The notes under the pieces: generated by a model
The model's database searches: none
What the model was told of the DNA's origin: nothing
What the model saw: only the letters and a program-made list of their open reading frames with translations
Made by a program: the position numbers and the translations under genes
NCBI GenBank assembly: GCA_016871395.1
Contig: VFYV01000002.1
Location: 1-64,000, forward strand
Direction: 5' to 3'
Origin: Actinomycetota bacterium
GTDB taxonomy: Bacteria; Actinomycetota; Acidimicrobiia; Acidimicrobiales; Ilumatobacteraceae
Length of the DNA: 64,000 nucleotides
Part shown: in pieces, positions 1-64,000 of the stretch
How positions within the stretch are numbered: the stretch's first letter is position 1
Layout of the letters: each line of letters begins with the position of its first letter

Positions 1-1
1 T

Positions 2-184
2 GTCGGCTCGGCTGATACGACGACGCTGGACCCGATCCACGTCGTGTCGGGCCGACTGGGGCTCGAGCACGTCTCGACGACGCTCGACGTGTACGCCGCT
101 TATCTTCCGCTCGCGGATCGCGACGCCGCGTCACGCATCGGTCAACTATTGGCGACGAACGTCGTACGCGAACGACAGTCGTAG
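2..184 (+). CDS. Tyrosine recombinase (integrase), C-terminal fragment
   Basis: Only the last 60 codons lie in the window; the gene begins to the left of it. The reading frame is open from base 2 to TAG at 182-184. It reads DPIHVVSGRLG, then TTLDVYAAYLP, which matches the end of the phage-integrase catalytic domain: the VSxxLG helix followed by the strand-cleaving tyrosine in the LDVYAAYLP segment. The usual LGH histidine appears as Leu (RLGLEHVS), so activity is uncertain. The fragment ends about 120 bases from the 3' end of a tRNA-Cys gene, the classic arrangement of an integrated element whose att site overlaps a tRNA 3' end. Family assignment is good; intactness cannot be judged. Confidence 0.72.
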   Translation, partial: VGSADTTTLDPIHVVSGRLGLEHVSTTLDVYAAYLPLADRDAASRIGQLLATNVVRERQS

Positions 185-238
185 GCGCGCTTTAGGCGCG
201 CAGTAGGCGACAACAGGCGCGATTTCGCCAGTTATCCC

Positions 239-262
239 CAGACGTCCACAACCTGACGTCTG
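239..262. repeat. Perfect 8-bp inverted repeat between integrase end and tRNA-Cys
   Basis: CAGACGTC and GACGTCTG are separated by 8 bases. A related copy, CAGACGTGGAC, occurs at 290-300, close to CAGACGTCCAC at 239-249. Repeated arm-type sequences between an integrase end and a tRNA 3' end would fit recombinase or excisionase binding sites, but this is inference. The rest of 185-478 holds the tRNA and no other recognisable gene. Confidence 0.4.
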
Positions 263-305
263 AACATCGCACCACGTCAGAGACATAAACAGACGTGGAC
301 AGTAG

Positions 306-377
306 AGGCGACGCTGGGAATCGAACCCAGGTAGAGGGCTTTGCAGGCCCTTGCCTCAACCACTCGGCCACGTCGCC
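306..377 (-). tRNA. tRNA-Cys (GCA)
   Basis: The minus strand folds as a full cloverleaf. The acceptor stem is GGCGACG/CGTCGCC, and the anticodon stem AGGGC/GCCCT encloses loop CTGCAAA with anticodon GCA. The T-arm is CTGGG-TTCGATT-CCCAG. The discriminator base is U and CCA is not encoded. Its 3' end faces the truncated integrase gene, so the 3' half is a plausible attachment site. Confidence 0.95.
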
Positions 378-478
378 AACCGGAATGGCGAGCCACACCG
401 GGACGCAAATCCTATCGCGCTGTCCACGAGTTTCGTCGAAGGTTCTGTCACCAACACTTCCCGTGCGAGACTAAAAAC

Positions 479-1705
479 ATGAACTCACGCCACCTACATC
501 GTCTCACCGCCATCACCGTCGTCGGTCTGACGCTCATGTCATGTGGAGGCGAAGATTCGTCCACCGAGTCGACTCCGACAACCGAGGGAGCGATCTCCAC
601 CGAGGCACCCGCCGTCACCGAACCCGCTCCCGATACTTCGTCGACCCCCGACCCCGCCGAGCTCGCCAACTACTACGCCGCCGCCGGCCCGTATCCCGTC
701 GGTGTCACCACTCTCGAGCTCGAGGCGGGCAACAAGGTGGAGATCTGGTACCCCGCTGTCGCGGGAACGATGGGCACCGATTTCTACGACGTTCGCGACT
801 TCGTTCCCGACGCCATTCGAGCGCTCCTCACCGCCGACGTACCCGCCGTGTACGAGTACGACGCCGTTCGCGATGCCGCCATGGCTGACGGCACCTACCC
901 CGTCGTACTTTTCAGCCACGGCTACAGCGGCATTCGTCTGCAGAGCACCTTCCTTACCGCGCACCTGGCGAGTTGGGGGATGGTCGTGGTCTCCCCCGAC
1001 CATTGGTCGCGCGACCTCTTCCACGTACTCAGCGCCCCGGTGGGCGATCGACAGTCCAGCATCGTCGAACTGTTGGCGTCGCTCGATCTCATCAGCGCCG
1101 AAAACACCCTCAGCGGATCCATCTTCGAGGGTCGCATCGACAGCTCCCGTGTGGTCGCGGTCGGCCACTCGGCGGGTGGCGGCACCATCGTGGGTGCCGC
1201 CGCCGACGATCGCATCGACGGCTATGTCTCTCTGGCCTCCGGGGTGGGCATCTCCTCGGCGAGCACCACCACCGCTCCCCTGACCCTCCCGAACAAGCCC
1301 TCGTTCTTCATCGCCGGCGCCCTCGACGGGATCATCTCGGCTCAGACGTCCACCAAGCCGTCCTTCGAGGCCGTACCAGCCCCCAGTCGTCTCTGGATCA
1401 TCGATGGTGTCGGCCACAACGGCTTCGATGACTTCTGCACCTTCGGCAACGGTTCGGGAATCATCGGCGTTGCGATCGCTTCCGGACTCGGTCCGCTTCT
1501 CGAGGCCCAACCCCAGTTGAAGACCCTCGGCGAGGACGGCTGCGTGCCACCGGCCCTCGACGTGAACCTCGGCTTCCCCATCATCAAGCACGCCGTGACC
1601 TCCCAAATCCGCTTCTGGTTCGGTGACGACGCCGAGGCCATCGGTATCGGCCCCGAGGTGGCGGACCAGTACGAGTTGGCCGTCGAAATCGTCGTGCGTG
1701 ACTGA
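479..1705 (+). CDS. Secreted lipoprotein alpha/beta-hydrolase (PAF acetylhydrolase/dienelactone hydrolase-like)
   Basis: 408 residues. A longer frame exists but would start inside the tRNA, so ATG 479 is chosen; it begins a typical lipoprotein signal (MNSRHLHR, a hydrophobic stretch, lipobox LMSC at about residues 19-22). A Ser/Thr/Pro-rich linker follows to about residue 60. The hydrolase core has FSHGYSG as oxyanion region, GHSAGG with nucleophile Ser231, a likely Asp283 in GALDG and His313 in GVGHNG, in the order of an alpha/beta-hydrolase triad. It should be membrane-anchored outside the cell and cleave an ester or lipid. The gene stands alone, followed 41 bases later by an amidohydrolase gene. 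Exact substrate is unknown. Confidence 0.85.
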   Translation: MNSRHLHRLTAITVVGLTLMSCGGEDSSTESTPTTEGAISTEAPAVTEPAPDTSSTPDPAELANYYAAAGPYPVGVTTLELEAGNKVEIWYPAVAGTMGTDFYDVRDFVPDAIRALLTADVPAVYEYDAVRDAAMADGTYPVVLFSHGYSGIRLQSTFLTAHLASWGMVVVSPDHWSRDLFHVLSAPVGDRQSSIVELLASLDLISAENTLSGSIFEGRIDSSRVVAVGHSAGGGTIVGAAADDRIDGYVSLASGVGISSASTTTAPLTLPNKPSFFIAGALDGIISAQTSTKPSFEAVPAPSRLWIIDGVGHNGFDDFCTFGNGSGIIGVAIASGLGPLLEAQPQLKTLGEDGCVPPALDVNLGFPIIKHAVTSQIRFWFGDDAEAIGIGPEVADQYELAVEIVVRD

Positions 1706-1746
1706 CCGCTGTTGGTCTCGGCGTCCCGATGTGGGACACTGACCGC

Positions 1747-3414
1747 ATGGGGAAATCGACGGTCATCAAGAACGGTCTCGTGATCGACGGCACCGGTTCA
1801 CCGGGCCGCCCCGCCGATGTGCGCCTCGAGGACGGGCGCATCACGGACATCGGCGCGAATCTCGACGGTGACGCGGTCATCGACGCCTCGGGGCGCGTGG
1901 TGGCGCCGGGCTTCATCGACATCCACACCCACTACGACGCCCAAGTGTTCTGGGATCCGGCCCTCACACCGTCGTGCTTTCATGGCGTCACCACGGTGGT
2001 GGCGGGCAACTGTGGTTTCACCATCGCTCCCACCCGGGCCGCCGACCGCGACCTGATCGCGCGCACCATGGAAAAGGTCGAGGACATGGACCCGGCCACC
2101 CTCAACGCTGGCATCCCGTGGGAGTTCGAGACGTTCGGGGAATACCTCGACAGCATTCGCCGACGGGGATCATTGCTGAATTTCGCCGCGTACATCGGCC
2201 ACACCGCCTTGCGCATCTTCGTGATGGGCGACGAGGCCGTGGGCCGCGTGGCCACCGACGACGAAGTGGCGCGCATGGCCGACATCGTCCGTCAGGCCAT
2301 GAACGACGGGGCGGCCGGATTCGCCTCCAGTTTCGCCGTCACCCATCGGGGTGCCGACGGGCAACCGATTCCCAGCCGTTGGGCCGATCGCCGCGAGATC
2401 GATGCTCTGTGCACCGCCGTCGGCGACACCGGACGCGGCGTCATCGGTGTCAACGGCGGCGAGAACCTCTCGCTGCCCGACTGCTACGAACTGCAGCCGC
2501 GCATCGGCGTTCCCATCACCTACACCGCATTGCTCACCACGTCGCAGGGCACGCACCTGAAGGCGGCCGAGATCCACCGAGCCGGCGTGGCGCGCGGCGT
2601 CGAGGTGTGGCCCCAGGTGTCGTGCCGCCCGCTCTCGTTCTCCCAGACCATGGTCGAGCCCTTCACCTTGAACATCAATCCGGTGTTCGCCGAACTCATG
2701 CCGTTGTCGATCGACCAACGGCGGGCGGCGTACCTCGATCCGGCGTGGCGCACCCGAGCCGTGGACTTCTGGGCCTCGGGCCAAGTGCTCAGCCCTCGTT
2801 GGGACGCCTTCGAGATCATGGAGGCACCGTCGTCGCCCCACGTGGTGGGTCGTCGCGTGGCGCCGTTGGCCGAAGAAATGGGTGTGTTGCCCTTCGACGC
2901 GCTCATGGATCTCACCCTGCGCGAGCCCGATCTGAAACTGCGAGTGAAGGCCCTCTTGGCCAACGACGACGTGGATGGCATCACCGCGTTGCTCAACACC
3001 GAGCAATGCACGTTGGGACTCAGCGACGCGGGTGCCCACGTGGGACAACTGTGCGACGCCGTGTTACCCACCGACCTGCTGGGCTCGTGGGTGCGCGAGC
3101 GTAAGGCGATCACCCTCGAACAGGCCATCAACAAACTCACCAAGGTTCAAGCCGACCTGTTCGGCTTCGCCGATCGTGGAGTGTTGCGACCCGGTGCCTT
3201 CGCCGACGTAGTGGTCTTCGACCCCGCCACCGTCTCGCCCGGACCGACCACTCGCGTGCGTGATTTTCCCGCCGACGGCGAGCGACTCACGGCCTCTCAG
3301 CCGACGGGAATGCACCATCTCTTCGTCAACGGTGTCGAGGTGGTGCGCGACGGTCGGATCCTCGACGAAGAGTTGCGGCCGGGGCACCTGGTCAGCCCGG
3401 TCGTGCGCGCCTAA
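1747..3414 (+). CDS. Amidohydrolase family 3 / N-acyl-D-amino-acid deacylase-like
   Basis: 555 residues from ATG 1747 (VIKNGLVIDGTG is the usual N-terminus; an in-frame ATG six codons earlier is possible). The protein opens with the small beta-sandwich typical of the superfamily, then PGFIDIHTHYDAQ, whose HxH ligates the catalytic zinc, at about residues 57-70. Further signatures are GNCGFT, IGHTALR, and SDAGAHVGQ near residue 425, where the metal- or base-binding Asp lies. Length and architecture match D-aminoacylases and related hydrolases. In actinobacterial genomes such genes are often catabolic, with unknown N-acyl or cyclic amide substrates. It converges on the next P450 gene: the two stop codons overlap in the four bases CTAA. 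Confidence 0.87.
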   Translation: MGKSTVIKNGLVIDGTGSPGRPADVRLEDGRITDIGANLDGDAVIDASGRVVAPGFIDIHTHYDAQVFWDPALTPSCFHGVTTVVAGNCGFTIAPTRAADRDLIARTMEKVEDMDPATLNAGIPWEFETFGEYLDSIRRRGSLLNFAAYIGHTALRIFVMGDEAVGRVATDDEVARMADIVRQAMNDGAAGFASSFAVTHRGADGQPIPSRWADRREIDALCTAVGDTGRGVIGVNGGENLSLPDCYELQPRIGVPITYTALLTTSQGTHLKAAEIHRAGVARGVEVWPQVSCRPLSFSQTMVEPFTLNINPVFAELMPLSIDQRRAAYLDPAWRTRAVDFWASGQVLSPRWDAFEIMEAPSSPHVVGRRVAPLAEEMGVLPFDALMDLTLREPDLKLRVKALLANDDVDGITALLNTEQCTLGLSDAGAHVGQLCDAVLPTDLLGSWVRERKAITLEQAINKLTKVQADLFGFADRGVLRPGAFADVVVFDPATVSPGPTTRVRDFPADGERLTASQPTGMHHLFVNGVEVVRDGRILDEELRPGHLVSPVVRA

Positions 3415-4667
3415 CGAATCGAATAGCGCACCGGAAGCGTCTTCAGACCGCCGACGAAGATCGTCTTGATCCACTTGGGCTCGCCCGCCAACTCGATGTG
3501 ATCGAGGCGCGGTAACAATTCCTTGAAGAAGGCTTTCAGCTCCATGCGGGCCAGCATGGCGCCCAAGCAGTAGTGCACACCGAAGCCGAACGCGAGGTGC
3601 TTGTTCGGGGAGCGCCCGACATCGAACGTGAACGGATCCGTAAACGCGTCCTCGTCGCGGTTGCCCGACGGATACGAGAGCAGCACCGACTGCCCGGCAC
3701 CGATGGTCTTACCCCGCAGTTGGTAGTCCTCGGTGGCGGTGCGCATGAAGTGCTTCACCGGTGTCACCCAGCGGATCATTTCGTCCACGGCGGTGTTCAG
3801 CAGACTCGGATCGTCCTTCAGTCGACGCATCTGCTCGGGATTCTCGATGAGAGCGTGCAATCCACCGGCCATGGCCGACGCCGTGGTGTCATGACCGGCG
3901 GTCGCCGTGATCACGTAGTAGCCGATGGTCTGCATCATGGTGAGTTCCTCACCGTTGATACGAGCGTTGGCCACCACCGACGCCATATCGCTGGTGGGGT
4001 TGGCGCGACGCTCCTCGGTCAGACGGCTGAAGTAGGTGAAGAAATCCTGGATCACGGCCAATATGTCGGTGGGGTCACCACCGCGCTGCATGTCCTCGTC
4101 GGCGGCACCGAACAACTCTTGGGTCAGTTTCAACATGCGCCCGTAATCGCTTTCCGGAAGGCCGAGAATCGACAAGATCACGTTGAGCGGCAGGAACATC
4201 GCGATGTCTCGGGCGAAATCACATGATCCGGCGAGGTCAGCCATCTTGTCCACGTAACGCTTGGCGTAGTCGGCGAGCAGACCGTCCAACTTGGCCAGGT
4301 TCTTGGGCAGGAACCATTCCTGGGTGACACCGCGCAGATCGCGGTGCTCAGGATCATCGACGTGGATGAGGGTTCGCAACAGCCCTCCTCCCTCGGCCGC
4401 CCGAGCATCATCTTCCATGGTGCCCAAGACTGGTCGGGGTTCGTTCAAGAAGATTTGGTTCTTGGCCTCGATCTCGAAGATATCGGCCGACTTCGTGATG
4501 GCCCAGAACGAGTTGAAACCGACGCCTTTGCTGTCGACCCAATGCACCGGGTCCTCGCGCCGCAACACCGCACACGCGCGATGGAAATACTCCTCGTCGG
4601 TGTAGGCCGTCGGGTCCACGAAGACGTAACCGGCCTCCTCGACGCTCGCTGGTGATCGACCCTTCAT
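3411..4667 (-). CDS. Cytochrome P450 (CYP125/CYP142-like bacterial class)
   Basis: 418 residues from ATG 4667, chosen because AAGGAGG lies seven bases upstream; in-frame upstream codons lack such a site. The oxygen-binding I-helix motif is AGHDTTAS, the K-helix ExxR is EMIRW, and the heme loop is FGFGVHYCLG with the iron-ligating Cys367. The stretch RTATEDY...GNRDEDAF resembles actinobacterial steroid- and acyl-hydroxylating P450s. It should be a soluble monooxygenase needing ferredoxin and a reductase, neither of which is encoded in this window. It diverges from a TauD-like dioxygenase followed by a second P450, so these probably act on one substrate class. The substrate is not determinable. 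Confidence 0.93.
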   Translation of the reverse strand: MKGRSPASVEEAGYVFVDPTAYTDEEYFHRACAVLRREDPVHWVDSKGVGFNSFWAITKSADIFEIEAKNQIFLNEPRPVLGTMEDDARAAEGGGLLRTLIHVDDPEHRDLRGVTQEWFLPKNLAKLDGLLADYAKRYVDKMADLAGSCDFARDIAMFLPLNVILSILGLPESDYGRMLKLTQELFGAADEDMQRGGDPTDILAVIQDFFTYFSRLTEERRANPTSDMASVVANARINGEELTMMQTIGYYVITATAGHDTTASAMAGGLHALIENPEQMRRLKDDPSLLNTAVDEMIRWVTPVKHFMRTATEDYQLRGKTIGAGQSVLLSYPSGNRDEDAFTDPFTFDVGRSPNKHLAFGFGVHYCLGAMLARMELKAFFKELLPRLDHIELAGEPKWIKTIFVGGLKTLPVRYSIR

Positions 4668-4814
4668 CGGATCCTCCTTCAGATCGACTCCATTGTGGCG
4701 CATCATCGGTCAGTCGAGCAGAATCCGGGATCTGCGCCGTCGCACGAAGGCCCTCCCCGCGAGGCTCGTCGTGTAGATTTCGGGTAGTCGTCAAAAACGG
4801 CCAAAGGGAAGACC

Positions 4815-5795
4815 ATGAGCACCACGGAACGGGCGCCGACGGCCCACCCCGACATCGTCGCCACCCGGGATCCGGGCGCCCACATCTCCGAGGATCGCAT
4901 CATGGTGCGCGGCCAGCGCGTCGGGCCCATCGTGCACCTGGCAACCGAGCGAGCGCGCCTGGCCACCCTGCAGTGGAGTCACTTCGAAGTCGAGCGCCTC
5001 GGAGCCACCATCGGTGCCATCCTCCACGGAGTGAACCTGTGCGGTCCCCTCGCCGAGGGGGTGATCGCCGAGATACGTCGTGCTCTGCACGAGTACAAGG
5101 TGATCTTCTTTCGCCGGCAACCCCTCACCCCGGAACAGCACGTGGCCTTCGCCCGGCGTTTCGGCGACCTCGAAATCCATCCCTTCATCCCGTCCAACAC
5201 CGGCGCCCCCGAACTGGTGCGCTTCGAGAAGTCCTTCGACGTGAAGGGGTACGAGAACACCTGGCACCACGACGTCACGTGGCGCGAGACCCCGAGCATG
5301 GGTGCGGTGTTGCACGGGGTGCACGTACCCGAATCCGGTGGTGACACGCTGTTCTGCGATATGTACGCGGCCTACGAGGGTCTCACCGACGAGAACAAAG
5401 ACTTCGTGGACTCCCACGACGCCGAGCACGATTTCATGCAGTCGTTCGGTCGCCAGGTGAGTCCCGACCAGAGGGCCGAGATGCGCGCGAAGTATCCCCT
5501 CGTCGTGCACCCACTGTCAGCGACTCATCCGGCCACCGGCCGTCGACACCTGTACGTGAATCCCATCTTCACCAGCCGCATCCTGGACGTCGATCACGAC
5601 ACGAGCGAGCGCAAACTGGCCGAACTCTGGAACGAGAGCGACAATGTCGAATACCAGTGTCGTTTTCATTGGGAGAAGGATTCGGTCGCCTTCTGGGACA
5701 ACCGCGCCTGCCAGCACTACGCCAGCAGTGACTATTGGCCCGAGATCCGCATCATGGAGCGGGCCAGCATCAAGGGCGATCGTCCGAGCCGCTGA
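4815..5795 (+). CDS. TauD/TfdA-family Fe(II)/2-oxoglutarate dioxygenase
   Basis: 326 residues, ATG preceded by AAAGGGA. The iron-binding facial triad is visible: H151-H152-D153 in NTWHHDVTW gives HxD, and the distal His301 lies in NRACQHYASS. The C-terminal Arg in IMERASIKGD is the usual 2-oxoglutarate anchor. These enzymes hydroxylate or cleave substrates such as taurine, 2,4-D or alkyl sulfates using O2 and 2-oxoglutarate. The N-terminal 60 residues are longer than in minimal TauD and carry no recognised motif. The P450 gene downstream starts 29 bases after the stop, suggesting co-transcription. The family call is firm; the substrate is open. Confidence 0.9.
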   Translation: MSTTERAPTAHPDIVATRDPGAHISEDRIMVRGQRVGPIVHLATERARLATLQWSHFEVERLGATIGAILHGVNLCGPLAEGVIAEIRRALHEYKVIFFRRQPLTPEQHVAFARRFGDLEIHPFIPSNTGAPELVRFEKSFDVKGYENTWHHDVTWRETPSMGAVLHGVHVPESGGDTLFCDMYAAYEGLTDENKDFVDSHDAEHDFMQSFGRQVSPDQRAEMRAKYPLVVHPLSATHPATGRRHLYVNPIFTSRILDVDHDTSERKLAELWNESDNVEYQCRFHWEKDSVAFWDNRACQHYASSDYWPEIRIMERASIKGDRPSR

Positions 5796-5824
5796 GTGCT
5801 CGGGGCACTGGCTAGGTTCGCCCC

Positions 5825-7063
5825 ATGAGCGAACAGGGAAACGAACTCGATCCGGACCTGGACTTCACGGTCTCGCTCTCGGGTGGGCGAGGACCGGCGG
5901 GTCACCCCACCCGTGCCGAGGTTCGACTGCTGTCCCCCGACTTCTACGCCGACTTCGACCCGCTCACCACCTGGATGCGAGCCGAGGCTCCCCTGTATTG
6001 GGACGACGACACCGGTATCTGGGGCGCAGCCAGTCACGAGTTGGTGTCGATGATGAGCCGTGAATGGCACACGTTCTGTTCGGGCAAGGGTTCGCGACCC
6101 GAGAGTTCGGTCCCCTCGATGATCAATTTCGACGCACCCGAGCACACCAAGCGCCGCCGACTGGTGGGCGCCGGATTCACGCCACGTCGCGTGGCCGATC
6201 ACGAGCCGTATCTTCGGCGCATCGTGAACGAACTCATCGACGGCGTCATCGACTCCGGCGAGTGCGACATCGTCCGCGACATCGCCACCCCCCTACCCAT
6301 GCTGATGATCGGCGAGTTGATGGGGCTTCCCAGCGAGGACAACGAGAAGTTGCTGCACTGGTCCGATCTGTTCGCCACCGGGGGCGAGGAGATCCGCTCC
6401 GAGGTGGAGCGTGCCGTCATCGAGTGGAACGACTACATCATGCGCAAGGTGTACGAGCGACGAGGTGGGGACGGCCAGGATCTGGTGAGCCTGGTCGTGA
6501 ACGCCGAGTGGGAAGGTGAACACCTCTCCGACATCGATGTCATGTTCGAGACCATGCTGGTTTTGGTGGGAGGCGACGAGACGACGCGACACGTCATCTC
6601 CGGTGGTGTGGCTGCGCTACTGCAACATCCCGAGCAAATGGACCGATTGCGTTCCGACTCGTCTTTGTTGCCCAGCGCGATCGAGGAGATGCTCCGTTGG
6701 AGCAGCCCCATTCGCAACATGAACCGGACGGCCACCCGCGACGTCGACGTGAACGGGTTGCGCATACGTGAGGGCGACCGCGTGCTCTTGTTGTACCCGT
6801 CGGCCAACCGTGACGAGAAGGTCTTCGACGACCCGTTCACCTTCGATGTGGGGCGCAGCCCCAACGATCACGTGGCCTTCGGGGCCTACGGTCGACATCA
6901 CTGTCTCGGCGCCCCCTTGGCGCGCTTGGAGTTGCGCATCATGTTCGAAGAGTTGTTGCGGCGCCTCGACGACATTCGACTGGCCACCGACGACGTCGTG
7001 TGGCGACGGGGCAACTTCGTTCTGGGTCCGAACTCGGTGCCGGTGACCTTTCGCCCGCGCTGA
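5825..7063 (+). CDS. Cytochrome P450 (CYP124/125-type heme signature)
   Basis: 412 residues. The I-helix is VGGDETTRH and ExxR is EMLRW. The heme loop is FGAYGRHHCLG with Cys360: there is one residue more between Phe and Cys than in the common FGxGxHxCxG pattern. The same extra residue is known from the mycobacterial CYP124/125 group (FGGxGxHxC), so it is a lineage mark, not a defect. Those enzymes hydroxylate terminal carbons of sterol side chains and branched lipids, a reasonable but unproven guess here. It lies 29 bases downstream of the TauD-like gene on the same strand. RTATRDVDVNG and SANRDEKVF give the usual C-terminal landmarks. Confidence 0.93.
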   Translation: MSEQGNELDPDLDFTVSLSGGRGPAGHPTRAEVRLLSPDFYADFDPLTTWMRAEAPLYWDDDTGIWGAASHELVSMMSREWHTFCSGKGSRPESSVPSMINFDAPEHTKRRRLVGAGFTPRRVADHEPYLRRIVNELIDGVIDSGECDIVRDIATPLPMLMIGELMGLPSEDNEKLLHWSDLFATGGEEIRSEVERAVIEWNDYIMRKVYERRGGDGQDLVSLVVNAEWEGEHLSDIDVMFETMLVLVGGDETTRHVISGGVAALLQHPEQMDRLRSDSSLLPSAIEEMLRWSSPIRNMNRTATRDVDVNGLRIREGDRVLLLYPSANRDEKVFDDPFTFDVGRSPNDHVAFGAYGRHHCLGAPLARLELRIMFEELLRRLDDIRLATDDVVWRRGNFVLGPNSVPVTFRPR

Positions 7064-7072
7064 CGTTTCGCG

Positions 7073-7738
7073 TCAACTCGTGAGGCCTTTGCCCATGCGG
7101 TCGATACTGATCCGGGCCACCACCACGATGGAGTCCCCTCCTTTGACGCGACTCGGTACCGCGGGGATCTCGTCGACCCAACGCATCGTGAGATCGGCCC
7201 ACGGGCGCCCGTCGCCCAAGATGGTTCCCTCCACCGCCAGACGCGCCGTCCGTGGGTCGGGCGCACCGTTTTGAGGAACCGCCGTCAACTCGAACACGAC
7301 GTAACTGGCTCGCCCGATGGGCACGTGGGTCGTGGACGGCGTGGTGCCCATCACGATGGTGTACAACATGCCCGCTTCTTTGTGGACGTGTTTCTCCTTG
7401 AAGTCGCGACGGCTCTGCATCTCGATGAACGAGCGGCGGGTGGCGTACTTCACGATGCCCATGCGATCCCATTCGCCCGCGGCTCCCTGGGCCACCACGT
7501 CGCCGAAGAACATCACCTCGGCGCCGATCTGGTGCAAGACCTCGGTGGGGTTGTACAGATCGTCGGCCTGCTCCCCCGAGATACCCGTCGGAGCGGCGCC
7601 CTCGGTGCCCTCGACACCGCCGTAGTCCGCGGTCTCGCGATACTTCATGAAGTTCACCATGAACACCGGACCGTCGGCCTCGCGCTGCCGTGTGGACAGG
7701 TCGGTGGCGTACTCGACGTCGATGGTTCCGTAGCGCAC
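7073..7738 (-). CDS. Conserved protein resembling DUF1330 / dimeric alpha-beta barrel family
   Basis: 221 residues from a GTG start. Two half-domains look like ferredoxin-fold repeats: GPVFMVNFMKYR near residue 24, and GIVKYATRRSFIEMQSRRDF near residue 94, the second resembling the DUF1330 signature in which a small enzyme-like barrel carries conserved Tyr/Arg. The C-terminal half (MLYTIVMGTT onwards) is not recognised and may be a second barrel. No membrane segment or signal peptide is seen. It converges on the P450 gene at 7063 and stands alone. Function is unknown; a role with the neighbouring oxygenases is only suggested by position. Confidence 0.7.
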   Translation of the reverse strand: MRYGTIDVEYATDLSTRQREADGPVFMVNFMKYRETADYGGVEGTEGAAPTGISGEQADDLYNPTEVLHQIGAEVMFFGDVVAQGAAGEWDRMGIVKYATRRSFIEMQSRRDFKEKHVHKEAGMLYTIVMGTTPSTTHVPIGRASYVVFELTAVPQNGAPDPRTARLAVEGTILGDGRPWADLTMRWVDEIPAVPSRVKGGDSIVVVARISIDRMGKGLTS

Positions 7739-7829
7739 CGCCGGAAACTAGCACGACCGAGCGCCTTCACTGGCTCGTACGGTGACAGGACTTCGTGACA
7801 AGGAACCCGGCCCATGGGAGACTGTGCTC

Positions 7830-8399
7830 ATGTCGAATGCTCTGGTTCTGGATTCCCTCCGACGACGCATGGCCGCCTTGTTCTCCTTGTACGAGGACGC
7901 GCTGGCCACCATGGATTCCTCGCACGTCAACCACTTCGAGCGCGAGGGCGTGTTGCCCATCGCCTTCTCGCTCTTCCACTACGCGAACATGCACGACGCC
8001 TCGTTCATGTTGCTCACCGGCACACCACCTCTCTGGAACGACGAATGGCAGGCTCGTGTCGGCGTGCACGTCAACGATCACGGCAAGCACAAAACCGTCG
8101 ACGAGATGATTCATCAGCGAATCGGCGATCTCGGTGCGTTCACCGAGTACATGCGGGCCGTCTACTCGCGAACGTCGGACTGGCTGGCCACTCTGGATCC
8201 CGCCGACCTCGACCGAGTGGTCATCGCCCGTCCGTTCCCCGCGCAGATCGCCAGCACTTTCAGCGCCCGCGTGGCCGGCGAGCAGGGTCTCACGGTGCTC
8301 GACGGCATCGAATGTTGGTTGTACCAACACGGGCTTCGTCACATGGGCGAGATCGAGTTGGCCCGAGGCTTGGTGGGACTCGGCGGTATGACCAGTTGA
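7830..8399 (+). CDS. DinB-like four-helix protein
   Basis: 189 residues from ATG 7830; GGGAG lies nine bases upstream. An in-frame GTG at 7782 is less likely. The protein is helical, with His residues spaced as in the DinB/YfiT metal-binding superfamily: SLFHYANMHD near residue 50 and LRHMGEIELARGL near the C-terminus, where the last His and the GEI motif are typical. Many members are thiol-dependent (mycothiol or bacillithiol) transferases or of unknown function. It converges with the flavoprotein gene at 8405 and seems to form its own unit. Confidence 0.7.
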   Translation: MSNALVLDSLRRRMAALFSLYEDALATMDSSHVNHFEREGVLPIAFSLFHYANMHDASFMLLTGTPPLWNDEWQARVGVHVNDHGKHKTVDEMIHQRIGDLGAFTEYMRAVYSRTSDWLATLDPADLDRVVIARPFPAQIASTFSARVAGEQGLTVLDGIECWLYQHGLRHMGEIELARGLVGLGGMTS

Positions 8400-8404
8400 C
8401 CGCG

Positions 8405-9736
8405 TCAGAGCGGCGGCAGCAACACGTTCGGATTCAGGACACCATCGGGGTCGAGGGCTCGCTTGATGGCCCGCATGGCCGCGATCTCGTCCGCGGAACG
8501 CGTGAGATGCAACCACTCGCGTTTGGCCGTCCCCACACCGTGTTCGGCACTGATACTTCCGCGATGGGCGGCGACGCAGGTCAACACAGCCTCGTCGACG
8601 GCCTGTTCGGCTGACGCGCCGAGGACGTTCACGTGCAAGTTGCCGTCGGCCGCATGACCGAAGACGATGGTCTCCGCCGACCGAGCCACCGCGGTGACGG
8701 CCTCACCCACCGCTGCGACGAATCGCGGCAACGACTCGAGCGGCACCGTGACGTCGTACTTCAGCGGGGTTCCCAAGGTCGCGATGCTCGACGTGTGCTC
8801 GTCGCGCAAGCGCCACAGTGCCCGCCGTCGACTCGGTGACCCGGCCACCGCCACCAGCGAGCATCCCGCCAGCAGTCGGGCCAGGACCGCCTCCTGGTCC
8901 TGCGACGTGGACGATTCGATCAGCACGTACCACTCGGCCTCGAAGGGCACGGCTTCTCCGGTGACCCGCGACGTGAGCGACACGCCCCGTCGCGACATCA
9001 ACTCGGCGGCGTCGATGGTGTCACTGGCGTGACACACCCGACCAACCACCGACATCGCATCGGCGACCGAAGCGCAGCCCACCAACACCGTCGTCACCGA
9101 CGCATGGGCCGGAACCAATCGCAGCACCGCCCGCGTGACGACGCCCAACGTCCCCTCGCTACCGCACATCAGACCCCGCAGGTCGTAACCAGTGTTGTCC
9201 TTCAACAACCCGGCCATGGTGGACACGATCGACCCATCGGCCAACACCGCCTCCAATCCGAGCACCTGTGCGCGCGTGGGACCGTAACGCAGAACGTTCA
9301 CACCTCCGGCATTCGTCGCGATCGTTCCACCGATCGTCGCACTCGCTCGCGCTCCGAAATCGACGGGGTATCGCAAGCCGACCGATGTCGCGGCGATCTG
9401 CACCGACTCCACGGTCGCGCCCGCCTCCACTTCGATGCGACGCGAGGCGGTGTCGGGAACGCCCACCTTGTTCAGGCGAGAGGTGCTCAGAACGACCTCG
9501 CCGCGAAGCGGAACACCTCCACCCACCAACCCGGTGTTGCCCCCTTGAGGGACCACGGATCGTCCATGGGCCCGCACGACGCGCAACACCTCGATCAGTT
9601 CGTGGATCGACCCCGGCCGTACCACCGTGTCGGTCACGCCCACGAAACGTCCGGTCCAATCCACGACGTGGGAGGTGCCCGCGCCGTCGAAGACGTGGTC
9701 CGAGCCAACCACCGCACGAATCTCGTCGACGAACAC
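8405..9736 (-). CDS. FAD-linked D-2-hydroxyacid dehydrogenase/oxidase (GlcD/D-LDH-like)
   Basis: 443 residues, GTG start. The PCMH/VAO FAD-binding domain shows VVPQGGNTGLVGG at about residues 60-72 and GGTIATNAGG near 130. The C-terminal FAD-oxidase domain ends with GSISAEHGVGTAKREWL, the signature holding catalytic and FAD-contacting residues of D-lactate, D-2-hydroxyglutarate and glycolate dehydrogenases. It should oxidise a D-2-hydroxyacid to a 2-oxoacid at the membrane or via an electron acceptor. No Fe-S partner subunit is adjacent, so a single-subunit enzyme is likely. It diverges from a kinase gene at 9812. Confidence 0.9.
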   Translation of the reverse strand: MFVDEIRAVVGSDHVFDGAGTSHVVDWTGRFVGVTDTVVRPGSIHELIEVLRVVRAHGRSVVPQGGNTGLVGGGVPLRGEVVLSTSRLNKVGVPDTASRRIEVEAGATVESVQIAATSVGLRYPVDFGARASATIGGTIATNAGGVNVLRYGPTRAQVLGLEAVLADGSIVSTMAGLLKDNTGYDLRGLMCGSEGTLGVVTRAVLRLVPAHASVTTVLVGCASVADAMSVVGRVCHASDTIDAAELMSRRGVSLTSRVTGEAVPFEAEWYVLIESSTSQDQEAVLARLLAGCSLVAVAGSPSRRRALWRLRDEHTSSIATLGTPLKYDVTVPLESLPRFVAAVGEAVTAVARSAETIVFGHAADGNLHVNVLGASAEQAVDEAVLTCVAAHRGSISAEHGVGTAKREWLHLTRSADEIAAMRAIKRALDPDGVLNPNVLLPPL

Positions 9737-9811
9737 GAACGCACCGTAATGCCGGCACCGTGCCGACGCACCGTCACGATGACCTACTATCGAGAGTGGG
9801 GGGTGACAGCC

Positions 9812-10861
9812 ATGGGGGGCACACCGTTGACCATGTCGCAGGTGGACGGCGCTTGGCTGTCGACGGCGCTCGGAGGGCGCGTCGACGACTTCTCGATCCG
9901 GATCATCGGATCAGGTGAGGGTTTCATGGGTCAATTGGGGCGCGTCTCGCTACGCGGGGAGGGAGTGCCCTCGTCGGTCATCGTGAAGTTGCCCACCGCG
10001 GATCCGGGTGGCCAGATGATCGGACAGATGATGCGGGTGTGGGAGCGCGAGCACCGCTTCTACACCGAGGTGGCCCACCGTGTGACGGGCGTCCGCTTGG
10101 CCCGTTGCTTGTACAGCACCGCCGAGCCCTACGCACTCATTCTCGAGGATTTGGCGCCCGCCACAGCCGGTGACCAAGTCGCCGGTCCCACGGCGTCGCA
10201 GGCTCGCACCGCCATCGACACCGCCGCCGCGCTGCACGCCCAATGGTTCGACCATCCCGACTTGCGCGGTCTCGCGTGGATGCCCGGCATCGATGATCCG
10301 ATGTCGGCGTCGGTGGGCACCATGTTCCCCGTGGGTTGGCCCATGTTTCTCGAGCGGTACCGGGATTCCCTTCCCCCGCGCGTGTTGGGATGGTGCGAAA
10401 CCTTCGCCCCGACGGTCGAGAAGTGGATATCCGGTTACAGCGACTGGCCCTGCACTCTCATTCACGGCGATTTTCGGCTCGACAACATGTTCTATTCCGC
10501 CGACGGCTCCATGACCCTCATCGACTGGCAGTTGTCGATGCGAGCCCCGAGCACCACCGACCTGGTGTACTTCCTCGGCACCAACCTGCCCACCGAGATG
10601 CGCCGGCAGATGCAGGACGAGTTGATCGACCGGTACTGTCGCGGGTTGCGGGAACGGGGTGTGCCCGACGAGTGGTCCGAACACGACCGCATCGTGCAGG
10701 GATACGCCGAGGGAGCCTTGTTCTATTGCACCTCTTTCGCCGCCAGTATCCTGACCCTCGACCCCGCCAACGAGCGCGGAGCGGCTCTCATGGACTCGCT
10801 GGTGCGTCGGGCCTTCTCGGCCGCCGACGACCTCGATGCCGGTTCGCGCATGGGACTCTGA
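9812..10861 (+). CDS. Ecdysteroid-kinase-like / APH-superfamily phosphotransferase
   Basis: 349 residues from ATG 9812, preceded by a G-rich ribosome-binding stretch (GTGGGGGG) and a possible -10 hexamer TACTAT at 9785-9790; upstream in-frame codons are antisense to the flavoprotein gene and rejected. N-lobe signatures are GSGEGFMGQLGRV (glycine-rich loop) and SSVIVKLP (ATP-binding Lys). The catalytic loop is LIHGDFRLDN with metal-binding IDWQL after it. This is the EcKinase/CHK-like branch of aminoglycoside phosphotransferase-fold enzymes. Two paralogues sit at 50,737 and 61,277. They probably phosphorylate a hydroxylated small molecule; the substrate is unknown. Confidence 0.88.
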   Translation: MGGTPLTMSQVDGAWLSTALGGRVDDFSIRIIGSGEGFMGQLGRVSLRGEGVPSSVIVKLPTADPGGQMIGQMMRVWEREHRFYTEVAHRVTGVRLARCLYSTAEPYALILEDLAPATAGDQVAGPTASQARTAIDTAAALHAQWFDHPDLRGLAWMPGIDDPMSASVGTMFPVGWPMFLERYRDSLPPRVLGWCETFAPTVEKWISGYSDWPCTLIHGDFRLDNMFYSADGSMTLIDWQLSMRAPSTTDLVYFLGTNLPTEMRRQMQDELIDRYCRGLRERGVPDEWSEHDRIVQGYAEGALFYCTSFAASILTLDPANERGAALMDSLVRRAFSAADDLDAGSRMGL

Positions 10862-10877
10862 CGCACCCGTCCCCGCA

Positions 10878-11561
10878 TCAATCGTCTGCGGCCACCCTCG
10901 TCCAACGAACATCGATCGTTGCTCGACCTTCCTCGCGAGCGCGACGCTCGAACACCGTCTCGATACGCCAGACCGGGCGCTCGCCGATGGGCTCGGAGAA
11001 TCGACCCGAATTCCCGATCGCGCTCGCGGCCCATCGCGCGTAGTCGGCGCTGTCGGTCGCCAACCGGAGCACACCACCCACCTTCAGTGGTCTGGTGAGA
11101 GCACCGATGAGATCGTCGCGCAAGAGCCGACGATTCCGGTGTCGCGCCTTGGGCCAGGGGTCAGGGAAGAAGACCCAAATCTCGTCGATGGAGCCAGGTG
11201 CCAATCGCCCGACGAACACCTGCGCGTCCCCCTCGACGACACGCACGTTCACCAACCCGTGCGCCTCGATACCGGCCAGGATGTTGGCGATGCCCCGAGT
11301 GTGCACGTCGATGGCCATCAGCGAATCGTTCCGGTGACCGCGCGCGTAGGACACCACCAGATCTCCCCGTCCACATCCGATTTCCAGGATCGTGGTGCTC
11401 GCGTCGCCGAACACCTCGCGCGGATGGAAACGATCTCCATCCTCATCGATGCTCCACCGATCGATCAGTCGTTGGTAGACGTCGTCCATCTCGGCGCCCA
11501 ATCGGCGACGCCGCGGACGGAACGTCCGCACCAGTTGATTCTCCGAGTCGCCCCGCAGCAC
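10878..11561 (-). CDS. trmB: tRNA (guanine-N7-)-methyltransferase
   Basis: 227 residues from GTG 11561, chosen because the family's conserved N-terminus (here VRTFRPRRRR) begins a few residues later and no ATG fits. Motif I for SAM binding is ILEIGCGRGDLV, and the family signature is EIWVFFPDPWPKARHRNRRL, where the Asp and Pro-Trp-Pro-Lys segment binds tRNA and methylates G46. Then come GGVLRLATD and the C-terminal WRIETVFERRAREEGR. Length is normal. It is a housekeeping gene, convergent with the kinase gene at 10861 and divergent from the small protein at 11619. Confidence 0.95.
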   Translation of the reverse strand: MLRGDSENQLVRTFRPRRRRLGAEMDDVYQRLIDRWSIDEDGDRFHPREVFGDASTTILEIGCGRGDLVVSYARGHRNDSLMAIDVHTRGIANILAGIEAHGLVNVRVVEGDAQVFVGRLAPGSIDEIWVFFPDPWPKARHRNRRLLRDDLIGALTRPLKVGGVLRLATDSADYARWAASAIGNSGRFSEPIGERPVWRIETVFERRAREEGRATIDVRWTRVAADD

Positions 11562-11618
11562 GACGTCACGGTAACGGCCGCGGGCGACTCCGGTAACCTT
11601 CGTCCGAGGAGGCCGACC

Positions 11619-12038
11619 GTGTCGATCCAACTGCAGGTGGTTCTGGCCGACTACGCGGTGACGCATGACGGCAAGATCATGATGGCCGGAGCAGGTTGGA
11701 GCGAGGTCGGCTCGGGCACCTTCGCCAGCGCCCTCGCGTTCATGGCCAAGGTCCCCTGGGACATGACCGGTCGTGACATCAGCCTTCGCGCCGACCTGGT
11801 CGACGAAGACGGTCGTGCGGTGACCATCAACGACAATCCCGTCGTGCTGCAGATCGGATTCCGGGTGGAGCGACCCGATGGCCTGCGCCCCGGCTCCGAC
11901 ATCGACCAGAATCTGGCGGTACAACTCCCGCAACTGTCGCTGTCGCCCGGGCGAGCCTACGAATGGCGAATCACCGTGGATGGCGAGCAACGTCGGGACT
12001 GGAACCGCGGATTCTTCGTGCGCGCCCCGTCCGTCTGA
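11619..12038 (+). CDS. Small conserved actinobacterial protein (DUF6941-like)
   Basis: 139 residues from GTG 11619 with GAGGAGG six bases upstream, which decides the start. It opens VQLxVVLADYAVTHDGKIMMAGAGW-like, a pattern seen in small conserved proteins of actinobacteria annotated as DUF6941; I recall this family rather than having compared it. The rest is predicted beta-rich: NPVVLQIGFRVERPDG, then LSLSPGRAYEWRITVDG, suggesting an Ig-like or C2-like sandwich. No signal peptide or membrane segment. Function unknown. It diverges from trmB by 57 bases and converges on the WS/DGAT gene. Confidence 0.75.
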   Translation: MSIQLQVVLADYAVTHDGKIMMAGAGWSEVGSGTFASALAFMAKVPWDMTGRDISLRADLVDEDGRAVTINDNPVVLQIGFRVERPDGLRPGSDIDQNLAVQLPQLSLSPGRAYEWRITVDGEQRRDWNRGFFVRAPSV

Positions 12039-12046
12039 GCGAACGG

Positions 12047-13540
12047 TCACGAACCTTTGACCGGGGTCAGAGGCACCCCGTACACGTCGCACAACAGGGC
12101 GATCTCCTCGAAGTGCATCTCGAGCAAATCCCAGAGGTCGGGCACCAACTCGCGGCAGGCGATGAGGCCGAAGTCGAGGCGATCCAGATAACTGTGCACG
12201 GTGATGTTCAGGCCCATACCGTCGGTGACGATCGAGATGGGGATGTAGTTCTCCATTCGCGCCCCACTCAGCCACATGGGTGAACGAGGTCCCGGCACGT
12301 TGGAGATCACCACGTTGTTGGGTAACAGATTCGCTCGATCCGCCCAACGGAGTCTCGACGCCAATCGTGCGGCGGCGGTGGCCAAAATGGGTGAGGTCGC
12401 TTGCGCACCTTGAGCAATGGTGTCGGCGGGAATCAACTCGAATTGTCGCTTGGCGGCTTCCATCGCTTCGTGGCACAACGCCACTCGCTCGCGGGGATCG
12501 TCACAATTGGTCGGCAGGTCGGCGATGATTCCCGACACCATGTTGGTCCAGGGCACATCCTCGTCGCCGGTACGAAACGACACCGGAACCATGGCGCGCA
12601 ACGGCCGATCGGGCAAGGCGTCGTAGCCGAGCAGATAGGTGCGCAACGCTCCGGTGCACACCGCCATGACGACGTCGTTCACCGTGCCCCCGGAGGCGCT
12701 CTTCAAGGCCCGCAACGTGTCGAGTGATGCCGACCCCATCGCGAATCGACGGTGCGGGGTGATGGACTTGTTCCACGGAGTGGCCGGGGCCGGGCTCAAG
12801 GGCAGTCGAACGCGATTCTCGGCCACGGTTTGCTCGTCCTCGGGACGTCGCGTGACCGCGCGCACGGTTCGTCGAACCTGCCGAGTGAGTTGACTCGCGG
12901 GCCGGAACCCGACCGAGTCGGCCAGACCTTGAGCCACTCGCAGCTGGAGTCGCAACGACCGCACCGGATTGGACACCAACTTGGAGAGTGAGCGTTGGAG
13001 CAGCACCGCCGACGTCGGAGCCTGCTCGGGTTCGATCGGCGCGGGGGTCAGATCCGGACGGGCGTCGGGAGAGGTGTCGGTGAGCATGTTCAGCAGCACC
13101 ACCCCGGCCCCACCATCGATGGACGAATGATGAAACTTCGTCATCAACGCCCAGCGCCCATCGGCGAGTCCTTCGATGACGTAGACCTCCCACAACGGAC
13201 GAGCCCGGTCCAAGGCGCGCCCGAATATTCGCGCCACTTGATCGGCCAACTGACGATCGTCCCCGGGAGGCGCCAAACCGAGATGACGCACGTGATAATC
13301 GAGATCGAAATCGTCGTCGACGACCCAATACGGATGGTCCAGTCCCAGCGGAACCTCGAGCAACTTCTCGTGCAGGGGGGCCACCCGACCGACCAAGGAC
13401 CGGAACCGCTCGTACACCACGGCGTACGGATCGAAATCGGCCGACGGTCGGCTGTACAACGCGAGACCCGACACGTGGCCGAACATGGTGGAGGACTCCA
13501 TGTGAAGGAAGGTCGCGTCCAGGCCCGTCAACTGCCGCAC
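12047..13540 (-). CDS. Wax ester synthase / diacylglycerol acyltransferase (WS/DGAT)
   Basis: 497 residues from GTG; the start MRQLTGLDATFLHMES is the standard family N-terminus. The catalytic motif HHSSIDG is at residues 137-143 (HHxxxDG). The later NDVVMAVCTGALR, MVPVSFRT and VISNVPGP segments match WES acyltransferases of mycobacteria and rhodococci. The enzyme transfers an acyl group from acyl-CoA to diacylglycerol or a fatty alcohol, giving storage triacylglycerol or wax ester at the membrane or lipid droplet. It fits the lipid-centred content of the window, and the 100 bases upstream hold only the terminator and end of tRNA-Gly. Confidence 0.95.
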   Translation of the reverse strand: MRQLTGLDATFLHMESSTMFGHVSGLALYSRPSADFDPYAVVYERFRSLVGRVAPLHEKLLEVPLGLDHPYWVVDDDFDLDYHVRHLGLAPPGDDRQLADQVARIFGRALDRARPLWEVYVIEGLADGRWALMTKFHHSSIDGGAGVVLLNMLTDTSPDARPDLTPAPIEPEQAPTSAVLLQRSLSKLVSNPVRSLRLQLRVAQGLADSVGFRPASQLTRQVRRTVRAVTRRPEDEQTVAENRVRLPLSPAPATPWNKSITPHRRFAMGSASLDTLRALKSASGGTVNDVVMAVCTGALRTYLLGYDALPDRPLRAMVPVSFRTGDEDVPWTNMVSGIIADLPTNCDDPRERVALCHEAMEAAKRQFELIPADTIAQGAQATSPILATAAARLASRLRWADRANLLPNNVVISNVPGPRSPMWLSGARMENYIPISIVTDGMGLNITVHSYLDRLDFGLIACRELVPDLWDLLEMHFEEIALLCDVYGVPLTPVKGS

Positions 13541-13606
13541 GACGACACGGTACCGTCCCGCATGTTGGGGACTTCCGACCCGAGCAGACGAAAGCCGGAA
13601 AAACCC

Positions 13607-13631
13607 AAGACCCGGCGCGAGGCCGGGTCTT
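13607..13631 (-). terminator. Intrinsic terminator downstream of tRNA-Gly
   Basis: Reading leftward, a perfect 10-bp stem (AAGACCCGGC with GCCGGGTCTT, 5-base loop) is followed by GGGTTTTT. It begins nine bases past the tRNA-Gly 3' end and so ends its transcript. Confidence 0.85.
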
Positions 13632-13639
13632 CGATCTGG

Positions 13640-13712
13640 AGCGGATGACGAGATTCGAACTCGCGACCCTCACCTTGGCAAGGTGATGCTCTACCAACTG
13701 AGCCACATCCGC
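13640..13712 (-). tRNA. tRNA-Gly (GCC)
   Basis: The cloverleaf is complete on the minus strand. Acceptor is GCGGATG/CATCCGC, the anticodon stem TCACC/GGTGA encloses TTGCCAA with anticodon GCC, and the T-arm is GCGAG-TTCGAAT-CTCGT. CCA is not encoded. A terminator follows at 13607-13631. Confidence 0.96.
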
Positions 13713-13756
13713 CGGACGAGCGAAGTTTACCATTCGACCCTCGGGCGACAACCCCG

Positions 13757-14668
13757 CTACTCGATCGACTCGGGCACCAACGGCACCCCCCGTGGACCGC
13801 GGTCCCAGACGCTTCCGGCCAGACCACTCAGCACCAGCACGGCGCCCACGATCTTGCTCCAGCCGAGTGACTGGTCGTAGATGAGCCAGGCCCCCACCAC
13901 CGACACCACCGGCCCCAACAACGTGAGCAACGACGTGACGGTGGCATCGAGATGACGACTGGCCCACGTGACGAGGCCGTGACCCACCAAACCCGGTCCG
14001 AGGATCATTCCTACGAGCAACAAGTAGTCCTTGGCATTGACCGACGTGAGGTCGTCGGACACGGCGAGACACCACGGGGTGATCACGATAGAACCGACGA
14101 GGAAGACACCCGACAAGAACGTCCAACCGTCGATACCCGCGTCGCGGGTGCGCTTCAAGATGATGAAGTACGCCGTCCAGCACACCACGTTCACGAGGGC
14201 GAAGAGGTCGCCTTCGAGTGACGCGCCGTCGCTGTTCGATCCGACCAGCACCACCAACACCAATCCGAACAGCGAGACGAACGCGAAGGGAAGTCGTCGC
14301 CACTCGGTGCGCTCCCCCACCAGACGGCCCAAACCGAGCACCATGAGCGCGGGGGTGAGGTGTGAGATGAGAGTCGCGGCGGCGATCGACGTGGTGCGGG
14401 TGGCCTGGAAACCGAACATCATCGACAACCCGAAAAACACACCGGGCACCACGCACCGCTTCAAAATCGAAAGCGTCATGGGCTGCCCCCAGACGCGAGC
14501 GGCGATGAACATCACCGGCGTGCCCAACCACATGCGGTAGAGCGCCACGGTCGTACCGTCGACACTCATGCCGAGCACCATCAGCGCGCCGAGACCCCAT
14601 GCCACCACGGCGAGAAGTACGGCGGGAACGGCGAGGCTATTCGACTCGCGACCGAGGGCGATGGTCAC
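13757..14668 (-). CDS. EamA/DMT-superfamily transporter
   Basis: 303 residues, GTG start overlapping the stop of the upstream small gene in GTGA. About ten hydrophobic helices are visible as two EamA halves: AVPAVLLAVVAWGLGALMV at the N-terminus, and a second repeat beginning near LVGMILGPGLVGHGLVTWAS. The proteins of this superfamily export or import amino acids, metabolites or drugs; the substrate cannot be read from sequence. The overlap implies translational coupling with the 73-residue protein encoded just upstream, an unusual partner. Termination probably occurs before the tRNA-Gly gene. Confidence 0.88.
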   Translation of the reverse strand: MTIALGRESNSLAVPAVLLAVVAWGLGALMVLGMSVDGTTVALYRMWLGTPVMFIAARVWGQPMTLSILKRCVVPGVFFGLSMMFGFQATRTTSIAAATLISHLTPALMVLGLGRLVGERTEWRRLPFAFVSLFGLVLVVLVGSNSDGASLEGDLFALVNVVCWTAYFIILKRTRDAGIDGWTFLSGVFLVGSIVITPWCLAVSDDLTSVNAKDYLLLVGMILGPGLVGHGLVTWASRHLDATVTSLLTLLGPVVSVVGAWLIYDQSLGWSKIVGAVLVLSGLAGSVWDRGPRGVPLVPESIE

Positions 14669-14886
14669 GAAGCCTTCGGACGCAGATCCACCCGGAGCAC
14701 CAGAATGCCGTCCTCGATCGTTGCCGCGGCGTCGCCGATCAGTGCGAAATCCTGGAAGTCGACCTGAGCCTGCTCGATGAAGCGCGTCCGCTCCTCCCCG
14801 GCCACCGGGGGCAAGGGGCGTTGCTTCACGGCCGCCGCCCGAGCCTTGAATCGGGAGATCATCGCCTCGAGGTCGAGTTGGGCCAT
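14665..14886 (-). CDS. Small conserved-looking protein, 73 aa
   Basis: The start ATG 14886 follows GTGGGGGT. The product begins MAQLDLEAMISRFKARAAAV, a predicted amphipathic helix, then PPVAGEERTRFIEQAQVDFQ, and ends in two short beta-strands, TIEDGILVLRVDLRP. It is acidic and soluble, with no Cys and no signal peptide. It overlaps the DMT transporter start by four bases, so the two are almost certainly translated together. I do not recognise the family. It could be a small accessory or regulatory protein. Confidence 0.65.
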   Translation of the reverse strand: MAQLDLEAMISRFKARAAAVKQRPLPPVAGEERTRFIEQAQVDFQDFALIGDAAATIEDGILVLRVDLRPKAS

Positions 14887-14932
14887 ACCCCCACGGTAGT
14901 CGTCGGCTAACGGGGGCGTCGGGGAACTCCCG

Positions 14933-15433
14933 TCACGTGATGAGTGGATCGATGGGTGTCGACCCCGAGCGCGACTGCGGCTCGACCCGGGGATCATCGT
15001 CGCGGACGTCGGCGATCGGTTCGGGCTCTCTCGTCGTCGGGGCGTCGAGGTCGGACCAATCGTCGCCGGGCCAGACGTCGTCATCGTGCTCGACTTCCGA
15101 GGGCGCCTCCGGCTCATCGAACGCCACGCCCGCGGCCGGGTCCACGGGGGCCTCGGCCGAGGTGGTCGCCACCAGCGAGGGACGCGACGAATCCCGAACC
15201 CGACGCCCCTCGACGATGTCGAGATTTGCGTACTTGCGAGTGCTCATCGAGTGCAACGGGCCGAGGGACTCAGGATCCGGAATAGTGCTGCGCCAATACC
15301 AAACGGCCAGCGCGGTCAACGCCAGGGCGGCGAGCAACAAGAACAAGGTGACCAATAACACCACCAGCGTGTTGCCGTTGTCGGCGATGGAGGAGGTTTC
15401 GACCGCGGGGTTCGGGTGCAACGGTCCGATCAC
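14933..15433 (-). CDS. Single-pass membrane protein with acidic cytoplasmic tail
   Basis: 166 residues. A short N-terminus is followed by one strong transmembrane helix, TLVVLLVTLFLLLAALALTA, at about residues 22-41, then WYWRSTIPDPESLGPLHSMS. The remaining 100 residues are hydrophilic, rich in Asp, Glu, Pro and Ser, and probably disordered. No known domain is seen. It lies in a leftward run of genes between fpg and the 73-residue protein, with its own possible operator just upstream (15436-15450). Function unknown. Confidence 0.65.
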   Translation of the reverse strand: MIGPLHPNPAVETSSIADNGNTLVVLLVTLFLLLAALALTALAVWYWRSTIPDPESLGPLHSMSTRKYANLDIVEGRRVRDSSRPSLVATTSAEAPVDPAAGVAFDEPEAPSEVEHDDDVWPGDDWSDLDAPTTREPEPIADVRDDDPRVEPQSRSGSTPIDPLIT

Positions 15434-15435
15434 GA

Positions 15436-15450
15436 CCGACAGTCTGTCGG
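15436..15450. promoter_or_regulatory. Short perfect palindrome upstream of the membrane-protein gene
   Basis: CCGACAG-T-CTGTCGG is a perfect 7-1-7 inverted repeat immediately upstream of the 15433 start and 32 bases past the fpg stop. It could be an operator or a weak hairpin end of the fpg transcript; no T-run follows. Confidence 0.35.
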
Positions 15451-15481
15451 ATTGTGGAACGGTTGAGGCACCACCCTCGCG

Positions 15482-16258
15482 TCAGACCTGATGTTTCGGA
15501 CACCAGAAGGTGGTGCGACCGCCCACGTTGGCCCGAGCCAAGGGCGTGCCGTCGACCGGACAAGAGGCGCCCGGGTGACGCAGTTCCACGGCCAGATCAC
15601 CGGCATGACTGCCTCCGCGCTTCCACAGCCGATCGAGCACCGCTCGGGTGTTGCGATGCACGGCGGCCACGGCCGTCGCGTCCAGCGACGCCGTCGATCG
15701 ACGAGGGTCGACCCCGGACTTCATCAGTATCTCGTCCACCAACATGTTTCCCAGGCCGGCGACCACCGACTGATCCAGCAAGACCGCCTTGACCGCGGTG
15801 CGACGCCCCGACAAACGTTCCCGAAACGTGCGCAGGTCGATGCTCCAGGCATCAGGTCCCAGGTCCGCCCGATCCTGTGCCGAGGTGACACGAGCAAAAC
15901 GCCGGGGGTCGCTGAGCACCAGCGTCCCCCGATCGAATCGCATGGTGAAACGATGCCAACGCGCGTCGTCGGAGGCGGCGTACGACAACTCTTCGATGGG
16001 TGCACGACCGTTCACGATCACCCGACCGGACATCCCGAAATGCACGTCGATCGTGTCGTCATGTCGTCGACGTCGCACGACGATACCCATGACCTTGCCG
16101 TGGCGCGTCACGTCGACGACCCGACCGCCCACCAACCGGTGCACGAACTCGGGCATCGGGACGACGATCGGATCGTCGGCGACGACTCCGGTGATCCGCC
16201 ACCCGATCACCGCCGCACTGGCCCGCCGGAACGACTCCACTTCGAGAATTTCAGGAAT
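15482..16258 (-). CDS. Formamidopyrimidine-DNA glycosylase (Fpg/MutM family), ATT start
   Basis: 258 residues if initiated at ATT 16258. The enzyme needs Pro as first residue after Met: the codons read (ATT)-P-E-I-L-E-V-E-S-F-R-R, matching the family MPExPEVExxRR. No ATG, GTG or TTG lies in frame upstream, and a GTG at 16240 would delete the catalytic Pro2 and Glu3. Other Fpg landmarks are present: Lys55 in RHGKVMG, HFGMSG, DPRRFA and the H2TH segment VAGLGNMLVDEIL. The C-terminal finger reads CPVDG...FWCPKH, so two of the usual four Cys are Asp and His. It excises oxidised purines such as 8-oxoG. GGAGG abuts the ATT, and a short leader frame ends over it. Confidence 0.88.
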   Translation of the reverse strand: MPEILEVESFRRASAAVIGWRITGVVADDPIVVPMPEFVHRLVGGRVVDVTRHGKVMGIVVRRRRHDDTIDVHFGMSGRVIVNGRAPIEELSYAASDDARWHRFTMRFDRGTLVLSDPRRFARVTSAQDRADLGPDAWSIDLRTFRERLSGRRTAVKAVLLDQSVVAGLGNMLVDEILMKSGVDPRRSTASLDATAVAAVHRNTRAVLDRLWKRGGSHAGDLAVELRHPGASCPVDGTPLARANVGGRTTFWCPKHQV

Positions 16259-16286
16259 CCTCCAAGTGTGGTCGGTCGAGCGACAC
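16251..16286 (-). promoter_or_regulatory. Possible 11-codon leader ORF overlapping the fpg ATT start
   Basis: GTG at 16286 follows GGAGGAG with five bases spacing and opens a short frame (VSLDRPHLEDS) ending in TGA at 16253-16251, five bases inside fpg in the +1 frame. Termination there could deliver ribosomes to the ATT codon by reinitiation. This is inferred from spacing only. Confidence 0.35.
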
Positions 16287-16317
16287 GATGTCTCCTCCGG
16301 CGTGGGAAACTCGACAC

Positions 16318-16704
16318 ATGAACATCGGCACCGTGTCGACCTTTCTGGTGGTTGTCCTTCTGATCGCCAGCGTCGTCGCCGCCAGTCTCGAGCCCCATTG
16401 GTCCAGCCGCGATGGTCGACGCTTCATCGCCCGAGCCGCCCGCCTCGAGCCCCGCGATCGCCCGTCGTGGGTGGAGGTTCGCGGGAGGGTGGACCGCGAT
16501 TCGATCCTGATCTCGGCCCGCCGACGCCGCCACGCTCACCTGAATGGCACCTACCACCTCGCTGGAACCGGCGAGGGTTCGCGTCGCGCCACGGTGGTGG
16601 TCCTGCGCGGAGACGGGGACGTCTTGTTACGACTCCCTCGGAACAGTCGCACGCTGCGGGCGATGACGGCGACCTCGGATCCCGGGGCCAACCCGCCCGC
16701 CTAG
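16318..16704 (+). CDS. Small membrane-anchored protein, unknown function
   Basis: 128 residues from ATG 16318. The N-terminus MNIGTVSTFLVVVLLIASVVAA forms a signal anchor or transmembrane helix at about residues 5-23. The rest is basic and beta-rich: SWVEVRGRVDRDSILISARRRRH, then GSRRATVVVLRGDGDVLLRLP. This might be a small extracytoplasmic or cytoplasmic barrel, but no domain is recognised. The gene diverges from fpg by 59 bases and converges on metX, overlapping its 3' end by four bases. Confidence 0.6.
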   Translation: MNIGTVSTFLVVVLLIASVVAASLEPHWSSRDGRRFIARAARLEPRDRPSWVEVRGRVDRDSILISARRRRHAHLNGTYHLAGTGEGSRRATVVVLRGDGDVLLRLPRNSRTLRAMTATSDPGANPPA

Positions 16705-17867
16705 TCGAGCGACTCGATGAAGCGTTTGACCGCCGGCCCGACCTGATCCAACTCGATCAGAAAAGCGTCGTGACCGTGCGGCGAGTCGACCTCGATGAAC
16801 TCCGAACGTGCACCGTTGGCCGCCACCATGTCGCGGATTTGTATCTGCTGGTACACCGGGTACAAGAAGTCGCTCCAGATGCCCATCGTCAGTGTGGGCA
16901 TGGTCACGCGCTTCATCGCGGCCACGAGACCACCCCGCGAACGACCGACGTCGTGCAAATCCATGGCCTTACCGATGGTGATGTAACTGTTGGCGTCGAA
17001 GCGACGACACAACTTCTCGCCGTGGTACTCGAGGTAGCGCTCGACTTCGAACTTCTGCTCGAGAGCCAAGGTCGACGACCCGTCGCCACCCACCATGGCC
17101 CGCCCGAAACGATCGGTGAAGACGTTGTCGCTACGGAAAGTCACCTGAGCCACCATTCGCGCGGTCGACAAACCCTCGTGCGGACCGTCGCCGGGCGCGG
17201 CGTCGTAGTAATCGCCGCCTCGCCACCGGGGATCATTCGTGATGCCCCGACGTCCGATCGAACCCCAGGCGATCTGTTGAGCCGAGGCCTGGGCGCAGGT
17301 GGCGATGGGCATGATCGCCCCGACGCGCTCGGGGAAGGTGACCGCCCACTCCAAAACCTGCATGCCGCCCATCGATCCGCCGATGACGGCGCGCCATTTG
17401 CGCACGCCGAGGTGATCGGCCAGGCGGGCCTGAACACGAACCATGTCGCGAATGGTGACGACCGGAAAACGCGAGCCGTAGGGCTTGCCGTCACTCGGAT
17501 TCGGCGACGCCGGTCCGGTCGAGCCTTGGCAGCCCCCGAGAACGTTCGCGCACACGACGAAGAAGTGATTGGTGTCCACCGCCAAGCCGGGCCCAATGGC
17601 GCCTTCCCACCAGCCCGGGGTCGGATGTCCCTCACCCGCGCGGCCGGCCACGTGGCTGTCACCGGTCCATGCGTGGCACAGCAGAACGGCGTTGGATGCG
17701 TCGGCGTCGAGCGTCCCCCATGTTTCGTAGGCCGTGGTGACGTCGGCCATCACGACCCCCACGTCGATGGCCAACTTTCGCTCGGTGGGAAGAGTGAAGA
17801 ATCGACGATGGCCCACGGGGTCGCCTTGACGCCAGGCTCCCGATGCGGGAAGCGGACTCTTCGCCAT
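16701..17867 (-). CDS. metX: Homoserine O-acetyltransferase
   Basis: 388 residues, ATG preceded by GAGAGGAG. This alpha/beta-hydrolase-fold enzyme acetylates L-homoserine with acetyl-CoA for methionine synthesis. Signatures are ANVLGGCQGSTGPASPNP, the nucleophile elbow IGGSMGGMQVLEW, then WSDFLYPVYQQ (catalytic Asp) and SPHGHDAFL (catalytic His) near the C-terminus. Length is standard. Whether it uses acetyl- or succinyl-CoA cannot be told with certainty. A SAM-clan riboswitch candidate lies at 17957-18057 on the same strand, 90 bases upstream, which supports a methionine-pathway role and feedback by S-adenosylmethionine. Confidence 0.95.
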   Translation of the reverse strand: MAKSPLPASGAWRQGDPVGHRRFFTLPTERKLAIDVGVVMADVTTAYETWGTLDADASNAVLLCHAWTGDSHVAGRAGEGHPTPGWWEGAIGPGLAVDTNHFFVVCANVLGGCQGSTGPASPNPSDGKPYGSRFPVVTIRDMVRVQARLADHLGVRKWRAVIGGSMGGMQVLEWAVTFPERVGAIMPIATCAQASAQQIAWGSIGRRGITNDPRWRGGDYYDAAPGDGPHEGLSTARMVAQVTFRSDNVFTDRFGRAMVGGDGSSTLALEQKFEVERYLEYHGEKLCRRFDANSYITIGKAMDLHDVGRSRGGLVAAMKRVTMPTLTMGIWSDFLYPVYQQIQIRDMVAANGARSEFIEVDSPHGHDAFLIELDQVGPAVKRFIESLD

Positions 17868-17956
17868 GGCTGAACTCCTCTCGTGATCACCGACGCAAAG
17901 TCGACCCGATGTTGGTGCTCATCCATGGAAGCTTCGTTGCCGACCGACGCCGACCA

Positions 17957-18057
17957 CATCCCCGGACCGGTTCTCACGGGAGAACACGATTCGGGAGGCA
18001 CCTTGGGGCTTCCGCCCAGGTTGCCGGGTCCGGTTACCCGAACCTCTCTGGATGAAC
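17957..18057 (-). ncRNA. SAM-I-clan (SAM-I/IV-like) riboswitch controlling metX
   Basis: On the minus strand the conserved blocks appear in order: GUUCAUCCAGAGAGG, CCCGGCAACC, then CCCCAAGGUGCC. P1 can form between CAUCC and GGAUG. P2 forms between GGUU-CGGG and CCCG-GC-AACC, P3 between CCUGGGC and GCCC-CA-AGG, and P4 is the perfect hairpin GUUCUC-CCGU-GAGAAC. In addition CCGGACC in the P2 loop can pair with GGUCCGG between P4 and P1, a likely pseudoknot. No terminator with a T-run precedes metX, so control of translation is more likely. The subclass is uncertain. Confidence 0.78.
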
Positions 18058-18131
18058 GACAACAGACTACCGAGGTCGCGGGCTCGACACACGCGATTCC
18101 CCACCCTCGGCCGATTCAGCCGAGGCGTCCG

Positions 18132-19760
18132 TCAGCCGTGGCCCAGCCTCTCGATCGCATGCGCCCTCAAGCGCTTGTAATCGACCTTGCCGTTGGGAGC
18201 ACGGCCGATGGAGTCGATGAGCACCAGATGGCGCGGCGCCTTGTAGGCGGCCAGGTGGGCCTTCACATGATCTGACAACGTGGTTAGATCCGGCGCCGGC
18301 CCGGGCTCGGCCTCCACCACCGCGCAGATGGTCTCACCGAAACGAACGTCGGGGATTCCGACGGCCACGGCATCGCGGACCGCGGAGTGCTTCTTCAAGG
18401 CCTCCTCCACTTCCTCGGGGAAAACCTTCTCACCTCCGGTGTTGATGCACACCGATCCGCGACCCAAGAGGATCAGGCTTCCGTCGGCGGCAATCTCGGC
18501 CCAGTCACCCGGGACACTCCAACGTTGCCCCTCGAAGGTGCGAAAAGTCTGAGCGGACTTGGCCTCGTCTCGGTAGTAGCCCAACGGAATGAATCCGCCG
18601 ACGGCGACCAAGCCTCGTTCGCCACTACCCGCGGCCACGCGTCGTCCTTCTTCGTTGAACACCGCGCACGTCGGCCCCAGCGCGAAAGAGGCGGTCTTGG
18701 TGGCGGTCTCTCCGGCGCGACTGATCGACCCGCCCATACCCACCGCCTCCGACGAGCCGTAAGAGTCGAACAGCATCACGTGGGGCAGGTGTTTCAACAA
18801 GCCGTTCTTGTTCTCCTGACTCCACATGACGCCCGACGACGTGATCATGACGAGGCTGGACAGGTCGTGACGATGCCGATGAAAGTCGAGGTACTCGAGC
18901 ATCGGCCCGGCGAATGCTTGCCCCACGATGACCAGGGTTTGAACCTGATGCCGCTCGATATTGGCGAACAACTCACCCACGTCGAACGACCGTGAGGGCA
19001 AGGTGACTGCGGCGCCCCCGAGGTTCATGGCAATCAGGCTGCTGAACTGACCAGTGCCGTGCATCAACGGGCACGCCGACAACACGACGAGGGCTTGCTT
19101 GGACGTTTCGACACGGTCGACCAATTCTTCGACCGATTCCCCCGGCGGTATTCCGAGGGCCACGTTGCCGCCCGCTCCCACCACGTTGAACAAGTCGTCC
19201 TGTCGCCACATCACGCCCTTGGGCATGCCCGTGGTACCCCCGGTGTACAACAACAGCAGATCGTCACCGCTGCGGCCCCAGGGACCCTCCACTCGTGGGG
19301 GCGCGTCGCGACCGACCACGGCGTCATAGTCGTGGGCCCACGATGGAAGCGTGTCCCCCGCCTCGACCACGCAATACCAACGCTTCACACCGGCAAGGTT
19401 CCCGCGTACCTGCTCGACGAGGTTGGTGAAGGCCGAGTGGAATATCACGGCCTCGGCCTCGGCGTTGTCGAAAAGATACGTGATCTCGTCGGGGCCGTAC
19501 CGATAGTTCGTGTTGACCGGCACGAAACCGCCTTTGAACGCCGCCACATACGTTTCGAGATACTCCGGGCAGTTCTGAAGGTACGCGGCCACCTTGCTCT
19601 GGTGCGTGAGTCCGGCCTCCAGTAGGTCGGCGGTGAGGGCGCTCGCGCGGCGATTGAAAGCACCCCATGTCACGACGCGATCACCTTGAATCTGACAGGG
19701 ATGGTCGGGGATCTTGGCGGCGATCGCTTCGTACAGATCGGCGAACTTCCAGTTACTCAT
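18132..19760 (-). CDS. Long-chain/steroid-type acyl-CoA synthetase (FadD17/FadD19-like)
   Basis: 542 residues. The adenylate-forming enzyme has the P-loop LLYTGGTTGMPKGVMW near residue 172, SYGSSEAVGMGGS in the A5 region, GDWAEIAADG (A7) and LLGRGSVCINTGGEKVFPEEVE (A8 hinge), and the C-terminal catalytic Lys in PNGKVDYKRL. The GGEKVFPEEVEEAL variant and overall sequence resemble mycobacterial FadD19/FadD17, which load sterol side-chain acids onto CoA. It activates a carboxylic acid using ATP. Forty bases upstream on the same strand is an acyl-CoA dehydrogenase gene, so the pair probably performs activation and first oxidation of one acid. Confidence 0.92.
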   Translation of the reverse strand: MSNWKFADLYEAIAAKIPDHPCQIQGDRVVTWGAFNRRASALTADLLEAGLTHQSKVAAYLQNCPEYLETYVAAFKGGFVPVNTNYRYGPDEITYLFDNAEAEAVIFHSAFTNLVEQVRGNLAGVKRWYCVVEAGDTLPSWAHDYDAVVGRDAPPRVEGPWGRSGDDLLLLYTGGTTGMPKGVMWRQDDLFNVVGAGGNVALGIPPGESVEELVDRVETSKQALVVLSACPLMHGTGQFSSLIAMNLGGAAVTLPSRSFDVGELFANIERHQVQTLVIVGQAFAGPMLEYLDFHRHRHDLSSLVMITSSGVMWSQENKNGLLKHLPHVMLFDSYGSSEAVGMGGSISRAGETATKTASFALGPTCAVFNEEGRRVAAGSGERGLVAVGGFIPLGYYRDEAKSAQTFRTFEGQRWSVPGDWAEIAADGSLILLGRGSVCINTGGEKVFPEEVEEALKKHSAVRDAVAVGIPDVRFGETICAVVEAEPGPAPDLTTLSDHVKAHLAAYKAPRHLVLIDSIGRAPNGKVDYKRLRAHAIERLGHG

Positions 19761-19800
19761 CTTCTCCCCCGACGCGCTGAGTCAGCGCAACCGTAGTCGG

Positions 19801-20898
19801 CTATCGGGGCAGGCCGAGGACCCGCTCTCCGAGGATGTTACGCATGACATTCGAGGTCCCACCCATGATCGTGTAACCGGGTGCGTACGCCAACCCTTGA
19901 GTCACCTCGTCCCACAACATGGCCTCGGGGCCCAGGGTCGAGGCCACGAATTCGGCCACGTCCCATTCGTGTTCGGTGCAGAACGCCTTGGTGGCCGCCG
20001 AGAAGCCCGCCGGCGCCTGACGCAGAACCTCCCGAATGACGAGGATGCGTCCGATTCGGTACTTCATCTCGAGGGCGGCGATGCGTTGACGCACGATCGG
20101 GTCCGAGGTGTCGGCTTTGGCTCGCGCGATCTCGTAGAGCGCCTGATTCGAGACGAGGCGATCGATCCCACCACGCTCGTGCTCCAATTGGCTCATGGTT
20201 TGCTTGAAGGCGTTTCCCTCGACGCCGACCAGATTCTCGATGGGTACCTTCACGTCGGTGAAGAAGACCTCGCAAAAATGTCTGTTGGTGGTCATGTCCT
20301 CGATGGGCCGCACTTCGATACCCGGTGTGTCCATGGGAACGATGATCTCGCTGATACCGGCGTGCGGCGGTCCTTCGTTGTTCGTGCGACAAATGAGATA
20401 GCAGTAGTCGGCCACCGCACCGAAGCTGGTCCAGATCTTCTGGCCGTTGATGAGCCAGTGATCACCGCGACGCTTGGCCTCGGTCTTCAACGATGCCAAG
20501 TCCGACCCCGAGTTGGGTTCCGACATTCCGATGCACCACGTGGACGAGCCGCTCAGGATGCAGGGCAGAAACTCGGCCTGCTGGTCGGGGCGACCGTAGG
20601 TCATGAGCGTCGGCCCCATCTGACGATCGGCGAACCACATGGACCCGATGGGCGCCCCGGCTGCGATCAGTTCCTCACCGATGATGAGTCGATCGAGGGG
20701 CGAGCGACCAGCCCCACCGAATTCGACGGGCCACGTGAGTCCGATCCAACCACGCTGGCCCAACTCCCGAGCGAATTCCTTCGACCAGCCGTTGATCCAG
20801 GAGTCGTTGGACCGACCGTACGTGGCAACGGCCCGCTCGGCGACGCAGCGGGCCTCGGCCCGCAGTTCGTTCTGCTCCTTGGTCCAGGAGAACTCCAT
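19801..20898 (-). CDS. Acyl-CoA dehydrogenase (FadE)
   Basis: 365 residues. FAD-binding segments CIGMSEPNSGSD and IWTSFGAVADY, and the C-terminal IMGGTSNVMRNILGERVLGLPR, are typical. The position of the medium-chain catalytic Glu is Gly here (MGGTS). A Glu in LEHERGG near residue 228 aligns with the base of isovaleryl-CoA and long-chain dehydrogenases, so that is my inferred catalytic residue. It introduces an alpha-beta double bond in an acyl-CoA. Some sterol-degrading FadE enzymes are two-gene heteromers; no second FadE gene is adjacent, so a homomer or a partner elsewhere is needed. It is transcribed with the FadD-like gene. Confidence 0.92.
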   Translation of the reverse strand: MEFSWTKEQNELRAEARCVAERAVATYGRSNDSWINGWSKEFARELGQRGWIGLTWPVEFGGAGRSPLDRLIIGEELIAAGAPIGSMWFADRQMGPTLMTYGRPDQQAEFLPCILSGSSTWCIGMSEPNSGSDLASLKTEAKRRGDHWLINGQKIWTSFGAVADYCYLICRTNNEGPPHAGISEIIVPMDTPGIEVRPIEDMTTNRHFCEVFFTDVKVPIENLVGVEGNAFKQTMSQLEHERGGIDRLVSNQALYEIARAKADTSDPIVRQRIAALEMKYRIGRILVIREVLRQAPAGFSAATKAFCTEHEWDVAEFVASTLGPEAMLWDEVTQGLAYAPGYTIMGGTSNVMRNILGERVLGLPR

Positions 20899-20969
20899 GG
20901 ATGTTCCTCGTCACTCGTGGCACCAACGTGATGCCCATTTATCTTGCCCCAAGACCGCCCGAGGCACGT

Positions 20970-20991
20970 GATCGACCGTCCCCGGTCGATC
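20970..20991. promoter_or_regulatory. Perfect 9-bp palindrome in the FadE/PhyH divergent region
   Basis: GATCGACCG and CGGTCGATC are separated by TCCC, midway between divergent starts at 20898 and 21038. The symmetry and place suggest an operator controlling both directions. No regulator gene is nearby. Confidence 0.45.
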
Positions 20992-21037
20992 CCTCGAGAG
21001 CGAACGTCACACGGAGTCGGCATGACACAATGAGACC

Positions 21038-21874
21038 GTGGAGGATGCCGTCAGCGAGCCGAACTTCGACGACCGGTTCGTGCTTTCCCCCGATGTTGGC
21101 GACTATTTCCGTCGCCACGGCCACTGTGTCGTGCGGGGATTGGCCACCTCGGCCGAGGTCGCGACCGTCAGGCCCTCCATCGACGAGGCCACGCAGGCCC
21201 GACGATGGGATCGCCGTCCCTTGGAGGAGCGCGACACCTATGGTCGAGCGTTCGTTCAGGCCGGGGGGATCCTCCAACACGACGACGTGACCCGACGTTT
21301 CGTTCTCGGTCGACGATTCGCCCGCGTGGCCGCCGAACTCCTCGGCGTCGAGGGCGTCCGGCTCTATCACGACCAGGCTCTCTACAAGGAGCCCGGCGGT
21401 GGGTACACCCCGTGGCATCAAGATCAGGTGTACTGGCCGCTCGACACCAATCGAACGGTCACGATGTGGATGCCCCTGGTCGACGTCCCCCGCGAGATCG
21501 GAGGCATGACCTTCGCCGACGGCACACACGAGATGGGCAACCTCAGCGAAGAGACCATCGGCGACGCCTCACAGCGCTTCTTCGAGACTCTGATCCGTGA
21601 GCGCGACTGGAATCTGTCGACGCACGGGCCATTCACCGCTGGTGACGCCACGTTTCACACCGGCTGGACCCTTCACTCGGCTCCGGCGAACGGGACCGAG
21701 ACCATGCGATCGGTGATGACCGTCATCTACTTCGCCGACGGTGCGCGGATCACCGCCTCGGAACATCCCGCACGCGAATTGGATCGCGTGCTGTGGCTCG
21801 GCGGACTCGAGCCCGGTCGTCCGGCCACTTCGGACGTCAACCCTCTGGTGTGGCACCGTTCATTCGATGATTGA
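21038..21874 (+). CDS. Phytanoyl-CoA dioxygenase (PhyH)-family Fe(II)/2-oxoglutarate oxygenase
   Basis: 278 residues, GTG start. The jelly-roll core contains YTPWHQDQVYW with His127 and Asp129 (HxD), and the distal His213 in GWTLHSAPANG. The Arg in ETMRSVMTVIYF is the likely 2-oxoglutarate ligand. Members hydroxylate acyl-CoAs, ectoine or secondary metabolites. The C-terminus overlaps the next gene by eight bases, so it is coupled to the radical-SAM enzyme. The pairing of an oxygen-dependent hydroxylase with a sulfatase-maturase-like enzyme is odd and has no known pathway that I recognise. Confidence 0.9.
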   Translation: MEDAVSEPNFDDRFVLSPDVGDYFRRHGHCVVRGLATSAEVATVRPSIDEATQARRWDRRPLEERDTYGRAFVQAGGILQHDDVTRRFVLGRRFARVAAELLGVEGVRLYHDQALYKEPGGGYTPWHQDQVYWPLDTNRTVTMWMPLVDVPREIGGMTFADGTHEMGNLSEETIGDASQRFFETLIRERDWNLSTHGPFTAGDATFHTGWTLHSAPANGTETMRSVMTVIYFADGARITASEHPARELDRVLWLGGLEPGRPATSDVNPLVWHRSFDD

Positions 21875-23219
21875 ACGGTTGGGGCACCCTTTTCACCTGT
21901 TGGCCAAGCCAACCGGCGCCGTCTGCAATCTCGACTGCACCTATTGTTTTTTCCTCTCCAAGGACACGCTGTACCCCGGTGATCGCCTGCGCATGGGAGC
22001 CGACACCCTGCGCGCGTACTTGACACAGATGATCGCGGCCCAGCCCGACGGACCCGTGAACGTGGCCTGGCAGGGTGGAGAACCCACCTTGATGGGGCTC
22101 GACTTCTACCGCGAGGCTCTCTCCATCGTGACCGAGGTGGCGCGACCCGGTCAGACGATCGAACACACCATGCAGACCAACGGGACACTCCTCGACGAGT
22201 CGTGGGCCGACTTCCTCGCCGAGCATCATGTCCTGGTCGGACTCAGCATCGACGGTCGTCCCGACGATCACGACCGCTTTCGCGTCTGGAAGGACGGCCG
22301 TGGGAGTCACGGCGACGTTCTCCGGGCCTGGGATCTCTTGCGACGTCACGGCGTGGAGTGCAACGTACTGTGCAGTCTCAGCGCCGCCAACGTGCGCCAC
22401 CCACTCGAGACCTACCGCTATTTGCGCGACGAACTCGGGGCCCGCCACATCCAATTCATCCCCATCGTCGAGCGGGCCACCACCGCCAACATCGAGGTGG
22501 CCGAGGGCGGTTGGGGCACCGGACGCGGAAAACGTCGCATCTTGTACACCCAGAACGGCCATCTCGTCACTTCACGTTCCATCACCGGCGACCAGTACGG
22601 AGAGTTCCTGTGCGCCGTGTTCGACGAGTGGGTCTCTCACGACGTCGGCGAGGTCTTCGTTCAACTGTTCGATGTCACCCTCGGGGCTCATTTCGACCAA
22701 CACAGCCTCTGCGTTCACTCACCCACGTGCGGGTCGGCCTTGGCTCTCGAGCACAACGGCGACCTGTACTCGTGCGATCACTTCGTCGAACCCGATCATC
22801 TGCTGGGCAACATCCACGATTCCCCGATGGCGGACTTGGTGGCATCACCGCAACAGGTCGCCTTCGGCCGCCACAAGTTGGACTCGCTGCCCCGAATGTG
22901 CCTCGAGTGCGAGGTGCGATTCGCCTGCCACGGAGGTTGCCCCAAGGATCGCTTCGCCACCACACCTGATGGCGAGCCGGGCCTCAATCATCTTTGCAAC
23001 GGTTACAAGACCTTTTTCACCCATTGTGACGCCGCCATGCGCACGATGGCCGACCTGATACGACGCGGCCGTTACGCCGATGAGATCATGCGCCCGTCAT
23101 CGACGTCTTTACGCACCAGTCCCACAGGGCCTGGCGAACGTCGGGGCGATCCGACGACCGCGTGGAGCCCAGCCGATGGATCGGCCGTCGGGCACGATCG
23201 CACCAAAAACCGCCACTGA
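21867..23219 (+). CDS. Radical SAM/SPASM protein, anaerobic sulfatase-maturating enzyme-like
   Basis: 450 residues from ATG 21867, inside the end of the PhyH gene. The radical-SAM cluster is C20-x3-C24-x2-C27 (GAVCNLDCTYCFF), followed by WQGGEPTLMG. The SPASM region has CGSALALEHNGDLYSCDHFV and CLECEVRFACHGGCPKDRF, all typical of anSME enzymes that convert Cys or Ser of sulfatases to formylglycine. The canonical end of the family is GRYADEIM at about residue 410. Here about 40 extra residues follow, read from DNA antisense to the neighbouring SDR gene, suggesting loss of the ancestral stop. No sulfatase gene is in the window. Confidence 0.9.
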   Translation: MIERLGHPFHLLAKPTGAVCNLDCTYCFFLSKDTLYPGDRLRMGADTLRAYLTQMIAAQPDGPVNVAWQGGEPTLMGLDFYREALSIVTEVARPGQTIEHTMQTNGTLLDESWADFLAEHHVLVGLSIDGRPDDHDRFRVWKDGRGSHGDVLRAWDLLRRHGVECNVLCSLSAANVRHPLETYRYLRDELGARHIQFIPIVERATTANIEVAEGGWGTGRGKRRILYTQNGHLVTSRSITGDQYGEFLCAVFDEWVSHDVGEVFVQLFDVTLGAHFDQHSLCVHSPTCGSALALEHNGDLYSCDHFVEPDHLLGNIHDSPMADLVASPQQVAFGRHKLDSLPRMCLECEVRFACHGGCPKDRFATTPDGEPGLNHLCNGYKTFFTHCDAAMRTMADLIRRGRYADEIMRPSSTSLRTSPTGPGERRGDPTTAWSPADGSAVGHDRTKNRH

Positions 23220-24120
23220 GACCGAGATTCGAAGAGGCTGTCGACGCCAGCCAGACGATCGTGTCAGCCCCTTGCTCGGCGCTGCGCAGGAACGGGCCGG
23301 TCCATTTCGCGAATCCCGGTAGCGCCGTACGCACCCCGGGGGTATCGGCCCATCCGGGATGCATGGAAGCGAAATGAACACCGGGATGCCGCGCGGCCCA
23401 CATTTCGTTCAAGGTCACCTGCATCCGCTTGGCCGTCGCATACTGCCGCGTGCCGTCGTACGCGCTCGCGCGGAGCGGCGCAGGTGATGCGACCGACATG
23501 TCCGCCAACGCGGCGGTGTACATGCCGCCGGACGAGACGGTGATCACGCGCCCGAGATCGCGTTCGAGCACGTCGATCAGCGCCGTGGTCATCACGAACG
23601 GACCCACGACCTGAGCGGCCAACGTCGATTCGAGTCCCGCGGCATTGACGAGTCGTTGCTTCGACAGTGCCCCGGCATTGTGGATCAGGACGTCGACGCG
23701 GCTCATCGCCGAGATTCGACGGCCGGCTTCACGAACCTGCGTCAGTTCGGCCATGTCGGCCACCACCACGTCGACCGTGGCCGCGGACGTGATCTCGTCC
23801 ACTAAGTCGCGTCGCACCTTCTCGGTGCGCTCGCGATCACGACCCACCAGAACGAGCGTCGCCCCCAAGGAGCGCACGCGACGCGCCGTCGCCAACCCGA
23901 GGCCGGAGGTGGCTCCGGTGATGACCACGACCCGGCCCTCCAGGGCAGACGACGACAAAGACTCCCATTGCCCCGAGCGGGAGCGGATCTCGTAACCGAT
24001 GCGCGAGTACCCCGCCGCGACGGTGGCATCGAGCGCTTCGTCGACCAGGTTCCTCAGGCGCGCCATGCCCCATTTGACACCACGTCGGTCGCCAAAGGCG
24101 AACCTGGCGACGCGCCACAT
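23086..24120 (-). CDS. SDR-family oxidoreductase (DHRS12-like)
   Basis: 344 residues from ATG 24120; the open frame extends further upstream but without family similarity. NAD(P)-binding TGATSGLG is near residue 70, then VDVLIHNAG. The catalytic Ser is in VSSGGMYT, and Tyr/Lys in YATAKR. An N-terminal segment of about 60 residues (VDEALDATVAAGYSRIGYEIRS) precedes the Rossmann fold, as in DHRS12-type reductases. The C-terminus overlaps the radical-SAM gene, antisense, by 134 bases; the SDR end (LWDWCV) looks natural. Substrate unknown. Confidence 0.85.
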   Translation of the reverse strand: MWRVARFAFGDRRGVKWGMARLRNLVDEALDATVAAGYSRIGYEIRSRSGQWESLSSSALEGRVVVITGATSGLGLATARRVRSLGATLVLVGRDRERTEKVRRDLVDEITSAATVDVVVADMAELTQVREAGRRISAMSRVDVLIHNAGALSKQRLVNAAGLESTLAAQVVGPFVMTTALIDVLERDLGRVITVSSGGMYTAALADMSVASPAPLRASAYDGTRQYATAKRMQVTLNEMWAARHPGVHFASMHPGWADTPGVRTALPGFAKWTGPFLRSAEQGADTIVWLASTASSNLGLSGGFWCDRARRPIHRLGSTRSSDRPDVRQALWDWCVKTSMTGA

Positions 24121-24193
24121 GACATAGTCGAAGAGTCGAGCACCGACCCCGGCGGGTCGGATCGATGATTGTGCCCATCCAGATGTTCGGACA

Positions 24194-24412
24194 TCACCAG
24201 ATGATCCCCGGCGCGCGACAATCCGATTCTGCCGGTCGACCACGGGTCCTGCGGAGAGCACGACGTGAGCCGATAACAGCGATCGGACGTCGAGCCATCG
24301 ACATGACTGGGCCACAACGCGCCCCCTCGCCCACGTCGTGGGTGGCCGTGACCACCGTTCCCTCCAGCGAGAGCAGCACGAGTCGATGATGTTTGCGGGC
24401 GTCGAATCCCAT
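24194..24412 (-). CDS. Possible short ORF, 72 aa, unknown
   Basis: ATG 24412 is preceded by GGAGG at five bases, a good ribosome-binding site. The product begins MGFDARKHHRLVLLSLEGT and continues VVTATHDVGEGARCG; the C-terminal half is Arg-rich (SRRALRRTRGRP) and looks like non-coding translation. The N-terminal 45 residues could be the remnant of a longer gene that has shifted frame. I do not recognise it, and it may not be expressed. Confidence 0.3.
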   Translation of the reverse strand: MGFDARKHHRLVLLSLEGTVVTATHDVGEGARCGPVMSMARRPIAVIGSRRALRRTRGRPAESDCRAPGIIW

Positions 24413-24492
24413 CGAGTCCTCCGAATCGGGGTCGCAACACAGCAGAAGAAGACGGGCGACACACATCGACACCGCCGTCACCTCTGGTGGGC

Positions 24493-24510
24493 GGTCCGAA
24501 TTCTCGGACC
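24493..24510. promoter_or_regulatory. Palindrome upstream of the transaminase-P450 operon
   Basis: GGTCCGA-ATTC-TCGGACC is a perfect 7-4-7 inverted repeat 109 bases before the transaminase start and 80 bases upstream of the possible leftward small ORF. It may be an operator. Confidence 0.4.
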
Positions 24511-24618
24511 CGGCGTCTCCCCGGCGAGCGGACAGTCCCCCGAGGGAGGAGACAACGACGCACAGACAATGTTTCTTGACCACGATTTGGGCGGTAATCG
24601 TTCTGATTGGTGGTCGCG

Positions 24619-25887
24619 ATGCACTCTGATCGTCGTCCAATCGAGACACCGAACTACCGTCTGCACATGGTGTCCGCCTTCCTGCACCCCTTCGCCAAAC
24701 CGACCAAGAGCGAGTTCATCACCCTCGTGCGGGGCCAAGGTGCCGTCGTGTACGACGATCACGGGAACGAGTACATCGACGGAATGGCCAGCCTCTGGTA
24801 CTGCGCCGTCGGCCATGGACGTTCCGACATCGCCGCCGCCATCGCTCGCCAAGCCAGCACCTTGGCCGCGTATTCCACGTTCGACCCTTTCACCAACGTC
24901 CCCGCCGAGCGTCTGGCCGAGATGCTCGTGGGAATCGCCCCGATGATCGACTCGCGGGTCTTTTTCACCTCTTCGGGCTCCGAGGCCGTGGACACCGCCA
25001 TGAAACTCTCGCGTCTTGCCCACCTTCAAGCCGGACAGCCGGAAAAGACCCTCATCATCTCGCGCCAACGGGGCTACCACGGAACGGCGTACGGCGGCAC
25101 CAGCGCTCAGGGCATCACCCCGAACCGCGAGGGGTACGCCCCCTACGTGGGTGACGTCGCGCAAGTTCCCGCCGACGACGTCGAGGCCCTCGCCTCGTTG
25201 ATGTCGGAGCGCCGCTCGACGATCGCGGCGGTGTTGGTCGAACCACTTCAAGGTGCCGGAGGCGTCTTCCCACCCTCAGAGGGCTACCTGGAGTCGGTTC
25301 GTCGCCTGTGTGATCAGCACTCCGCGCATCTCATCTACGACGAGGTCATCTCGGGATTCGGTCGACTCGGCGAGTGGTTCGCCGCTCATCGGTACGGCGT
25401 GCGCCCCGACATGGTGACCTTCGCCAAGGCCGTCACATCCGGATATCAGCCCCTGGGCGGAGTGTTCATCGGACCAGCGGTTCGCGCGGCGATCGAAAGC
25501 GACCCGAATTTCTTCTTGCGCACGGGCTTCACGTATTCCGGCCATCCCACGGCGTGCGTGGCGGCGCTGACCAACCTCGACATCATCGAGCGCGAGGGAC
25601 TGGTGGCGCGGGCTCTCCAGGTCGGCCAGCGATTGTCGGACGGCTTGCGATCGCTCGCCGCCGACGGCGCGGTCGCGTCAGTGCGCGGTGATGGAGCGGT
25701 GTGGGCCGTCGGTCACCACCCGGGTGTGGACGCTTTCGCGGTTCGCGATGCGATGTTACGACTCGGCGTGATCACGCGAGCCATCGGCACCGACACGAAC
25801 GCCTTCTGCCCGCCCCTCGTGATCCACGACCACCAAGTGGACCGGATCGTCGATGCTTTGGCATCGGCGCTGAAGGATGTCGCATGA
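24619..25887 (+). CDS. Class III (omega-) aminotransferase
   Basis: 422 residues from ATG 24619; ATG 24667 (MVSAFLHPFA) is an alternative, as neither has a strong ribosome-binding site. The PLP enzyme has FFTSSGSEAVDTAMKL (phosphate cup), YHGTAYGGTS, VEPLQGAGGV, the cofactor Asp in LIYDEVISGFGR and the Schiff-base Lys in TFAKAVTSGYQPLGG. It moves an amino group between a terminal amine or beta-amino acid and an oxo acid; the exact donor is unknown. Its stop overlaps the start of the P450 gene in ATGA, so the two are co-translated, linking amine or aldehyde chemistry to the hydroxylation. Confidence 0.92.
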   Translation: MHSDRRPIETPNYRLHMVSAFLHPFAKPTKSEFITLVRGQGAVVYDDHGNEYIDGMASLWYCAVGHGRSDIAAAIARQASTLAAYSTFDPFTNVPAERLAEMLVGIAPMIDSRVFFTSSGSEAVDTAMKLSRLAHLQAGQPEKTLIISRQRGYHGTAYGGTSAQGITPNREGYAPYVGDVAQVPADDVEALASLMSERRSTIAAVLVEPLQGAGGVFPPSEGYLESVRRLCDQHSAHLIYDEVISGFGRLGEWFAAHRYGVRPDMVTFAKAVTSGYQPLGGVFIGPAVRAAIESDPNFFLRTGFTYSGHPTACVAALTNLDIIEREGLVARALQVGQRLSDGLRSLAADGAVASVRGDGAVWAVGHHPGVDAFAVRDAMLRLGVITRAIGTDTNAFCPPLVIHDHQVDRIVDALASALKDVA

Positions 25888-27113
25888 CCGACACCGATCC
25901 CGCTCTCGCCGTCTTCACCCCGCTGGACCCCGCTTTTCGTGCCAACCCGTATCCGTTCTACGATGCCTTGCGCGAACACGATCCCGTTCATCGCACGGGT
26001 GACGTGGTCATTCTCACTCGCTATGAAGACGTGGCGTACACGTTGCGAAGCAACGACTTCAGTCGTGACATCGAGGCCAACGGCAACGAGCCGACCGATC
26101 CGTTGTCTCGGGCCAAACGCGAGCGACGTCGCAGTCGTAACTCGACGAAGACGATCTTGAACCTCGACCCTCCGGACCATTCGCGGCTGCGTCGACTGGT
26201 GAGTAAGGCGTTCACCCCCTCGTCGATCGAGAACCTTCGTCCCCGCATTCAGCAGCTCGTCGACGACGTGCTCGATCGAGCCGAGGCCCGCGGTGGCATG
26301 GAACTCATCGACGAACTGGCCTTTCCCATCCCTTTCCAGGTCATATCCGATTTGCTCGACATGCCCGTGGATCGAGCCGAGGAGCTGCGCGACTGGAGTC
26401 AGGTCATCACCTTCGCCCTCGAGCCGACCTCCACGATGGATGATCTGGCCGAGGTGGACCGGGCATTCTCGCAACTGATCCCCTACTTGTTCGAGATCAT
26501 CGAGGATCGTCGGCGTCATCCGGGCAACGACTTGTTGTCGGCCCTCATCGCGGTCGAGGACGACGGCGACAATTTGAGCGCGGCCGAACTGATCTCGTTC
26601 GTCGTGCTGTTGTACATCGCCGGACACGAGACGACCGTGAACCTCATCGGGAACTCGGTGAACGCATTGCTGCAACACCCCGATCAGTTGGCGGCCTGGC
26701 ATCTTCGTCCGGACATCGGTGCTCGCGCGGTCGACGAACTACTGCGCTACGACGGACCGGTTCAACAGACGGTGCGAGTGCCCATGGTCCCCGTCCACTA
26801 CGAGACCGCCTCTGGTCGGACCACGATCGAACCGGGCACCGTCGTCACCACGATTCTCGGCGCCGGAAACCATGATCCGTCGATGTTCGACGCACCAAGC
26901 CGCCTGAGGCTCGATCGCTCCAACGCCGGGCGCCACCTGGCCTTCGCCGCCGGAATTCACTATTGCCTCGGGTCGAACCTGGCCAAACTCGAGGCCGAGG
27001 TGGCGGTGGGCTCGCTCGTGCGCCGATTTCCGACCGTACGCCCCAGTGGCGACATCACCTGGCGCGACCGACTCACGATTCGTGGGGTCGACCGACTCGG
27101 TCTCGAATTCTGA
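25884..27113 (+). CDS. Cytochrome P450
   Basis: 409 residues from ATG 25884 overlapping the transaminase stop. The I-helix is IAGHETTVN, ExxR is ELLRY, and the heme loop is FAAGIHYCLG with Cys361; the residue after Phe is Ala where Gly is usual. The N-terminus NPYPFYDALREHDPVH is standard for soluble bacterial P450s. It resembles macrolide/polyketide and fatty-acid-type P450s more than the CYP125-like pair at the left of the window. Translational coupling suggests that it hydroxylates the precursor or product of the transaminase. It converges on an SDR gene with only one base between stops. Confidence 0.93.
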   Translation: MTDTDPALAVFTPLDPAFRANPYPFYDALREHDPVHRTGDVVILTRYEDVAYTLRSNDFSRDIEANGNEPTDPLSRAKRERRRSRNSTKTILNLDPPDHSRLRRLVSKAFTPSSIENLRPRIQQLVDDVLDRAEARGGMELIDELAFPIPFQVISDLLDMPVDRAEELRDWSQVITFALEPTSTMDDLAEVDRAFSQLIPYLFEIIEDRRRHPGNDLLSALIAVEDDGDNLSAAELISFVVLLYIAGHETTVNLIGNSVNALLQHPDQLAAWHLRPDIGARAVDELLRYDGPVQQTVRVPMVPVHYETASGRTTIEPGTVVTTILGAGNHDPSMFDAPSRLRLDRSNAGRHLAFAAGIHYCLGSNLAKLEAEVAVGSLVRRFPTVRPSGDITWRDRLTIRGVDRLGLEF

Positions 27114-27114
27114 C

Positions 27115-27933
27115 TCAGCGGCGAATGCGCCCGGGGTACGCCGGTGCCAGATTCCCGTTCTCGTCGCGGACGTCGAACTGTTCCGACAGGTCCTCCACCC
27201 ACTGGATCGTGCCCGTGCGTTCCATCAGATCGGGTGCCACCACGAGGGCCGCGATGGCCCGACCGACGCCCAGAGTCGTCTGCGCCGTCGACAGATCACT
27301 GCCCCGCCTGCCGGCCCACTCCATGATGAACTCGGTGGCCACCGAGCCCGGGTAGATCGAGCAACAGGCGATCCCCTTGGACTTCAGCTCGAGGGCCATG
27401 TCGGCGCTCAGACGGTCGAGCCCGGCCTTGCCCGCGCCGTACGACGAGCTGAAATGATACGAACTGCCACCGGGCGACGACACGTTCATGATCGAACCGC
27501 CGGGTCCACCCTCGAACAACAACGGCGCCGCGTGCCACGACGCGACGTAATGCGCCCTCAGACCGATGCCCACTTGATCGTCCCAAATGCTGAGGGGGTG
27601 CTCCCAGAATCCTCCACCCCAGGCGGGCGGATCGGGGATCTTGTAGACGTTGTTCACCAAAACATGGATCTTGCCGGCCTCGGTGCGCACGCGATCGAAC
27701 AAATCGGCGATCTGGCGGTCGTCACCGTGGTCCACCCTCACGGGGATGCCGATACCTCCGGCATCGTTCACCATCTGGGCGGTGGTGTCGATGGTGAGCG
27801 CGCCGTCGCCGGTGTTGCGCCCGGTGATGTACACCGTGGCGCCCATCTCGCCCAGGGCGATCGCCGTGCCCCGACCGATACCGCGACTCGATCCGGTCAC
27901 GACCGCCGTCTTACCGGTCAGGCGGCCGGTCAC
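27115..27933 (-). CDS. SDR-family oxidoreductase (DHRS1-like)
   Basis: 272 residues, GTG start overlapping the upstream P450 stop in GTGA. The cofactor site is TGSSRGIG, followed by ITGRN, suggesting NADP preference. VLVNNVYKIPDPPAWGGGFWE is the insertion typical of the DHRS1-like SDRs. The catalytic Ser is in NVSSPGGSSY and the Tyr-x3-Lys is YGAGK. It is the last gene of the leftward operon with the PEP-utilizer protein, LLM oxidoreductase and P450. It probably oxidises the alcohol made by the P450 or reduces a ketone. Confidence 0.9.
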   Translation of the reverse strand: MTGRLTGKTAVVTGSSRGIGRGTAIALGEMGATVYITGRNTGDGALTIDTTAQMVNDAGGIGIPVRVDHGDDRQIADLFDRVRTEAGKIHVLVNNVYKIPDPPAWGGGFWEHPLSIWDDQVGIGLRAHYVASWHAAPLLFEGGPGGSIMNVSSPGGSSYHFSSSYGAGKAGLDRLSADMALELKSKGIACCSIYPGSVATEFIMEWAGRRGSDLSTAQTTLGVGRAIAALVVAPDLMERTGTIQWVEDLSEQFDVRDENGNLAPAYPGRIRR

Positions 27934-29201
27934 GAGGACACCTTGGCCGGGGTGAACTCGATTCCGAGGTTGGTGAGGCCGCGCAGCATGAAGCTCGGGA
28001 AGTACTCGAACCTGTTGTCGGATGTGAGCGAGAGGGTGTCGATCCGCTTGGACAATTCCTCGACGGCCACTCTGCCCTCCAATCGAGAGAGGTTCGCTCC
28101 GAGACAGAAGTGGATACCCTTACCGAAAGCCAGGTTGTCGCGCAGGTGTTCGCGATCGGGGTCGAAGGCATCGGGTCGGTCGTACAGATCCTCGTCGCGA
28201 TTGGCCGAGGCGAACACGATGATGATGCGCTGGCCCTTCTTCAGATCGACGCCGCCGAGCGTGGTGTCCTCGGTGACGATGCGCCACATACCCTGGGTGG
28301 GAGTGGACAGGCGAAGCGTCTCTTCCACCACGCGTTCCGCGCGACTCGGATCGGCCTTCAACTTCTCCCATTCGCCGGGGTTCTCCGCCAGGAGGCGAAT
28401 CATCTCGGTGAGTGTCTTCGTGGTGGTCTCGTTGCCGGCCACGAGAAGTTGTTGCACGATACTCAACATCTCGGGCATGTCGAGAGGACGGTTGTCGGTG
28501 ACTTCCGGGTCGTCGTCGTCGATGGTGGCGTTCAGGAGGTTGGTCAGCAGATCATCCTGGGGCTCGGCGCGGCGACGGTCGATTTGTTCGGCAAAGTAGT
28601 GCTGAAACTCGTTCACGCCGTATTCGGCCTTGATGCGATCATCGATCGAGATGTTGGTGCCGATACCCGCGATGGAGTCGTCGGACCAGCGTTTGAAGTC
28701 CGCCAAGCGGTCGTCAGGAACGTTCAACGCCTTGGCGATGACACGGACCGGCAGCGGCACGGCGAACTCCTCGACGAACTCGATGCGACCCTTGTCGATC
28801 CAGGATTCGATCAGCCCCACGGTGATCTCTCGGACCACCGGCTCCATCTCGGCGATCACTTTGGGGTGGAACGCACGCGACACCAATCGGCGATAACGAG
28901 TGTGCTCCGGCTGGTCGGCGGTGAGCATGGTCGGAACTCGGGGGTAACCCTTCGAGATCACTTCGGCGAAGCGCTCGCGCTCGGGGCCACTGAGCGGCAT
29001 ACCCGCTCCACCGAACATCGACGAGAACGTTCGGGGATCGCGCAGAACCTGCATCACGAGATCGTGCTTGGTCACCATGTGAACGCCGATACTCGCCACC
29101 GCGTGCACGGGAGCCTCCTCGCGCATCTTGGCGTAGTGCGGGAACGGACATTGTTGCGTGGTGGGGTCGAAGGGATTGAAGGTTGAAATATCGACGCTCA
29201 T
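27930..29201 (-). CDS. Cytochrome P450
   Basis: 423 residues from ATG 29201 with GGAGA upstream. The I-helix is VAGNETTTK, with Asn where His or Asp is common. ExxR is ETLRL, and the heme loop is FGKGIHFCLG with Cys366. The sequence resembles the P450 encoded at 33335-32046 (AGNETT, FASANRD, NxAFGxGxHFC), so these may be paralogues acting in series. It is the third gene of the leftward operon; the LLM gene ends 28 bases upstream. Confidence 0.94.
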   Translation of the reverse strand: MSVDISTFNPFDPTTQQCPFPHYAKMREEAPVHAVASIGVHMVTKHDLVMQVLRDPRTFSSMFGGAGMPLSGPERERFAEVISKGYPRVPTMLTADQPEHTRYRRLVSRAFHPKVIAEMEPVVREITVGLIESWIDKGRIEFVEEFAVPLPVRVIAKALNVPDDRLADFKRWSDDSIAGIGTNISIDDRIKAEYGVNEFQHYFAEQIDRRRAEPQDDLLTNLLNATIDDDDPEVTDNRPLDMPEMLSIVQQLLVAGNETTTKTLTEMIRLLAENPGEWEKLKADPSRAERVVEETLRLSTPTQGMWRIVTEDTTLGGVDLKKGQRIIIVFASANRDEDLYDRPDAFDPDREHLRDNLAFGKGIHFCLGANLSRLEGRVAVEELSKRIDTLSLTSDNRFEYFPSFMLRGLTNLGIEFTPAKVSS

Positions 29202-29229
29202 CTGATTCTCCGTGTCACTCGTTTTCACG

Positions 29230-30201
29230 TCACTTACCGGTCAGTCGCTCGACGACGGGACCGATTGCATCGATCACCGATGCGCCGAACGAAACGTAAT
29301 TGATCCCGAAACGTTCGCGTCGCTCGACGATGCGGTCGCATATCTCGTCGATCGTTCCGATCAACGCGTTGGGATGCTCGGCCAACACCTCGGGGGTCAT
29401 TGCGAACATGGGCGCCATCTTGGCTCGTGTTCCGTCACCGTCGGCGGTGATGATCGTGAAGTAGGCGGCGATCTCGAGTTCGATGTCTGCGAAGCGATCG
29501 CCGGCGCCCTCTTTCACCCATCGGATCTTCTGATCGGTCAGCTCGGCAGTGGAGGACCCGATGCCCTCAGGCCCCAATTTGCCCGACGAATTGTCGAAGT
29601 TCAAGCTGACGATGTCGGCTTCGCGGCCCGCGATGGTGAGCACACGCTTCGCGCCACCACCGATCATCAACGGTGGGCCGGGCTTGTTCACCGGCTTGGG
29701 AACCGCCTCGAAACCCACTGCGTGAACGTGCTGCCCGTCGATGTTCAGTTCGCCATCGGCGAATGAGGCCCGCAACAGACCGATGACTTCTTCCATGCGA
29801 TCGATGCGCACACCGGCCTTGTCGAACCGGATACCCATCGCCTCGTACTCGTTCTGCAACCAACCGGCGCCGAGGCCCAACTCCAGGCGACCCTCGGAGA
29901 AGAAGTCGAGCGTGGCGACCTCCTTGGCCAGCATCACCGGGTTGCGATAGTCCACGCACAAAACGCGACAGCCGACCTTGATCGACTCGGTGGCCTCGGC
30001 GGCCACCGCCATCGCCGGAATCGCCGCCACGGTCTGCACGGGATGTCCGGTGGCGTTCAGCGCCGGACCGGGTCCGATGACATGGTCCGCGAGATGAAAC
30101 GAGGAGAAACCCATGGCCTCGGCCTTGCGGGCCAGGTCCCGCCAGTCGCGGGCCGACGCCGACGCATAGGCCTGCAGTCCGAAACGGAAGGGCTTGTTCA
30201 T
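29230..30201 (-). CDS. LLM-class flavin- or F420-dependent oxidoreductase
   Basis: 323 residues, ATG overlapping the stop of the PEP-utilizer gene. A luciferase-like TIM barrel is indicated by FGLQAYASASARDWRDLARKAE, SFHLADHVIGPGP near residue 35, ELGLGAGWLQNEYEAMGI near residue 110 and PPLMIGGGAKRVL near residue 177. The GAGW-xxxEYxAxGixF motif is frequent in actinobacterial F420-dependent members. Whether it uses F420 or FMN cannot be decided here. It should reduce or oxygenate a pathway intermediate. Confidence 0.91.
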   Translation of the reverse strand: MNKPFRFGLQAYASASARDWRDLARKAEAMGFSSFHLADHVIGPGPALNATGHPVQTVAAIPAMAVAAEATESIKVGCRVLCVDYRNPVMLAKEVATLDFFSEGRLELGLGAGWLQNEYEAMGIRFDKAGVRIDRMEEVIGLLRASFADGELNIDGQHVHAVGFEAVPKPVNKPGPPLMIGGGAKRVLTIAGREADIVSLNFDNSSGKLGPEGIGSSTAELTDQKIRWVKEGAGDRFADIELEIAAYFTIITADGDGTRAKMAPMFAMTPEVLAEHPNALIGTIDEICDRIVERRERFGINYVSFGASVIDAIGPVVERLTGK

Positions 30202-31940
30202 CCGGGGACCTCGAGAACTCTCACGGATCCGGTGTCACCGTTGACTTCGATCAGCGAGCCACTGACGATACGCGACGTGGCATCGGTCGCCGACACCACA
30301 CACGGAAGGCCTAATTCGCGACTCACGATGATGGCATGGCTGATGGCCGCTCCGACATTGACCACCACCGCGCCACAGGACATGAACAACGGAGTCCAGG
30401 CAGGATCGGTGTTGGGCGCGATCAACACGTCGCCCGGCTCCAACTCGCCGGGATCCGACGGGTCGAGGATCACACGGGCCCGACCGGAGTAAACGCCGGT
30501 ACATCCGGGAACTCCCTGGACCACGTCGCCGACGACGGCCTGGGTGGACGAACCCTGCCCCTTCTTCTGATACTCCGACAGCGGCGGCACGACGCCGTTC
30601 TTGATGAAGAAAGGCGGCTCCAATTTTTGCAGTTCCTGCCACTGCGCGTGCCGAGTGGCCAGAGTTTCCCTCATCGACGCACCATCGAACAGGAATCGAT
30701 CGAATTCGGACTCCAGCAAGACGAACACGTGATGCGGGTCGACCAACGAACCCTCGGCCGCGCGGCGGCGACCCAGCTCGCGGAACACCATGCGGACTTC
30801 GTGCAGGGCCCGGATGATGTTGGTCTTGGTGCGCTCGCGGATAGCCATCTGATTGGCCGCCACGAGTGCTCCCTCGAACTGACCAGCCAACTCCGGGCCG
30901 AGTGGCCCCACCAGTGCGCGCACCTCGTCGGTCAGTCGACGACGCTCGTCGGCCATGCGTCGGTTGCGGATGGTCGGTGACTCGTCGTCACTCTGCAGAC
31001 GAACACGATCGATGGCGGCCAAGGCGATCTCGGGCTTGGTCTCCCAAGTGTCGGCGCTGATCTCCCATTCGTTGGGCCCCCGCGACCCGAACTCCATCAG
31101 GAATTGCTCGAAGTCGGCGACCCACTTCTTGGCACCCGGGTCAGTCGATGCCCGCAAGCGTCCGAGCAGTCCGGCCACACCGACCTCGAATTCCCTGGTG
31201 ACGGCCGACGACGCGTTCGCTGAACGCGAGAGGTCCCACATGCGGTAACTCGGTTCGGCCGAGTCCACCTCGCCGATACCGGCGATCAACTTCATCGCGG
31301 TCTCGGGCTGCCCGATGGCGGCACACACCGCACCGAGGACACCCGGAGCGATCGCCGAGTCCGACGACGGTGGAGTGTGGCTGTCGAACAGTTTGCGCAA
31401 CATCGGCTGCAACATGCGCGCACGGGCCAAAAGACCGGCATCGCTCATGCTGGTCAAATCGGGACGACCACTGCGTAAGCCGATGGTCATCGTCTTCTCG
31501 GCGTCCACCTCCGGAATGGACGTGGTGGTCATCACGAAGCCCAGGTGCGCCAGGATTCCCTCCACCAAATCAGGGCGCTCGTCGAGAGGGTGCGCCTCGT
31601 AGGGGGGCACCTCGGGGTGATCGCCGAAGAAGGCCAAGTCGAGTTGTTCGACGGTCAACAACGGACTGCGCACCGCCTGCATGCGCACGTTGGCCAGGTT
31701 GATGTAGAAGTAGCCGGCGAAGAAGCCGCAGACCTCGGGCTCGCCATCGGTGAACTCGTCGAAGGTGTAGTTGCCGCCGCGGACGTACCCGTCGCGCCAA
31801 CCGAGAAGGATCCCGTTCTCCCAGCAGAATTGCTGGCCGAGCGGACTCGCCGAGGAACTGAGGACCTCGCCCGCGTTCGCGCGCGTGTAGTGGGGCCACC
31901 GCTTGCTCGGCGCCCGATCGGTGATCCAACGATCTACCAT
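30198..31940 (-). CDS. PEP-utilizing-enzyme swivel (phosphohistidine) domain protein lacking ATP-grasp
   Basis: 580 residues. The C-terminal swivelling domain has VGAAISHAIIVSRELGLPCVV with phospho-acceptor His535. The central part includes EFGSRGPNEWEIS, as in rifampin phosphotransferase and PEP synthase middle domains. The N-terminal ATP-grasp (PPDK_N) domain is missing: the protein starts directly with an unrecognised region. This architecture recalls the split phenylphosphate synthase of phenol degraders, where the ATP-binding subunit is a separate protein, but no such gene is in the window. It is first of a four-gene operon behind a palindromic operator at 31982-32001. It may phosphorylate a substrate hydroxyl with a partner. 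Confidence 0.85.
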   Translation of the reverse strand: MVDRWITDRAPSKRWPHYTRANAGEVLSSSASPLGQQFCWENGILLGWRDGYVRGGNYTFDEFTDGEPEVCGFFAGYFYINLANVRMQAVRSPLLTVEQLDLAFFGDHPEVPPYEAHPLDERPDLVEGILAHLGFVMTTTSIPEVDAEKTMTIGLRSGRPDLTSMSDAGLLARARMLQPMLRKLFDSHTPPSSDSAIAPGVLGAVCAAIGQPETAMKLIAGIGEVDSAEPSYRMWDLSRSANASSAVTREFEVGVAGLLGRLRASTDPGAKKWVADFEQFLMEFGSRGPNEWEISADTWETKPEIALAAIDRVRLQSDDESPTIRNRRMADERRRLTDEVRALVGPLGPELAGQFEGALVAANQMAIRERTKTNIIRALHEVRMVFRELGRRRAAEGSLVDPHHVFVLLESEFDRFLFDGASMRETLATRHAQWQELQKLEPPFFIKNGVVPPLSEYQKKGQGSSTQAVVGDVVQGVPGCTGVYSGRARVILDPSDPGELEPGDVLIAPNTDPAWTPLFMSCGAVVVNVGAAISHAIIVSRELGLPCVVSATDATSRIVSGSLIEVNGDTGSVRVLEVPG

Positions 31941-31981
31941 GTTTCCCCCTGTCCCCCGAACCTGCCAGTTCGCCCACGTGA

Positions 31982-32001
31982 AACTAACCGACCGATTAGT
32001 T
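31982..32001. promoter_or_regulatory. Palindromic operator copy 1, TetR-type
   Basis: AACTAACCGACCGATTAGTT lies 42 bases upstream of the PEP-utilizer start. Its halves match at eight of ten positions in inverse. A second copy at 33388-33405 agrees at 16 of 18 positions. Such spaced CTAA/TTAG palindromes are typical of TetR-family repressor sites. Confidence 0.72.
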
Positions 32002-32045
32002 CGGGCGCTATGCCGACGCTCGTCACTGGCCCCCAGCCGACCCGG

Positions 32046-33335
32046 TCACGCCAGGTCGGCCGTGATTCGCAAGCCGGTCAGACCCCGCAGGACGAAGGAA
32101 TCCCCGAAGCGGAATTCGTTGTCCGGGGCCAAACGGATGTTTCGCAGTGCTCCCACGAGATGGGTGATGGCGATTCGGGCCTCCGATCGCGCCAGACCCG
32201 CCCCAGGACAGAAGTGCTCGCCGTTCCCGAAAGCCAGATGTTCCTTCACGTTGGCCCGCTCCGGATCCACCTCGTCGGGAGACGCGAATTTGCAGTCGTC
32301 CCGGTTCGCCGAGGCGAACAACAGCCACAGGTGATCACCAGCCGGAATCCGCGTTCCGGCCACCTCCACGTCGACCTTGGCCTGCCGGAAGAGTCCCCCT
32401 ACCGGCGCTTCGAGACGCAACATCTCCTCGACGAGACCCTCGATCAATGTCGGCTCCACGCGAACCCGCTCCTGGAGGGCCGGATCCTCGGCCAGACGCC
32501 GAATGATGTTGGCGATGAGGTTCGTGGTGGTTTCGTTGCCCGCCACCAGGAACTGTTGCAACATCCCGAGTTGCTCATCGTCGGTCAGTTCCTCTCCGTC
32601 GATTTGCGCGTTGGCGATGTCGGACAGGAGGTCATCGGTCGGAGACACCTTGCGGGCCGCGATCTGGGCCAAGAAATACTCGGTGAACTCCTTGGTGGAA
32701 ATCAGAAAACCTCTGACCTGCTCCACCGAGGGCGAGTGATTGCCCACCGGCATCACGATGTCGTCCGACCAGCGCTTGAAGGTGGCCAGATCGTCGTCGG
32801 CGACCCCGAGGGCCATGGCGATGATGGCCATCGGCAGGCCCACGGCGAACCGCTTCACGACGTCGGACGCGCCCGATGCCGACAGATCGGCGACGACATC
32901 GGCGAGCAAGCGCTCGGTGACCTCGACCATGGCCGGCTCCATGGCGCGGATGCGATCGGGTCGAAAGGCCGGGTTCACCAACTTGCGCTGACGACGGTGA
33001 TCCGGCGGGTCGGCATTCAGCAGAACCGCCACCCGCCCGCGCGTCATGGTGTTCGATCCCAGAACCGCCGCCATCTCGGGATCCTTCATGAGTTCCATGA
33101 TCCCGGCCATCAGGGCCTCCCCGGCCTGCGCCGGACCGGTGGGACTGAGACTGGAATAGCGCTCGGTGTCGCGCAGGATCGCTCGGACGTCGTCGTAACG
33201 GGAGATGATCCAGGCCCCCAGATCGGCGTTGAAGGGCACTCCGTCGGCCTCCCGCAGGCTGGCGAAAATGGGATATGGGCAGGCGATGGCCCCCTGCTCT
33301 CGGTGGATCAGTTGGTCGACGGATTGCCCCGACAT
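32046..33335 (-). CDS. Cytochrome P450
   Basis: 429 residues from ATG 33335; G-rich GGGGGG just upstream serves as ribosome-binding site. The I-helix is VAGNETTTN, ExxR is EMLRL, and the heme loop is FGNGEHFCPG with Cys376. The Pro after the Cys is less common than Leu but seen in other P450s. An insertion near residues 70-90 (GEALMAGIMELMKDPEMAA) lengthens the B-C region, which usually shapes substrate entry. It diverges from the molybdopterin oxidoreductase operon and shares with it operator copy 2. Confidence 0.93.
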   Translation of the reverse strand: MSGQSVDQLIHREQGAIACPYPIFASLREADGVPFNADLGAWIISRYDDVRAILRDTERYSSLSPTGPAQAGEALMAGIMELMKDPEMAAVLGSNTMTRGRVAVLLNADPPDHRRQRKLVNPAFRPDRIRAMEPAMVEVTERLLADVVADLSASGASDVVKRFAVGLPMAIIAMALGVADDDLATFKRWSDDIVMPVGNHSPSVEQVRGFLISTKEFTEYFLAQIAARKVSPTDDLLSDIANAQIDGEELTDDEQLGMLQQFLVAGNETTTNLIANIIRRLAEDPALQERVRVEPTLIEGLVEEMLRLEAPVGGLFRQAKVDVEVAGTRIPAGDHLWLLFASANRDDCKFASPDEVDPERANVKEHLAFGNGEHFCPGAGLARSEARIAITHLVGALRNIRLAPDNEFRFGDSFVLRGLTGLRITADLA

Positions 33336-33387
33336 ATGCCCCCCAGTCGAGACGAGGAACGTTTCGCTCGTTTCGGTACGGCGCAAT

Positions 33388-33405
33388 CTAATCGCTGGGT
33401 TAGTT
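33388..33405. promoter_or_regulatory. Palindromic operator copy 2 in divergent P450/oxidoreductase region
   Basis: CTAATCGCTGGGTTAGTT lies 53 bases from the P450 start and 43 bases from the oxidoreductase start. It matches the reverse complement of copy 1 at 16 of 18 positions, so one regulator probably controls three transcription units. Confidence 0.72.
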
Positions 33406-33447
33406 TGTGGGTGCCTCGTGGGACCGAGGCGAACGAGGGGGGCTCGT

Positions 33448-35625
33448 ATGACTGTCGCCGACCACGAGCAAACCACCGCACAGGGCATGGAGACGCACCA
33501 CACGTTCTGTCGGTTTTGCCACGCGAGTTGCCCCATCGAGGTCGACGTGGCCGGCGGGCAAGCGGTGTCGATTCGTGGAGTCCCCGAGGACCCGCTTTTC
33601 GCCGGTTACACCTGCATCAAGGGTCGCCAGATTCCCGAGCAGATGACGCACCCCAGTCGTCTGCGTTCGTCGATGCGCCGCCGAGCCGATGGGACCTTCG
33701 AGGAGATCTCGTCGCGAGATGCCATGGACGCCATCGGTGCCGAATTGAAGCGCATTCTCGACACCTACGGTCCTCGGGCCATCGCGTCGTACACCGGAAC
33801 CGGCGGCTACCAGAACTCGCTCGCCGTCCCCGCCGCGCGCGCCTTCCATCAGGGTCTCGAATCCCCCTCGTTCTACACGTCGGTCACCATCGACCAACCG
33901 GCCAAGGCCACTGCGCCGTTCCGCGTCGGCATCTGGGAAGCCGGCTACCACAACTTCAGCGATGCCGACGTGTTGTTGGCCATCGGATACAACCCGATGG
34001 TCTCCAGTTTCTCGCCGGTGGGCGGTCTGCAAGGAACCAATCCGTACGTGGTGCTGCGCGAGGCGAAGAAGCGCGGCATGAAACTCATCGTCATCGACCC
34101 GCGCCGTACCGAATTCGCCACCCAAGCCGACATCCACCTGGCCCCCAAGCCCGGCGAGGACCCCACCTTGATGGCCGGCATTTTGAAGGTCGTCATCGAC
34201 GAGGGCTTGTTCGATCACGAGTTCTGCGAGAAGTGGGTGGCCGATCTGGAGCAACTGGCCGCCGCCGTGGCGACCTTCGATCTGGCTTACGTCTCCAAAC
34301 GGTGCGACGTTCCCGCCGACGACATCGTGGCCGCCGCCCGTATGTTCGCCACCGCCGGAAAGGGAACCAGCGGGACCGGAACCGGCCCCAGCATGGCCCC
34401 GCACTCCAGCCTCACCGAACACCTCTCCATCGTTCTCAACACCATCTGTGGGCGTGTGAACCGAGAGGGTGACACCTTGGAGAGCGGGTACTTCCTGTAT
34501 CCCGAGACCCCGCGACGAGCCCAGGTGCACGCCGCGCGTCCGCCGGCCACCGGCGCGAACCAACGCGTACGAAACCTGCGCGGCATTCGCGGGGAAATGC
34601 TCACGACGGCACTGGCCGAGGAGATCCTGAACGAAGGCGAGGGCCGTGTGCGGGCTCTCATCGTCAGTGGCGGCAATCCGGTGGTGGCCTGGCCCGACCA
34701 GGAACTCACCATCAAGGCGATGGAAGACCTCGAGTTGCTCGTCGTCATCGACCATCGCATGTCAGCCACCGCCGAGTTCGCCGACTACGTGATCGCACCG
34801 ACTCTGTCGCTCGAGCGTGCCGACGTGCCCCACCTCATGGACCGTTGGTTCCGAGCGCCCTACACCAACTACACCGAGGCCATCACCCCCCGCATCGGCG
34901 ACGTCATGAACGAGTGGGAGGTCTTCTGGGAATTGGCCCGCCGCCTGAACTCACCGTTGCCCCTCGCCGGTGGCAACGCACCGATGGAACGCCTCCCGAG
35001 CGATGATGAGATGCTGGATCTGGTGTACGCCGGATCCCGCATGCCCATGGACGAGGTGCGACGCAATCGCATGAAGGTGCACCCCGACAAGGCCATGGTC
35101 GTGCAGGCCGCGGATCCGACCTGTACGGCCAAGTTCACCGTCGCTCCCGACGACATCGTCGATGAGATGCGCTTGGTCGTGACCGAGGGAGATTCGGCCG
35201 CCGCTCTCGGCGTCGATCCCGCGACGTACCCCTTCCGTTTGGTCAGTCGCCGTTTGAGGCACGTGCTGAATTCGTTCGGCTCGGAGTTGTCGGTGCTCGG
35301 GTCCAAAGGCAGCACCAACCCCGCCTACATGAATCCCGACGACATGGAGCAGTACGACCTGGCCGACGGTGATCTGGTGGAGATTTCCAGCCCACGAGCC
35401 TCGTTGCAAGCGATCGTGGAGTCGGCGCCCGACGTGCGCCGAGGCGTGATCTCCATGGCCCACTCGTGGGGAGGCTCCTCACTCACCGATGAGAAAGTGC
35501 GCGACATCGGCACGCCGACCAGTCGGCTGGTTTCGGTGGACAAGGGCTACGACTTGGTGAACGGTATGGTGGTCCAGAGCGCGATTCCCGTTCGCATCAG
35601 CGCGCTCGAGCAAACCAACCGCTGA
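33448..35625 (+). CDS. Molybdopterin (bis-MGD) oxidoreductase, formate dehydrogenase-like
   Basis: 725 residues from ATG 33448, with GGGGGG before it. The N-terminal [4Fe-4S] ligands are C21-x2-C24-x3-C28-x27-C56. It continues with GTGGYQNS, DVLLAIGYNPM, VIDPRRTEFATQADIHLAPKPGEDPTL (MGD binding) and a C-terminal molydopterin-dinucleotide domain (SRRLRHVLNSFG). At the usual metal-ligand region (about 145-160: SFYTSVTIDQ) no Cys or Sec is present, so classical formate dehydrogenase activity is doubtful. It has no twin-arginine signal, hence cytoplasmic. It heads an operon with the selenoprotein candidate and an epoxide-hydrolase-like gene. Confidence 0.9.
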   Translation: MTVADHEQTTAQGMETHHTFCRFCHASCPIEVDVAGGQAVSIRGVPEDPLFAGYTCIKGRQIPEQMTHPSRLRSSMRRRADGTFEEISSRDAMDAIGAELKRILDTYGPRAIASYTGTGGYQNSLAVPAARAFHQGLESPSFYTSVTIDQPAKATAPFRVGIWEAGYHNFSDADVLLAIGYNPMVSSFSPVGGLQGTNPYVVLREAKKRGMKLIVIDPRRTEFATQADIHLAPKPGEDPTLMAGILKVVIDEGLFDHEFCEKWVADLEQLAAAVATFDLAYVSKRCDVPADDIVAAARMFATAGKGTSGTGTGPSMAPHSSLTEHLSIVLNTICGRVNREGDTLESGYFLYPETPRRAQVHAARPPATGANQRVRNLRGIRGEMLTTALAEEILNEGEGRVRALIVSGGNPVVAWPDQELTIKAMEDLELLVVIDHRMSATAEFADYVIAPTLSLERADVPHLMDRWFRAPYTNYTEAITPRIGDVMNEWEVFWELARRLNSPLPLAGGNAPMERLPSDDEMLDLVYAGSRMPMDEVRRNRMKVHPDKAMVVQAADPTCTAKFTVAPDDIVDEMRLVVTEGDSAAALGVDPATYPFRLVSRRLRHVLNSFGSELSVLGSKGSTNPAYMNPDDMEQYDLADGDLVEISSPRASLQAIVESAPDVRRGVISMAHSWGGSSLTDEKVRDIGTPTSRLVSVDKGYDLVNGMVVQSAIPVRISALEQTNR

Positions 35626-35642
35626 CGAGAGAGGCCAAGACG

Positions 35643-36152
35643 ATGGCGAGACTGGAAGTTCCCGACGGAGAGGGCCTGGAAGCTCATCGCCTCTGGGCGC
35701 TGGCACCCCACATGGGGGCGGGCATGGCCGCCATGAGCGAGGCCGTGTACGTGAAATCGAGCCTGAGCATCAGGGAGCGCGAGGTGGCCCGCATGCGGAT
35801 CGCCCAGCTCAATCAGTGCGTTGTTTGAATGAACACTCGCGCCGCATCGGCGATGCGGCAAGGACTCGATGACGAAGCGTACAACTCGGTTCAGCATTAC
35901 CACGACCACCCGAACTTCACCGACCGCGAACGACTCGCCGCCGAATACGCCGAGCGCTTCGCCATCGACCACACCGCCGTCGATGACGACCTCTGGAATC
36001 GTCTGCGAGCGCGATTCAGCGACACCGAGCTTTTGGAGCTCACCGTGACCATCGGTTTCTGCGTCGGCATGGGACGCGCCTACCAAGTACTCGACATCGC
36101 CCGCGATTTCGACGTGCTCTGGAGCAAGGAACCGCCGGCGGCGAACAGTTGA
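35643..36152 (+). CDS. AhpD/CMD-like protein with in-frame TGA, candidate selenoprotein (CxxU)
   Basis: 169 residues if TGA 35826-35828 is read as selenocysteine. Upstream codons give EREVARMRIAQLNQCVV; downstream, in the same frame, MNTRAASAMRQGLDDEAY follows. Relatives have CxxC here, so TGA replaces the second Cys: C59-V-V-U62. Only ATG 35643 has a ribosome-binding site (GAGAGG); the ATG right after TGA has none. A perfect 8-bp stem with a GGC loop starts 12 bases after the TGA, as a bacterial SECIS should. The rest (FTDRERLAAEYAERF) is normal for carboxymuconolactone decarboxylase/AhpD-like thiol peroxidase partners. Alternatives are a nonsense mutation or read error. Needs SelA/SelB/SelC/SelD elsewhere. 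Confidence 0.8.
35841..35859 (+). promoter_or_regulatory. Putative bacterial SECIS stem-loop
   Basis: GCCGCATC-GGC-GATGCGGC is a perfect 8-bp stem with a GGC triloop. The loop starts 20 bases after the TGA, inside the range known for SelB-binding SECIS elements, and its first two bases are G. It lies within the reading frame, as bacterial SECIS elements do. Confidence 0.72.
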
Positions 36153-36189
36153 GCCCCCGTCGGCTGCAAAGAGTGAGAAGGAGATCACC

Positions 36190-36561
36190 ATGAATCCACT
36201 GGAAACGGTCAACGCATTCATCGCCGCTCTCGAGCGCCTCGACGTGGATGCCGCCTGCGCCCTCGTCGCTGACGGTTGCGAATACGACAACGTTCCTTTG
36301 ATGAAGGTGTACGGACCCGAGGGCATAAAAAGTGTCCTCGGGCCGATGTTCGGCGACTGCACCGAAGTCGACTGGGTCGTGCATCGCGAGGCCGCCAGCG
36401 GCTCCACCGTGTTCAATGAGCGCACGGATCGATTCAAGATGTCCTGGGGCTGGTTGGAGTTGCCGGTCAACGGCGTGTGGGAAGTGGTCGACGGCAAGAT
36501 CACCCTGTGGCGCGACTACTTCGACGCACAGAGTTACTTCAAACAGCTGCCCGGTTCCTGA
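36190..36561 (+). CDS. Limonene-1,2-epoxide hydrolase-like enzyme
   Basis: 123 residues, ATG with GAAGGAGA upstream. The SnoaL/NTF2-like cone carries all residues of the limonene-epoxide hydrolase site: Tyr32 and Asn34 in EYDNVPL, Arg78 and Asp80 in NERTDRF, and Asp109 in WRDYFD. These activate water for one-step epoxide opening. The short length is slightly under the known enzymes, mostly at the N-terminus. It is the third gene of the operon with the oxidoreductase and selenoprotein candidate, 37 bases from the latter. An epoxide made by one of the neighbouring P450s is a natural substrate, which is inference. Confidence 0.85.
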   Translation: MNPLETVNAFIAALERLDVDAACALVADGCEYDNVPLMKVYGPEGIKSVLGPMFGDCTEVDWVVHREAASGSTVFNERTDRFKMSWGWLELPVNGVWEVVDGKITLWRDYFDAQSYFKQLPGS

Positions 36562-36567
36562 GCGGAA

Positions 36568-37272
36568 TCATTTGCCGAGATAACTCGCCTCGATCAAACT
36601 GCGATCGTTGCGCAACGAGGCGGCATCACCCTCGATGACCAGTTCTCCGTGGCTCATGACGTACGCACGATCGGCCACCTGCAGGGCCATGTGAACGTGC
36701 TGTTCGACCAGTAACACGCCGGCACCGGTCTCATCGGCGATCTGTCGCAAGATCGGCAACAGACGTTCCACGATGATCGGCGCGAGACCCAGACTCATCT
36801 CGTCCACCATCAGCAACCTCGGGCTGACGGTGAGGGCCCGGGCCATGGCCAGCATTTGCTGTTCGCCACCGGACAGCAAACCGGCTCGACGGTCCTTGAT
36901 GGGCTCGAGGGCCGGGAAATAGCCGAGGGCCTTCTTCAAATCGGCCGCCCCCTTGGCCGCACCCAATCGCAGGTTTTCGGCCACGGTCAGTTGGTAGAAG
37001 AGCGCACGACCCTCGGGCACGTGAGCGAGACCCTCGCGAGCCAACAAGTGAGGACGACGACCCTGAACGGACTTGCCGAACACCTTGATGTCTCCCGAGA
37101 TGACGGGCACCAAGCCCGACGCGGTGAGCAGAGTTGTGGTTTTTCCGGCACCGTTCGGTCCGAGCAACGCGACGACTTCACCTGGGTTCACGGTCAGGTT
37201 CAGGCCCCGAACCACCGACACACCGTTGTAACCGGTGTTGAGGTTTTCGATCTGCAGCAAAGCATCCATCAC
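36568..37272 (-). CDS. livF: ABC transporter ATP-binding protein, LivF-type
   Basis: 234 residues; GTG 37272 or ATG 37269 may start it, as both overlap the end of livG. Walker A is GPNGAGKTT, the signature is LSGGEQQMLAMARAL, and Walker B is LLMVDEMSLGL, followed by the LVEQHVHMALQVADRAYVM switch region. Together with livG, the fused permease and the binding protein it forms a branched-chain-amino-acid-type (HAAT) importer. In actinobacterial catabolic regions such importers often carry aromatic or other carboxylate substrates instead of amino acids. Confidence 0.93.
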   Translation of the reverse strand: MMDALLQIENLNTGYNGVSVVRGLNLTVNPGEVVALLGPNGAGKTTTLLTASGLVPVISGDIKVFGKSVQGRRPHLLAREGLAHVPEGRALFYQLTVAENLRLGAAKGAADLKKALGYFPALEPIKDRRAGLLSGGEQQMLAMARALTVSPRLLMVDEMSLGLAPIIVERLLPILRQIADETGAGVLLVEQHVHMALQVADRAYVMSHGELVIEGDAASLRNDRSLIEASYLGK

Positions 37273-38027
37273 TGACCACCCTCTTTCGCGCTGGAGCCCA
37301 GGTACGCCTCGATCACCTTGGGATCACGTTTGATTTGCGCTGGCGTTCCCTCAGCGATCTTCACACCGAACTCGATGACGTAGATGTAATCACAGACTTC
37401 GAGCACCAAACCCATGTCGTGGTCGACAAGGAAAATGGTGAGGCCGGCGTCGATGATCCGCCGCAGACGACGACCCAACTCCTGAGACTCCGCGGTATCC
37501 AAACCCGCGGCCGGCTCGTCCATGCACACCAGGTCGGGGCGGGCTGCCAACGCGCGCGCCGCCGACACCAACTTGCGCTGACCCTGACTGATCTCGTTCG
37601 GATACCTGTCAGCCAGGTCGCCGATGCCCAGAACATCGAAGGCAAAATCCACCCCGTCACGGTCACGCTTTCGTCCGGGAACCACCAGATCGAGGAGGAA
37701 ATTCTTGACGGTCTGACGCTCGGCAGCCACCTGAACGTTTTCTTCGATGGTGAGGTCGTCGAACAACTCGAGCGACTGCCACGTGCGACCAAGTCCGAGA
37801 CGAGCCCGCGAATGCACCGGCAGCGCGTTGATTTCCTGACCATTGAACTCGATACGGCCGGTCGTGGGAACGAAGCCGGTGATGCCGTCGATGAACGTGG
37901 TCTTACCGGCACCGTTGGGGCCGATCAGACCGACCAACTTGCCCTTCTCGACCGTGAGATCGACGTTGTTGACGGCGCGCAAACCGCCGAACGTCACCGA
38001 CATTCCCGTCGTCTGAAGAAGACTCAT
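37269..38027 (-). CDS. livG: ABC transporter ATP-binding protein, LivG-type
   Basis: 252 residues. Walker A is GPNGAGKTTFID, the signature is ISQGQRKLVSAARAL, and Walker B is LVCMDEPAAGLD. The C-terminus (VIEFGVKIAEGTPAQIKRDPKVIEAYLG) is typical of LivG. The start overlaps the permease stop in ATGA and the end overlaps livF, so the three are tightly coupled. It hydrolyses ATP with LivF at the cytoplasmic face of the importer. Confidence 0.93.
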   Translation of the reverse strand: MSLLQTTGMSVTFGGLRAVNNVDLTVEKGKLVGLIGPNGAGKTTFIDGITGFVPTTGRIEFNGQEINALPVHSRARLGLGRTWQSLELFDDLTIEENVQVAAERQTVKNFLLDLVVPGRKRDRDGVDFAFDVLGIGDLADRYPNEISQGQRKLVSAARALAARPDLVCMDEPAAGLDTAESQELGRRLRRIIDAGLTIFLVDHDMGLVLEVCDYIYVIEFGVKIAEGTPAQIKRDPKVIEAYLGSSAKEGGQ

Positions 38028-40243
38028 GTGGATCCCTCCCGCTGGGATGCTTCGACCTTACTTCGTTCGGCCATGGCTTTCTTTCGGACGGCTTTGTCGA
38101 TCTGTCTCTGCTTGACGAGCCGGGGTGCACCGGCCAGACCCTCGGGGTTCTGCACCGCCGTGATGATGAGACCGACACCACCGATGAGAGTGGCGTATCC
38201 CTGGTCGAGGTGAAGGATGTTCTCCAAAAAATTGAAGTTCAGTCCGTTGGGGGCGACGATCCCGGCCACCACCGCGCCACTCACCGACGCGATGCCTCCG
38301 AGGTAGGCGAACGACAGAAAGGTGAGCGAGGCGAACGCTCCGAAATACTGCGGGGTCACCGACCCGAAGCGGTAGCCGGACAAGGTTCCACCCAGACCGG
38401 CGACGAAGGCGGCCAGTCCAAAGGCGAGGATTTTGGTGCGAGCCACGTCGATGCCAACGGCGGCGGCGGCACGCTCATTGGAACGTACGGCCAGGAGCTG
38501 ACGACCCGTGTTCGAACGGCGTACGTTCACGACCATCAAACACAAGATGATCACGAAGACGAGACAGATGACGCCGAACCAGGCGTTGGGCGGAATATCG
38601 TCGCGCCCCTTCAACCCAGCCACCCTCAGCAGGGTGTTGTTCGGGCCGAAGTCCTTGCCAGCGATCTCCGGCGGTTTCACCGGAAGGGCACCGACTTCCC
38701 CGGCGAAGGTCTTGTTCTTGAAGATCAATTGCTCGATCGCCACGGCGACCGACAGTGTGATGACCGCCAAATTGACGCCCCGTAATCGAAGGGCCGGTAT
38801 GGAGACGACCACTCCGAAGATGGCCGCCACGAATGCTCCGATGATTGGTGCGAGCGGGAATGGCAAATCGTCGAAGTACTTCGACATGAAGAATCCCGCC
38901 GTGCCGGCGATCGCCATCTGAGCCAACGAAATCTGACCCACGAAACCGACGAGCACCACCAAAGACAGAGCGATGACCACTGCCACCAACGTGTTGATGG
39001 TCGATTGTCGCCACTCGTAGTTCCAACCAAAGAGAAGCGCCAGGACCACGATCGACGCGACGATGGTGAACGGAATCACGTTCTTCGGAGCACTCGCGAA
39101 CGGCATCTTGCCAACCGATACCGAACCTCGAACCGGCAAGGACTTTCCGCGCAGGTACATCGCCACCACGACCACGAAGAACGGCAGTGCCTGGGTGAGC
39201 CCGGCGGTCGGAAGAACTCCTTTGGGGAACCAGGTCTGCGCGCCTTGGTACTGGATCCAACCCTGAAGCATCGCGATACCCACTCCCGCGGCCACCGTGA
39301 GGCCGAACGAGGTGAAGTTGGCCAGCAAAGCAGCTCCCAGGGCGGGCACGATGAGAAGCGGAATGGTGATGGTGTCGAGGTTGGTGATCGGCGAGGCCAA
39401 GATGCCGAGCAAACCGGCGATGAGCGTGGACAGAACCCAATTCGCGCCAGCCAAGAAGTCGGGAGAGAAGCCCAAAACGATGGCGCCCTTTTCGTTCTCA
39501 GCGGCGGCTCGAGTGGCCAGACCGAATCGCGTGAACTTGAAAAGCGCCCACAAACCGACCGCGATGACGGTCACCACGATCACGAGGAACAACTGGTTCT
39601 TGGGAACGATGCCCAATTCACCCGGAAGGTCGATTTTGCCCTTGGGGAGCGGGAAGGGAACGCCGGTTTTGGCCAGTTCACCGAAACGAATCCGGATGAA
39701 CTCTTGCAAGACGACGAAGAGTCCAACTGACGTCACGACTTTGGCCAGGACCGGCGCATTACGAAGAGGCTTGAATATGGCGAAGTGGAGGAAGAGACCC
39801 AGTAACACCGCAACCACCAACGCCAAGACCACGGCGGTAGCCGTGGTCAGCCGGTCTCCCGGCAGGTCGATGGACGTCGGCCAGTTGGGAAGGTCGAGAT
39901 ACTTGCCTTCATCTCTGAACCAGTTGACCGGAATCTCGATGAGCACGAACGGATTCGGCAGCGGCGGAACGTACAACCGGCCTTCGACTTTGAACCCGTA
40001 GTACCAATAAGCGACGAAGACGGTGATCACGCCGTTGGCGAAATTCACCACTCCGGAGCCACGGAAGGTCAGTACCACGCCCAGAGCGACGGCCGACATG
40101 AGTGCACCGGTTCCGATGTTCGAAAACATCGGTGCCAACTGTTGCGCGTCCCACGCGTAAAGAATCGCGAACAATGCAATGACGGTCACGATGCCGACGG
40201 GCAACTTTTGCTTTTTCACGAAGGCTTTGGACGATTGCTCCAT
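38024..40243 (-). CDS. Fused branched-chain-type ABC permease (LivH-LivM)
   Basis: 739 residues with about 18-20 hydrophobic helices. Residues 1-360 are LivH-like: GALMSAVALGVVLTFRGSGVVNFANG, and KFTRFGLATRAAAENEKGAIVLG, the EAA-like coupling loop. Residues 400-720 are LivM-like: VVIALSLVVLVGFVGQISLAQMA, and RSNTGRQLLAVRSNERAAAAVGID, the second coupling loop. The two permease genes, usually separate, are one reading frame. The C-terminal tail of about 30 residues is charged. The gene follows the binding-protein gene, with a strong hairpin between them. Confidence 0.9.
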   Translation of the reverse strand: MEQSSKAFVKKQKLPVGIVTVIALFAILYAWDAQQLAPMFSNIGTGALMSAVALGVVLTFRGSGVVNFANGVITVFVAYWYYGFKVEGRLYVPPLPNPFVLIEIPVNWFRDEGKYLDLPNWPTSIDLPGDRLTTATAVVLALVVAVLLGLFLHFAIFKPLRNAPVLAKVVTSVGLFVVLQEFIRIRFGELAKTGVPFPLPKGKIDLPGELGIVPKNQLFLVIVVTVIAVGLWALFKFTRFGLATRAAAENEKGAIVLGFSPDFLAGANWVLSTLIAGLLGILASPITNLDTITIPLLIVPALGAALLANFTSFGLTVAAGVGIAMLQGWIQYQGAQTWFPKGVLPTAGLTQALPFFVVVVAMYLRGKSLPVRGSVSVGKMPFASAPKNVIPFTIVASIVVLALLFGWNYEWRQSTINTLVAVVIALSLVVLVGFVGQISLAQMAIAGTAGFFMSKYFDDLPFPLAPIIGAFVAAIFGVVVSIPALRLRGVNLAVITLSVAVAIEQLIFKNKTFAGEVGALPVKPPEIAGKDFGPNNTLLRVAGLKGRDDIPPNAWFGVICLVFVIILCLMVVNVRRSNTGRQLLAVRSNERAAAAVGIDVARTKILAFGLAAFVAGLGGTLSGYRFGSVTPQYFGAFASLTFLSFAYLGGIASVSGAVVAGIVAPNGLNFNFLENILHLDQGYATLIGGVGLIITAVQNPEGLAGAPRLVKQRQIDKAVRKKAMAERSKVEASQREGST

Positions 40244-40305
40244 GTCACTCCCCTGAACGCTCTCGCGAGCGAAACCCCAATGATCGGATCGAACGATCCA
40301 AGCAC

Positions 40306-40335
40306 GAGGGTGCGGGGATGACTCCCCGCACCCTC
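40306..40335 (-). terminator. Strong hairpin between binding protein and permease genes
   Basis: A perfect 12-bp stem (GAGGGTGCGGGG with CCCCGCACCCTC, six-base loop) sits 37 bases after the binding-protein stop. No T-run follows, so it is more likely an mRNA-stabilising or partial attenuating hairpin, allowing more binding protein than permease, than a full terminator. Confidence 0.6.
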
Positions 40336-40371
40336 GACGCGGAACACCGTTTGATTACGGCTGATCAGTGA

Positions 40372-41757
40372 TCAACCGGCGAGAGCGGCCATTTCCTCCA
40401 CGGGATTGATGGCCTTGCCGTTGTAGCCGTCCAAAATGGACACGTACTCGGTGCCCTGCTGCTGCTGGATACCGATGGAGAATCCGCACAACGACGGGAA
40501 GGTGGGATTGCCACCGCACTTGAAGTCGCCCACGCCGGCCCACATCGGTCCGACGAACGCCTTCACGTCAGCACGCAGCGACTCACTGTCCAGCGAACCG
40601 CCATTCATGAACTGAACCAACGTCATCAAGGTCGCAAAAGTCGGACCGGCGAAACCGGTGTACTCCGGATTCTCGATGCCCTCTTCCTTGGCATAGGCGA
40701 AGGCGGCGTCGATGTAGGAATCCAGATCGGGATTACCGGGGATCTCGTAGGCGAAGCCGTAACCGCCGAAGTACCAGCCATCAGGCAGGTCGCCCTCCTC
40801 ACCGACGGACTTCAAGTGGTCCTGCATCGGAACTCCGAAGCACAACCCCGTGGTGACGACCGTGGTCGTGATTTCGAGGGTCTTGATGGCGTCGTAGATG
40901 CCGATGCATCCCTGGACGGTGACGAGCGGGTAGAAGACGTCGGCCGTGGCGGCTCCCGACGACTGAATGGCGGTCGCCATTTCGGTTGCCCCGGCCGTGT
41001 CGGGCACGGGAACGCCGGTTACTTCTTCGACTCCGAACATTTCCAGGATCGGCTTGGTCAGCGCGGTGAACGCGATGGTGCCGGCCGCGTTGTCCTGGTA
41101 GACGACCGCGACCTTCTTGACTTCCTTCCCCTCGAGTTCCGGGACGTACTTTGCGGCGAAAATCGCCAAACCTTGGACCACACCCGGTGAACCAGGTGTC
41201 AGCGCGAAACCGTCGGAGGCAAGGAACTCGGGAGTCGTCACTGGGTTACCGATGAAGACCGGCTTCTTGTCCTTCAAGGTGTCGAGCAAGGGCTGGTTGC
41301 CCGAAAGCATCGTTCCGGTGATGACGGCCTGGACCTCGTCATTGGCCAACATCTCCTGACCACACTTCAGACCGTCCTCTTCCTTGGTTACGAAGCACTT
41401 CACGAGCTCGATGGGACGGCCACCGACTCCGCCGAGGTAGTTGTTGATGAACCACACCGCAGTGTCGATTCCGAAGGTCGCTTCGGGAAACGCCGGTGTG
41501 CCACCCTCCTGGTTCACGAAACCGACCTTGATCGGATCGCCGGAGGCGGCGCCGCCGGGTCCACCGGTGTACGCCAAGCTGACATCGATCGAGCTCTGTT
41601 GAACCGGCAGGTCGTCGCTCGGCGCCTCAGACGTGGGCGCCTCAGACGTGGGCGCCTCGATCGTCGGCGCCACACTTTCATCGTCCTCGCTGCAGGCTCC
41701 CACGAGCAGGCCAAGGACGGCCAAGCCCGCGACGAATCTGATCTTGTTACTTCTCAC
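40372..41757 (-). CDS. Substrate-binding lipoprotein of HAAT-type ABC importer
   Basis: 461 residues, GTG start with AAGGGGG upstream. The signal peptide ends in the lipobox LLVGAC (Cys22). A short linker follows with three direct repeats of EAPTS, encoded by tandem repeats at about 41628-41662. The periplasmic-binding-type I fold is indicated by PIKVGFVNQEGGTPAFPE, the YQDNAAGTIAFTAL hinge, and four or more Cys later in the protein that may form disulfides. It captures the transported compound outside the membrane. Similarity to amino-acid binding proteins is of the fold only; ligand not identifiable. Confidence 0.91.
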   Translation of the reverse strand: MRSNKIRFVAGLAVLGLLVGACSEDDESVAPTIEAPTSEAPTSEAPSDDLPVQQSSIDVSLAYTGGPGGAASGDPIKVGFVNQEGGTPAFPEATFGIDTAVWFINNYLGGVGGRPIELVKCFVTKEEDGLKCGQEMLANDEVQAVITGTMLSGNQPLLDTLKDKKPVFIGNPVTTPEFLASDGFALTPGSPGVVQGLAIFAAKYVPELEGKEVKKVAVVYQDNAAGTIAFTALTKPILEMFGVEEVTGVPVPDTAGATEMATAIQSSGAATADVFYPLVTVQGCIGIYDAIKTLEITTTVVTTGLCFGVPMQDHLKSVGEEGDLPDGWYFGGYGFAYEIPGNPDLDSYIDAAFAYAKEEGIENPEYTGFAGPTFATLMTLVQFMNGGSLDSESLRADVKAFVGPMWAGVGDFKCGGNPTFPSLCGFSIGIQQQQGTEYVSILDGYNGKAINPVEEMAALAG

Positions 41758-41855
41758 TTTTCCCCCTTATCAGACCTCCCGCGGCGGCAGGTCCCCCTCC
41801 GTAGACTGGCACAAGACCGACATTTGGTCAAACGCGAAAGCACGGACAATCGTGG

Positions 41856-42695
41856 TCATCGCGCCTCGGACGAACCCGATTCTCGATAGTCCCCGAAAGC
41901 GGCATCGCGCTCACTCAAGGCCGCAGTGACGCCCTTGGTGGCAAAGCCCTGCATGTATTCCATGGACGACTTTTGGTGGAACCCCAGGGCCTGGATCTCC
42001 GCGGTAGCCCGGATGCCGGCCCGAATTCCCATGGCCTCCATGGCGCGATGGGCGGCGCGCTTGTTCAGCGCCAACAGGTCGGCCGGGATCTTGGCTACCC
42101 GCTCGGCCACTGCCACCACGGCCGAATCCAGGTCGGCCAGCGGGAAGGCTCGGTTGGCGAAGCCGTTGGTGACGGCCTCGATCCCCGACATCGAATCACC
42201 GGTGAGCAGGGCCTCCATACCCCGGCGTAGCCCCATGATCCAGGTCTGCCATTGCATATCGGGAGGTGACATCAATCGAACCGGCGGGTATCCGATCTTG
42301 GCATCCTCGGCGACGTACACCAGGTCGCACGCGGTGGCCAACTCGGTGCCACCGGCCAGGCAGTAGCCATGGACCTGCCCGATGATCGGAGTACTCATGT
42401 CCCACATTTCGAACCAGTTGTTCACGACGTGACGCGACCACCAGCCGTCCGCCCGCGAGATGGGACGTTCGACATCCGAGTTCGGCGAGCCGAGGTCGTA
42501 ACCGGCGCAGAAACACGAGCCCGCTCCTCGGACGATCATCACCGAGATGTCGCGATCCTTGTCACCGGCACGCATCGCATCGAATAGGGCCCCACGGAGA
42601 TCGTCGTTGAGGGCATTGCGTTTCTCGGGGCGGTTCAAGGTGAATCGACGCACCTTCGGAGCGGGGTCGTCGGTCAAAAGAACATCGTTTGCCAT
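41856..42695 (-). CDS. Enoyl-CoA hydratase/isomerase (crotonase) family
   Basis: 279 residues from ATG 42695, six bases after the synthetase stop; a longer frame is not supported. Oxyanion-hole segments are SCFCAGYDLG and GYCLAGGTELATACDLVY, whose Glu corresponds to the first catalytic Glu of hydratases. The second catalytic Glu is missing: the site reads IGYPPVRL where hydratases have xPEV. It may therefore be an isomerase, hydrolase or other crotonase, not a plain hydratase. It is encoded with an acyl-CoA synthetase upstream, supporting a beta-oxidation-like pathway. Confidence 0.88.
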   Translation of the reverse strand: MANDVLLTDDPAPKVRRFTLNRPEKRNALNDDLRGALFDAMRAGDKDRDISVMIVRGAGSCFCAGYDLGSPNSDVERPISRADGWWSRHVVNNWFEMWDMSTPIIGQVHGYCLAGGTELATACDLVYVAEDAKIGYPPVRLMSPPDMQWQTWIMGLRRGMEALLTGDSMSGIEAVTNGFANRAFPLADLDSAVVAVAERVAKIPADLLALNKRAAHRAMEAMGIRAGIRATAEIQALGFHQKSSMEYMQGFATKGVTAALSERDAAFGDYRESGSSEAR

Positions 42696-42700
42696 GGTCG

Positions 42701-44239
42701 TCAAGCTTTCTCCCAGTAGGGGGCGCGTAGTTTGCGTTTGTTGATCTTGCCCATGGTGTTGCGACCGAGATCGTCGACGAAGTCGATCGAGCGTGGGCAC
42801 TTGTAGTGGCTCAAGCGCTCGCGACAAAACGCCAGCACCTCGGATGCCTCGGGCGGATTCGAGGGGTCGCGCAGAATCGCCAGCGCCTTCAACTCCTCCC
42901 CCATTTCACCGTGAGGCACGCCGATACATGCCACATCGAGGATCGCTGGGTACTGCACCAACACCTGCTCGGCCTCGGCCGGGTAAATGTTCACGCCACC
43001 CGATACCACCATGTCACTGAAACGATCGGTGATGAAGACGTAGCCATCCTGATTGACATAGCCGATCTCACCCAGCGTGAAGACGCCGGGGGCGATGTTG
43101 GCGGACCTGGTCTTATCGGCGTCGTTGGGGTAGACGACGCCTCGTCCCGTCGAGTCCCGGAAGAAAAGGCGACCCTCGGTGAGGGCGGGAACCTCGTTGC
43201 CCTCATCGTCCAAGACGAGCACCGAGAACGGCGGAACCGGGCGACCCACCGACCCGGGGTTCTCCAGCCACTCGGCACTGGTGATCTGGCAAGTGGTGCC
43301 CACCTCGGTGGCGCCGTAGGCATCGATGAAGATCGGACCCCACCATTCGATCATCGCCCGCTTCACGTCGATCGGACACGACGCTCCCGTATGAGCCGCC
43401 AACTTCATCGACGAAATGTCGTACCTTTTCTTCACCTCGTCGGGCAACGCCAACAGTCGGACGAAGTGGGTCGGCACCATCACCGACGACTCCGTGCGGT
43501 GCTCATGGATCGCCTGCAGGGTCTTCTCGGCGTCGAACTTGGCCAAGATGACCATCGGGACTCCACGCACCAGCAAGCGCATGCCGTTCAACGGACCGGT
43601 GTGGTACATCGGACCGACGACCAGATGCGTGCCGAATTGGGCGAAGCGATTGGCCTTCATGCCCTCGAGATGTTCGGCCATGGTCGACCCCCCGGCAAAC
43701 ATCGTGGGTGGCAATTCGGTGCCCTTGGGGCGACCCGTGGTACCCGAGGTGTAGAGCAGGTTCGCCCGCGGGGCGACGTCGAGGGGCGGATGCGCCGGAT
43801 CGCCCGACGCCAGCCACTCGGCCCACGGTCGCACCCCCGCCGCGCTGACTCCCCAACCGATCACCTCGATCGCGAGTCCTTCGGATCGGGCGATGTCCAC
43901 GGCGGCCACCCCACGCTCGACAGTCTCAGGACCGACGAACAACATGCGTGAATCGGAGTCGACGAGGATGTAGGCGGTCTCCTCGGCCGTCAGGTGGAAG
44001 TTCACCGGCACCGTCGACGTGCTGCCCAACAAGCACCCGAGGTGGGCCAAGGCTGTCTCGGCAGCGTTCTCGGCGAACACGGCGACACGGCGGTTCGGAC
44101 CCAGATCGGCGGCCAACGCGTTGTTGGCCACTCGATTCAAGATGTCGTCGACATCGGCCCATCGCAGAGCCTTGTCGGGATCACGCACGGCGATCTCGTC
44201 GGGACGATCATGAGCCAGATCGGCGGCAAAGACAGGCAT
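42701..44239 (-). CDS. Acyl-CoA synthetase (AMP-forming)
   Basis: 512 residues. The P-loop is LLYTSGTTGRPKGTEL near residue 163, then the A5 segment DAYGATEVGTTCQI, the Asp of FTLGEIGYVNQDG, and FSDMVVSGGVNIYPAEAEQ. The C-terminal catalytic Lys is in NTMGKINKRKLRAPYWEKA. It is similar to the synthetase at 57447-59024 (APYWE ending, GGVNIYPAE), so the two are paralogues of the FadD4-like group. It activates an acid for the crotonase encoded directly downstream. A SnoaL-like gene precedes it by nine bases. Confidence 0.92.
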   Translation of the reverse strand: MPVFAADLAHDRPDEIAVRDPDKALRWADVDDILNRVANNALAADLGPNRRVAVFAENAAETALAHLGCLLGSTSTVPVNFHLTAEETAYILVDSDSRMLFVGPETVERGVAAVDIARSEGLAIEVIGWGVSAAGVRPWAEWLASGDPAHPPLDVAPRANLLYTSGTTGRPKGTELPPTMFAGGSTMAEHLEGMKANRFAQFGTHLVVGPMYHTGPLNGMRLLVRGVPMVILAKFDAEKTLQAIHEHRTESSVMVPTHFVRLLALPDEVKKRYDISSMKLAAHTGASCPIDVKRAMIEWWGPIFIDAYGATEVGTTCQITSAEWLENPGSVGRPVPPFSVLVLDDEGNEVPALTEGRLFFRDSTGRGVVYPNDADKTRSANIAPGVFTLGEIGYVNQDGYVFITDRFSDMVVSGGVNIYPAEAEQVLVQYPAILDVACIGVPHGEMGEELKALAILRDPSNPPEASEVLAFCRERLSHYKCPRSIDFVDDLGRNTMGKINKRKLRAPYWEKA

Positions 44240-44248
44240 TGGTCGGCC

Positions 44249-44737
44249 TCAGACGTCAGCGGCCACGCCGCGCTCCACGAGAGCCTCGCGATGATTGGCG
44301 AAGTCCGCCGACAGGTCCGCGGGTCCTCCGTAGTGGACCTGCAGGAATCGGCGCGAGAAGAGCCATTGGCCGTTCACTTTGCGGTACGCGTCGTCGTAAT
44401 GGGCGAGAAGGAGTCCCGTCTGACCGTCGGCCCGTCGAAAACGCTCGCTGATGGCCCAACGGCCGGTGGCCTCGTCGGCGGTCGCCCCCTGCCACGCGTC
44501 CCCGTTGTGGACGGTTTGCACCACCGCGGCAAAACCAGTCATGGCGCCGTACCACAACTTCGAGATGGAGTCCTTGCCCTCGACCAGGCGGCCGCGCCCC
44601 AGGTCCCACACTGCATCGTCGGTCCAACACGAACCCCATTGCTCACCCGACCGATGAACCACGGCATCGGCATAGCGATTGATCAGACGTTGAATCGCGA
44701 CGTAATCATCGACGGAGACGGGAAGAACGTTTGTCAT
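44249..44737 (-). CDS. SnoaL/NTF2-like protein (SnoaL_4 type)
   Basis: 162 residues. YVAIQRLINRYADAVVHRSGEQWGSCWTDDAVWDLG is the characteristic N-terminal helix and strand of the SnoaL_4 group. The cone then follows, with ISERFRRADGQTGLLLAHYDDAYRK and WLFSRRFLQVHYGG. Members include dehydratases, isomerases and ring-hydroxylase beta-subunit-like folds; no catalytic set is diagnostic here. It is first gene of the leftward operon with the synthetase and crotonase, so it likely acts on the same compound. Confidence 0.83.
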   Translation of the reverse strand: MTNVLPVSVDDYVAIQRLINRYADAVVHRSGEQWGSCWTDDAVWDLGRGRLVEGKDSISKLWYGAMTGFAAVVQTVHNGDAWQGATADEATGRWAISERFRRADGQTGLLLAHYDDAYRKVNGQWLFSRRFLQVHYGGPADLSADFANHREALVERGVAADV

Positions 44738-44763
44738 GGTCCTTTTCTAGCCCAACGGGGTGC

Positions 44764-44791
44764 TCCCGAGCGATGGGAACATCGCTCGGGA
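44764..44791. promoter_or_regulatory. Perfect 12-bp palindrome between SnoaL and P450 genes
   Basis: TCCCGAGCGATG and CATCGCTCGGGA are separated by GGAA, in the divergent region. A smaller palindrome, CCGAT-CCGGT-ATCGG, follows at 44809-44823. An operator for both directions is plausible; a terminator is not, as both genes start here. Confidence 0.5.
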
Positions 44792-44836
44792 AGGTCCGTG
44801 CACCGCGACCGATCCGGTATCGGACAGAATGAGTCG

Positions 44837-46087
44837 GTGGACCACGAGATCGATCTCGAACGACTGACGTTGCTCGACCCCGAGGTATCCGACTGTCCGT
44901 ACGCGGCCTACGACGCGCTGCGCCGTCGGGCACCGGTGTGGCGCGACAACGCCACCGGCATGTTCGTCGTGACCCGCTACGAGGATGTCCGGATGGTTCT
45001 CACCGACACCGTGCGCTTCACCAGCGCGCGCCACCGAGGCCGCATCGACCCGCGCAGTGCCCGTTTGAAGAAGATCTACGAGGAAAAGGGTTGGCTTCCG
45101 GGCGCGACGCTCGCCGGCCGCGATGACCCCGAGCATCGTGAGATGCGCGGCTTGTTCAACCATGCTTTTCGCCCCTCCAAGATCAAGGAGATGGACGGCT
45201 TCATCGTGGACCTGGCTCATTCGCTCATCGACGAGTTCGTCGGAGCCGGCCGGTGCGACTGGGTGCGTTCGTTCGCCATACCGCTCCCCTTGACCGTGAT
45301 CGGGCGTCAGATGGGCGCTCGCGACGAGGACATGTGGCGCATCAAGGGCTGGACCGACGCCTGGGTGCATCGCTTGGGGATGATGCAGACCGAGGACGAG
45401 GCGGTCTGGTCGACCGAAATGGAAATCGAGGCCCAGCATTACTTCCAACCGATTTTCGAGCGTCTGCGCCACGAGCCCGATGACACCTTGTTGAGCGACT
45501 TGGTGAACACCGTCATCCCCGAGTGGGGCCGCACCCTCACCGACAACGAACTACACGCTGAGATGATGGCCGACACCTTCGTAGGCGGCTCGGAGACCAC
45601 CACCAACGCATTGGCTGAGGGTGTTCGTCTGCTCATCGAAAACCCCGACGAGTGGGACAAGGTGAGTTCCGACCCCGATCGATACGTGCCGTTGTTGGCC
45701 GAGGAGGTGCTGCGGCTCGAAGGTCCGGTACAGGGTCTCTTCCGCACCACCGCCGTAGAAGTCGAGCTTCACGGAGTCACCATTCCCGCCGGTTCGGTGG
45801 TGAACGTGCGCTACGGAGCCGCCAACCGCGACGAGAACCAATTCGAGTGCCCCGAGGAGATGAACCTCGATCGCGACAACGTGCGCAGTCACGTGGCTTT
45901 CGGTTTCGGCACCCACCACTGTCTCGGAGCCCCTTTGGCTCGACGCGAGTTGATCATCGGTTTTCGAGCCCTCGTCGACCGCGTGGATCGCATGTGGTTC
46001 ATCGACGGAGCGAACGATTTCCGTCACCACCCGAACTTCTGTCTACGGGCGCTGAAGCACCTTCACGTTGGTTTCACCGCGCGTTGA
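44837..46087 (+). CDS. Cytochrome P450
   Basis: 416 residues from GTG 44837; the longer in-frame extension is antisense to the SnoaL gene and rejected. The I-helix is FVGGSETTTN, with Ser before Glu. ExxR is EVLRL, and the heme loop is FGFGTHHCLG with Cys362. DAYALRRRAPVW-like N-terminus and RYGAANRDENQFE are standard. The 14 bases at the end overlap a SnoaL-like gene on the other strand. It may serve the leftward acyl-CoA operon, sharing a control region. Confidence 0.93.
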   Translation: MDHEIDLERLTLLDPEVSDCPYAAYDALRRRAPVWRDNATGMFVVTRYEDVRMVLTDTVRFTSARHRGRIDPRSARLKKIYEEKGWLPGATLAGRDDPEHREMRGLFNHAFRPSKIKEMDGFIVDLAHSLIDEFVGAGRCDWVRSFAIPLPLTVIGRQMGARDEDMWRIKGWTDAWVHRLGMMQTEDEAVWSTEMEIEAQHYFQPIFERLRHEPDDTLLSDLVNTVIPEWGRTLTDNELHAEMMADTFVGGSETTTNALAEGVRLLIENPDEWDKVSSDPDRYVPLLAEEVLRLEGPVQGLFRTTAVEVELHGVTIPAGSVVNVRYGAANRDENQFECPEEMNLDRDNVRSHVAFGFGTHHCLGAPLARRELIIGFRALVDRVDRMWFIDGANDFRHHPNFCLRALKHLHVGFTAR

Positions 46088-46496
46088 GCGACTTCAGCAA
46101 CGCCCCGCTGTCGTGGTAATCGACCTCGTGCTCGACGCGTCCATCCACGATTCGCAACCAACTCATTCCCGGGCTCGACCATTTCTTGCCCACATGTTGC
46201 TTTCCGATCACCGAAGCCATCTCCTCGGTGATCGTCGCGCTCATGACCCAGTTGGTGGCCACGCCGTCGTCACTCGTCCAAAACTGATCGGGTAGCAACA
46301 GCAGATCGGGCCACTTGTCCAAGCCCTTCTTGAAGAACGAGCGAATGGCCGGCCAGCCATGGTGCGATCCACCGACGATGTCATTCAGAATCGCCTCCGG
46401 GTGCATCATCGATTCGGGGGCGTCGGCGTCACCACTGCTCCAGGCGGCGAAGAGATCGGTGACAAGTCGGATTCGTGGATCGGTGTTCGAACTCAT
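46074..46496 (-). CDS. SnoaL-like/nuclear transport factor 2 family protein
   Basis: 140 residues from ATG 46496 (MSSNTDPRIRLV). The chain VTDLFAAWSSGDADAPESMMHPEAILND gives the SnoaL-like first helix and strand, then HHGWPAIRSFFKKGLDKWPDLLLLPDQFW, and the closing strands MSWLRIVDGRVEHEVDYHDSGALLKSL. It probably is an isomerase, cyclase or hydrolase. It converges on, and overlaps, the P450 gene end. The phosphotransferase gene lies 11 bases upstream on the same strand, so they may be one transcript. Confidence 0.82.
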   Translation of the reverse strand: MSSNTDPRIRLVTDLFAAWSSGDADAPESMMHPEAILNDIVGGSHHGWPAIRSFFKKGLDKWPDLLLLPDQFWTSDDGVATNWVMSATITEEMASVIGKQHVGKKWSSPGMSWLRIVDGRVEHEVDYHDSGALLKSLNAR

Positions 46497-46507
46497 GTCG
46501 AATACTG

Positions 46508-47443
46508 TCACACGGCGCCGTCGAACTCGATCAGCTTCTGCAGGAACATGCGGTACACCGCGGTGCCGACGATGGCCATGTTCGGCGCCGGATTCGCGCC
46601 CGTCTCGTAAAGTCGTCGACACGTCAGATTGGCGCACGAACCTTTGAAATAGTTGAACGCCTCCCAATAGCGCCAAACCTCGGGGGCGATACGAATTCCG
46701 GTGATCGTGGCCAGTTGGCCGAGCCACTCGTCCTTGGGCAACGCACGGGAGCCACGCATCTGGATACAGAACACCCAATCCTCCATCGGGTCTCCGACAT
46801 GCCCGAATTCCCAATCGGTGATCGCCAAAACGCGTTTCCCGTCGTGGACGAAATTGTCCGGACCGGCGTCGCCATGAACGACACTCAATCGATCACCTTC
46901 CGGGGCATTGATCATGAGCCACTCCGCACTGCGTTCCAGTAGTGCGACGGGCTCGTCGGTCGACGAGCGGTACACGTCGCGCCATCGCCGAACCTGGGTC
47001 ATGGTCGCTTCTCGCACATTCGCCACGTTCGACACTCCGAGTAGGTCGCCCAACGACCCGGATGTCGGATCGATGCCGTGCATCGCGTGGAGCACTCCGA
47101 TGAAATCCCCCACTGGCGGAGGTTTCCCGGGCACGGAGGGCACGTACTCCATCACGAAGAAGCGACGACCCATGACCACACCCCGTTCGTCCCCGGCCAA
47201 CACGCGGGCCACCGGAACCCCGTGCTCGTGAAGCCCGGTCATCAGACGCGACTCCCGAATCCCATCGGTGCCGAACACCCCACCCTGTTCGATCCGCACC
47301 ACCACGCGCTCCCCGTTGGTCGCGGTCGCGACCACCATTTCCCGGGAATGTCCTTCGCTGATGCGATGGAACGATTCGACGGCGGACCAGTCGAGGACGG
47401 CCACCAACCAGTCGGCGAGGGCCTCGGACTCGGTCCGGTTCAT
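46508..47443 (-). CDS. APH-family phosphotransferase
   Basis: 311 residues. N-lobe strands are ISEGHSREMVVA and ERVVVRIEQGG (ATP Lys replaced by Arg in RIEQG, which may affect nucleotide binding). The catalytic loop is VVHGDAGPDNFV, followed by the metal-binding ITDWEFGHVGDPMEDW. It resembles the FadE36-type kinases of mycobacteria, and differs from the three EcKinase-like enzymes. Its start overlaps the 83-residue gene in ATGA, forming part of a tightly coupled operon that begins with the unknown protein at 49849. Confidence 0.87.
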   Translation of the reverse strand: MNRTESEALADWLVAVLDWSAVESFHRISEGHSREMVVATATNGERVVVRIEQGGVFGTDGIRESRLMTGLHEHGVPVARVLAGDERGVVMGRRFFVMEYVPSVPGKPPPVGDFIGVLHAMHGIDPTSGSLGDLLGVSNVANVREATMTQVRRWRDVYRSSTDEPVALLERSAEWLMINAPEGDRLSVVHGDAGPDNFVHDGKRVLAITDWEFGHVGDPMEDWVFCIQMRGSRALPKDEWLGQLATITGIRIAPEVWRYWEAFNYFKGSCANLTCRRLYETGANPAPNMAIVGTAVYRMFLQKLIEFDGAV

Positions 47444-47691
47444 GGCGGGCTCAGTCGACCTCGGAACGCCGATAGAACCCCGCCATCCGCCGCCAACTTC
47501 GCGACGAGGGCCTCGACCTCCGAGGAATCGGTCGCCATCACGTGCGTCGGGTCCACTTGACGCTCCAGCACCGCGATCAGTTGGATCACCGTCGTGCGGA
47601 CCGCCGGATCTTCGACGGCGGGAAGAACCGTCTCGCGCAGGACCGCGGCGGTATTCCGCATGACGGTCGCGTCATCGAAGTCCGCCGTCAT
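47440..47691 (-). CDS. Small helical protein, 83 aa (possibly DUF6285-like)
   Basis: ATG 47691 overlaps the epimerase stop in ATGA, and its own stop overlaps the kinase start the same way. The product, MTADFDDATVMRNTAAVLRE onwards, is predicted to be three or four helices with RTTVIQLIAVLERQVD in the middle. Small helical proteins, some annotated DUF6285, often neighbour APH kinases; that match is from memory and tentative. Translational coupling suggests that it works with the kinase. Confidence 0.72.
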   Translation of the reverse strand: MTADFDDATVMRNTAAVLRETVLPAVEDPAVRTTVIQLIAVLERQVDPTHVMATDSSEVEALVAKLAADGGVLSAFRGRLSPP

Positions 47692-48707
47692 CGGACACCT
47701 CGCAGCATGGCGACCGCACGGGACTCGGCCTCGAAGTCCCAACTGGACCGCCACACCGGATCCGACAGCGGACCATCGAGACGATCCCACCCCTGCTTCT
47801 TGAACCAGTTGTACGTGTGCCGGTGCCCATCCTCGAAACCGAGTTCGGGCTCGAACCCCAGCAGGCGGCGTGCCTTGTCCGTGCTCAGCACGGCGTGATG
47901 TCCTGATCCGAAGAGGTGTCCGTGAACTCCGGACGGAAATCCCTCGGGTCGCTCGTCGGGAATCATCACCACCTCGGCCTCGACCCCGACGATGGCCGCC
48001 AGGGTGTCGACGTAGAGCATGCTGGTGACCGCTTCGGCGGTGGCGTTGAACACCTCGCCCTGGGCCGCTTCCACGCCGATCACGTCGACCATCAGTCGAC
48101 ACAGGTCATCGACGTGTCCATAGGAGCCAGCCACCAGGCCCCCGTGAGGCAACAAGATCGGGCGGCGTTGGATGAGTCGCAGGAACATGGGAGTTTCCAT
48201 GTCGTAGATGTTGTTGTACGGGCCGTAAATGGCCGCCGGTCGAACGATCGTGACCGGGAAACCCGTGGATGCGTGACGCCTCAACATCTCGGTCTCGACC
48301 ATGGCCTTGAATCCGCCGTACGAGCGGGGGCCGCTGCGATCGATGTCGAGTTCTTCGTGCCACGGGAAGACGCCGAGTTGCGACTGGTCGTACGCCATGA
48401 TCGACGACACGTAGACGTAGTGCCCCACCGAACCATCGACGAGATCGAGCAAGCCGCCGATGTCGCCCCCGCCGGCGACCATCACGAAACCGGACACGTC
48501 GAAAATCGCGTCCCACCTTCGTCCTGACAGGACGCGGGAAACCGCATCCATGTCGGTGCGGTCGGCCACCAAGTGCTCGACGCCGTCGGGCAACGCAGTC
48601 GGCGTGACGCCCCGATTCAGCACCGCCAATTCGTGACCCTCGGCCAGCAAGTGCTCGACCAGCCGACGTCCGACGAAGACGGAGCCTCCGAGCACGAGGG
48701 CGCGCAT
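47688..48707 (-). CDS. NAD(P)-dependent epimerase/dehydratase (extended SDR)
   Basis: 339 residues from ATG 48707, which overlaps the stop of the upstream gene by one base (TGATG). Cofactor binding is ALVLGGSVFVGRRLVEHL. IFDVSGFV and VYVSSIMAYD give the catalytic Ser region, and SYGGFKAMVE contains the Tyr-x3-Lys. VRPAAIYGPYN and SYGHVDDLCRL are typical of nucleotide-sugar or isoflavone-reductase-like extended SDRs. Whether it acts on sugars or on a 3-beta-hydroxysteroid-like compound is open; its operon with a kinase and an unknown protein favours a hydrophobic metabolite. Confidence 0.87.
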   Translation of the reverse strand: MRALVLGGSVFVGRRLVEHLLAEGHELAVLNRGVTPTALPDGVEHLVADRTDMDAVSRVLSGRRWDAIFDVSGFVMVAGGGDIGGLLDLVDGSVGHYVYVSSIMAYDQSQLGVFPWHEELDIDRSGPRSYGGFKAMVETEMLRRHASTGFPVTIVRPAAIYGPYNNIYDMETPMFLRLIQRRPILLPHGGLVAGSYGHVDDLCRLMVDVIGVEAAQGEVFNATAEAVTSMLYVDTLAAIVGVEAEVVMIPDERPEGFPSGVHGHLFGSGHHAVLSTDKARRLLGFEPELGFEDGHRHTYNWFKKQGWDRLDGPLSDPVWRSSWDFEAESRAVAMLRGVR

Positions 48708-49849
48708 CAGAGACCCTCGTACGGTCCGAGCACCACCGATTCCAGGTGTCCCGTTCCGGTGTCCCGGGTATCGGACAGGTTCGTGCAACGACCCCAGGCC
48801 TCGGCGTAATGCCAGCGATTGAGGTTGGTGGGCTTGGGAGTCACGACCGACGTCACGCGGTCGATTTCCCAGACCTCACCCTCGTGGTGGAGGTCGCCTC
48901 GATACACACCGCGACCCAAGGCGTCATCGAAGCCGTTGTGGTAGCCACCACCCTGTAGATACAGCGGGTAGGAAATCGGCTCGCTGCGATAGGACTCCAC
49001 CACGCCATCGGGTCGGGTGAGGTGCACGGTGGAGGACTTCAGACGACTGGTGTTGCGACCGTCGACCCTCACGAACTCGACCTCGTAATCCAGAGACGAG
49101 TAGGCGAACGATTCCCGGGTGTCTCCGTAGGGATACACGCAACGCGTCTCGAGCTTGGTGTACGGCGCCCGTCCTCCGGCGTGATGGAACTGCCAAAAGA
49201 TGGCCCGATCCGGCATGCGGTACCAGCACCACTGGCGGAGCCCGGGGGGCGGCGTGTGCACCGGTGGCGGGGCGATCACGTTGGTCCGCGGACCGCCAGT
49301 CTGGTTTCCGATACCCCACGAGTGATCACGCACACCGGTCCACTCGTTCACCTCGATGCGCTCTCCGGCCACCTCGATCCAACCGGTCACCTTCATCACC
49401 TGGTCGTAGTTCGAGCGATCGCTGTGCAGGCGACCGTTGACGTAGACCTGAACGTGATCCTCGTTGTAGGGAGCGTGGACGCCCTCCCACAGCAGGTCGT
49501 ACGCCTGGCCGTGCTCGTTGGGGACACAGACGGTGCGCAGGGTGCGCAGTCCCTCCAATATCTCTATCGACATCGGTCCGACGGCGATGTCGTCGATGGC
49601 CGGACGGAGCCGACGGGACCAGCGCATGTTGTGTTGCCGGCCATCGATGGCCGTGCAGAGGAAACCGTCGATGACGTCGTTGTTGATGTGCAGACGTAGT
49701 CCCATGAACCACGCCACCCGGCCGGCGTCGTCACCCATCGTGAAGTAAAAGCCGTCGCTCCAATGCTGCGACCCGTCCATCACGGTGTCGAACGTGTTGC
49801 CGATCTGATGTCGGGGAAACTCGTCGAATCGGGTCAGTTCGCGCCCCAC
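48707..49849 (-). CDS. Unknown conserved-looking protein, possibly AttH/CrtC-like lipocalin fold
   Basis: 380 residues from GTG 49849, selected because the sequence before VGRELTRFDEF is low in coding character. It is Trp- and Tyr-rich with many predicted beta-strands: QHWSDGFYFTMGD, VAWFMGLRLHINNDV, YDLLWEGVHAPYNEDHVQVY, then VNEWTGVRDHSWGIGN, and YLQGGGYHNGF. The WTGxRDxSWG motif recalls AttH/CrtC-type two-lipocalin proteins that bind or hydrate terpenoids, but I cannot confirm this. No signal peptide. First gene of the operon with the epimerase, the 83-residue protein and the kinase. Confidence 0.72.
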   Translation of the reverse strand: MGRELTRFDEFPRHQIGNTFDTVMDGSQHWSDGFYFTMGDDAGRVAWFMGLRLHINNDVIDGFLCTAIDGRQHNMRWSRRLRPAIDDIAVGPMSIEILEGLRTLRTVCVPNEHGQAYDLLWEGVHAPYNEDHVQVYVNGRLHSDRSNYDQVMKVTGWIEVAGERIEVNEWTGVRDHSWGIGNQTGGPRTNVIAPPPVHTPPPGLRQWCWYRMPDRAIFWQFHHAGGRAPYTKLETRCVYPYGDTRESFAYSSLDYEVEFVRVDGRNTSRLKSSTVHLTRPDGVVESYRSEPISYPLYLQGGGYHNGFDDALGRGVYRGDLHHEGEVWEIDRVTSVVTPKPTNLNRWHYAEAWGRCTNLSDTRDTGTGHLESVVLGPYEGL

Positions 49850-49933
49850 GGGGCAAACCCTAGAAGATCGGGTCGGTAAGAATGGTCCTCGGGGAAGCGT
49901 CGTGCTACGTCGCGCAACCAGCGAGGGAGACAA

Positions 49934-50734
49934 ATGATCGCCGATCACAGCAACACATCACTCGACCAAATGTGGTCGTTGTCGGGTCGTCGCGCGGTCG
50001 TCACCGGCGGGGCCAAAGGCATCGGAGCCGCCACGGCCAAGCGACTCGCCGAAGCCGGTGCCGACGTGATCGTGGCCGACATCGACGAGAGCGGCGCGGC
50101 ACGAACCGCCGTCGAGATCGCCGGTGCGTCCGGGCGCACCGTCATCAGCGCCGCACTCGACATCAGCGACACCGCGTCGATCGTCGCACTCACAGAACTC
50201 TGCGTCGACCGACTCGGGGGTCTCGACATCTGGGTGAACAACGCCGGCATCTACCCCACGACCGGTCCGGCGTTGCAGGCCAGCGACGACTTCGTCGATC
50301 GACTCCTCGAGGTGAACGTGCGTGGATCGTACGCGTGTGCCCGCGAGGCCGCCAAACGCATGAGCAGTGGTGGCGTGATCGTCAATCTCGCCTCCACCAC
50401 CGGCTTTCGGGCCGCACCCGGCATCAGCGCCTACGTCGTCTCCAAGCACGCCGTGGTCGGACTCACGAAGTCCCTGGCGCTCGAGTTCGGTCCCATGAAC
50501 ATCCGGGTGGTTGGGGTCGCACCCGGACCGATCGACACCCCCGGGGTGCGCGACCAACTCGCGCCACTCAAGGCTGCCGGCCTCGACGTCGGCGCGCGCA
50601 TGAGTCAGACATTGCTCGGTCGCGCCGGGCAGGCCGACGACATCGCCCGCGTCATCTTGTTCCTCGCGTGCGACATGGCCGCCTGGATCACCGGTGAGGT
50701 CGTGGTGGCCGATGCCGGATCTTTGGCGGGTTGA
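49934..50734 (+). CDS. SDR-family oxidoreductase
   Basis: 266 residues, ATG with GGGAG upstream. Cofactor site is TGGAKGIG, and VADIDES suggests NAD preference (Asp at the end of strand 2). WVNNAGIY, catalytic Ser in NLASTTGF, Tyr-x3-Lys in YVVSK and the end ITGEVVVADAG are classical. It diverges from the unknown-protein operon. The kinase gene starts two bases after its stop, and a Rieske oxygenase follows, so this is a three-gene catabolic operon. Confidence 0.92.
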   Translation: MIADHSNTSLDQMWSLSGRRAVVTGGAKGIGAATAKRLAEAGADVIVADIDESGAARTAVEIAGASGRTVISAALDISDTASIVALTELCVDRLGGLDIWVNNAGIYPTTGPALQASDDFVDRLLEVNVRGSYACAREAAKRMSSGGVIVNLASTTGFRAAPGISAYVVSKHAVVGLTKSLALEFGPMNIRVVGVAPGPIDTPGVRDQLAPLKAAGLDVGARMSQTLLGRAGQADDIARVILFLACDMAAWITGEVVVADAGSLAG

Positions 50735-50736
50735 CC

Positions 50737-51834
50737 ATGTCCGTGCGTCCGCCGATACCGACCACCGCCGACCACCTCACCGCCGAATGGTTGAATCAGG
50801 CCTTCGACGGATCGATCGCCGAGATCGTCGGTGTCCGCGCCGAACGGTTGGGTGAGGGGGTCGGACTGCTGGGTGAAGTCACTCGTCTGCACCTGCAGTA
50901 TCGCCCCGAAACCGAGGGTCCGCGACCGACCACCATGATCGCCAAGTGTCAGGCGGCTGCTCCCGGCAACGTTTTCATGTCTCAGGCAATGGGTTTCTAC
51001 GAGCGAGAGTCGAGTTTCTATTCGCAGTTCTCACGCACCATCAACCTGCGCGTTCCCTATTGTCACTACACCGACGTCGATCCCGCCGGTGCCCCGTACA
51101 TCGTCCTCATCGAGGAGATCACCGATGCGCGCATGGTCGACCAGATAGTCGGAGCCGGATACGACGACAGTGCCGCCATCATCGACCAGGCAATCACGCT
51201 GCACTCCACCTTCTGGGACAACGAACTGTTGCGATCGCTCCATTGGCTACCCCCCATGAACAATCCGCTCTATCGTGCGGCGCGCGAAATGGCCGAGCCC
51301 AAATTGGAGTCGTTCATCACCACGTGGACCGGCACGCTGCCCGAGCGCACGCTCTCCTGGATGCGGCAGCTGACCCCCAAATACCCCGACATGGTCGACT
51401 GGTGGGTGGACCAAGGCAAGGCCACTTTCGTGCACATGGACTTTCGTGCCGACAACTTCCTCTTCGGCGGATCAGCCGGGGCTGGCACGGTCACCGTGCT
51501 CGACTGGCAACTGAGCGCCCGTCACGTCGGAATGTGGGACGTGGCGAACTTCCTCGGTCAGTCCCTCACCATCGACAATCGCCGCGACTGGGAGTCCGAC
51601 CTCGTGCGCGGCTATCACGACGGGCTTCTCGCCGCGGGTGTCACCGACTACTCCTGGGATCGTTGCTGGCGCGATTACCGGTACTGCTTGTTCCATCAAG
51701 CGTGGTCACAGGTGGCTGTCAGCGACATCGATCCGGGCAATGATCGCGGACGACGTTTGCTGCACGAGATGATCACGCGGGCCTTCACCGCCGTCGACGA
51801 CAACGACTGTGACGATCTTCTCGGAGAGTTCTGA
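50737..51834 (+). CDS. Ecdysteroid-kinase-like / APH-superfamily phosphotransferase
   Basis: 365 residues from ATG 50737. The glycine loop is GEGVGLLGEVTRL, the ATP Lys is in TTMIAKCQA, and the catalytic loop is FVHMDFRADNFLF, where the usual Gly after His is Met; VLDWQL follows. It is a paralogue of the kinases at 9,812 and 61,277. Placed between an SDR and a Rieske oxygenase, it may phosphorylate a hydroxylated intermediate. The Rieske gene starts two bases after the stop. Confidence 0.87.
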   Translation: MSVRPPIPTTADHLTAEWLNQAFDGSIAEIVGVRAERLGEGVGLLGEVTRLHLQYRPETEGPRPTTMIAKCQAAAPGNVFMSQAMGFYERESSFYSQFSRTINLRVPYCHYTDVDPAGAPYIVLIEEITDARMVDQIVGAGYDDSAAIIDQAITLHSTFWDNELLRSLHWLPPMNNPLYRAAREMAEPKLESFITTWTGTLPERTLSWMRQLTPKYPDMVDWWVDQGKATFVHMDFRADNFLFGGSAGAGTVTVLDWQLSARHVGMWDVANFLGQSLTIDNRRDWESDLVRGYHDGLLAAGVTDYSWDRCWRDYRYCLFHQAWSQVAVSDIDPGNDRGRRLLHEMITRAFTAVDDNDCDDLLGEF

Positions 51835-51836
51835 GA

Positions 51837-53090
51837 ATGAATCCCGAGCTCATCGACCGACTCACTCGAGAGATGCATTACGAGTTCTCGCGCACTGCCC
51901 CACCTCCGGGTTTTCCGACGTTCCCCGACATCCCGGTCGGGCGCTTCACCAGCGACGAATTCTGGGACCTCGAACAACGGCACCTCTGGAGTGCGTGTTG
52001 GGTACTGGCTGGACGCAGCGAGGACCTGAGTCAGGTCGGTGACTTCATCACCTTCGACGATCTCACTCACCCGATCATCATCATCCGCGGTCACGACATG
52101 GTGTTGCGGGCCTACTACAACACTTGTCAGCATCGCGGCGCCCCGGTGGTGCGAGAGAGTTCGGGTAACTCGAAGCTGTTGCGATGCCAGTATCACTCGT
52201 GGTCCTACGACATCGACGACGGGCATCTGGTGTCGGTCCCCGACGAGCGCGACTTCGTCGGTCTCGATCGAGCGGACCGCTGTCTTCCGGCAATCCGTTG
52301 CGAGGTCTGGGACAATTGGATTTTCGTCAATCGCGACCAGAGCGCGATGCCCCTGATGCACTGGCTCGGAACCATCCCCGCCGAGATGTCCGAGTTCCAA
52401 GGACCACGCCTGCGCACGGTCGCACGACAGAGTGAGGTGGTGCCCTGCAATTGGAAGATCACGGCCGAGGCCTTCCTCGAGGTGTACCACTTCCGCCACA
52501 TCCACAGTCGCAACGGCGAAAGCCTCTTGGACCACCGGGGTGCCACCATGGGCCTTTTGCCCAATGGTTGTTCGCGTATGATCACTCCTTTCACCAAATC
52601 GTCGTTCACCGCACTCGGAATGACGAACTGGGACGACTACAAACACGTCGTAACCCCAGGGTTCGCCGACATAGAGACCGTGAACGACATGGTTCGCTGC
52701 ACCAGTAGCGCGTACGGAGTGTTCCCCAACCTCATCACCCCGGTCGCGGCATACGGTTTCCCGTTCATCACCTTCTGGCCTCTCGACAAACGAAACACAC
52801 GCATCGAATGGACGCACTACGCGCCCGTCGACTTCGATCCCTCCGACGGACTCCCGGCCCACTGGCAGGTGCGCTTGGACAACTTCACGACGATCATGCA
52901 CGAGGATTTCTCGAACATGGCGCCCATGCAGCGCTCGTTGGAGTCACCGGCAATGCGCGGCATACCCCTCAACTATCAGGAGCGGAGAATCTGGAATTTT
53001 CACGAGCAAGTCGATCGCATGATCGGCATCGAAAACATCCCTGAAAATCTGCGCGTACCGCAATTGCTCGCAGACTGGATCGAACGTTGA
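51837..53090 (+). CDS. Rieske non-heme iron oxygenase, alpha subunit
   Basis: 417 residues. The Rieske [2Fe-2S] site is C97-x-H99-x17-C117-x2-H120 (CQHRGAP and CQYHSWSY). The mononuclear iron site is indicated by NWKITAEAFLEVYHFRHIHS with His218 and His223, and an Asp near residue 358 in HEDFSNM. Such enzymes hydroxylate aromatic rings, steroids (KshA) or demethylate quaternary amines. No beta subunit or ferredoxin/reductase is adjacent, so it is probably a homotrimer with redox partners encoded elsewhere. It is last of the SDR-kinase-oxygenase operon. Confidence 0.92.
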   Translation: MNPELIDRLTREMHYEFSRTAPPPGFPTFPDIPVGRFTSDEFWDLEQRHLWSACWVLAGRSEDLSQVGDFITFDDLTHPIIIIRGHDMVLRAYYNTCQHRGAPVVRESSGNSKLLRCQYHSWSYDIDDGHLVSVPDERDFVGLDRADRCLPAIRCEVWDNWIFVNRDQSAMPLMHWLGTIPAEMSEFQGPRLRTVARQSEVVPCNWKITAEAFLEVYHFRHIHSRNGESLLDHRGATMGLLPNGCSRMITPFTKSSFTALGMTNWDDYKHVVTPGFADIETVNDMVRCTSSAYGVFPNLITPVAAYGFPFITFWPLDKRNTRIEWTHYAPVDFDPSDGLPAHWQVRLDNFTTIMHEDFSNMAPMQRSLESPAMRGIPLNYQERRIWNFHEQVDRMIGIENIPENLRVPQLLADWIER

Positions 53091-53092
53091 TT

Positions 53093-53560
53093 TCAGCCGC
53101 GAGCCACCCGCGGATTGCCGTCGGTCCACATGACGATCAACTTGCGAAACACGATGCGCCACCCGTCGGGAGTGCGCTTCAACTCGTCCTCGTAGCGGCC
53201 GGCGATGATGTAGTTGGAGCCACCTTCGGCGGTTTTGCGTACGTGTTGTGATTGCAGGTAACACCGGCACCAGGCTCGATCACCATCCACCCGGATCATG
53301 TGGTTGGCGACCAGGTGCTGAGTCTGCTCGAGAGGCTCGAGAGCGCGACGAATGCGGTCCTTGATGGCGTCACGACCTCGGACGTCCGCCAGCAGGTCGC
53401 CGTTCGCCGCCGGATCGAAGATGTCGTCGAGCGCCTCGAAGTCTTTGGTGTCGAGCGCCCAGCAATAGCGGTGGGTCAGATCGACGATGGCCGCGCGATC
53501 GACGAGGAGGTGGGCGGCGACGGCGGCATCGAGATTCTCGATTGACTGGCCTTCGAACAT
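53093..53560 (-). CDS. SnoaL_4-like protein
   Basis: 155 residues from ATG 53560. LLVDRAAIVDLTHRYCWALDTKDFEALDDIFDP is the typical opening, with the Tyr and Asp seen in dehydratase-like members. QTQHLVANHMIRVDGDRAWCRCYLQSQHVRK forms the central strands. The ring-hydroxylase beta-subunit superfamily is a near relative, so a role with the adjacent Rieske alpha subunit is conceivable, but the genes are convergent, not co-transcribed. Confidence 0.82.
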   Translation of the reverse strand: MFEGQSIENLDAAVAAHLLVDRAAIVDLTHRYCWALDTKDFEALDDIFDPAANGDLLADVRGRDAIKDRIRRALEPLEQTQHLVANHMIRVDGDRAWCRCYLQSQHVRKTAEGGSNYIIAGRYEDELKRTPDGWRIVFRKLIVMWTDGNPRVARG

Positions 53561-53625
53561 GACCGAACCGTATCCGAGCGCCGTCGATCGGAACGACCGC
53601 TGTAGCGATGTGAAATGCTTTCCCC

Positions 53626-54099
53626 GTGGGCGCGCTCGGAGAACCGGTACAAATCGCCTACGCCGTGAGTCCGAGGATTCCCCTACGCGACCAGGCGGAT
53701 CGTCACTCCCAACGTTGGGGATCGGGACCCTTCGTCGTCGTCGAACACATCGATCTCGTCGAGTCGCGCGTGAAGGGAGCGACAACTCCCTTCGATCACT
53801 CGTCGGCCTACGGCTGGTGGGGTGAACTCATGGTGGAGCTGGTCGTCGAACACACTCCTCCGTTGGTGCCTCCGGGACGCGTGCACCACGTGGCCTTCAT
53901 GGTGGACTCTCTGTCAGCGGCCATCGATCATTGTCGATCGCAGGGTGCGGAGCTTCTGCTTGAGGCGCGCACGCGAGCCGGGGTCGACTTCGTCTTTTGC
54001 GACGCACGCGAGGAAAGCGGACATCTGATCGAGTTGTACGAAAGATGTGACGCCTTGACGACGTTCTACGGTCGCGTCCGGTCTCTCGCCCGGGGATGA
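53626..54099 (+). CDS. VOC-superfamily (glyoxalase-like) protein
   Basis: 157 residues, GTG start. GEPVQIAYAVSPRIPLRDQAD, GSGPFVVVEHI and GRVHHVAFMVDSLSAAIDHC show the beta-alpha-beta-beta-beta pattern of a glyoxalase/bleomycin-resistance fold, ending FCDAREESGHLIELYE, where the Glu near the end is a typical metal ligand and the His in VHHVAF another. It may be an isomerase, epimerase or dioxygenase. It diverges from the SnoaL gene and ends one base before the carotenoid-oxygenase stop on the opposite strand. Confidence 0.85.
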   Translation: MGALGEPVQIAYAVSPRIPLRDQADRHSQRWGSGPFVVVEHIDLVESRVKGATTPFDHSSAYGWWGELMVELVVEHTPPLVPPGRVHHVAFMVDSLSAAIDHCRSQGAELLLEARTRAGVDFVFCDAREESGHLIELYERCDALTTFYGRVRSLARG

Positions 54100-55479
54100 T
54101 CAGATCACCGAGTCGTCGACCCAACTGCCGTGGAAACCGAACGGCACCCGCTGGGGCAGGTGTACCCGAGCCACCGCGGGTTTCGACAGATCCGAAGCAT
54201 CCAAAATGACCAGGTCGGTACGGTTGGTGGAGTAGTCGTGCACGAAGCCCATCGCCCACCCATCGTCTTCACCAGCGGCGTTGGAATCGGGGACGAACAC
54301 GAATTCGCCCGGGTGAGCCTGCGGACCGAGATCATGAACGGTCTTGGAGCCGTCACTCATGTCGTAACGCGCCACCACTCCCAGATCGCCACCGGGCACA
54401 CCCGATCCCGATCCGGTGACGGCCAGACGTGAGCCGGCCACCCATCCGTAGCGGTGCTTCAACCCGACCAGCCGCTCGTCGACGCGAGGAAACGCGTGGG
54501 CCCAATCGTCGATCTGGGTCTCACTCACCGCGCCGGTTCGCATGTTGAAACGCCAGCGGTACATGAAGCACGGTTCGAAATTGTCCATCGAGCCCCTCCA
54601 CATCGCCTCGTGGCGACCAACGTCGCACACCACTTCGTCACCCTCGACGAAGGCGTTCAATGGGTGGAACACGTAGCAGGGATCGATCTCGAACCAACGA
54701 ACGTCCTTGTCGGTGCCCATTCGCGGCAGGATGCCGATGCGTGCGCCGTAGTCGTCATCCCAACCAAGCGGGGCAAGACCCTGGGTCATCTTGTCGAGGT
54801 CGAAGACCACCGGCAGATCCATGAAGATGGCGTGCTCGCGGGTGATCATGAAGTCGTGCATCATCGTGCCTTTGGGCGTGGTGATGGGCGCCGAATGCAC
54901 CAGTTGTCCCCGACCATCGAGGACGTGGTACGTCACGAACGGTGCCACCGGGGAGTACCCGAAGAAGTGCAGCTCGTTGGTCTCGGCACACAACTTCGGA
55001 TGCGCGGTGAAGGCGGTCTTCAGTCGACCACCGAAGTCGTCACATCCGATCGTTTCCAGCTCCGGCGAAATCTCCCACGGCAGGTGACCCTCCTCGAGCG
55101 CCCAGATGCGTCCGGCGTGGGCCAAGACGTGCGTGTTGGCCGCACTGGCCGTGGGATCGAACATCGTCTCGGGGTCCATGGTGTCCATGCCCTTCAAGTA
55201 TTTCGGCGTGCGCACGTAGCGGTTGCGGTACCACTTGGCCTGCCCGCCTTCGAGACGGACGCCGTGCACCATGCCGTCACCGAAGAACCAATGTCCGGCC
55301 TTGCCGTCCTTGGGATTCGATCCGTTGCGCACGTACAGACCCGACAGACTGGACGGGATGGACCCGGTCACCGTCAAATTGGTGTCGGTCACCTCGTCGA
55401 AGACGGGCGCGTAATTACCCCGAAGGAACCAAGGGGTTTGTTCGGCGTTGCGGTCCAGCATGTCGGTCATGTCGGTCAT
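54100..55479 (-). CDS. Carotenoid cleavage oxygenase (RPE65/CCD family)
   Basis: 459 residues. The seven-bladed propeller family is marked by GLYVRNGSNP and HWFFGDGMVHGVRL. Four iron-binding His are visible in order: FTAHPKLC, TPKGTMMHDFMITREH, VFHPLNAFVEGDEVV, and FGFHGSW close to the C-terminus. MTDMTDMLDR repeats at the start offer three possible ATG codons. The enzyme cleaves a double bond of a carotenoid, apocarotenoid, stilbene or lignin-like compound with O2. Bacterial members also act on isoeugenol-type aromatics, so the natural substrate is uncertain. Confidence 0.92.
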   Translation of the reverse strand: MTDMTDMLDRNAEQTPWFLRGNYAPVFDEVTDTNLTVTGSIPSSLSGLYVRNGSNPKDGKAGHWFFGDGMVHGVRLEGGQAKWYRNRYVRTPKYLKGMDTMDPETMFDPTASAANTHVLAHAGRIWALEEGHLPWEISPELETIGCDDFGGRLKTAFTAHPKLCAETNELHFFGYSPVAPFVTYHVLDGRGQLVHSAPITTPKGTMMHDFMITREHAIFMDLPVVFDLDKMTQGLAPLGWDDDYGARIGILPRMGTDKDVRWFEIDPCYVFHPLNAFVEGDEVVCDVGRHEAMWRGSMDNFEPCFMYRWRFNMRTGAVSETQIDDWAHAFPRVDERLVGLKHRYGWVAGSRLAVTGSGSGVPGGDLGVVARYDMSDGSKTVHDLGPQAHPGEFVFVPDSNAAGEDDGWAMGFVHDYSTNRTDLVILDASDLSKPAVARVHLPQRVPFGFHGSWVDDSVI

Positions 55480-55495
55480 CCTCTCTGGTGATGTT

Positions 55496-55900
55496 TCAAC
55501 GGTGTTCGCCCCACCAAGGCGCGACTTGGGCGGCGAAACGCCGAGCGTAGGCGCGGGTCAGCTCGTCGGTAGAACCGGAGAGGTCCTGCGCTTCGGTACT
55601 CGGCAACGGACTCGCGCCTTGCACCGGGTCGACCCACTCCAGGCGAAGACCGGCCAACACCGCTCCCAACTGAGGTGAGGCCGATTCGTGGTGTTCGCTC
55701 GTCTGATGCGCGATGAATGCGGCGAAATCGGTGAAGGCGAGCAAGGTGTAGTAGGTGCTGGGTTCGGCGCCACGCCAATACTCGTACCGCAACAACCCCT
55801 GTTCGCCGGCGTGACTGGCACGATAGAGGTCGCGCGAGATCTCCTCGAAGGCCGCCTCGGAGCCCGACTTGACCGTGATGTGCGCAAGGATCGTCGCCAT
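55496..55900 (-). CDS. Antibiotic-biosynthesis-monooxygenase (ABM) domain protein
   Basis: 134 residues, with GAAGGA before the ATG. MATILAHITVKSGSEAAFEEISRDLYRA is the typical first strand and helix of the dimeric alpha-beta barrel, then LLRYEYWRGAEPSTYYTLLAFTDFAAFIAHQTSEHH. His in the last segment matches the ABM pattern. Such enzymes oxidise aromatics without cofactor, or scavenge quinones. It stands 16 bases upstream of the carotenoid oxygenase on the same strand, possibly in one transcript. Confidence 0.86.
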   Translation of the reverse strand: MATILAHITVKSGSEAAFEEISRDLYRASHAGEQGLLRYEYWRGAEPSTYYTLLAFTDFAAFIAHQTSEHHESASPQLGAVLAGLRLEWVDPVQGASPLPSTEAQDLSGSTDELTRAYARRFAAQVAPWWGEHR

Positions 55901-55979
55901 TCCTTCACGGTAACAAACGCCCTCGCCTTCTCGGCGGAAAAGCGCCGAAAACCGACGCTTTCTCCAATTCGAATCGGCG

Positions 55980-56957
55980 TCAACCGATCAGTCGTTCACT
56001 CAACTCCCAGAGTTCCCGGGCCCGACCGGAGTCCACCGCGCGGGCCGCCACCCCGACGGCGGCCAAGGATTCCTCCTCGACCACCGGCGACACGTTGCAG
56101 TCCTCGCAGTACTCCCCTCCGCGACCCTCGAGCAACGCCGACGTGGCGGCCCATACCGTCGTGGCGGCTCCTTGTTCCGGGCTCTTCCACGTGAGTGCCT
56201 GCGGACGGTCACTGATGCGATCCATCAACGACTGGATCACCTCGGGTGTCATGTAGCGACCCAATTCGGTGTGGATGCCGCCCGGGTGCACAGCGAAGGC
56301 TCGCACCCCACGATCTCGGTAACGACGATCGATCTCCACGGCGTGCAACACGTTGCAGGTCTTGGCCGCCCCGTAGGACAGGAACGGGTCGTACTCGCGC
56401 CGCGCGAAATTCGGGTCCGCCAAATCGATGTCCCCCATGCGGTGACCCGCCGACGACAGCACCACCACCCGCGCCGGGGCCGACTCCACCAGCCGGGGCA
56501 ATAACTCGCGCGCCAGCAAGAAGTGACCGAGGTGGTCGACACCGAACTGCTGCTCGAATCCATCGCTGGTCTGACCCCACGGCGTGGCCATGATGCCGGC
56601 GTTCAAGATGAGACCGTGGAGAGGGCGCGGGTCCATGAGGAACCGCGCCGACGCCGCTCGCACCGAGTCCAGCGAGCCGAGGTCGAGGTCCAACTCCTCC
56701 AGGTCGGCTCGGGAATGTGCGCCCCGGATGGATGCCATGGCTCGCCGATTCTTGTCGGGGTTTCGCGCGGCCATCACCACCGTGGCACCGTGGGCGGCCA
56801 GGGCCCGAGTCGTTTCGAGTCCGAGTCCGCCCGAGGCACCGGTGACCAAGAACCGACGACCCGTGAGATCGAGGCCGGCGAGAACGTCGTCGGTGGTGGA
56901 CTCGGCCGAGAAGCCGCTCGAGGTGGGTGTGTGAGGCGCGGTCATGTCGTCGCTCAT
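55980..56957 (-). CDS. SDR-family oxidoreductase (retinol dehydrogenase/protochlorophyllide reductase-like)
   Basis: 325 residues from ATG 56957, overlapping the VOC gene stop in ATGA. TGASGGLGLETTRALAAHGATVVMAARN binds NADP(H), with HGLILNAGIM, SSAGHRM (catalytic Ser) and YGAAKTCN (Tyr-x3-Lys). The pattern DGFEQQFGVDHLGHFLL is that of the RDH11-14/WW-oxidoreductase group. It would interconvert an alcohol and aldehyde or ketone, and retinoid-like activity would fit the nearby carotenoid oxygenase, but this is inference. Confidence 0.89.
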   Translation of the reverse strand: MSDDMTAPHTPTSSGFSAESTTDDVLAGLDLTGRRFLVTGASGGLGLETTRALAAHGATVVMAARNPDKNRRAMASIRGAHSRADLEELDLDLGSLDSVRAASARFLMDPRPLHGLILNAGIMATPWGQTSDGFEQQFGVDHLGHFLLARELLPRLVESAPARVVVLSSAGHRMGDIDLADPNFARREYDPFLSYGAAKTCNVLHAVEIDRRYRDRGVRAFAVHPGGIHTELGRYMTPEVIQSLMDRISDRPQALTWKSPEQGAATTVWAATSALLEGRGGEYCEDCNVSPVVEEESLAAVGVAARAVDSGRARELWELSERLIG

Positions 56958-57427
56958 CCGAGAGGCCCGCCGGCGAACCAACGATCGAACATGGGTTTGA
57001 TCGCGCTCCAGACCAACTCCACGACGAGTCCGCTGGGCGGTTGGACATAGGTGAAGGCTCCGTAGTTCTTTTCAGGTGGCGCTTGGGCCATGACGATCGT
57101 CCACCCCCGCTCGACCAAGGCCAGCGACTCGCCGGCCACGTCGTCGGACCACAGGCCGACGTGATGCAGACCGGGGTTCGACCGGCCGTCCCAGATCGAA
57201 CCCACCGCGCCTTCGAGCAACTCGATGTGCTGGGGTCCCTCGGCCGAGTAGGTGAATCGCAGGGGAAGCTTTTTCTCCCCTTCTCCGCGAAGCCACACGT
57301 TCTGCTCGCGGGTTTGCGGCTCGCACCACGTCACCCCGAGTGATTCACCCAACTCGGACATCGCCCGCTCCAAATTGGGGACACGAATTCCTTGGTGGTA
57401 GCACCGGCTGTAATCGACTTGCTTCAT
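56954..57427 (-). CDS. VOC-superfamily protein
   Basis: 157 residues from ATG 57427, with GAGGGGG upstream. YHQGIRVPNLERAMSELGESLGVTW is the first VOC module opening, and NPGLHHVGLWSDDVAGESLALVERGW the second, ending GLVVELVW with the conserved Glu ligand. The two His and Glu suggest a metal site. It is translated together with the SDR downstream and follows the acyl-CoA synthetase gene by 19 bases. Confidence 0.86.
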   Translation of the reverse strand: MKQVDYSRCYHQGIRVPNLERAMSELGESLGVTWCEPQTREQNVWLRGEGEKKLPLRFTYSAEGPQHIELLEGAVGSIWDGRSNPGLHHVGLWSDDVAGESLALVERGWTIVMAQAPPEKNYGAFTYVQPPSGLVVELVWSAIKPMFDRWFAGGPLG

Positions 57428-57446
57428 GTCCCCCCTCAATCGGAAC

Positions 57447-59024
57447 TCAGATACGTCGCCGATGACCTTCCCAATACGGCGCGCGCAGCGGAGCCTTTTG
57501 GATCTTGCCGGTTCCGGTGCGCGGAACGTGGGCCACATAATCGACCGACCGAGGCGCCTTGTACCCGGCCAACAGCTCGCGACAGTGCGCGACCAATTCC
57601 GACGCCAAGGCTTCGTCGGCCACGACACCGTCCTTCACCTGCACCAAGGCCTTCACACTCTCGCCGAACTCCTCGTCCGGGACACCGATGACCGCCACAT
57701 CCTCGACCGCCGGGTGGGCCGCGAGCACACCTTCGATCTCAGCCGGATAGATGTTGACGCCCCCGCTGATGATCATGTCGATCTTGCGGTCGCTCAACCA
57801 CAAGTAGCCCTCGGAGTCGAGGTAGCCCACGTCACCGGTGGTGAACACACCCGGTTCGAGGTGAGCCGCGGCCGTCTTTCCCTCGTCGTTGTGGTACGAG
57901 AAATCGGTGCCCATCTTGTTGCGGAAGTACAACGTGCCCTCCGCGCCTTCGACGACGCGATTGCCCTCGTCGTCGACCACGATCACCTCGACCGTCTCCA
58001 GAGGCTTTCCCACACTGCCGCCCTTGGCCAACCACTCGGCCGAGGAAATGGTGGAGATGATTGAACCCTCGGTGCTGCCGTAATACTCCGTGATCTTGGA
58101 GCCGAGCCATTCGATCAAGCCCCTCTTCACCGCTGGAGGACACGGAGCCGCCCCGTGCCACACCGTCGTGAGGGAGTCACCGACGAAACGATCCTTCACG
58201 TCCTGCGACAAGTCGAGCATGCGCTTCATCTGGGTGGGAACCAGGTGCACGTTGGTGCAGGCATGGCGGTCGATCAACTCCAACATTTCCGCCGAATCGA
58301 ACTTGTGCTGCATCACCACCGAGGATCCACCGATCATCGGAAGGTACGAGAAAGCCCATTGGGCCGAGTGATAGAACGGCCCACACAACATCGTGCGACC
58401 GGGGATCGGGAGGAAATTGGAAAAACCAGCCGCCACCAGTTTCATGATGTCGGGGGTCATCGACAGGCCCCCGGACAACATGCCGCGAACGCCCTTGGGG
58501 CGCCCGGTGGTACCCGACGTGTAGAACATCGGACCGCCGAGCATCTGATCCGACGGCTCCTCGGCGGACCCGCCCGACACGACGACTTCGAACTCACGGA
58601 ATCGTTCGTCCCCACGCAGTACCGATTCGGGGGCCGTTCGTATGCCGACCACCAGACGGACGTCCACGCTGCGATCGTCGCGCAGCGCCACAGCGGTCGC
58701 CTCGGCGAATCGATCGTCGACGAAAACAGCGGCAGAGTTGGCATCGGCGAACACGTACGCCAATTCGTCGGCCACCCAGTGCCAGTTGACCGGCACGTAG
58801 GTCCAGCCGCCGTGAGCGCACGCCATCGCCAACTCGAAATACTCGCAGTGGTTGCCCACGATGACCGCCACCGTGTCGCCGGTACGCAGACCGGCATCGC
58901 GCAAGCCGTTGACCAGCCGATTGACCCGCGCGTCCAACTGGGCCCAGGTGACTTCGCGGAACTCGTCGATCAGAGCGGCGACTTCGCCTCGGTCACGAGC
59001 GTGGTCGGTGGTGAGAAGAGCCAT
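57447..59024 (-). CDS. Acyl-CoA synthetase (AMP-forming, FadD4-like)
   Basis: 525 residues. Motifs are MFYTSGTTGRPKGVRG near residue 170, TEYYGSTEGSIIST, TTGDVGYLDSEGYLWLSDR and MIISGGVNIYPAEIEG, with the catalytic Lys in GTGKIQKAPLRAPYWEG. It is a paralogue of the synthetase at 42,701. It lies in a leftward run thiolase-synthetase-VOC-SDR, which could activate an acid and pass it to CoA-dependent degradation. The thiolase stop is ten bases upstream. Confidence 0.93.
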   Translation of the reverse strand: MALLTTDHARDRGEVAALIDEFREVTWAQLDARVNRLVNGLRDAGLRTGDTVAVIVGNHCEYFELAMACAHGGWTYVPVNWHWVADELAYVFADANSAAVFVDDRFAEATAVALRDDRSVDVRLVVGIRTAPESVLRGDERFREFEVVVSGGSAEEPSDQMLGGPMFYTSGTTGRPKGVRGMLSGGLSMTPDIMKLVAAGFSNFLPIPGRTMLCGPFYHSAQWAFSYLPMIGGSSVVMQHKFDSAEMLELIDRHACTNVHLVPTQMKRMLDLSQDVKDRFVGDSLTTVWHGAAPCPPAVKRGLIEWLGSKITEYYGSTEGSIISTISSAEWLAKGGSVGKPLETVEVIVVDDEGNRVVEGAEGTLYFRNKMGTDFSYHNDEGKTAAAHLEPGVFTTGDVGYLDSEGYLWLSDRKIDMIISGGVNIYPAEIEGVLAAHPAVEDVAVIGVPDEEFGESVKALVQVKDGVVADEALASELVAHCRELLAGYKAPRSVDYVAHVPRTGTGKIQKAPLRAPYWEGHRRRI

Positions 59025-59033
59025 GAGGGATCC

Positions 59034-60182
59034 TCAACGCGACAAGATCGTGACCCCGGAGATGCCCGGAGCCCCGTAGACGTGCGTATAGGCGGTTTTG
59101 GGCTCGTTCGGCACCTGACGAGCTCCGGCCTGACCGCGCAACTGAAGGACATTTTCGTACACCTGTCGCAATCCGGACGCGCCAATCGGCTCACCATTGG
59201 CCAAACAACCACCGTCGGTGTTCACCGGGAACTTGCCACCGATCTCGGTCTCACCGGCTTGGATCATGAACTCTTGCTCGCCATGCTCACAAAAACCGTT
59301 CTCGGCCATGTGCATCACCTCGGCCCCCGACTCGGTGTCCTGCAACTGGGCGATGTCCATGTCCTGAGGGCCCATACCAGCCATCTCGAAGGCGGCCTTC
59401 GATGCGTCGACGGTGGGTCCGGCGTTGTGCTCGAGGGCGATCGAAGGAGCCAGCACCTCGAAGCTTCCGAAGCGACGACTGCGCACGACCGCGGCCTTCA
59501 AGAAGATCGGCTTGTCCGTGTACAAATGGGCCTTGTCGGCCCGAGCCAATATCAGGGCCACACCACCCTCTCCGGGCGAGCAGAACATGTACTGCGTCAA
59601 CGGGTACGAGAGCATCGCCGAGTTGAGCACTTCTTCTTCCGAGATCGGCTTGCGACGCCACGCCATCGGGTTCAGGGACCCGTTGCGGAACGCCTTCTCC
59701 GACACCTTGGCCAGCGTGCTCTGCGAGATGCCGTACTCGTGCATGTACCGGTTGATCTTCATGCCGAAGAATTGTGTGGTGAGGGCCAGTCCCGACGCTC
59801 CGTACCAATCACCAAGACCACTGCCCTTGGTGTTGACGCGGAACGCGCCCCGCTCGTGCTTGTCGAAGCCGACCGCGATACCGAGGTCGAAGACGCCCGA
59901 ACGAATGGTGTTGTAAGCGGAGAACAACGCCGATCCTCCCGTGGCGCAACCATTGGCCACATTGATGAACTGCAGACCGGTGAGACCGAGCAAGGACACC
60001 ATGGTGTCGGCGGCCCCAGCGGCCATCGAACCACCAAAGGCGAACTGCATGTCCTCCCAACTGACACCCGCGTCGGCACAGGCCCGACGAACGGCGATGA
60101 CTCCCTGATCCATGCCCGACACACCCTCGGTGCGCCCGAACTCGTGCATTCCGATTCCGACGATGGCAACTTGTGTGGTCAT
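59034..60182 (-). CDS. SCP-x-type thiolase / lipid-transfer protein-like
   Basis: 382 residues, ATG with AAGGAGG upstream. The thiolase fold shows ANGCATGGSALFSAY with nucleophile-position Cys79, CSPGEGGVALILA, TESGAEVMHMAENGF, and GGCLANGEPIGASGLRQV near the C-terminus. This is the nondecarboxylating SCP-2 branch including Ltp-type side-chain aldolases of sterol degraders, which work with a DUF35 partner. A DUF35 protein is encoded 27 bases upstream. Unlike some Ltp aldolases it keeps the Cys, so either thiolytic or retro-aldol cleavage is possible. Confidence 0.91.
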   Translation of the reverse strand: MTTQVAIVGIGMHEFGRTEGVSGMDQGVIAVRRACADAGVSWEDMQFAFGGSMAAGAADTMVSLLGLTGLQFINVANGCATGGSALFSAYNTIRSGVFDLGIAVGFDKHERGAFRVNTKGSGLGDWYGASGLALTTQFFGMKINRYMHEYGISQSTLAKVSEKAFRNGSLNPMAWRRKPISEEEVLNSAMLSYPLTQYMFCSPGEGGVALILARADKAHLYTDKPIFLKAAVVRSRRFGSFEVLAPSIALEHNAGPTVDASKAAFEMAGMGPQDMDIAQLQDTESGAEVMHMAENGFCEHGEQEFMIQAGETEIGGKFPVNTDGGCLANGEPIGASGLRQVYENVLQLRGQAGARQVPNEPKTAYTHVYGAPGISGVTILSR

Positions 60183-60209
60183 TTCTGCCTCCTTGGGTCT
60201 TGTCGTTTC

Positions 60210-60635
60210 TCAGGCCACCGGCGCGAAGGCGAAGGTGACGACCTCGTTCCCATGGGCATCGGTCGAGAGCGGCACGATGACCATCTCCATCTCCATGCCG
60301 ATCTTCAACTTCTCCGGGTCGGCCTCGGTGAGGCGCGACTCGATCTTCAGCTGCCCCGGAAGTTCCACGTAACCGACCCCGAAAGCCTGGAAGGTTTTGG
60401 GATCCACGTCCCCGGCGTACGGCGGGGCCTTGGGTGGAAAACCTTGAACGGTCCAGGTCCACAAAGTTCCGCGGCGCCCGAGGAGAACTTCTTCGGTCTC
60501 GGCCCCGGTGCACTTCGGGCAACCCTGCTGAACCGGAAACATGTGGTTGCCGCACGTGACACAACGACTGCCGATCAACTGCGGGTGGTCCGAGGGCCAC
60601 GTGAACACCCCGTCGGTCACCGGAACCTGCACCAT
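60210..60635 (-). CDS. DUF35 OB-fold protein with zinc ribbon (thiolase partner)
   Basis: 141 residues from ATG 60635, with GAGGGGG upstream; the longer in-frame start is not supported. The rubredoxin-like zinc ribbon is CVTCGNHMFPVQQGCPKC, two CxxC pairs. The OB-fold follows: LWTWTVQGFPPKAPPY, FGVGYVELPGQLKIESRL and VTFAFAPV. DUF35 proteins stabilise SCP-2-type thiolases and aldolases and bind acyl-CoA, as with Ltp2-ChsH2 in cholesterol degradation. Here gene order DUF35-thiolase supports a complex. Confidence 0.91.
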   Translation of the reverse strand: MVQVPVTDGVFTWPSDHPQLIGSRCVTCGNHMFPVQQGCPKCTGAETEEVLLGRRGTLWTWTVQGFPPKAPPYAGDVDPKTFQAFGVGYVELPGQLKIESRLTEADPEKLKIGMEMEMVIVPLSTDAHGNEVVTFAFAPVA

Positions 60636-60655
60636 CGTTGCCCCCTCACGCCCCT

Positions 60656-60688
60656 CGATGTGCCGACCCTCGACGTCGATGCACATCG
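60656..60688. promoter_or_regulatory. 8-bp inverted repeat in divergent DUF35/SnoaL region
   Basis: CGATGTGC and GCACATCG are separated by 17 bases, between the starts at 60635 and 60768. A TACTGT at 60754-60759 could be a -10 box for the rightward genes. Both are tentative. Confidence 0.3.
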
Positions 60689-60767
60689 CTGGCGAGACCT
60701 TAGTGAACCCTGACCCCGCGAAACGCACCCGGAAAAGTCGCCCGTCCCGGGCACTACTGTGCGGGCG

Positions 60768-61280
60768 ATGACCACCGTTTCCGACGCTCAGGGACCACTG
60801 ACCCCCGCGGGGGCCGTCGCCGCTTCGATGGCGATCCAGCGTTGCCTACTGGACTACTGCCGAGGAATCGACCGCTGCGACGCCGACTTGGTGGCCAGCG
60901 TCTATCACCCCGACGCGACGGACGATCATGGGTCGTTCGTGGGCCTGGGGGTGGACTTCGCCCGGTTGGCCACCACGAAGTTGCGCGGATACGCCATCGC
61001 CACCACCCACTTTTGCAACCCACCACACATCGTCTTCACCTCGGCGACGACGGCCGACGTCGAAACTCAGGTTCTGGCGTGGCATCGCTGTCGCGACGAA
61101 CACGGTGAGTTTCTCGAGAAATTCGGCGGACGCTACTTCGACCGTTTCGAATGTCGCGACGGCGACTGGCGCATCGCCCATCGCGCCCTCACCCATGACT
61201 GGGATGCCGTCGAGCGCGTGACGAACGCGTTTCCCCCCGGGCGTTTCTCCGCGTCACCCCGTCTCACGAAGAACCCATGA
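60768..61280 (+). CDS. SnoaL_4-like protein
   Basis: 170 residues from ATG 60768; a GTG nine bases earlier is possible. AIQRCLLDYCRGIDRCDADLVASVYHPDATDDHG is the typical opening, with Tyr and Asp as in related dehydratases. ATTHFCNPPHIVF and EKFGGRYFDRFECRDGDWRIAHRALTHDWD complete the cone. It is translationally coupled to the kinase gene (ATGA overlap), a pairing not often described, and may prepare or isomerise the kinase substrate. Confidence 0.84.
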   Translation: MTTVSDAQGPLTPAGAVAASMAIQRCLLDYCRGIDRCDADLVASVYHPDATDDHGSFVGLGVDFARLATTKLRGYAIATTHFCNPPHIVFTSATTADVETQVLAWHRCRDEHGEFLEKFGGRYFDRFECRDGDWRIAHRALTHDWDAVERVTNAFPPGRFSASPRLTKNP

Positions 61281-62353
61281 CCTCGTTGCCCGTTTCGATC
61301 GCCGCCATCGACGCCACGTGGTTGACCGAGGCCCTCCGTCACGGAGGTGCAATCGACGACGACACGACGGTCACCTCGGTCACCGTCAACAACATGGGCG
61401 CCGGCATCGGCTTCATGGGAGAGGTCGGTCGATTGGAGGTCGCCTATGTCGGCGGCCGCGGTCCCTCGACGGTCGTCTGCAAGATTCCGACCCAGGATGC
61501 CCACGTTCGCGGCCTGCTCGCACCGGCCCGCGTCTTCGAACGCGAAGCTCGTTTTTATCTCGACGTGGCACCGACATTGGACGTCGTTCCACGAGCCCAC
61601 GCCGTCGTGGCCGATTTCGACACCGACGACTACGTGCTGATACTCGAGGACCTCGGACATCTTCGCGTCGGCGATCAGTCCATCGGTGTGAGCGCCCGCG
61701 AGGCTCACGCCGCCGTACGGGCACTGGCTCGTTTCCACGCCCGCTTCTGGAGGTCCGCCGACCTCGACCGCATCGAATGGATGCCCGCCATCAACGCCGA
61801 GGGTATGAAGATCGGCAGCGAGATATATCGGGCCTCACTGCCCGGCTTTTTACAAGTATTCGCCCATGCGGTGGACACCGACATGATTCCCGTCATGGAA
61901 CGTTTCGCCGACAACGTGCACCAGTTGCTCGACCGATTCGCCGCCATGCCGACCACCATCGTCCACTTCGACTACCGACTCGACAACCTGTTCTTCGGCC
62001 CCGACGACGAAGTGTGGATGATCGACTTTCAGGCCTGCAGCAAAGGAGGCGGGGCCTTCGACGTCGGTTACTTCATCAGTCAGTCCGTGCCCATCGCCGT
62101 ACGCAGGGCCGAGGAGCAGTCCTTGTTGCGCGCTTACCACGACGAACTCGTGGTCCGCGGAGTGGACGACTATTCGTTCGACCAGTTGTGCCAGGACCAT
62201 CGGGTCGGCGTTTTGTACGGATGGATCATCCCCGTCTACGCCGTCGGGACCCTCGACTCATCGAGTGAGCGGGCCATGGCGCTGTGGACCGAGGTGATCA
62301 AGAGAGCCCAGTCGGCCATGCGCGATCATCACGTCGCCGACTTGTTGATCTGA
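61277..62353 (+). CDS. Ecdysteroid-kinase-like / APH-superfamily phosphotransferase
   Basis: 358 residues. The glycine loop is MGAGIGFMGEVGRLEV, the ATP Lys is in TVVCKIPT, VLILEDLGHL is the hinge, and the catalytic loop is IVHFDYRLDNLFF, where Phe replaces the usual Gly after His; MIDFQA holds the metal Asp. It is closest in pattern to the kinase at 9,812 (GxGEGFMG/GAGIGFMG). It converges on an SDR gene 33 bases away. Substrate unknown. Confidence 0.87.
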   Translation: MTSLPVSIAAIDATWLTEALRHGGAIDDDTTVTSVTVNNMGAGIGFMGEVGRLEVAYVGGRGPSTVVCKIPTQDAHVRGLLAPARVFEREARFYLDVAPTLDVVPRAHAVVADFDTDDYVLILEDLGHLRVGDQSIGVSAREAHAAVRALARFHARFWRSADLDRIEWMPAINAEGMKIGSEIYRASLPGFLQVFAHAVDTDMIPVMERFADNVHQLLDRFAAMPTTIVHFDYRLDNLFFGPDDEVWMIDFQACSKGGGAFDVGYFISQSVPIAVRRAEEQSLLRAYHDELVVRGVDDYSFDQLCQDHRVGVLYGWIIPVYAVGTLDSSSERAMALWTEVIKRAQSAMRDHHVADLLI

Positions 62354-62386
62354 CGACCCTGCCGGTCATGACCCCGAAAGGACGTA

Positions 62387-63304
62387 TCAGGCCTCGGGCA
62401 ACGGATAATGGATGCCGGGGATACCCATCTCCATGACCTGGTACCAGTCCGGACGGGGCGACACCCCGGGATAACCGGTGCCCACCTTGGGTGTGGTGTC
62501 CTTGTTCCATTCATGGTGAATCGGCGGAATCTGGTAGGTGCCGTTGCTCGCGTTGGTGCCACCATCGACCATCAGATCGTGACCGGTGATGTAGCTCGCG
62601 ACATCGGAGGCGAGGAACATCACCGGTCCGACGATCTCGCTCAGCTCCCCGATGCGACGCATCGGAGTACGACTGGCGATCCACTTGTCCATCCCCATGC
62701 CCTCGAGTGCCGGCCGCACCATCTCGGTGATGATGAAGCCGGGCGACACCGAGTTCACGCGTACCCCGCGATCCGCCCACTCACAACCGAGTTGCTGGGT
62801 CAGATTACGCAAGGCTCCCTTGGCCGCCGTGTAGGCGATGACGTTCATCTCGTTCGCACCACTACCCATGATCGAGCAGATGTTGACGATGTTGCCACTG
62901 TGATTCTCGAGCATGTGTCGGCCGACCTCACGGATGTACATGAACGCACCATTCAGGTCGATCGACAAGATCCAATTCCACGTGGTCATGTCGTACTGCT
63001 CCGGCGCGACGCCACGCATGTCACTCACACCGGCGTTGTTGATGAGGGCGTCGATCTTCCCGTGCTCGGCGATCGCGGTCTTCACCACGCGAATGACGTC
63101 CTCCTCGACGGCCACATCACCGGGGGCCACCGTCACCTTGGAGCCCAAGGCCCGACAGCGCTCCGCCACCGCCTCCAGCAGGTCCTTACTGCGAGCAGTC
63201 AGCACCAGATCGGCGCCCTCTTTGGCGAAACCCTCTGCGAAACCCTCTCCCAAGCCGTACGAAGCGCCGGTGATGAGAACCGTCTTGCCGGTGAACTGAC
63301 CCAT
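62387..63304 (-). CDS. SDR-family oxidoreductase with C-terminal extension
   Basis: 305 residues from ATG 63304, with AAGGGGGAAG upstream. TGASYGLGEGFAEGFAKEGADLVLTAR binds NADP(H). ALINNAGVSD, ICSIMGSG (catalytic Ser) and YTAAK (Tyr-x3-Lys) are classical, and YITGHDLMVDGG is the usual C-terminal end near residue 245. About 50 residues follow (NASNGTYQIPPIHHEWNKD onwards), rich in Pro, Tyr and Trp and unlike standard SDRs, which may cover the active site or form a subunit contact. Confidence 0.9.
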   Translation of the reverse strand: MGQFTGKTVLITGASYGLGEGFAEGFAKEGADLVLTARSKDLLEAVAERCRALGSKVTVAPGDVAVEEDVIRVVKTAIAEHGKIDALINNAGVSDMRGVAPEQYDMTTWNWILSIDLNGAFMYIREVGRHMLENHSGNIVNICSIMGSGANEMNVIAYTAAKGALRNLTQQLGCEWADRGVRVNSVSPGFIITEMVRPALEGMGMDKWIASRTPMRRIGELSEIVGPVMFLASDVASYITGHDLMVDGGTNASNGTYQIPPIHHEWNKDTTPKVGTGYPGVSPRPDWYQVMEMGIPGIHYPLPEA

Positions 63305-63349
63305 GACTTCCCCCTTCATTGCCACCGAAGTCGGTGGGACGTTGCGATT

Positions 63350-64000
63350 CTAGAGGCTGTTCTCGCCCAGACTTTTCACGGGAAGATCCATGTGCACGAT
63401 GCCCGCCAGCAGACCGTCGAAGTCTCCCTCGAAGTTCGCCGCTCGCATTTCGGCCAAGGTGCGACGACTACCCAGCAGACGCAGGACCTCGAACGCGGAC
63501 GCCGTCAGGGTGAGGATCGGCTGACCCTCACCCACCAGGTGTTCCTCTCCGTCGATGACGGCACGAAAGGCCCCGAGGCCCTTGGACCGCAGATCACCCT
63601 TCACGAGTTTCAGTCCGAGCACCGCCGAGCGCGCCACGCCCGTCGAGGAGCGGTCACCACGGCGACCCACCGCGGTGAACAAGTCGTGCTCGTGCACGAC
63701 GGTGTCGTACGTGAGGGTCCACAGCGCCTGCGGAGCCGCGTCGATCATGGACTCGAACGCCGGAGCAATGGCATCCCACTCCTCCACCACACTGGCCAAG
63801 GATCGCGAGCGTCGATCGGCCACTTGGGCGTCCACCCACGCTTGCGTGTCTCCGCTCGGACGCTGGCCCGCAACGAGATCGGTGGCGATGCCCGTCACGT
63901 GCGAGAAGAGATCCTTCACGGTCCACTCCGGACAGGCACTGACGATGCCGGCGGCATCCTCGTCGGTCAATTCGGCGGCGACGGCCTGCATGCGCCGGCG
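63350..64000 (-). CDS. DinB-like / mycothiol-dependent maleylpyruvate isomerase family protein (partial)
   Basis: The gene continues past the right edge: an ATG at 63991 exists, but family members begin about 30 residues before the CPEWTVKDLFSHVTG segment, and the frame stays open to 64000. That segment holds the first metal-binding His; VVHEHDLF gives the other two in the TIGR03083/MDMPI pattern. The C-terminal domain is HTLTASAFEVLRLLGSRRT-like, with SRR typical of these proteins. Actinobacterial members use mycothiol or are of unknown function. It starts upstream of, and may be co-transcribed with, the SDR gene. Confidence 0.82.
   Translation of the reverse strand, partial: RRRMQAVAAELTDEDAAGIVSACPEWTVKDLFSHVTGIATDLVAGQRPSGDTQAWVDAQVADRRSRSLASVVEEWDAIAPAFESMIDAAPQALWTLTYDTVVHEHDLFTAVGRRGDRSSTGVARSAVLGLKLVKGDLRSKGLGAFRAVIDGEEHLVGEGQPILTLTASAFEVLRLLGSRRTLAEMRAANFEGDFDGLLAGIVHMDLPVKSLGENSL

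Follow-up and report, generated by a model that had tools for sequence, protein, structure and literature searches.

The question raised by this locus is whether a gene seemingly interrupted by a stop codon is in fact whole. The gene lies in the window, the 64,000-nucleotide stretch of Ilumatobacteraceae DNA that was analysed, and the standard code makes it fall apart: in a standard-code list of open reading frames with a limit of 80 residues, only its rear 107 residues appear. A sequence-only reading had named it a candidate selenoprotein, and this proposal gains support from the selenocysteine genes of the genome, the conservation of the TGA and the evolution of the hairpin behind it. The gene almost certainly (probability about 0.95) encodes an intact selenocysteine redox protein of the AhpD-like/CMD superfamily, 169 residues in length. 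The features concerned are as follows.

35643..36152, plus strand: CMD/AhpD-like gene, predicted selenoprotein of 169 residues with Sec at 62 (frame, Pfam, orthologs)
35826..35828, plus strand: TGA codon 62, predicted to be read as selenocysteine in C59-V-V-U62 (TGT or TGC in Cys-type orthologs)
35775..35840, plus strand: active-site row E47...C59-x-x-U62-x-x-x-R66, codons 45-66 (alignment, locus counts)
35841..35859, plus strand: SECIS-like hairpin, 8-bp stem and GGC loop (synonymous constraint, covariation; not kept in Cys-type homologues)

The internal TGA and the frame behind it

Translation begins at the ATG at 35643 and ends at a terminal TGA, codon 170 (36150-36152); the frame contains a single internal TGA, at codon 62. 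The Pfam CMD domain (PF02627) matches residues 22-104, across this TGA (E 2.8e-9, 37.3 bits vs a cut-off of 23), and the earlier description of one CMD/AhpD-like domain split at the second Cys of a CxxC motif is exact in its coordinates. The UGA at codon 62 would be decoded as selenocysteine by SelB with tRNA-Sec, and the hairpin at 35841-35859, which is supported by sequence evolution, would direct this decoding.

A scan of a contig collection yielded 13 loci, all 13 with TGA at codon 62 and no further stop within the match. In a family sample of 200 genomes, close orthologs (rows with E up to 4.5e-64) are of the TGA type in 23 and lack the stop in 4. The Cys homologues that the sequence-only reading had suggested looking for at position 62 do exist, since the four stop-free orthologs, all distinct, carry TGT or TGC there. 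The 40 ortholog rows reduce to 29 distinct sequences (25 TGA and 4 Cys). In the TGA alignment (L052 without its N-terminal part), all 25 keep the TGA of codon 62 and are otherwise free of stops as far as the alignment runs, to codon 165, although they reach down to 63% identity. As to a misread TGC or TGT at 35826-35828, the TGA recurs in separately assembled genomes. The relatives share one TGA and do not have independent stops elsewhere in the gene, a pattern that had been named as one that would tell against a selenoprotein. The ratio pN/pS in the TGA orthologs is 0.22 before the TGA and 0.25 behind it, which argues that the rear part is under purifying selection as protein. Over 78 aligned loci, a count that includes copies of one genome from two collections, position 62 is TGA in 53, Cys in 22, Ala in 2 and a gap in 1.

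By the selenoprotein gene, the closest relatives of the window are records named Ilumatobacteraceae, Acidimicrobiales and Actinomycetota bacteria (94, 94 and 93%, respectively). A record titled Bifidobacterium breve (L022) also carries the gene, at 84% identity, together with its neighbourhood, and is probably a mislabelled bin. The codon just before the TGA (35823-35825) is GTT in all 25 distinct TGA orthologs and GTG in all 4 Cys orthologs; the context upstream of the UGA may be under selection.

These results bear on two simpler accounts of the locus. A pseudogene, inactivated by a true nonsense mutation, would agree with the standard bacterial code, in which TGA is a stop (the gene's own terminator is also TGA), but the same TGA in 25 of 25 distinct orthologs, with no other stop, and the purifying selection behind it leave this account next to no credence. 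It is also exceedingly improbable that the locus makes two proteins, a 61-residue peptide and then a product restarted at an ATG behind the TGA (the 107-residue frame 35829-36152). Codon 63 in the window is indeed ATG, and the list of open reading frames includes the rear frame. However, this codon is CTG in 19 and ATG in only 6 of the 25 distinct TGA orthologs, which argues against a restart; moreover, the Cys-type orthologs are one continuous frame and the CMD domain spans the TGA.

The hairpin and the selenocysteine machinery

The hairpin consists of stem arms at 35841-35848 and 35852-35859 and a GGC loop at 35849-35851, with 20 bases between the TGA and the loop, precisely as first described from the letters. 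(It should be noted that its region, 61 nt, has an ordinary folding energy compared with shuffles, z = 0.04, so that energy is not used as evidence; Rfam, searched with the window and with the hairpin region, gave no match to a SECIS family.) The case for the hairpin rests on sequence evolution. Among the TGA orthologs, synonymous divergence (pS) is 0.20 over hairpin codons 66-72 vs 0.66 behind them. Position 3 of codon 67 pairs with position 2 of codon 72; these bases are C/G in 8, T/A in 16 and T/G in 1 of the 25 distinct sequences; hence the choice of Arg or Gln at codon 72 tracks the silent choice of GCC or GCT at codon 67, and the pair is C-G or U-A in 24 of 25 and U-G in 1. The state of this pair needs at least 3 changes on the tree.

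Covariation was measured in an alignment from the class that holds 28 of the 30 distinct 48-base TGA pieces (29 and the window). It left out L019, for which no reason is given, and L079, which has its hairpin in another register; it kept L107, L108 and L115, which are partly out of register, and it never included the remote paralogues L080, L081, L083, L085-L089 and L091, whose hairpins, by eye, lie in other registers. In these 28 rows, 94.6% of the cells are paired, and six of the eight stem pairs change on both sides, with 17 such cells vs a shuffled mean of 3.6. Six slid registers all score lower than the hairpin register on all five covariation measures. The number of further pair types, 8 vs 6.5 in shuffles, is not beyond chance (78 of 500 shuffles reach it). 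RNAalifold recovers 6 of these 8 pairs unguided, and loop column 24 is G in 28 of 28 rows, a small apical loop with G being present just behind the UGA. As a control, the same columns in 22 Cys-type homologues are paired in 42.0% of cells vs 41.0% when shuffled. Judged from these alignments, the hairpin and the TGA go together, and the Sec forms, which have the hairpin, and the Cys forms, which lack it, constitute a natural experiment on Sec-Cys exchange.

The assembly to which the window belongs (1.95 Mb in 43 contigs, rated 87% complete) encodes SelA at C4:73776-74828 (397 bits vs an NCBIfam cut-off of 267.9), SelB directly behind selA (309.8 vs 242.25), and, elsewhere, SelD (318.2 vs 125), which is one open frame with Cys. 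A genome lacking sel genes, which would have spoken against selenocysteine, is therefore not what is found: three of the four genes suggested for a search are present, and the fourth, selC (tRNA-Sec), is seen in the genus and not in this assembly. A search with RF01852 found no tRNA-Sec in the 87% complete assembly, nor did a scan of the sequence ahead of selA reveal one; the assembly's five RF01852 matches were rejected, ARAGORN calling them tRNA-Gly, Cys, Trp, Ser and Gly. Of the 24 genomes in the genus search, 20 carry a tRNA-Sec of 91-92 bases that scores 65.0-68.5 bits, and ARAGORN calls all 20 of these loci tRNA-SeC with anticodon tca. The 3,092 bases around one such gene (in G103) have a single match in the window's assembly, 89 bases at 72%. 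Since these surroundings are also missing there, the gap is best explained by a missing part of the assembly.

The co-occurrence of the TGA form with SelA was followed at two levels. A class sample of 296 genomes contains 65 with a match at E up to 1e-15, of which 16 have at least one TGA form and 49 have only stop-free forms (some of the 49, G001 and G012, hold weaker, more remote TGA matches). SelA is present in 15 of the 16 vs 28 of the 49 (Fisher p 0.007, shared ancestry ignored), and in 11 of 11 vs 23 of 37 when the sample is restricted to genomes with completeness of 90% or more and contamination of 5% or less (p 0.02, again ignoring shared ancestry); the TGA-form genome without a good SelA match is G375. 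Of all 296 class genomes, 203 have SelA above the cut-off. A good SelA match accompanies the close TGA ortholog in 21 of 23 genomes of the family sample; in the other two it is weak (G103) or absent (G184), and both have tRNA-Sec. Yet SelA is common in the family anyway, exceeding the cut-off in 150 of 200 genomes, including the 4 with close Cys-type orthologs, and its co-occurrence at this level therefore carries little weight. A further genome, G163, has no good SelA match, and its listed TGA match, at 25% identity, was not reproduced by tblastn.

Decoding of the UGA with a selenium-free amino acid, be it Cys or another, would be in keeping with the Cys that homologues have at position 62. 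It is nevertheless highly improbable, given SelA and SelD in the genome and a hairpin that is kept in the TGA forms and not in the Cys forms.

More remote homologues (22-46% identity) extend the picture. Twelve of 21 searched loci gave a TGA-bearing match, each exactly at position 62; L094, L096 and L097 gave only a stop-free match, and for L082, L084, L090, L092, L093 and L095 there was no match with an E of 0.01 or lower. For 9 of 20 remote stretches, a TGA match listed earlier was not reproduced. Eight remote CMD homologues (L080, L081, L085-L089 and L091) have their own TGA at position 62 and a different hairpin, with the loop GGTC in 8 of 8, and are probably further selenoprotein subfamilies. 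On the tree of Sec and Cys forms, only 6 of the 27 inner branches carry a star; the best tree requires 2 changes of the Sec/Cys label, 1 of which is forced by starred branches. SelA is common in a class of mostly uncultured actinobacteria, yet the papers searched show little on selenocysteine there, and none of those listed for Acidimicrobiia, Ilumatobacter or metagenome-assembled actinobacteria treats the subject, judged by title.

Active site and genomic neighbourhood

Among solved chains, the best match to the protein is PA0269 of Pseudomonas aeruginosa (2o4d, E 2.8e-12), to which E47, C59 and U62 align at Glu36, Cys48 and Cys51, and R66 at His55. Cys48, Cys51 and His55 are called invariant among the AhpD-like structures compared in the account of PA0269, in which His137 of M. 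tuberculosis AhpD is the counterpart of His55 (PMC3141380). Here, the His four residues behind the second Cys is not present. Every one of the 75 loci that have Sec (53) or Cys (22) at position 62 has E47, C59 and R66. As the Arg is also found in the Cys forms, Sec does not just make up for the missing His. Arg66, standing where AhpD has its relay His, may stabilise the selenolate; by analogy with peroxiredoxins, it could stabilise a thiolate or a selenolate. By homology with PA0269, the row E47...C59-V-V-U62-M-N-T-R66 probably sits on a helical hairpin. A thiol/selenol redox cycle is the likely chemistry: U62 would attack a peroxide or disulfide substrate and C59 would then resolve the selenenylsulfide. 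The AhpD-like peroxidase family is described as all-helical, with two helices forming the core (PMC3141380). An AlphaFold2 model built with 9 close sequences is all-helical but poor (mean pLDDT 48.0).

What such a cycle might serve is suggested by the neighbouring genes.

33448..35625, plus strand: molybdopterin oxidoreductase; open frame from 33205, probable start 33448, ends 17 bases before the selenoprotein start
36190..36561, plus strand: limonene-epoxide-hydrolase/SnoaL-like gene, downstream of the selenoprotein gene
27930-29228 and 32046-33536, minus strand: two P450 genes, near the molybdopterin oxidoreductase

The sequence-only reading had placed the protein in a molybdoenzyme/P450 operon. 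The link to the molybdenum enzyme holds, being co-directional and conserved; the P450 part falls away, since both P450 genes are on the minus strand. Of 39 close-ortholog loci (L014-L052, copies included), 36 have the molybdenum enzyme upstream in the same orientation, about 1.3 kb away in L044 and about 0.9 kb in L052, and Cys-type loci (L041, L042, L045 and L051) are among those linked. It was not found in the fetched stretches of L043, L048 and L049. Downstream, the SnoaL/LEH-like gene is present at loci from the window's genus and at the 13 loci of the contig collection; at loci of other genera in this set it was not found.

The nearest solved chain to the molybdenum enzyme is acetylene hydratase (2e7z, E 2.6e-37), with formate dehydrogenases also near. 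These matches do not suffice to name a substrate: among the listed NCBIfam matches, 25 of 25 are below cut-off, and the likeness to 2e7z is not enough. Also near the enzyme (33448-35625) are P450, luciferase-like and PEP-utilising-domain genes. A 57% homologue of it (L090:2-718) lies in the stretch around a remote TGA-type CMD match of G012, a match not reproduced in the remote-homologue search.

From the conserved linkage, the selenoprotein may serve the molybdopterin oxidoreductase just upstream, conceivably as a redox partner, a role to which we give somewhat less than an even chance. The competing view accepts selenocysteine and holds that the protein is a stand-alone AhpD-type peroxidase and not a partner of the molybdenum enzyme. 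It is a serious contender, if also rather short of even odds: the protein is AhpD-like with CxxU, and PA0269 has weak peroxidase activity (PMC3141380), but the relay His described there as invariant is Arg in every Sec and Cys locus, and the upstream molybdenum enzyme is conserved. The linkage to the molybdenum enzyme, for its part, offers a conserved and testable partner. A bolder proposal, which we regard as doubtful, is that the E...CxxU/CxxC...R clade is a dedicated selenol/thiol redox or maturation partner of the neighbouring molybdopterin oxidoreductase and not a peroxidase; it would then be a new functional class, with Sec and Cys forms interchangeable within one genus.

Comparison with known selenoproteins

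CxxU selenoproteins of the AhpD-like and CMD-domain kinds were described from the Sargasso Sea in 2005, with 27 and 4 sequences, respectively (PMC1088965). The GOS survey of 2008 gives 299 for AhpD-like 1 (COG2128) and 70 for AhpD-like 2 (pfam02627), the latter commoner in nonmarine samples (PMC2398784), and AhpD-like/CMD CxxU selenoproteins are among those listed in a 2026 review (PMC13188914). Compared by description, the AhpD-like selenoproteins of the Sargasso Sea and GOS sets likewise have CxxU, an AhpD-like/CMD domain and a stem-loop just behind the UGA. Compared by domain and motif, the window's protein shares PF02627 and CxxU with the CMD domain-containing selenoprotein of the Sargasso Sea. 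It scores 39.4 bits with TIGR01926, the model given for the AhpD-like protein in the 2026 review, below the cut-off of 81.8. The best NCBIfam match is NF053654 (GroundWater_YciW, a YciW-related (seleno)protein; E 1.3e-19), of which it is not a member at 70.7 bits vs a cut-off of 310. With PA0269 and M. tuberculosis AhpD, the Glu and both catalytic Cys positions correspond; the differences are that their second Cys is Sec here and their relay His is Arg66.

Taken together, these comparisons give good support for placing the protein among the CxxU AhpD-like/CMD selenoproteins known since 2005 (PMC1088965). What is added to them is the spread through the class, the Sec and Cys forms side by side, the linkage to a molybdopterin oxidoreductase and the Arg at the position of the relay His.
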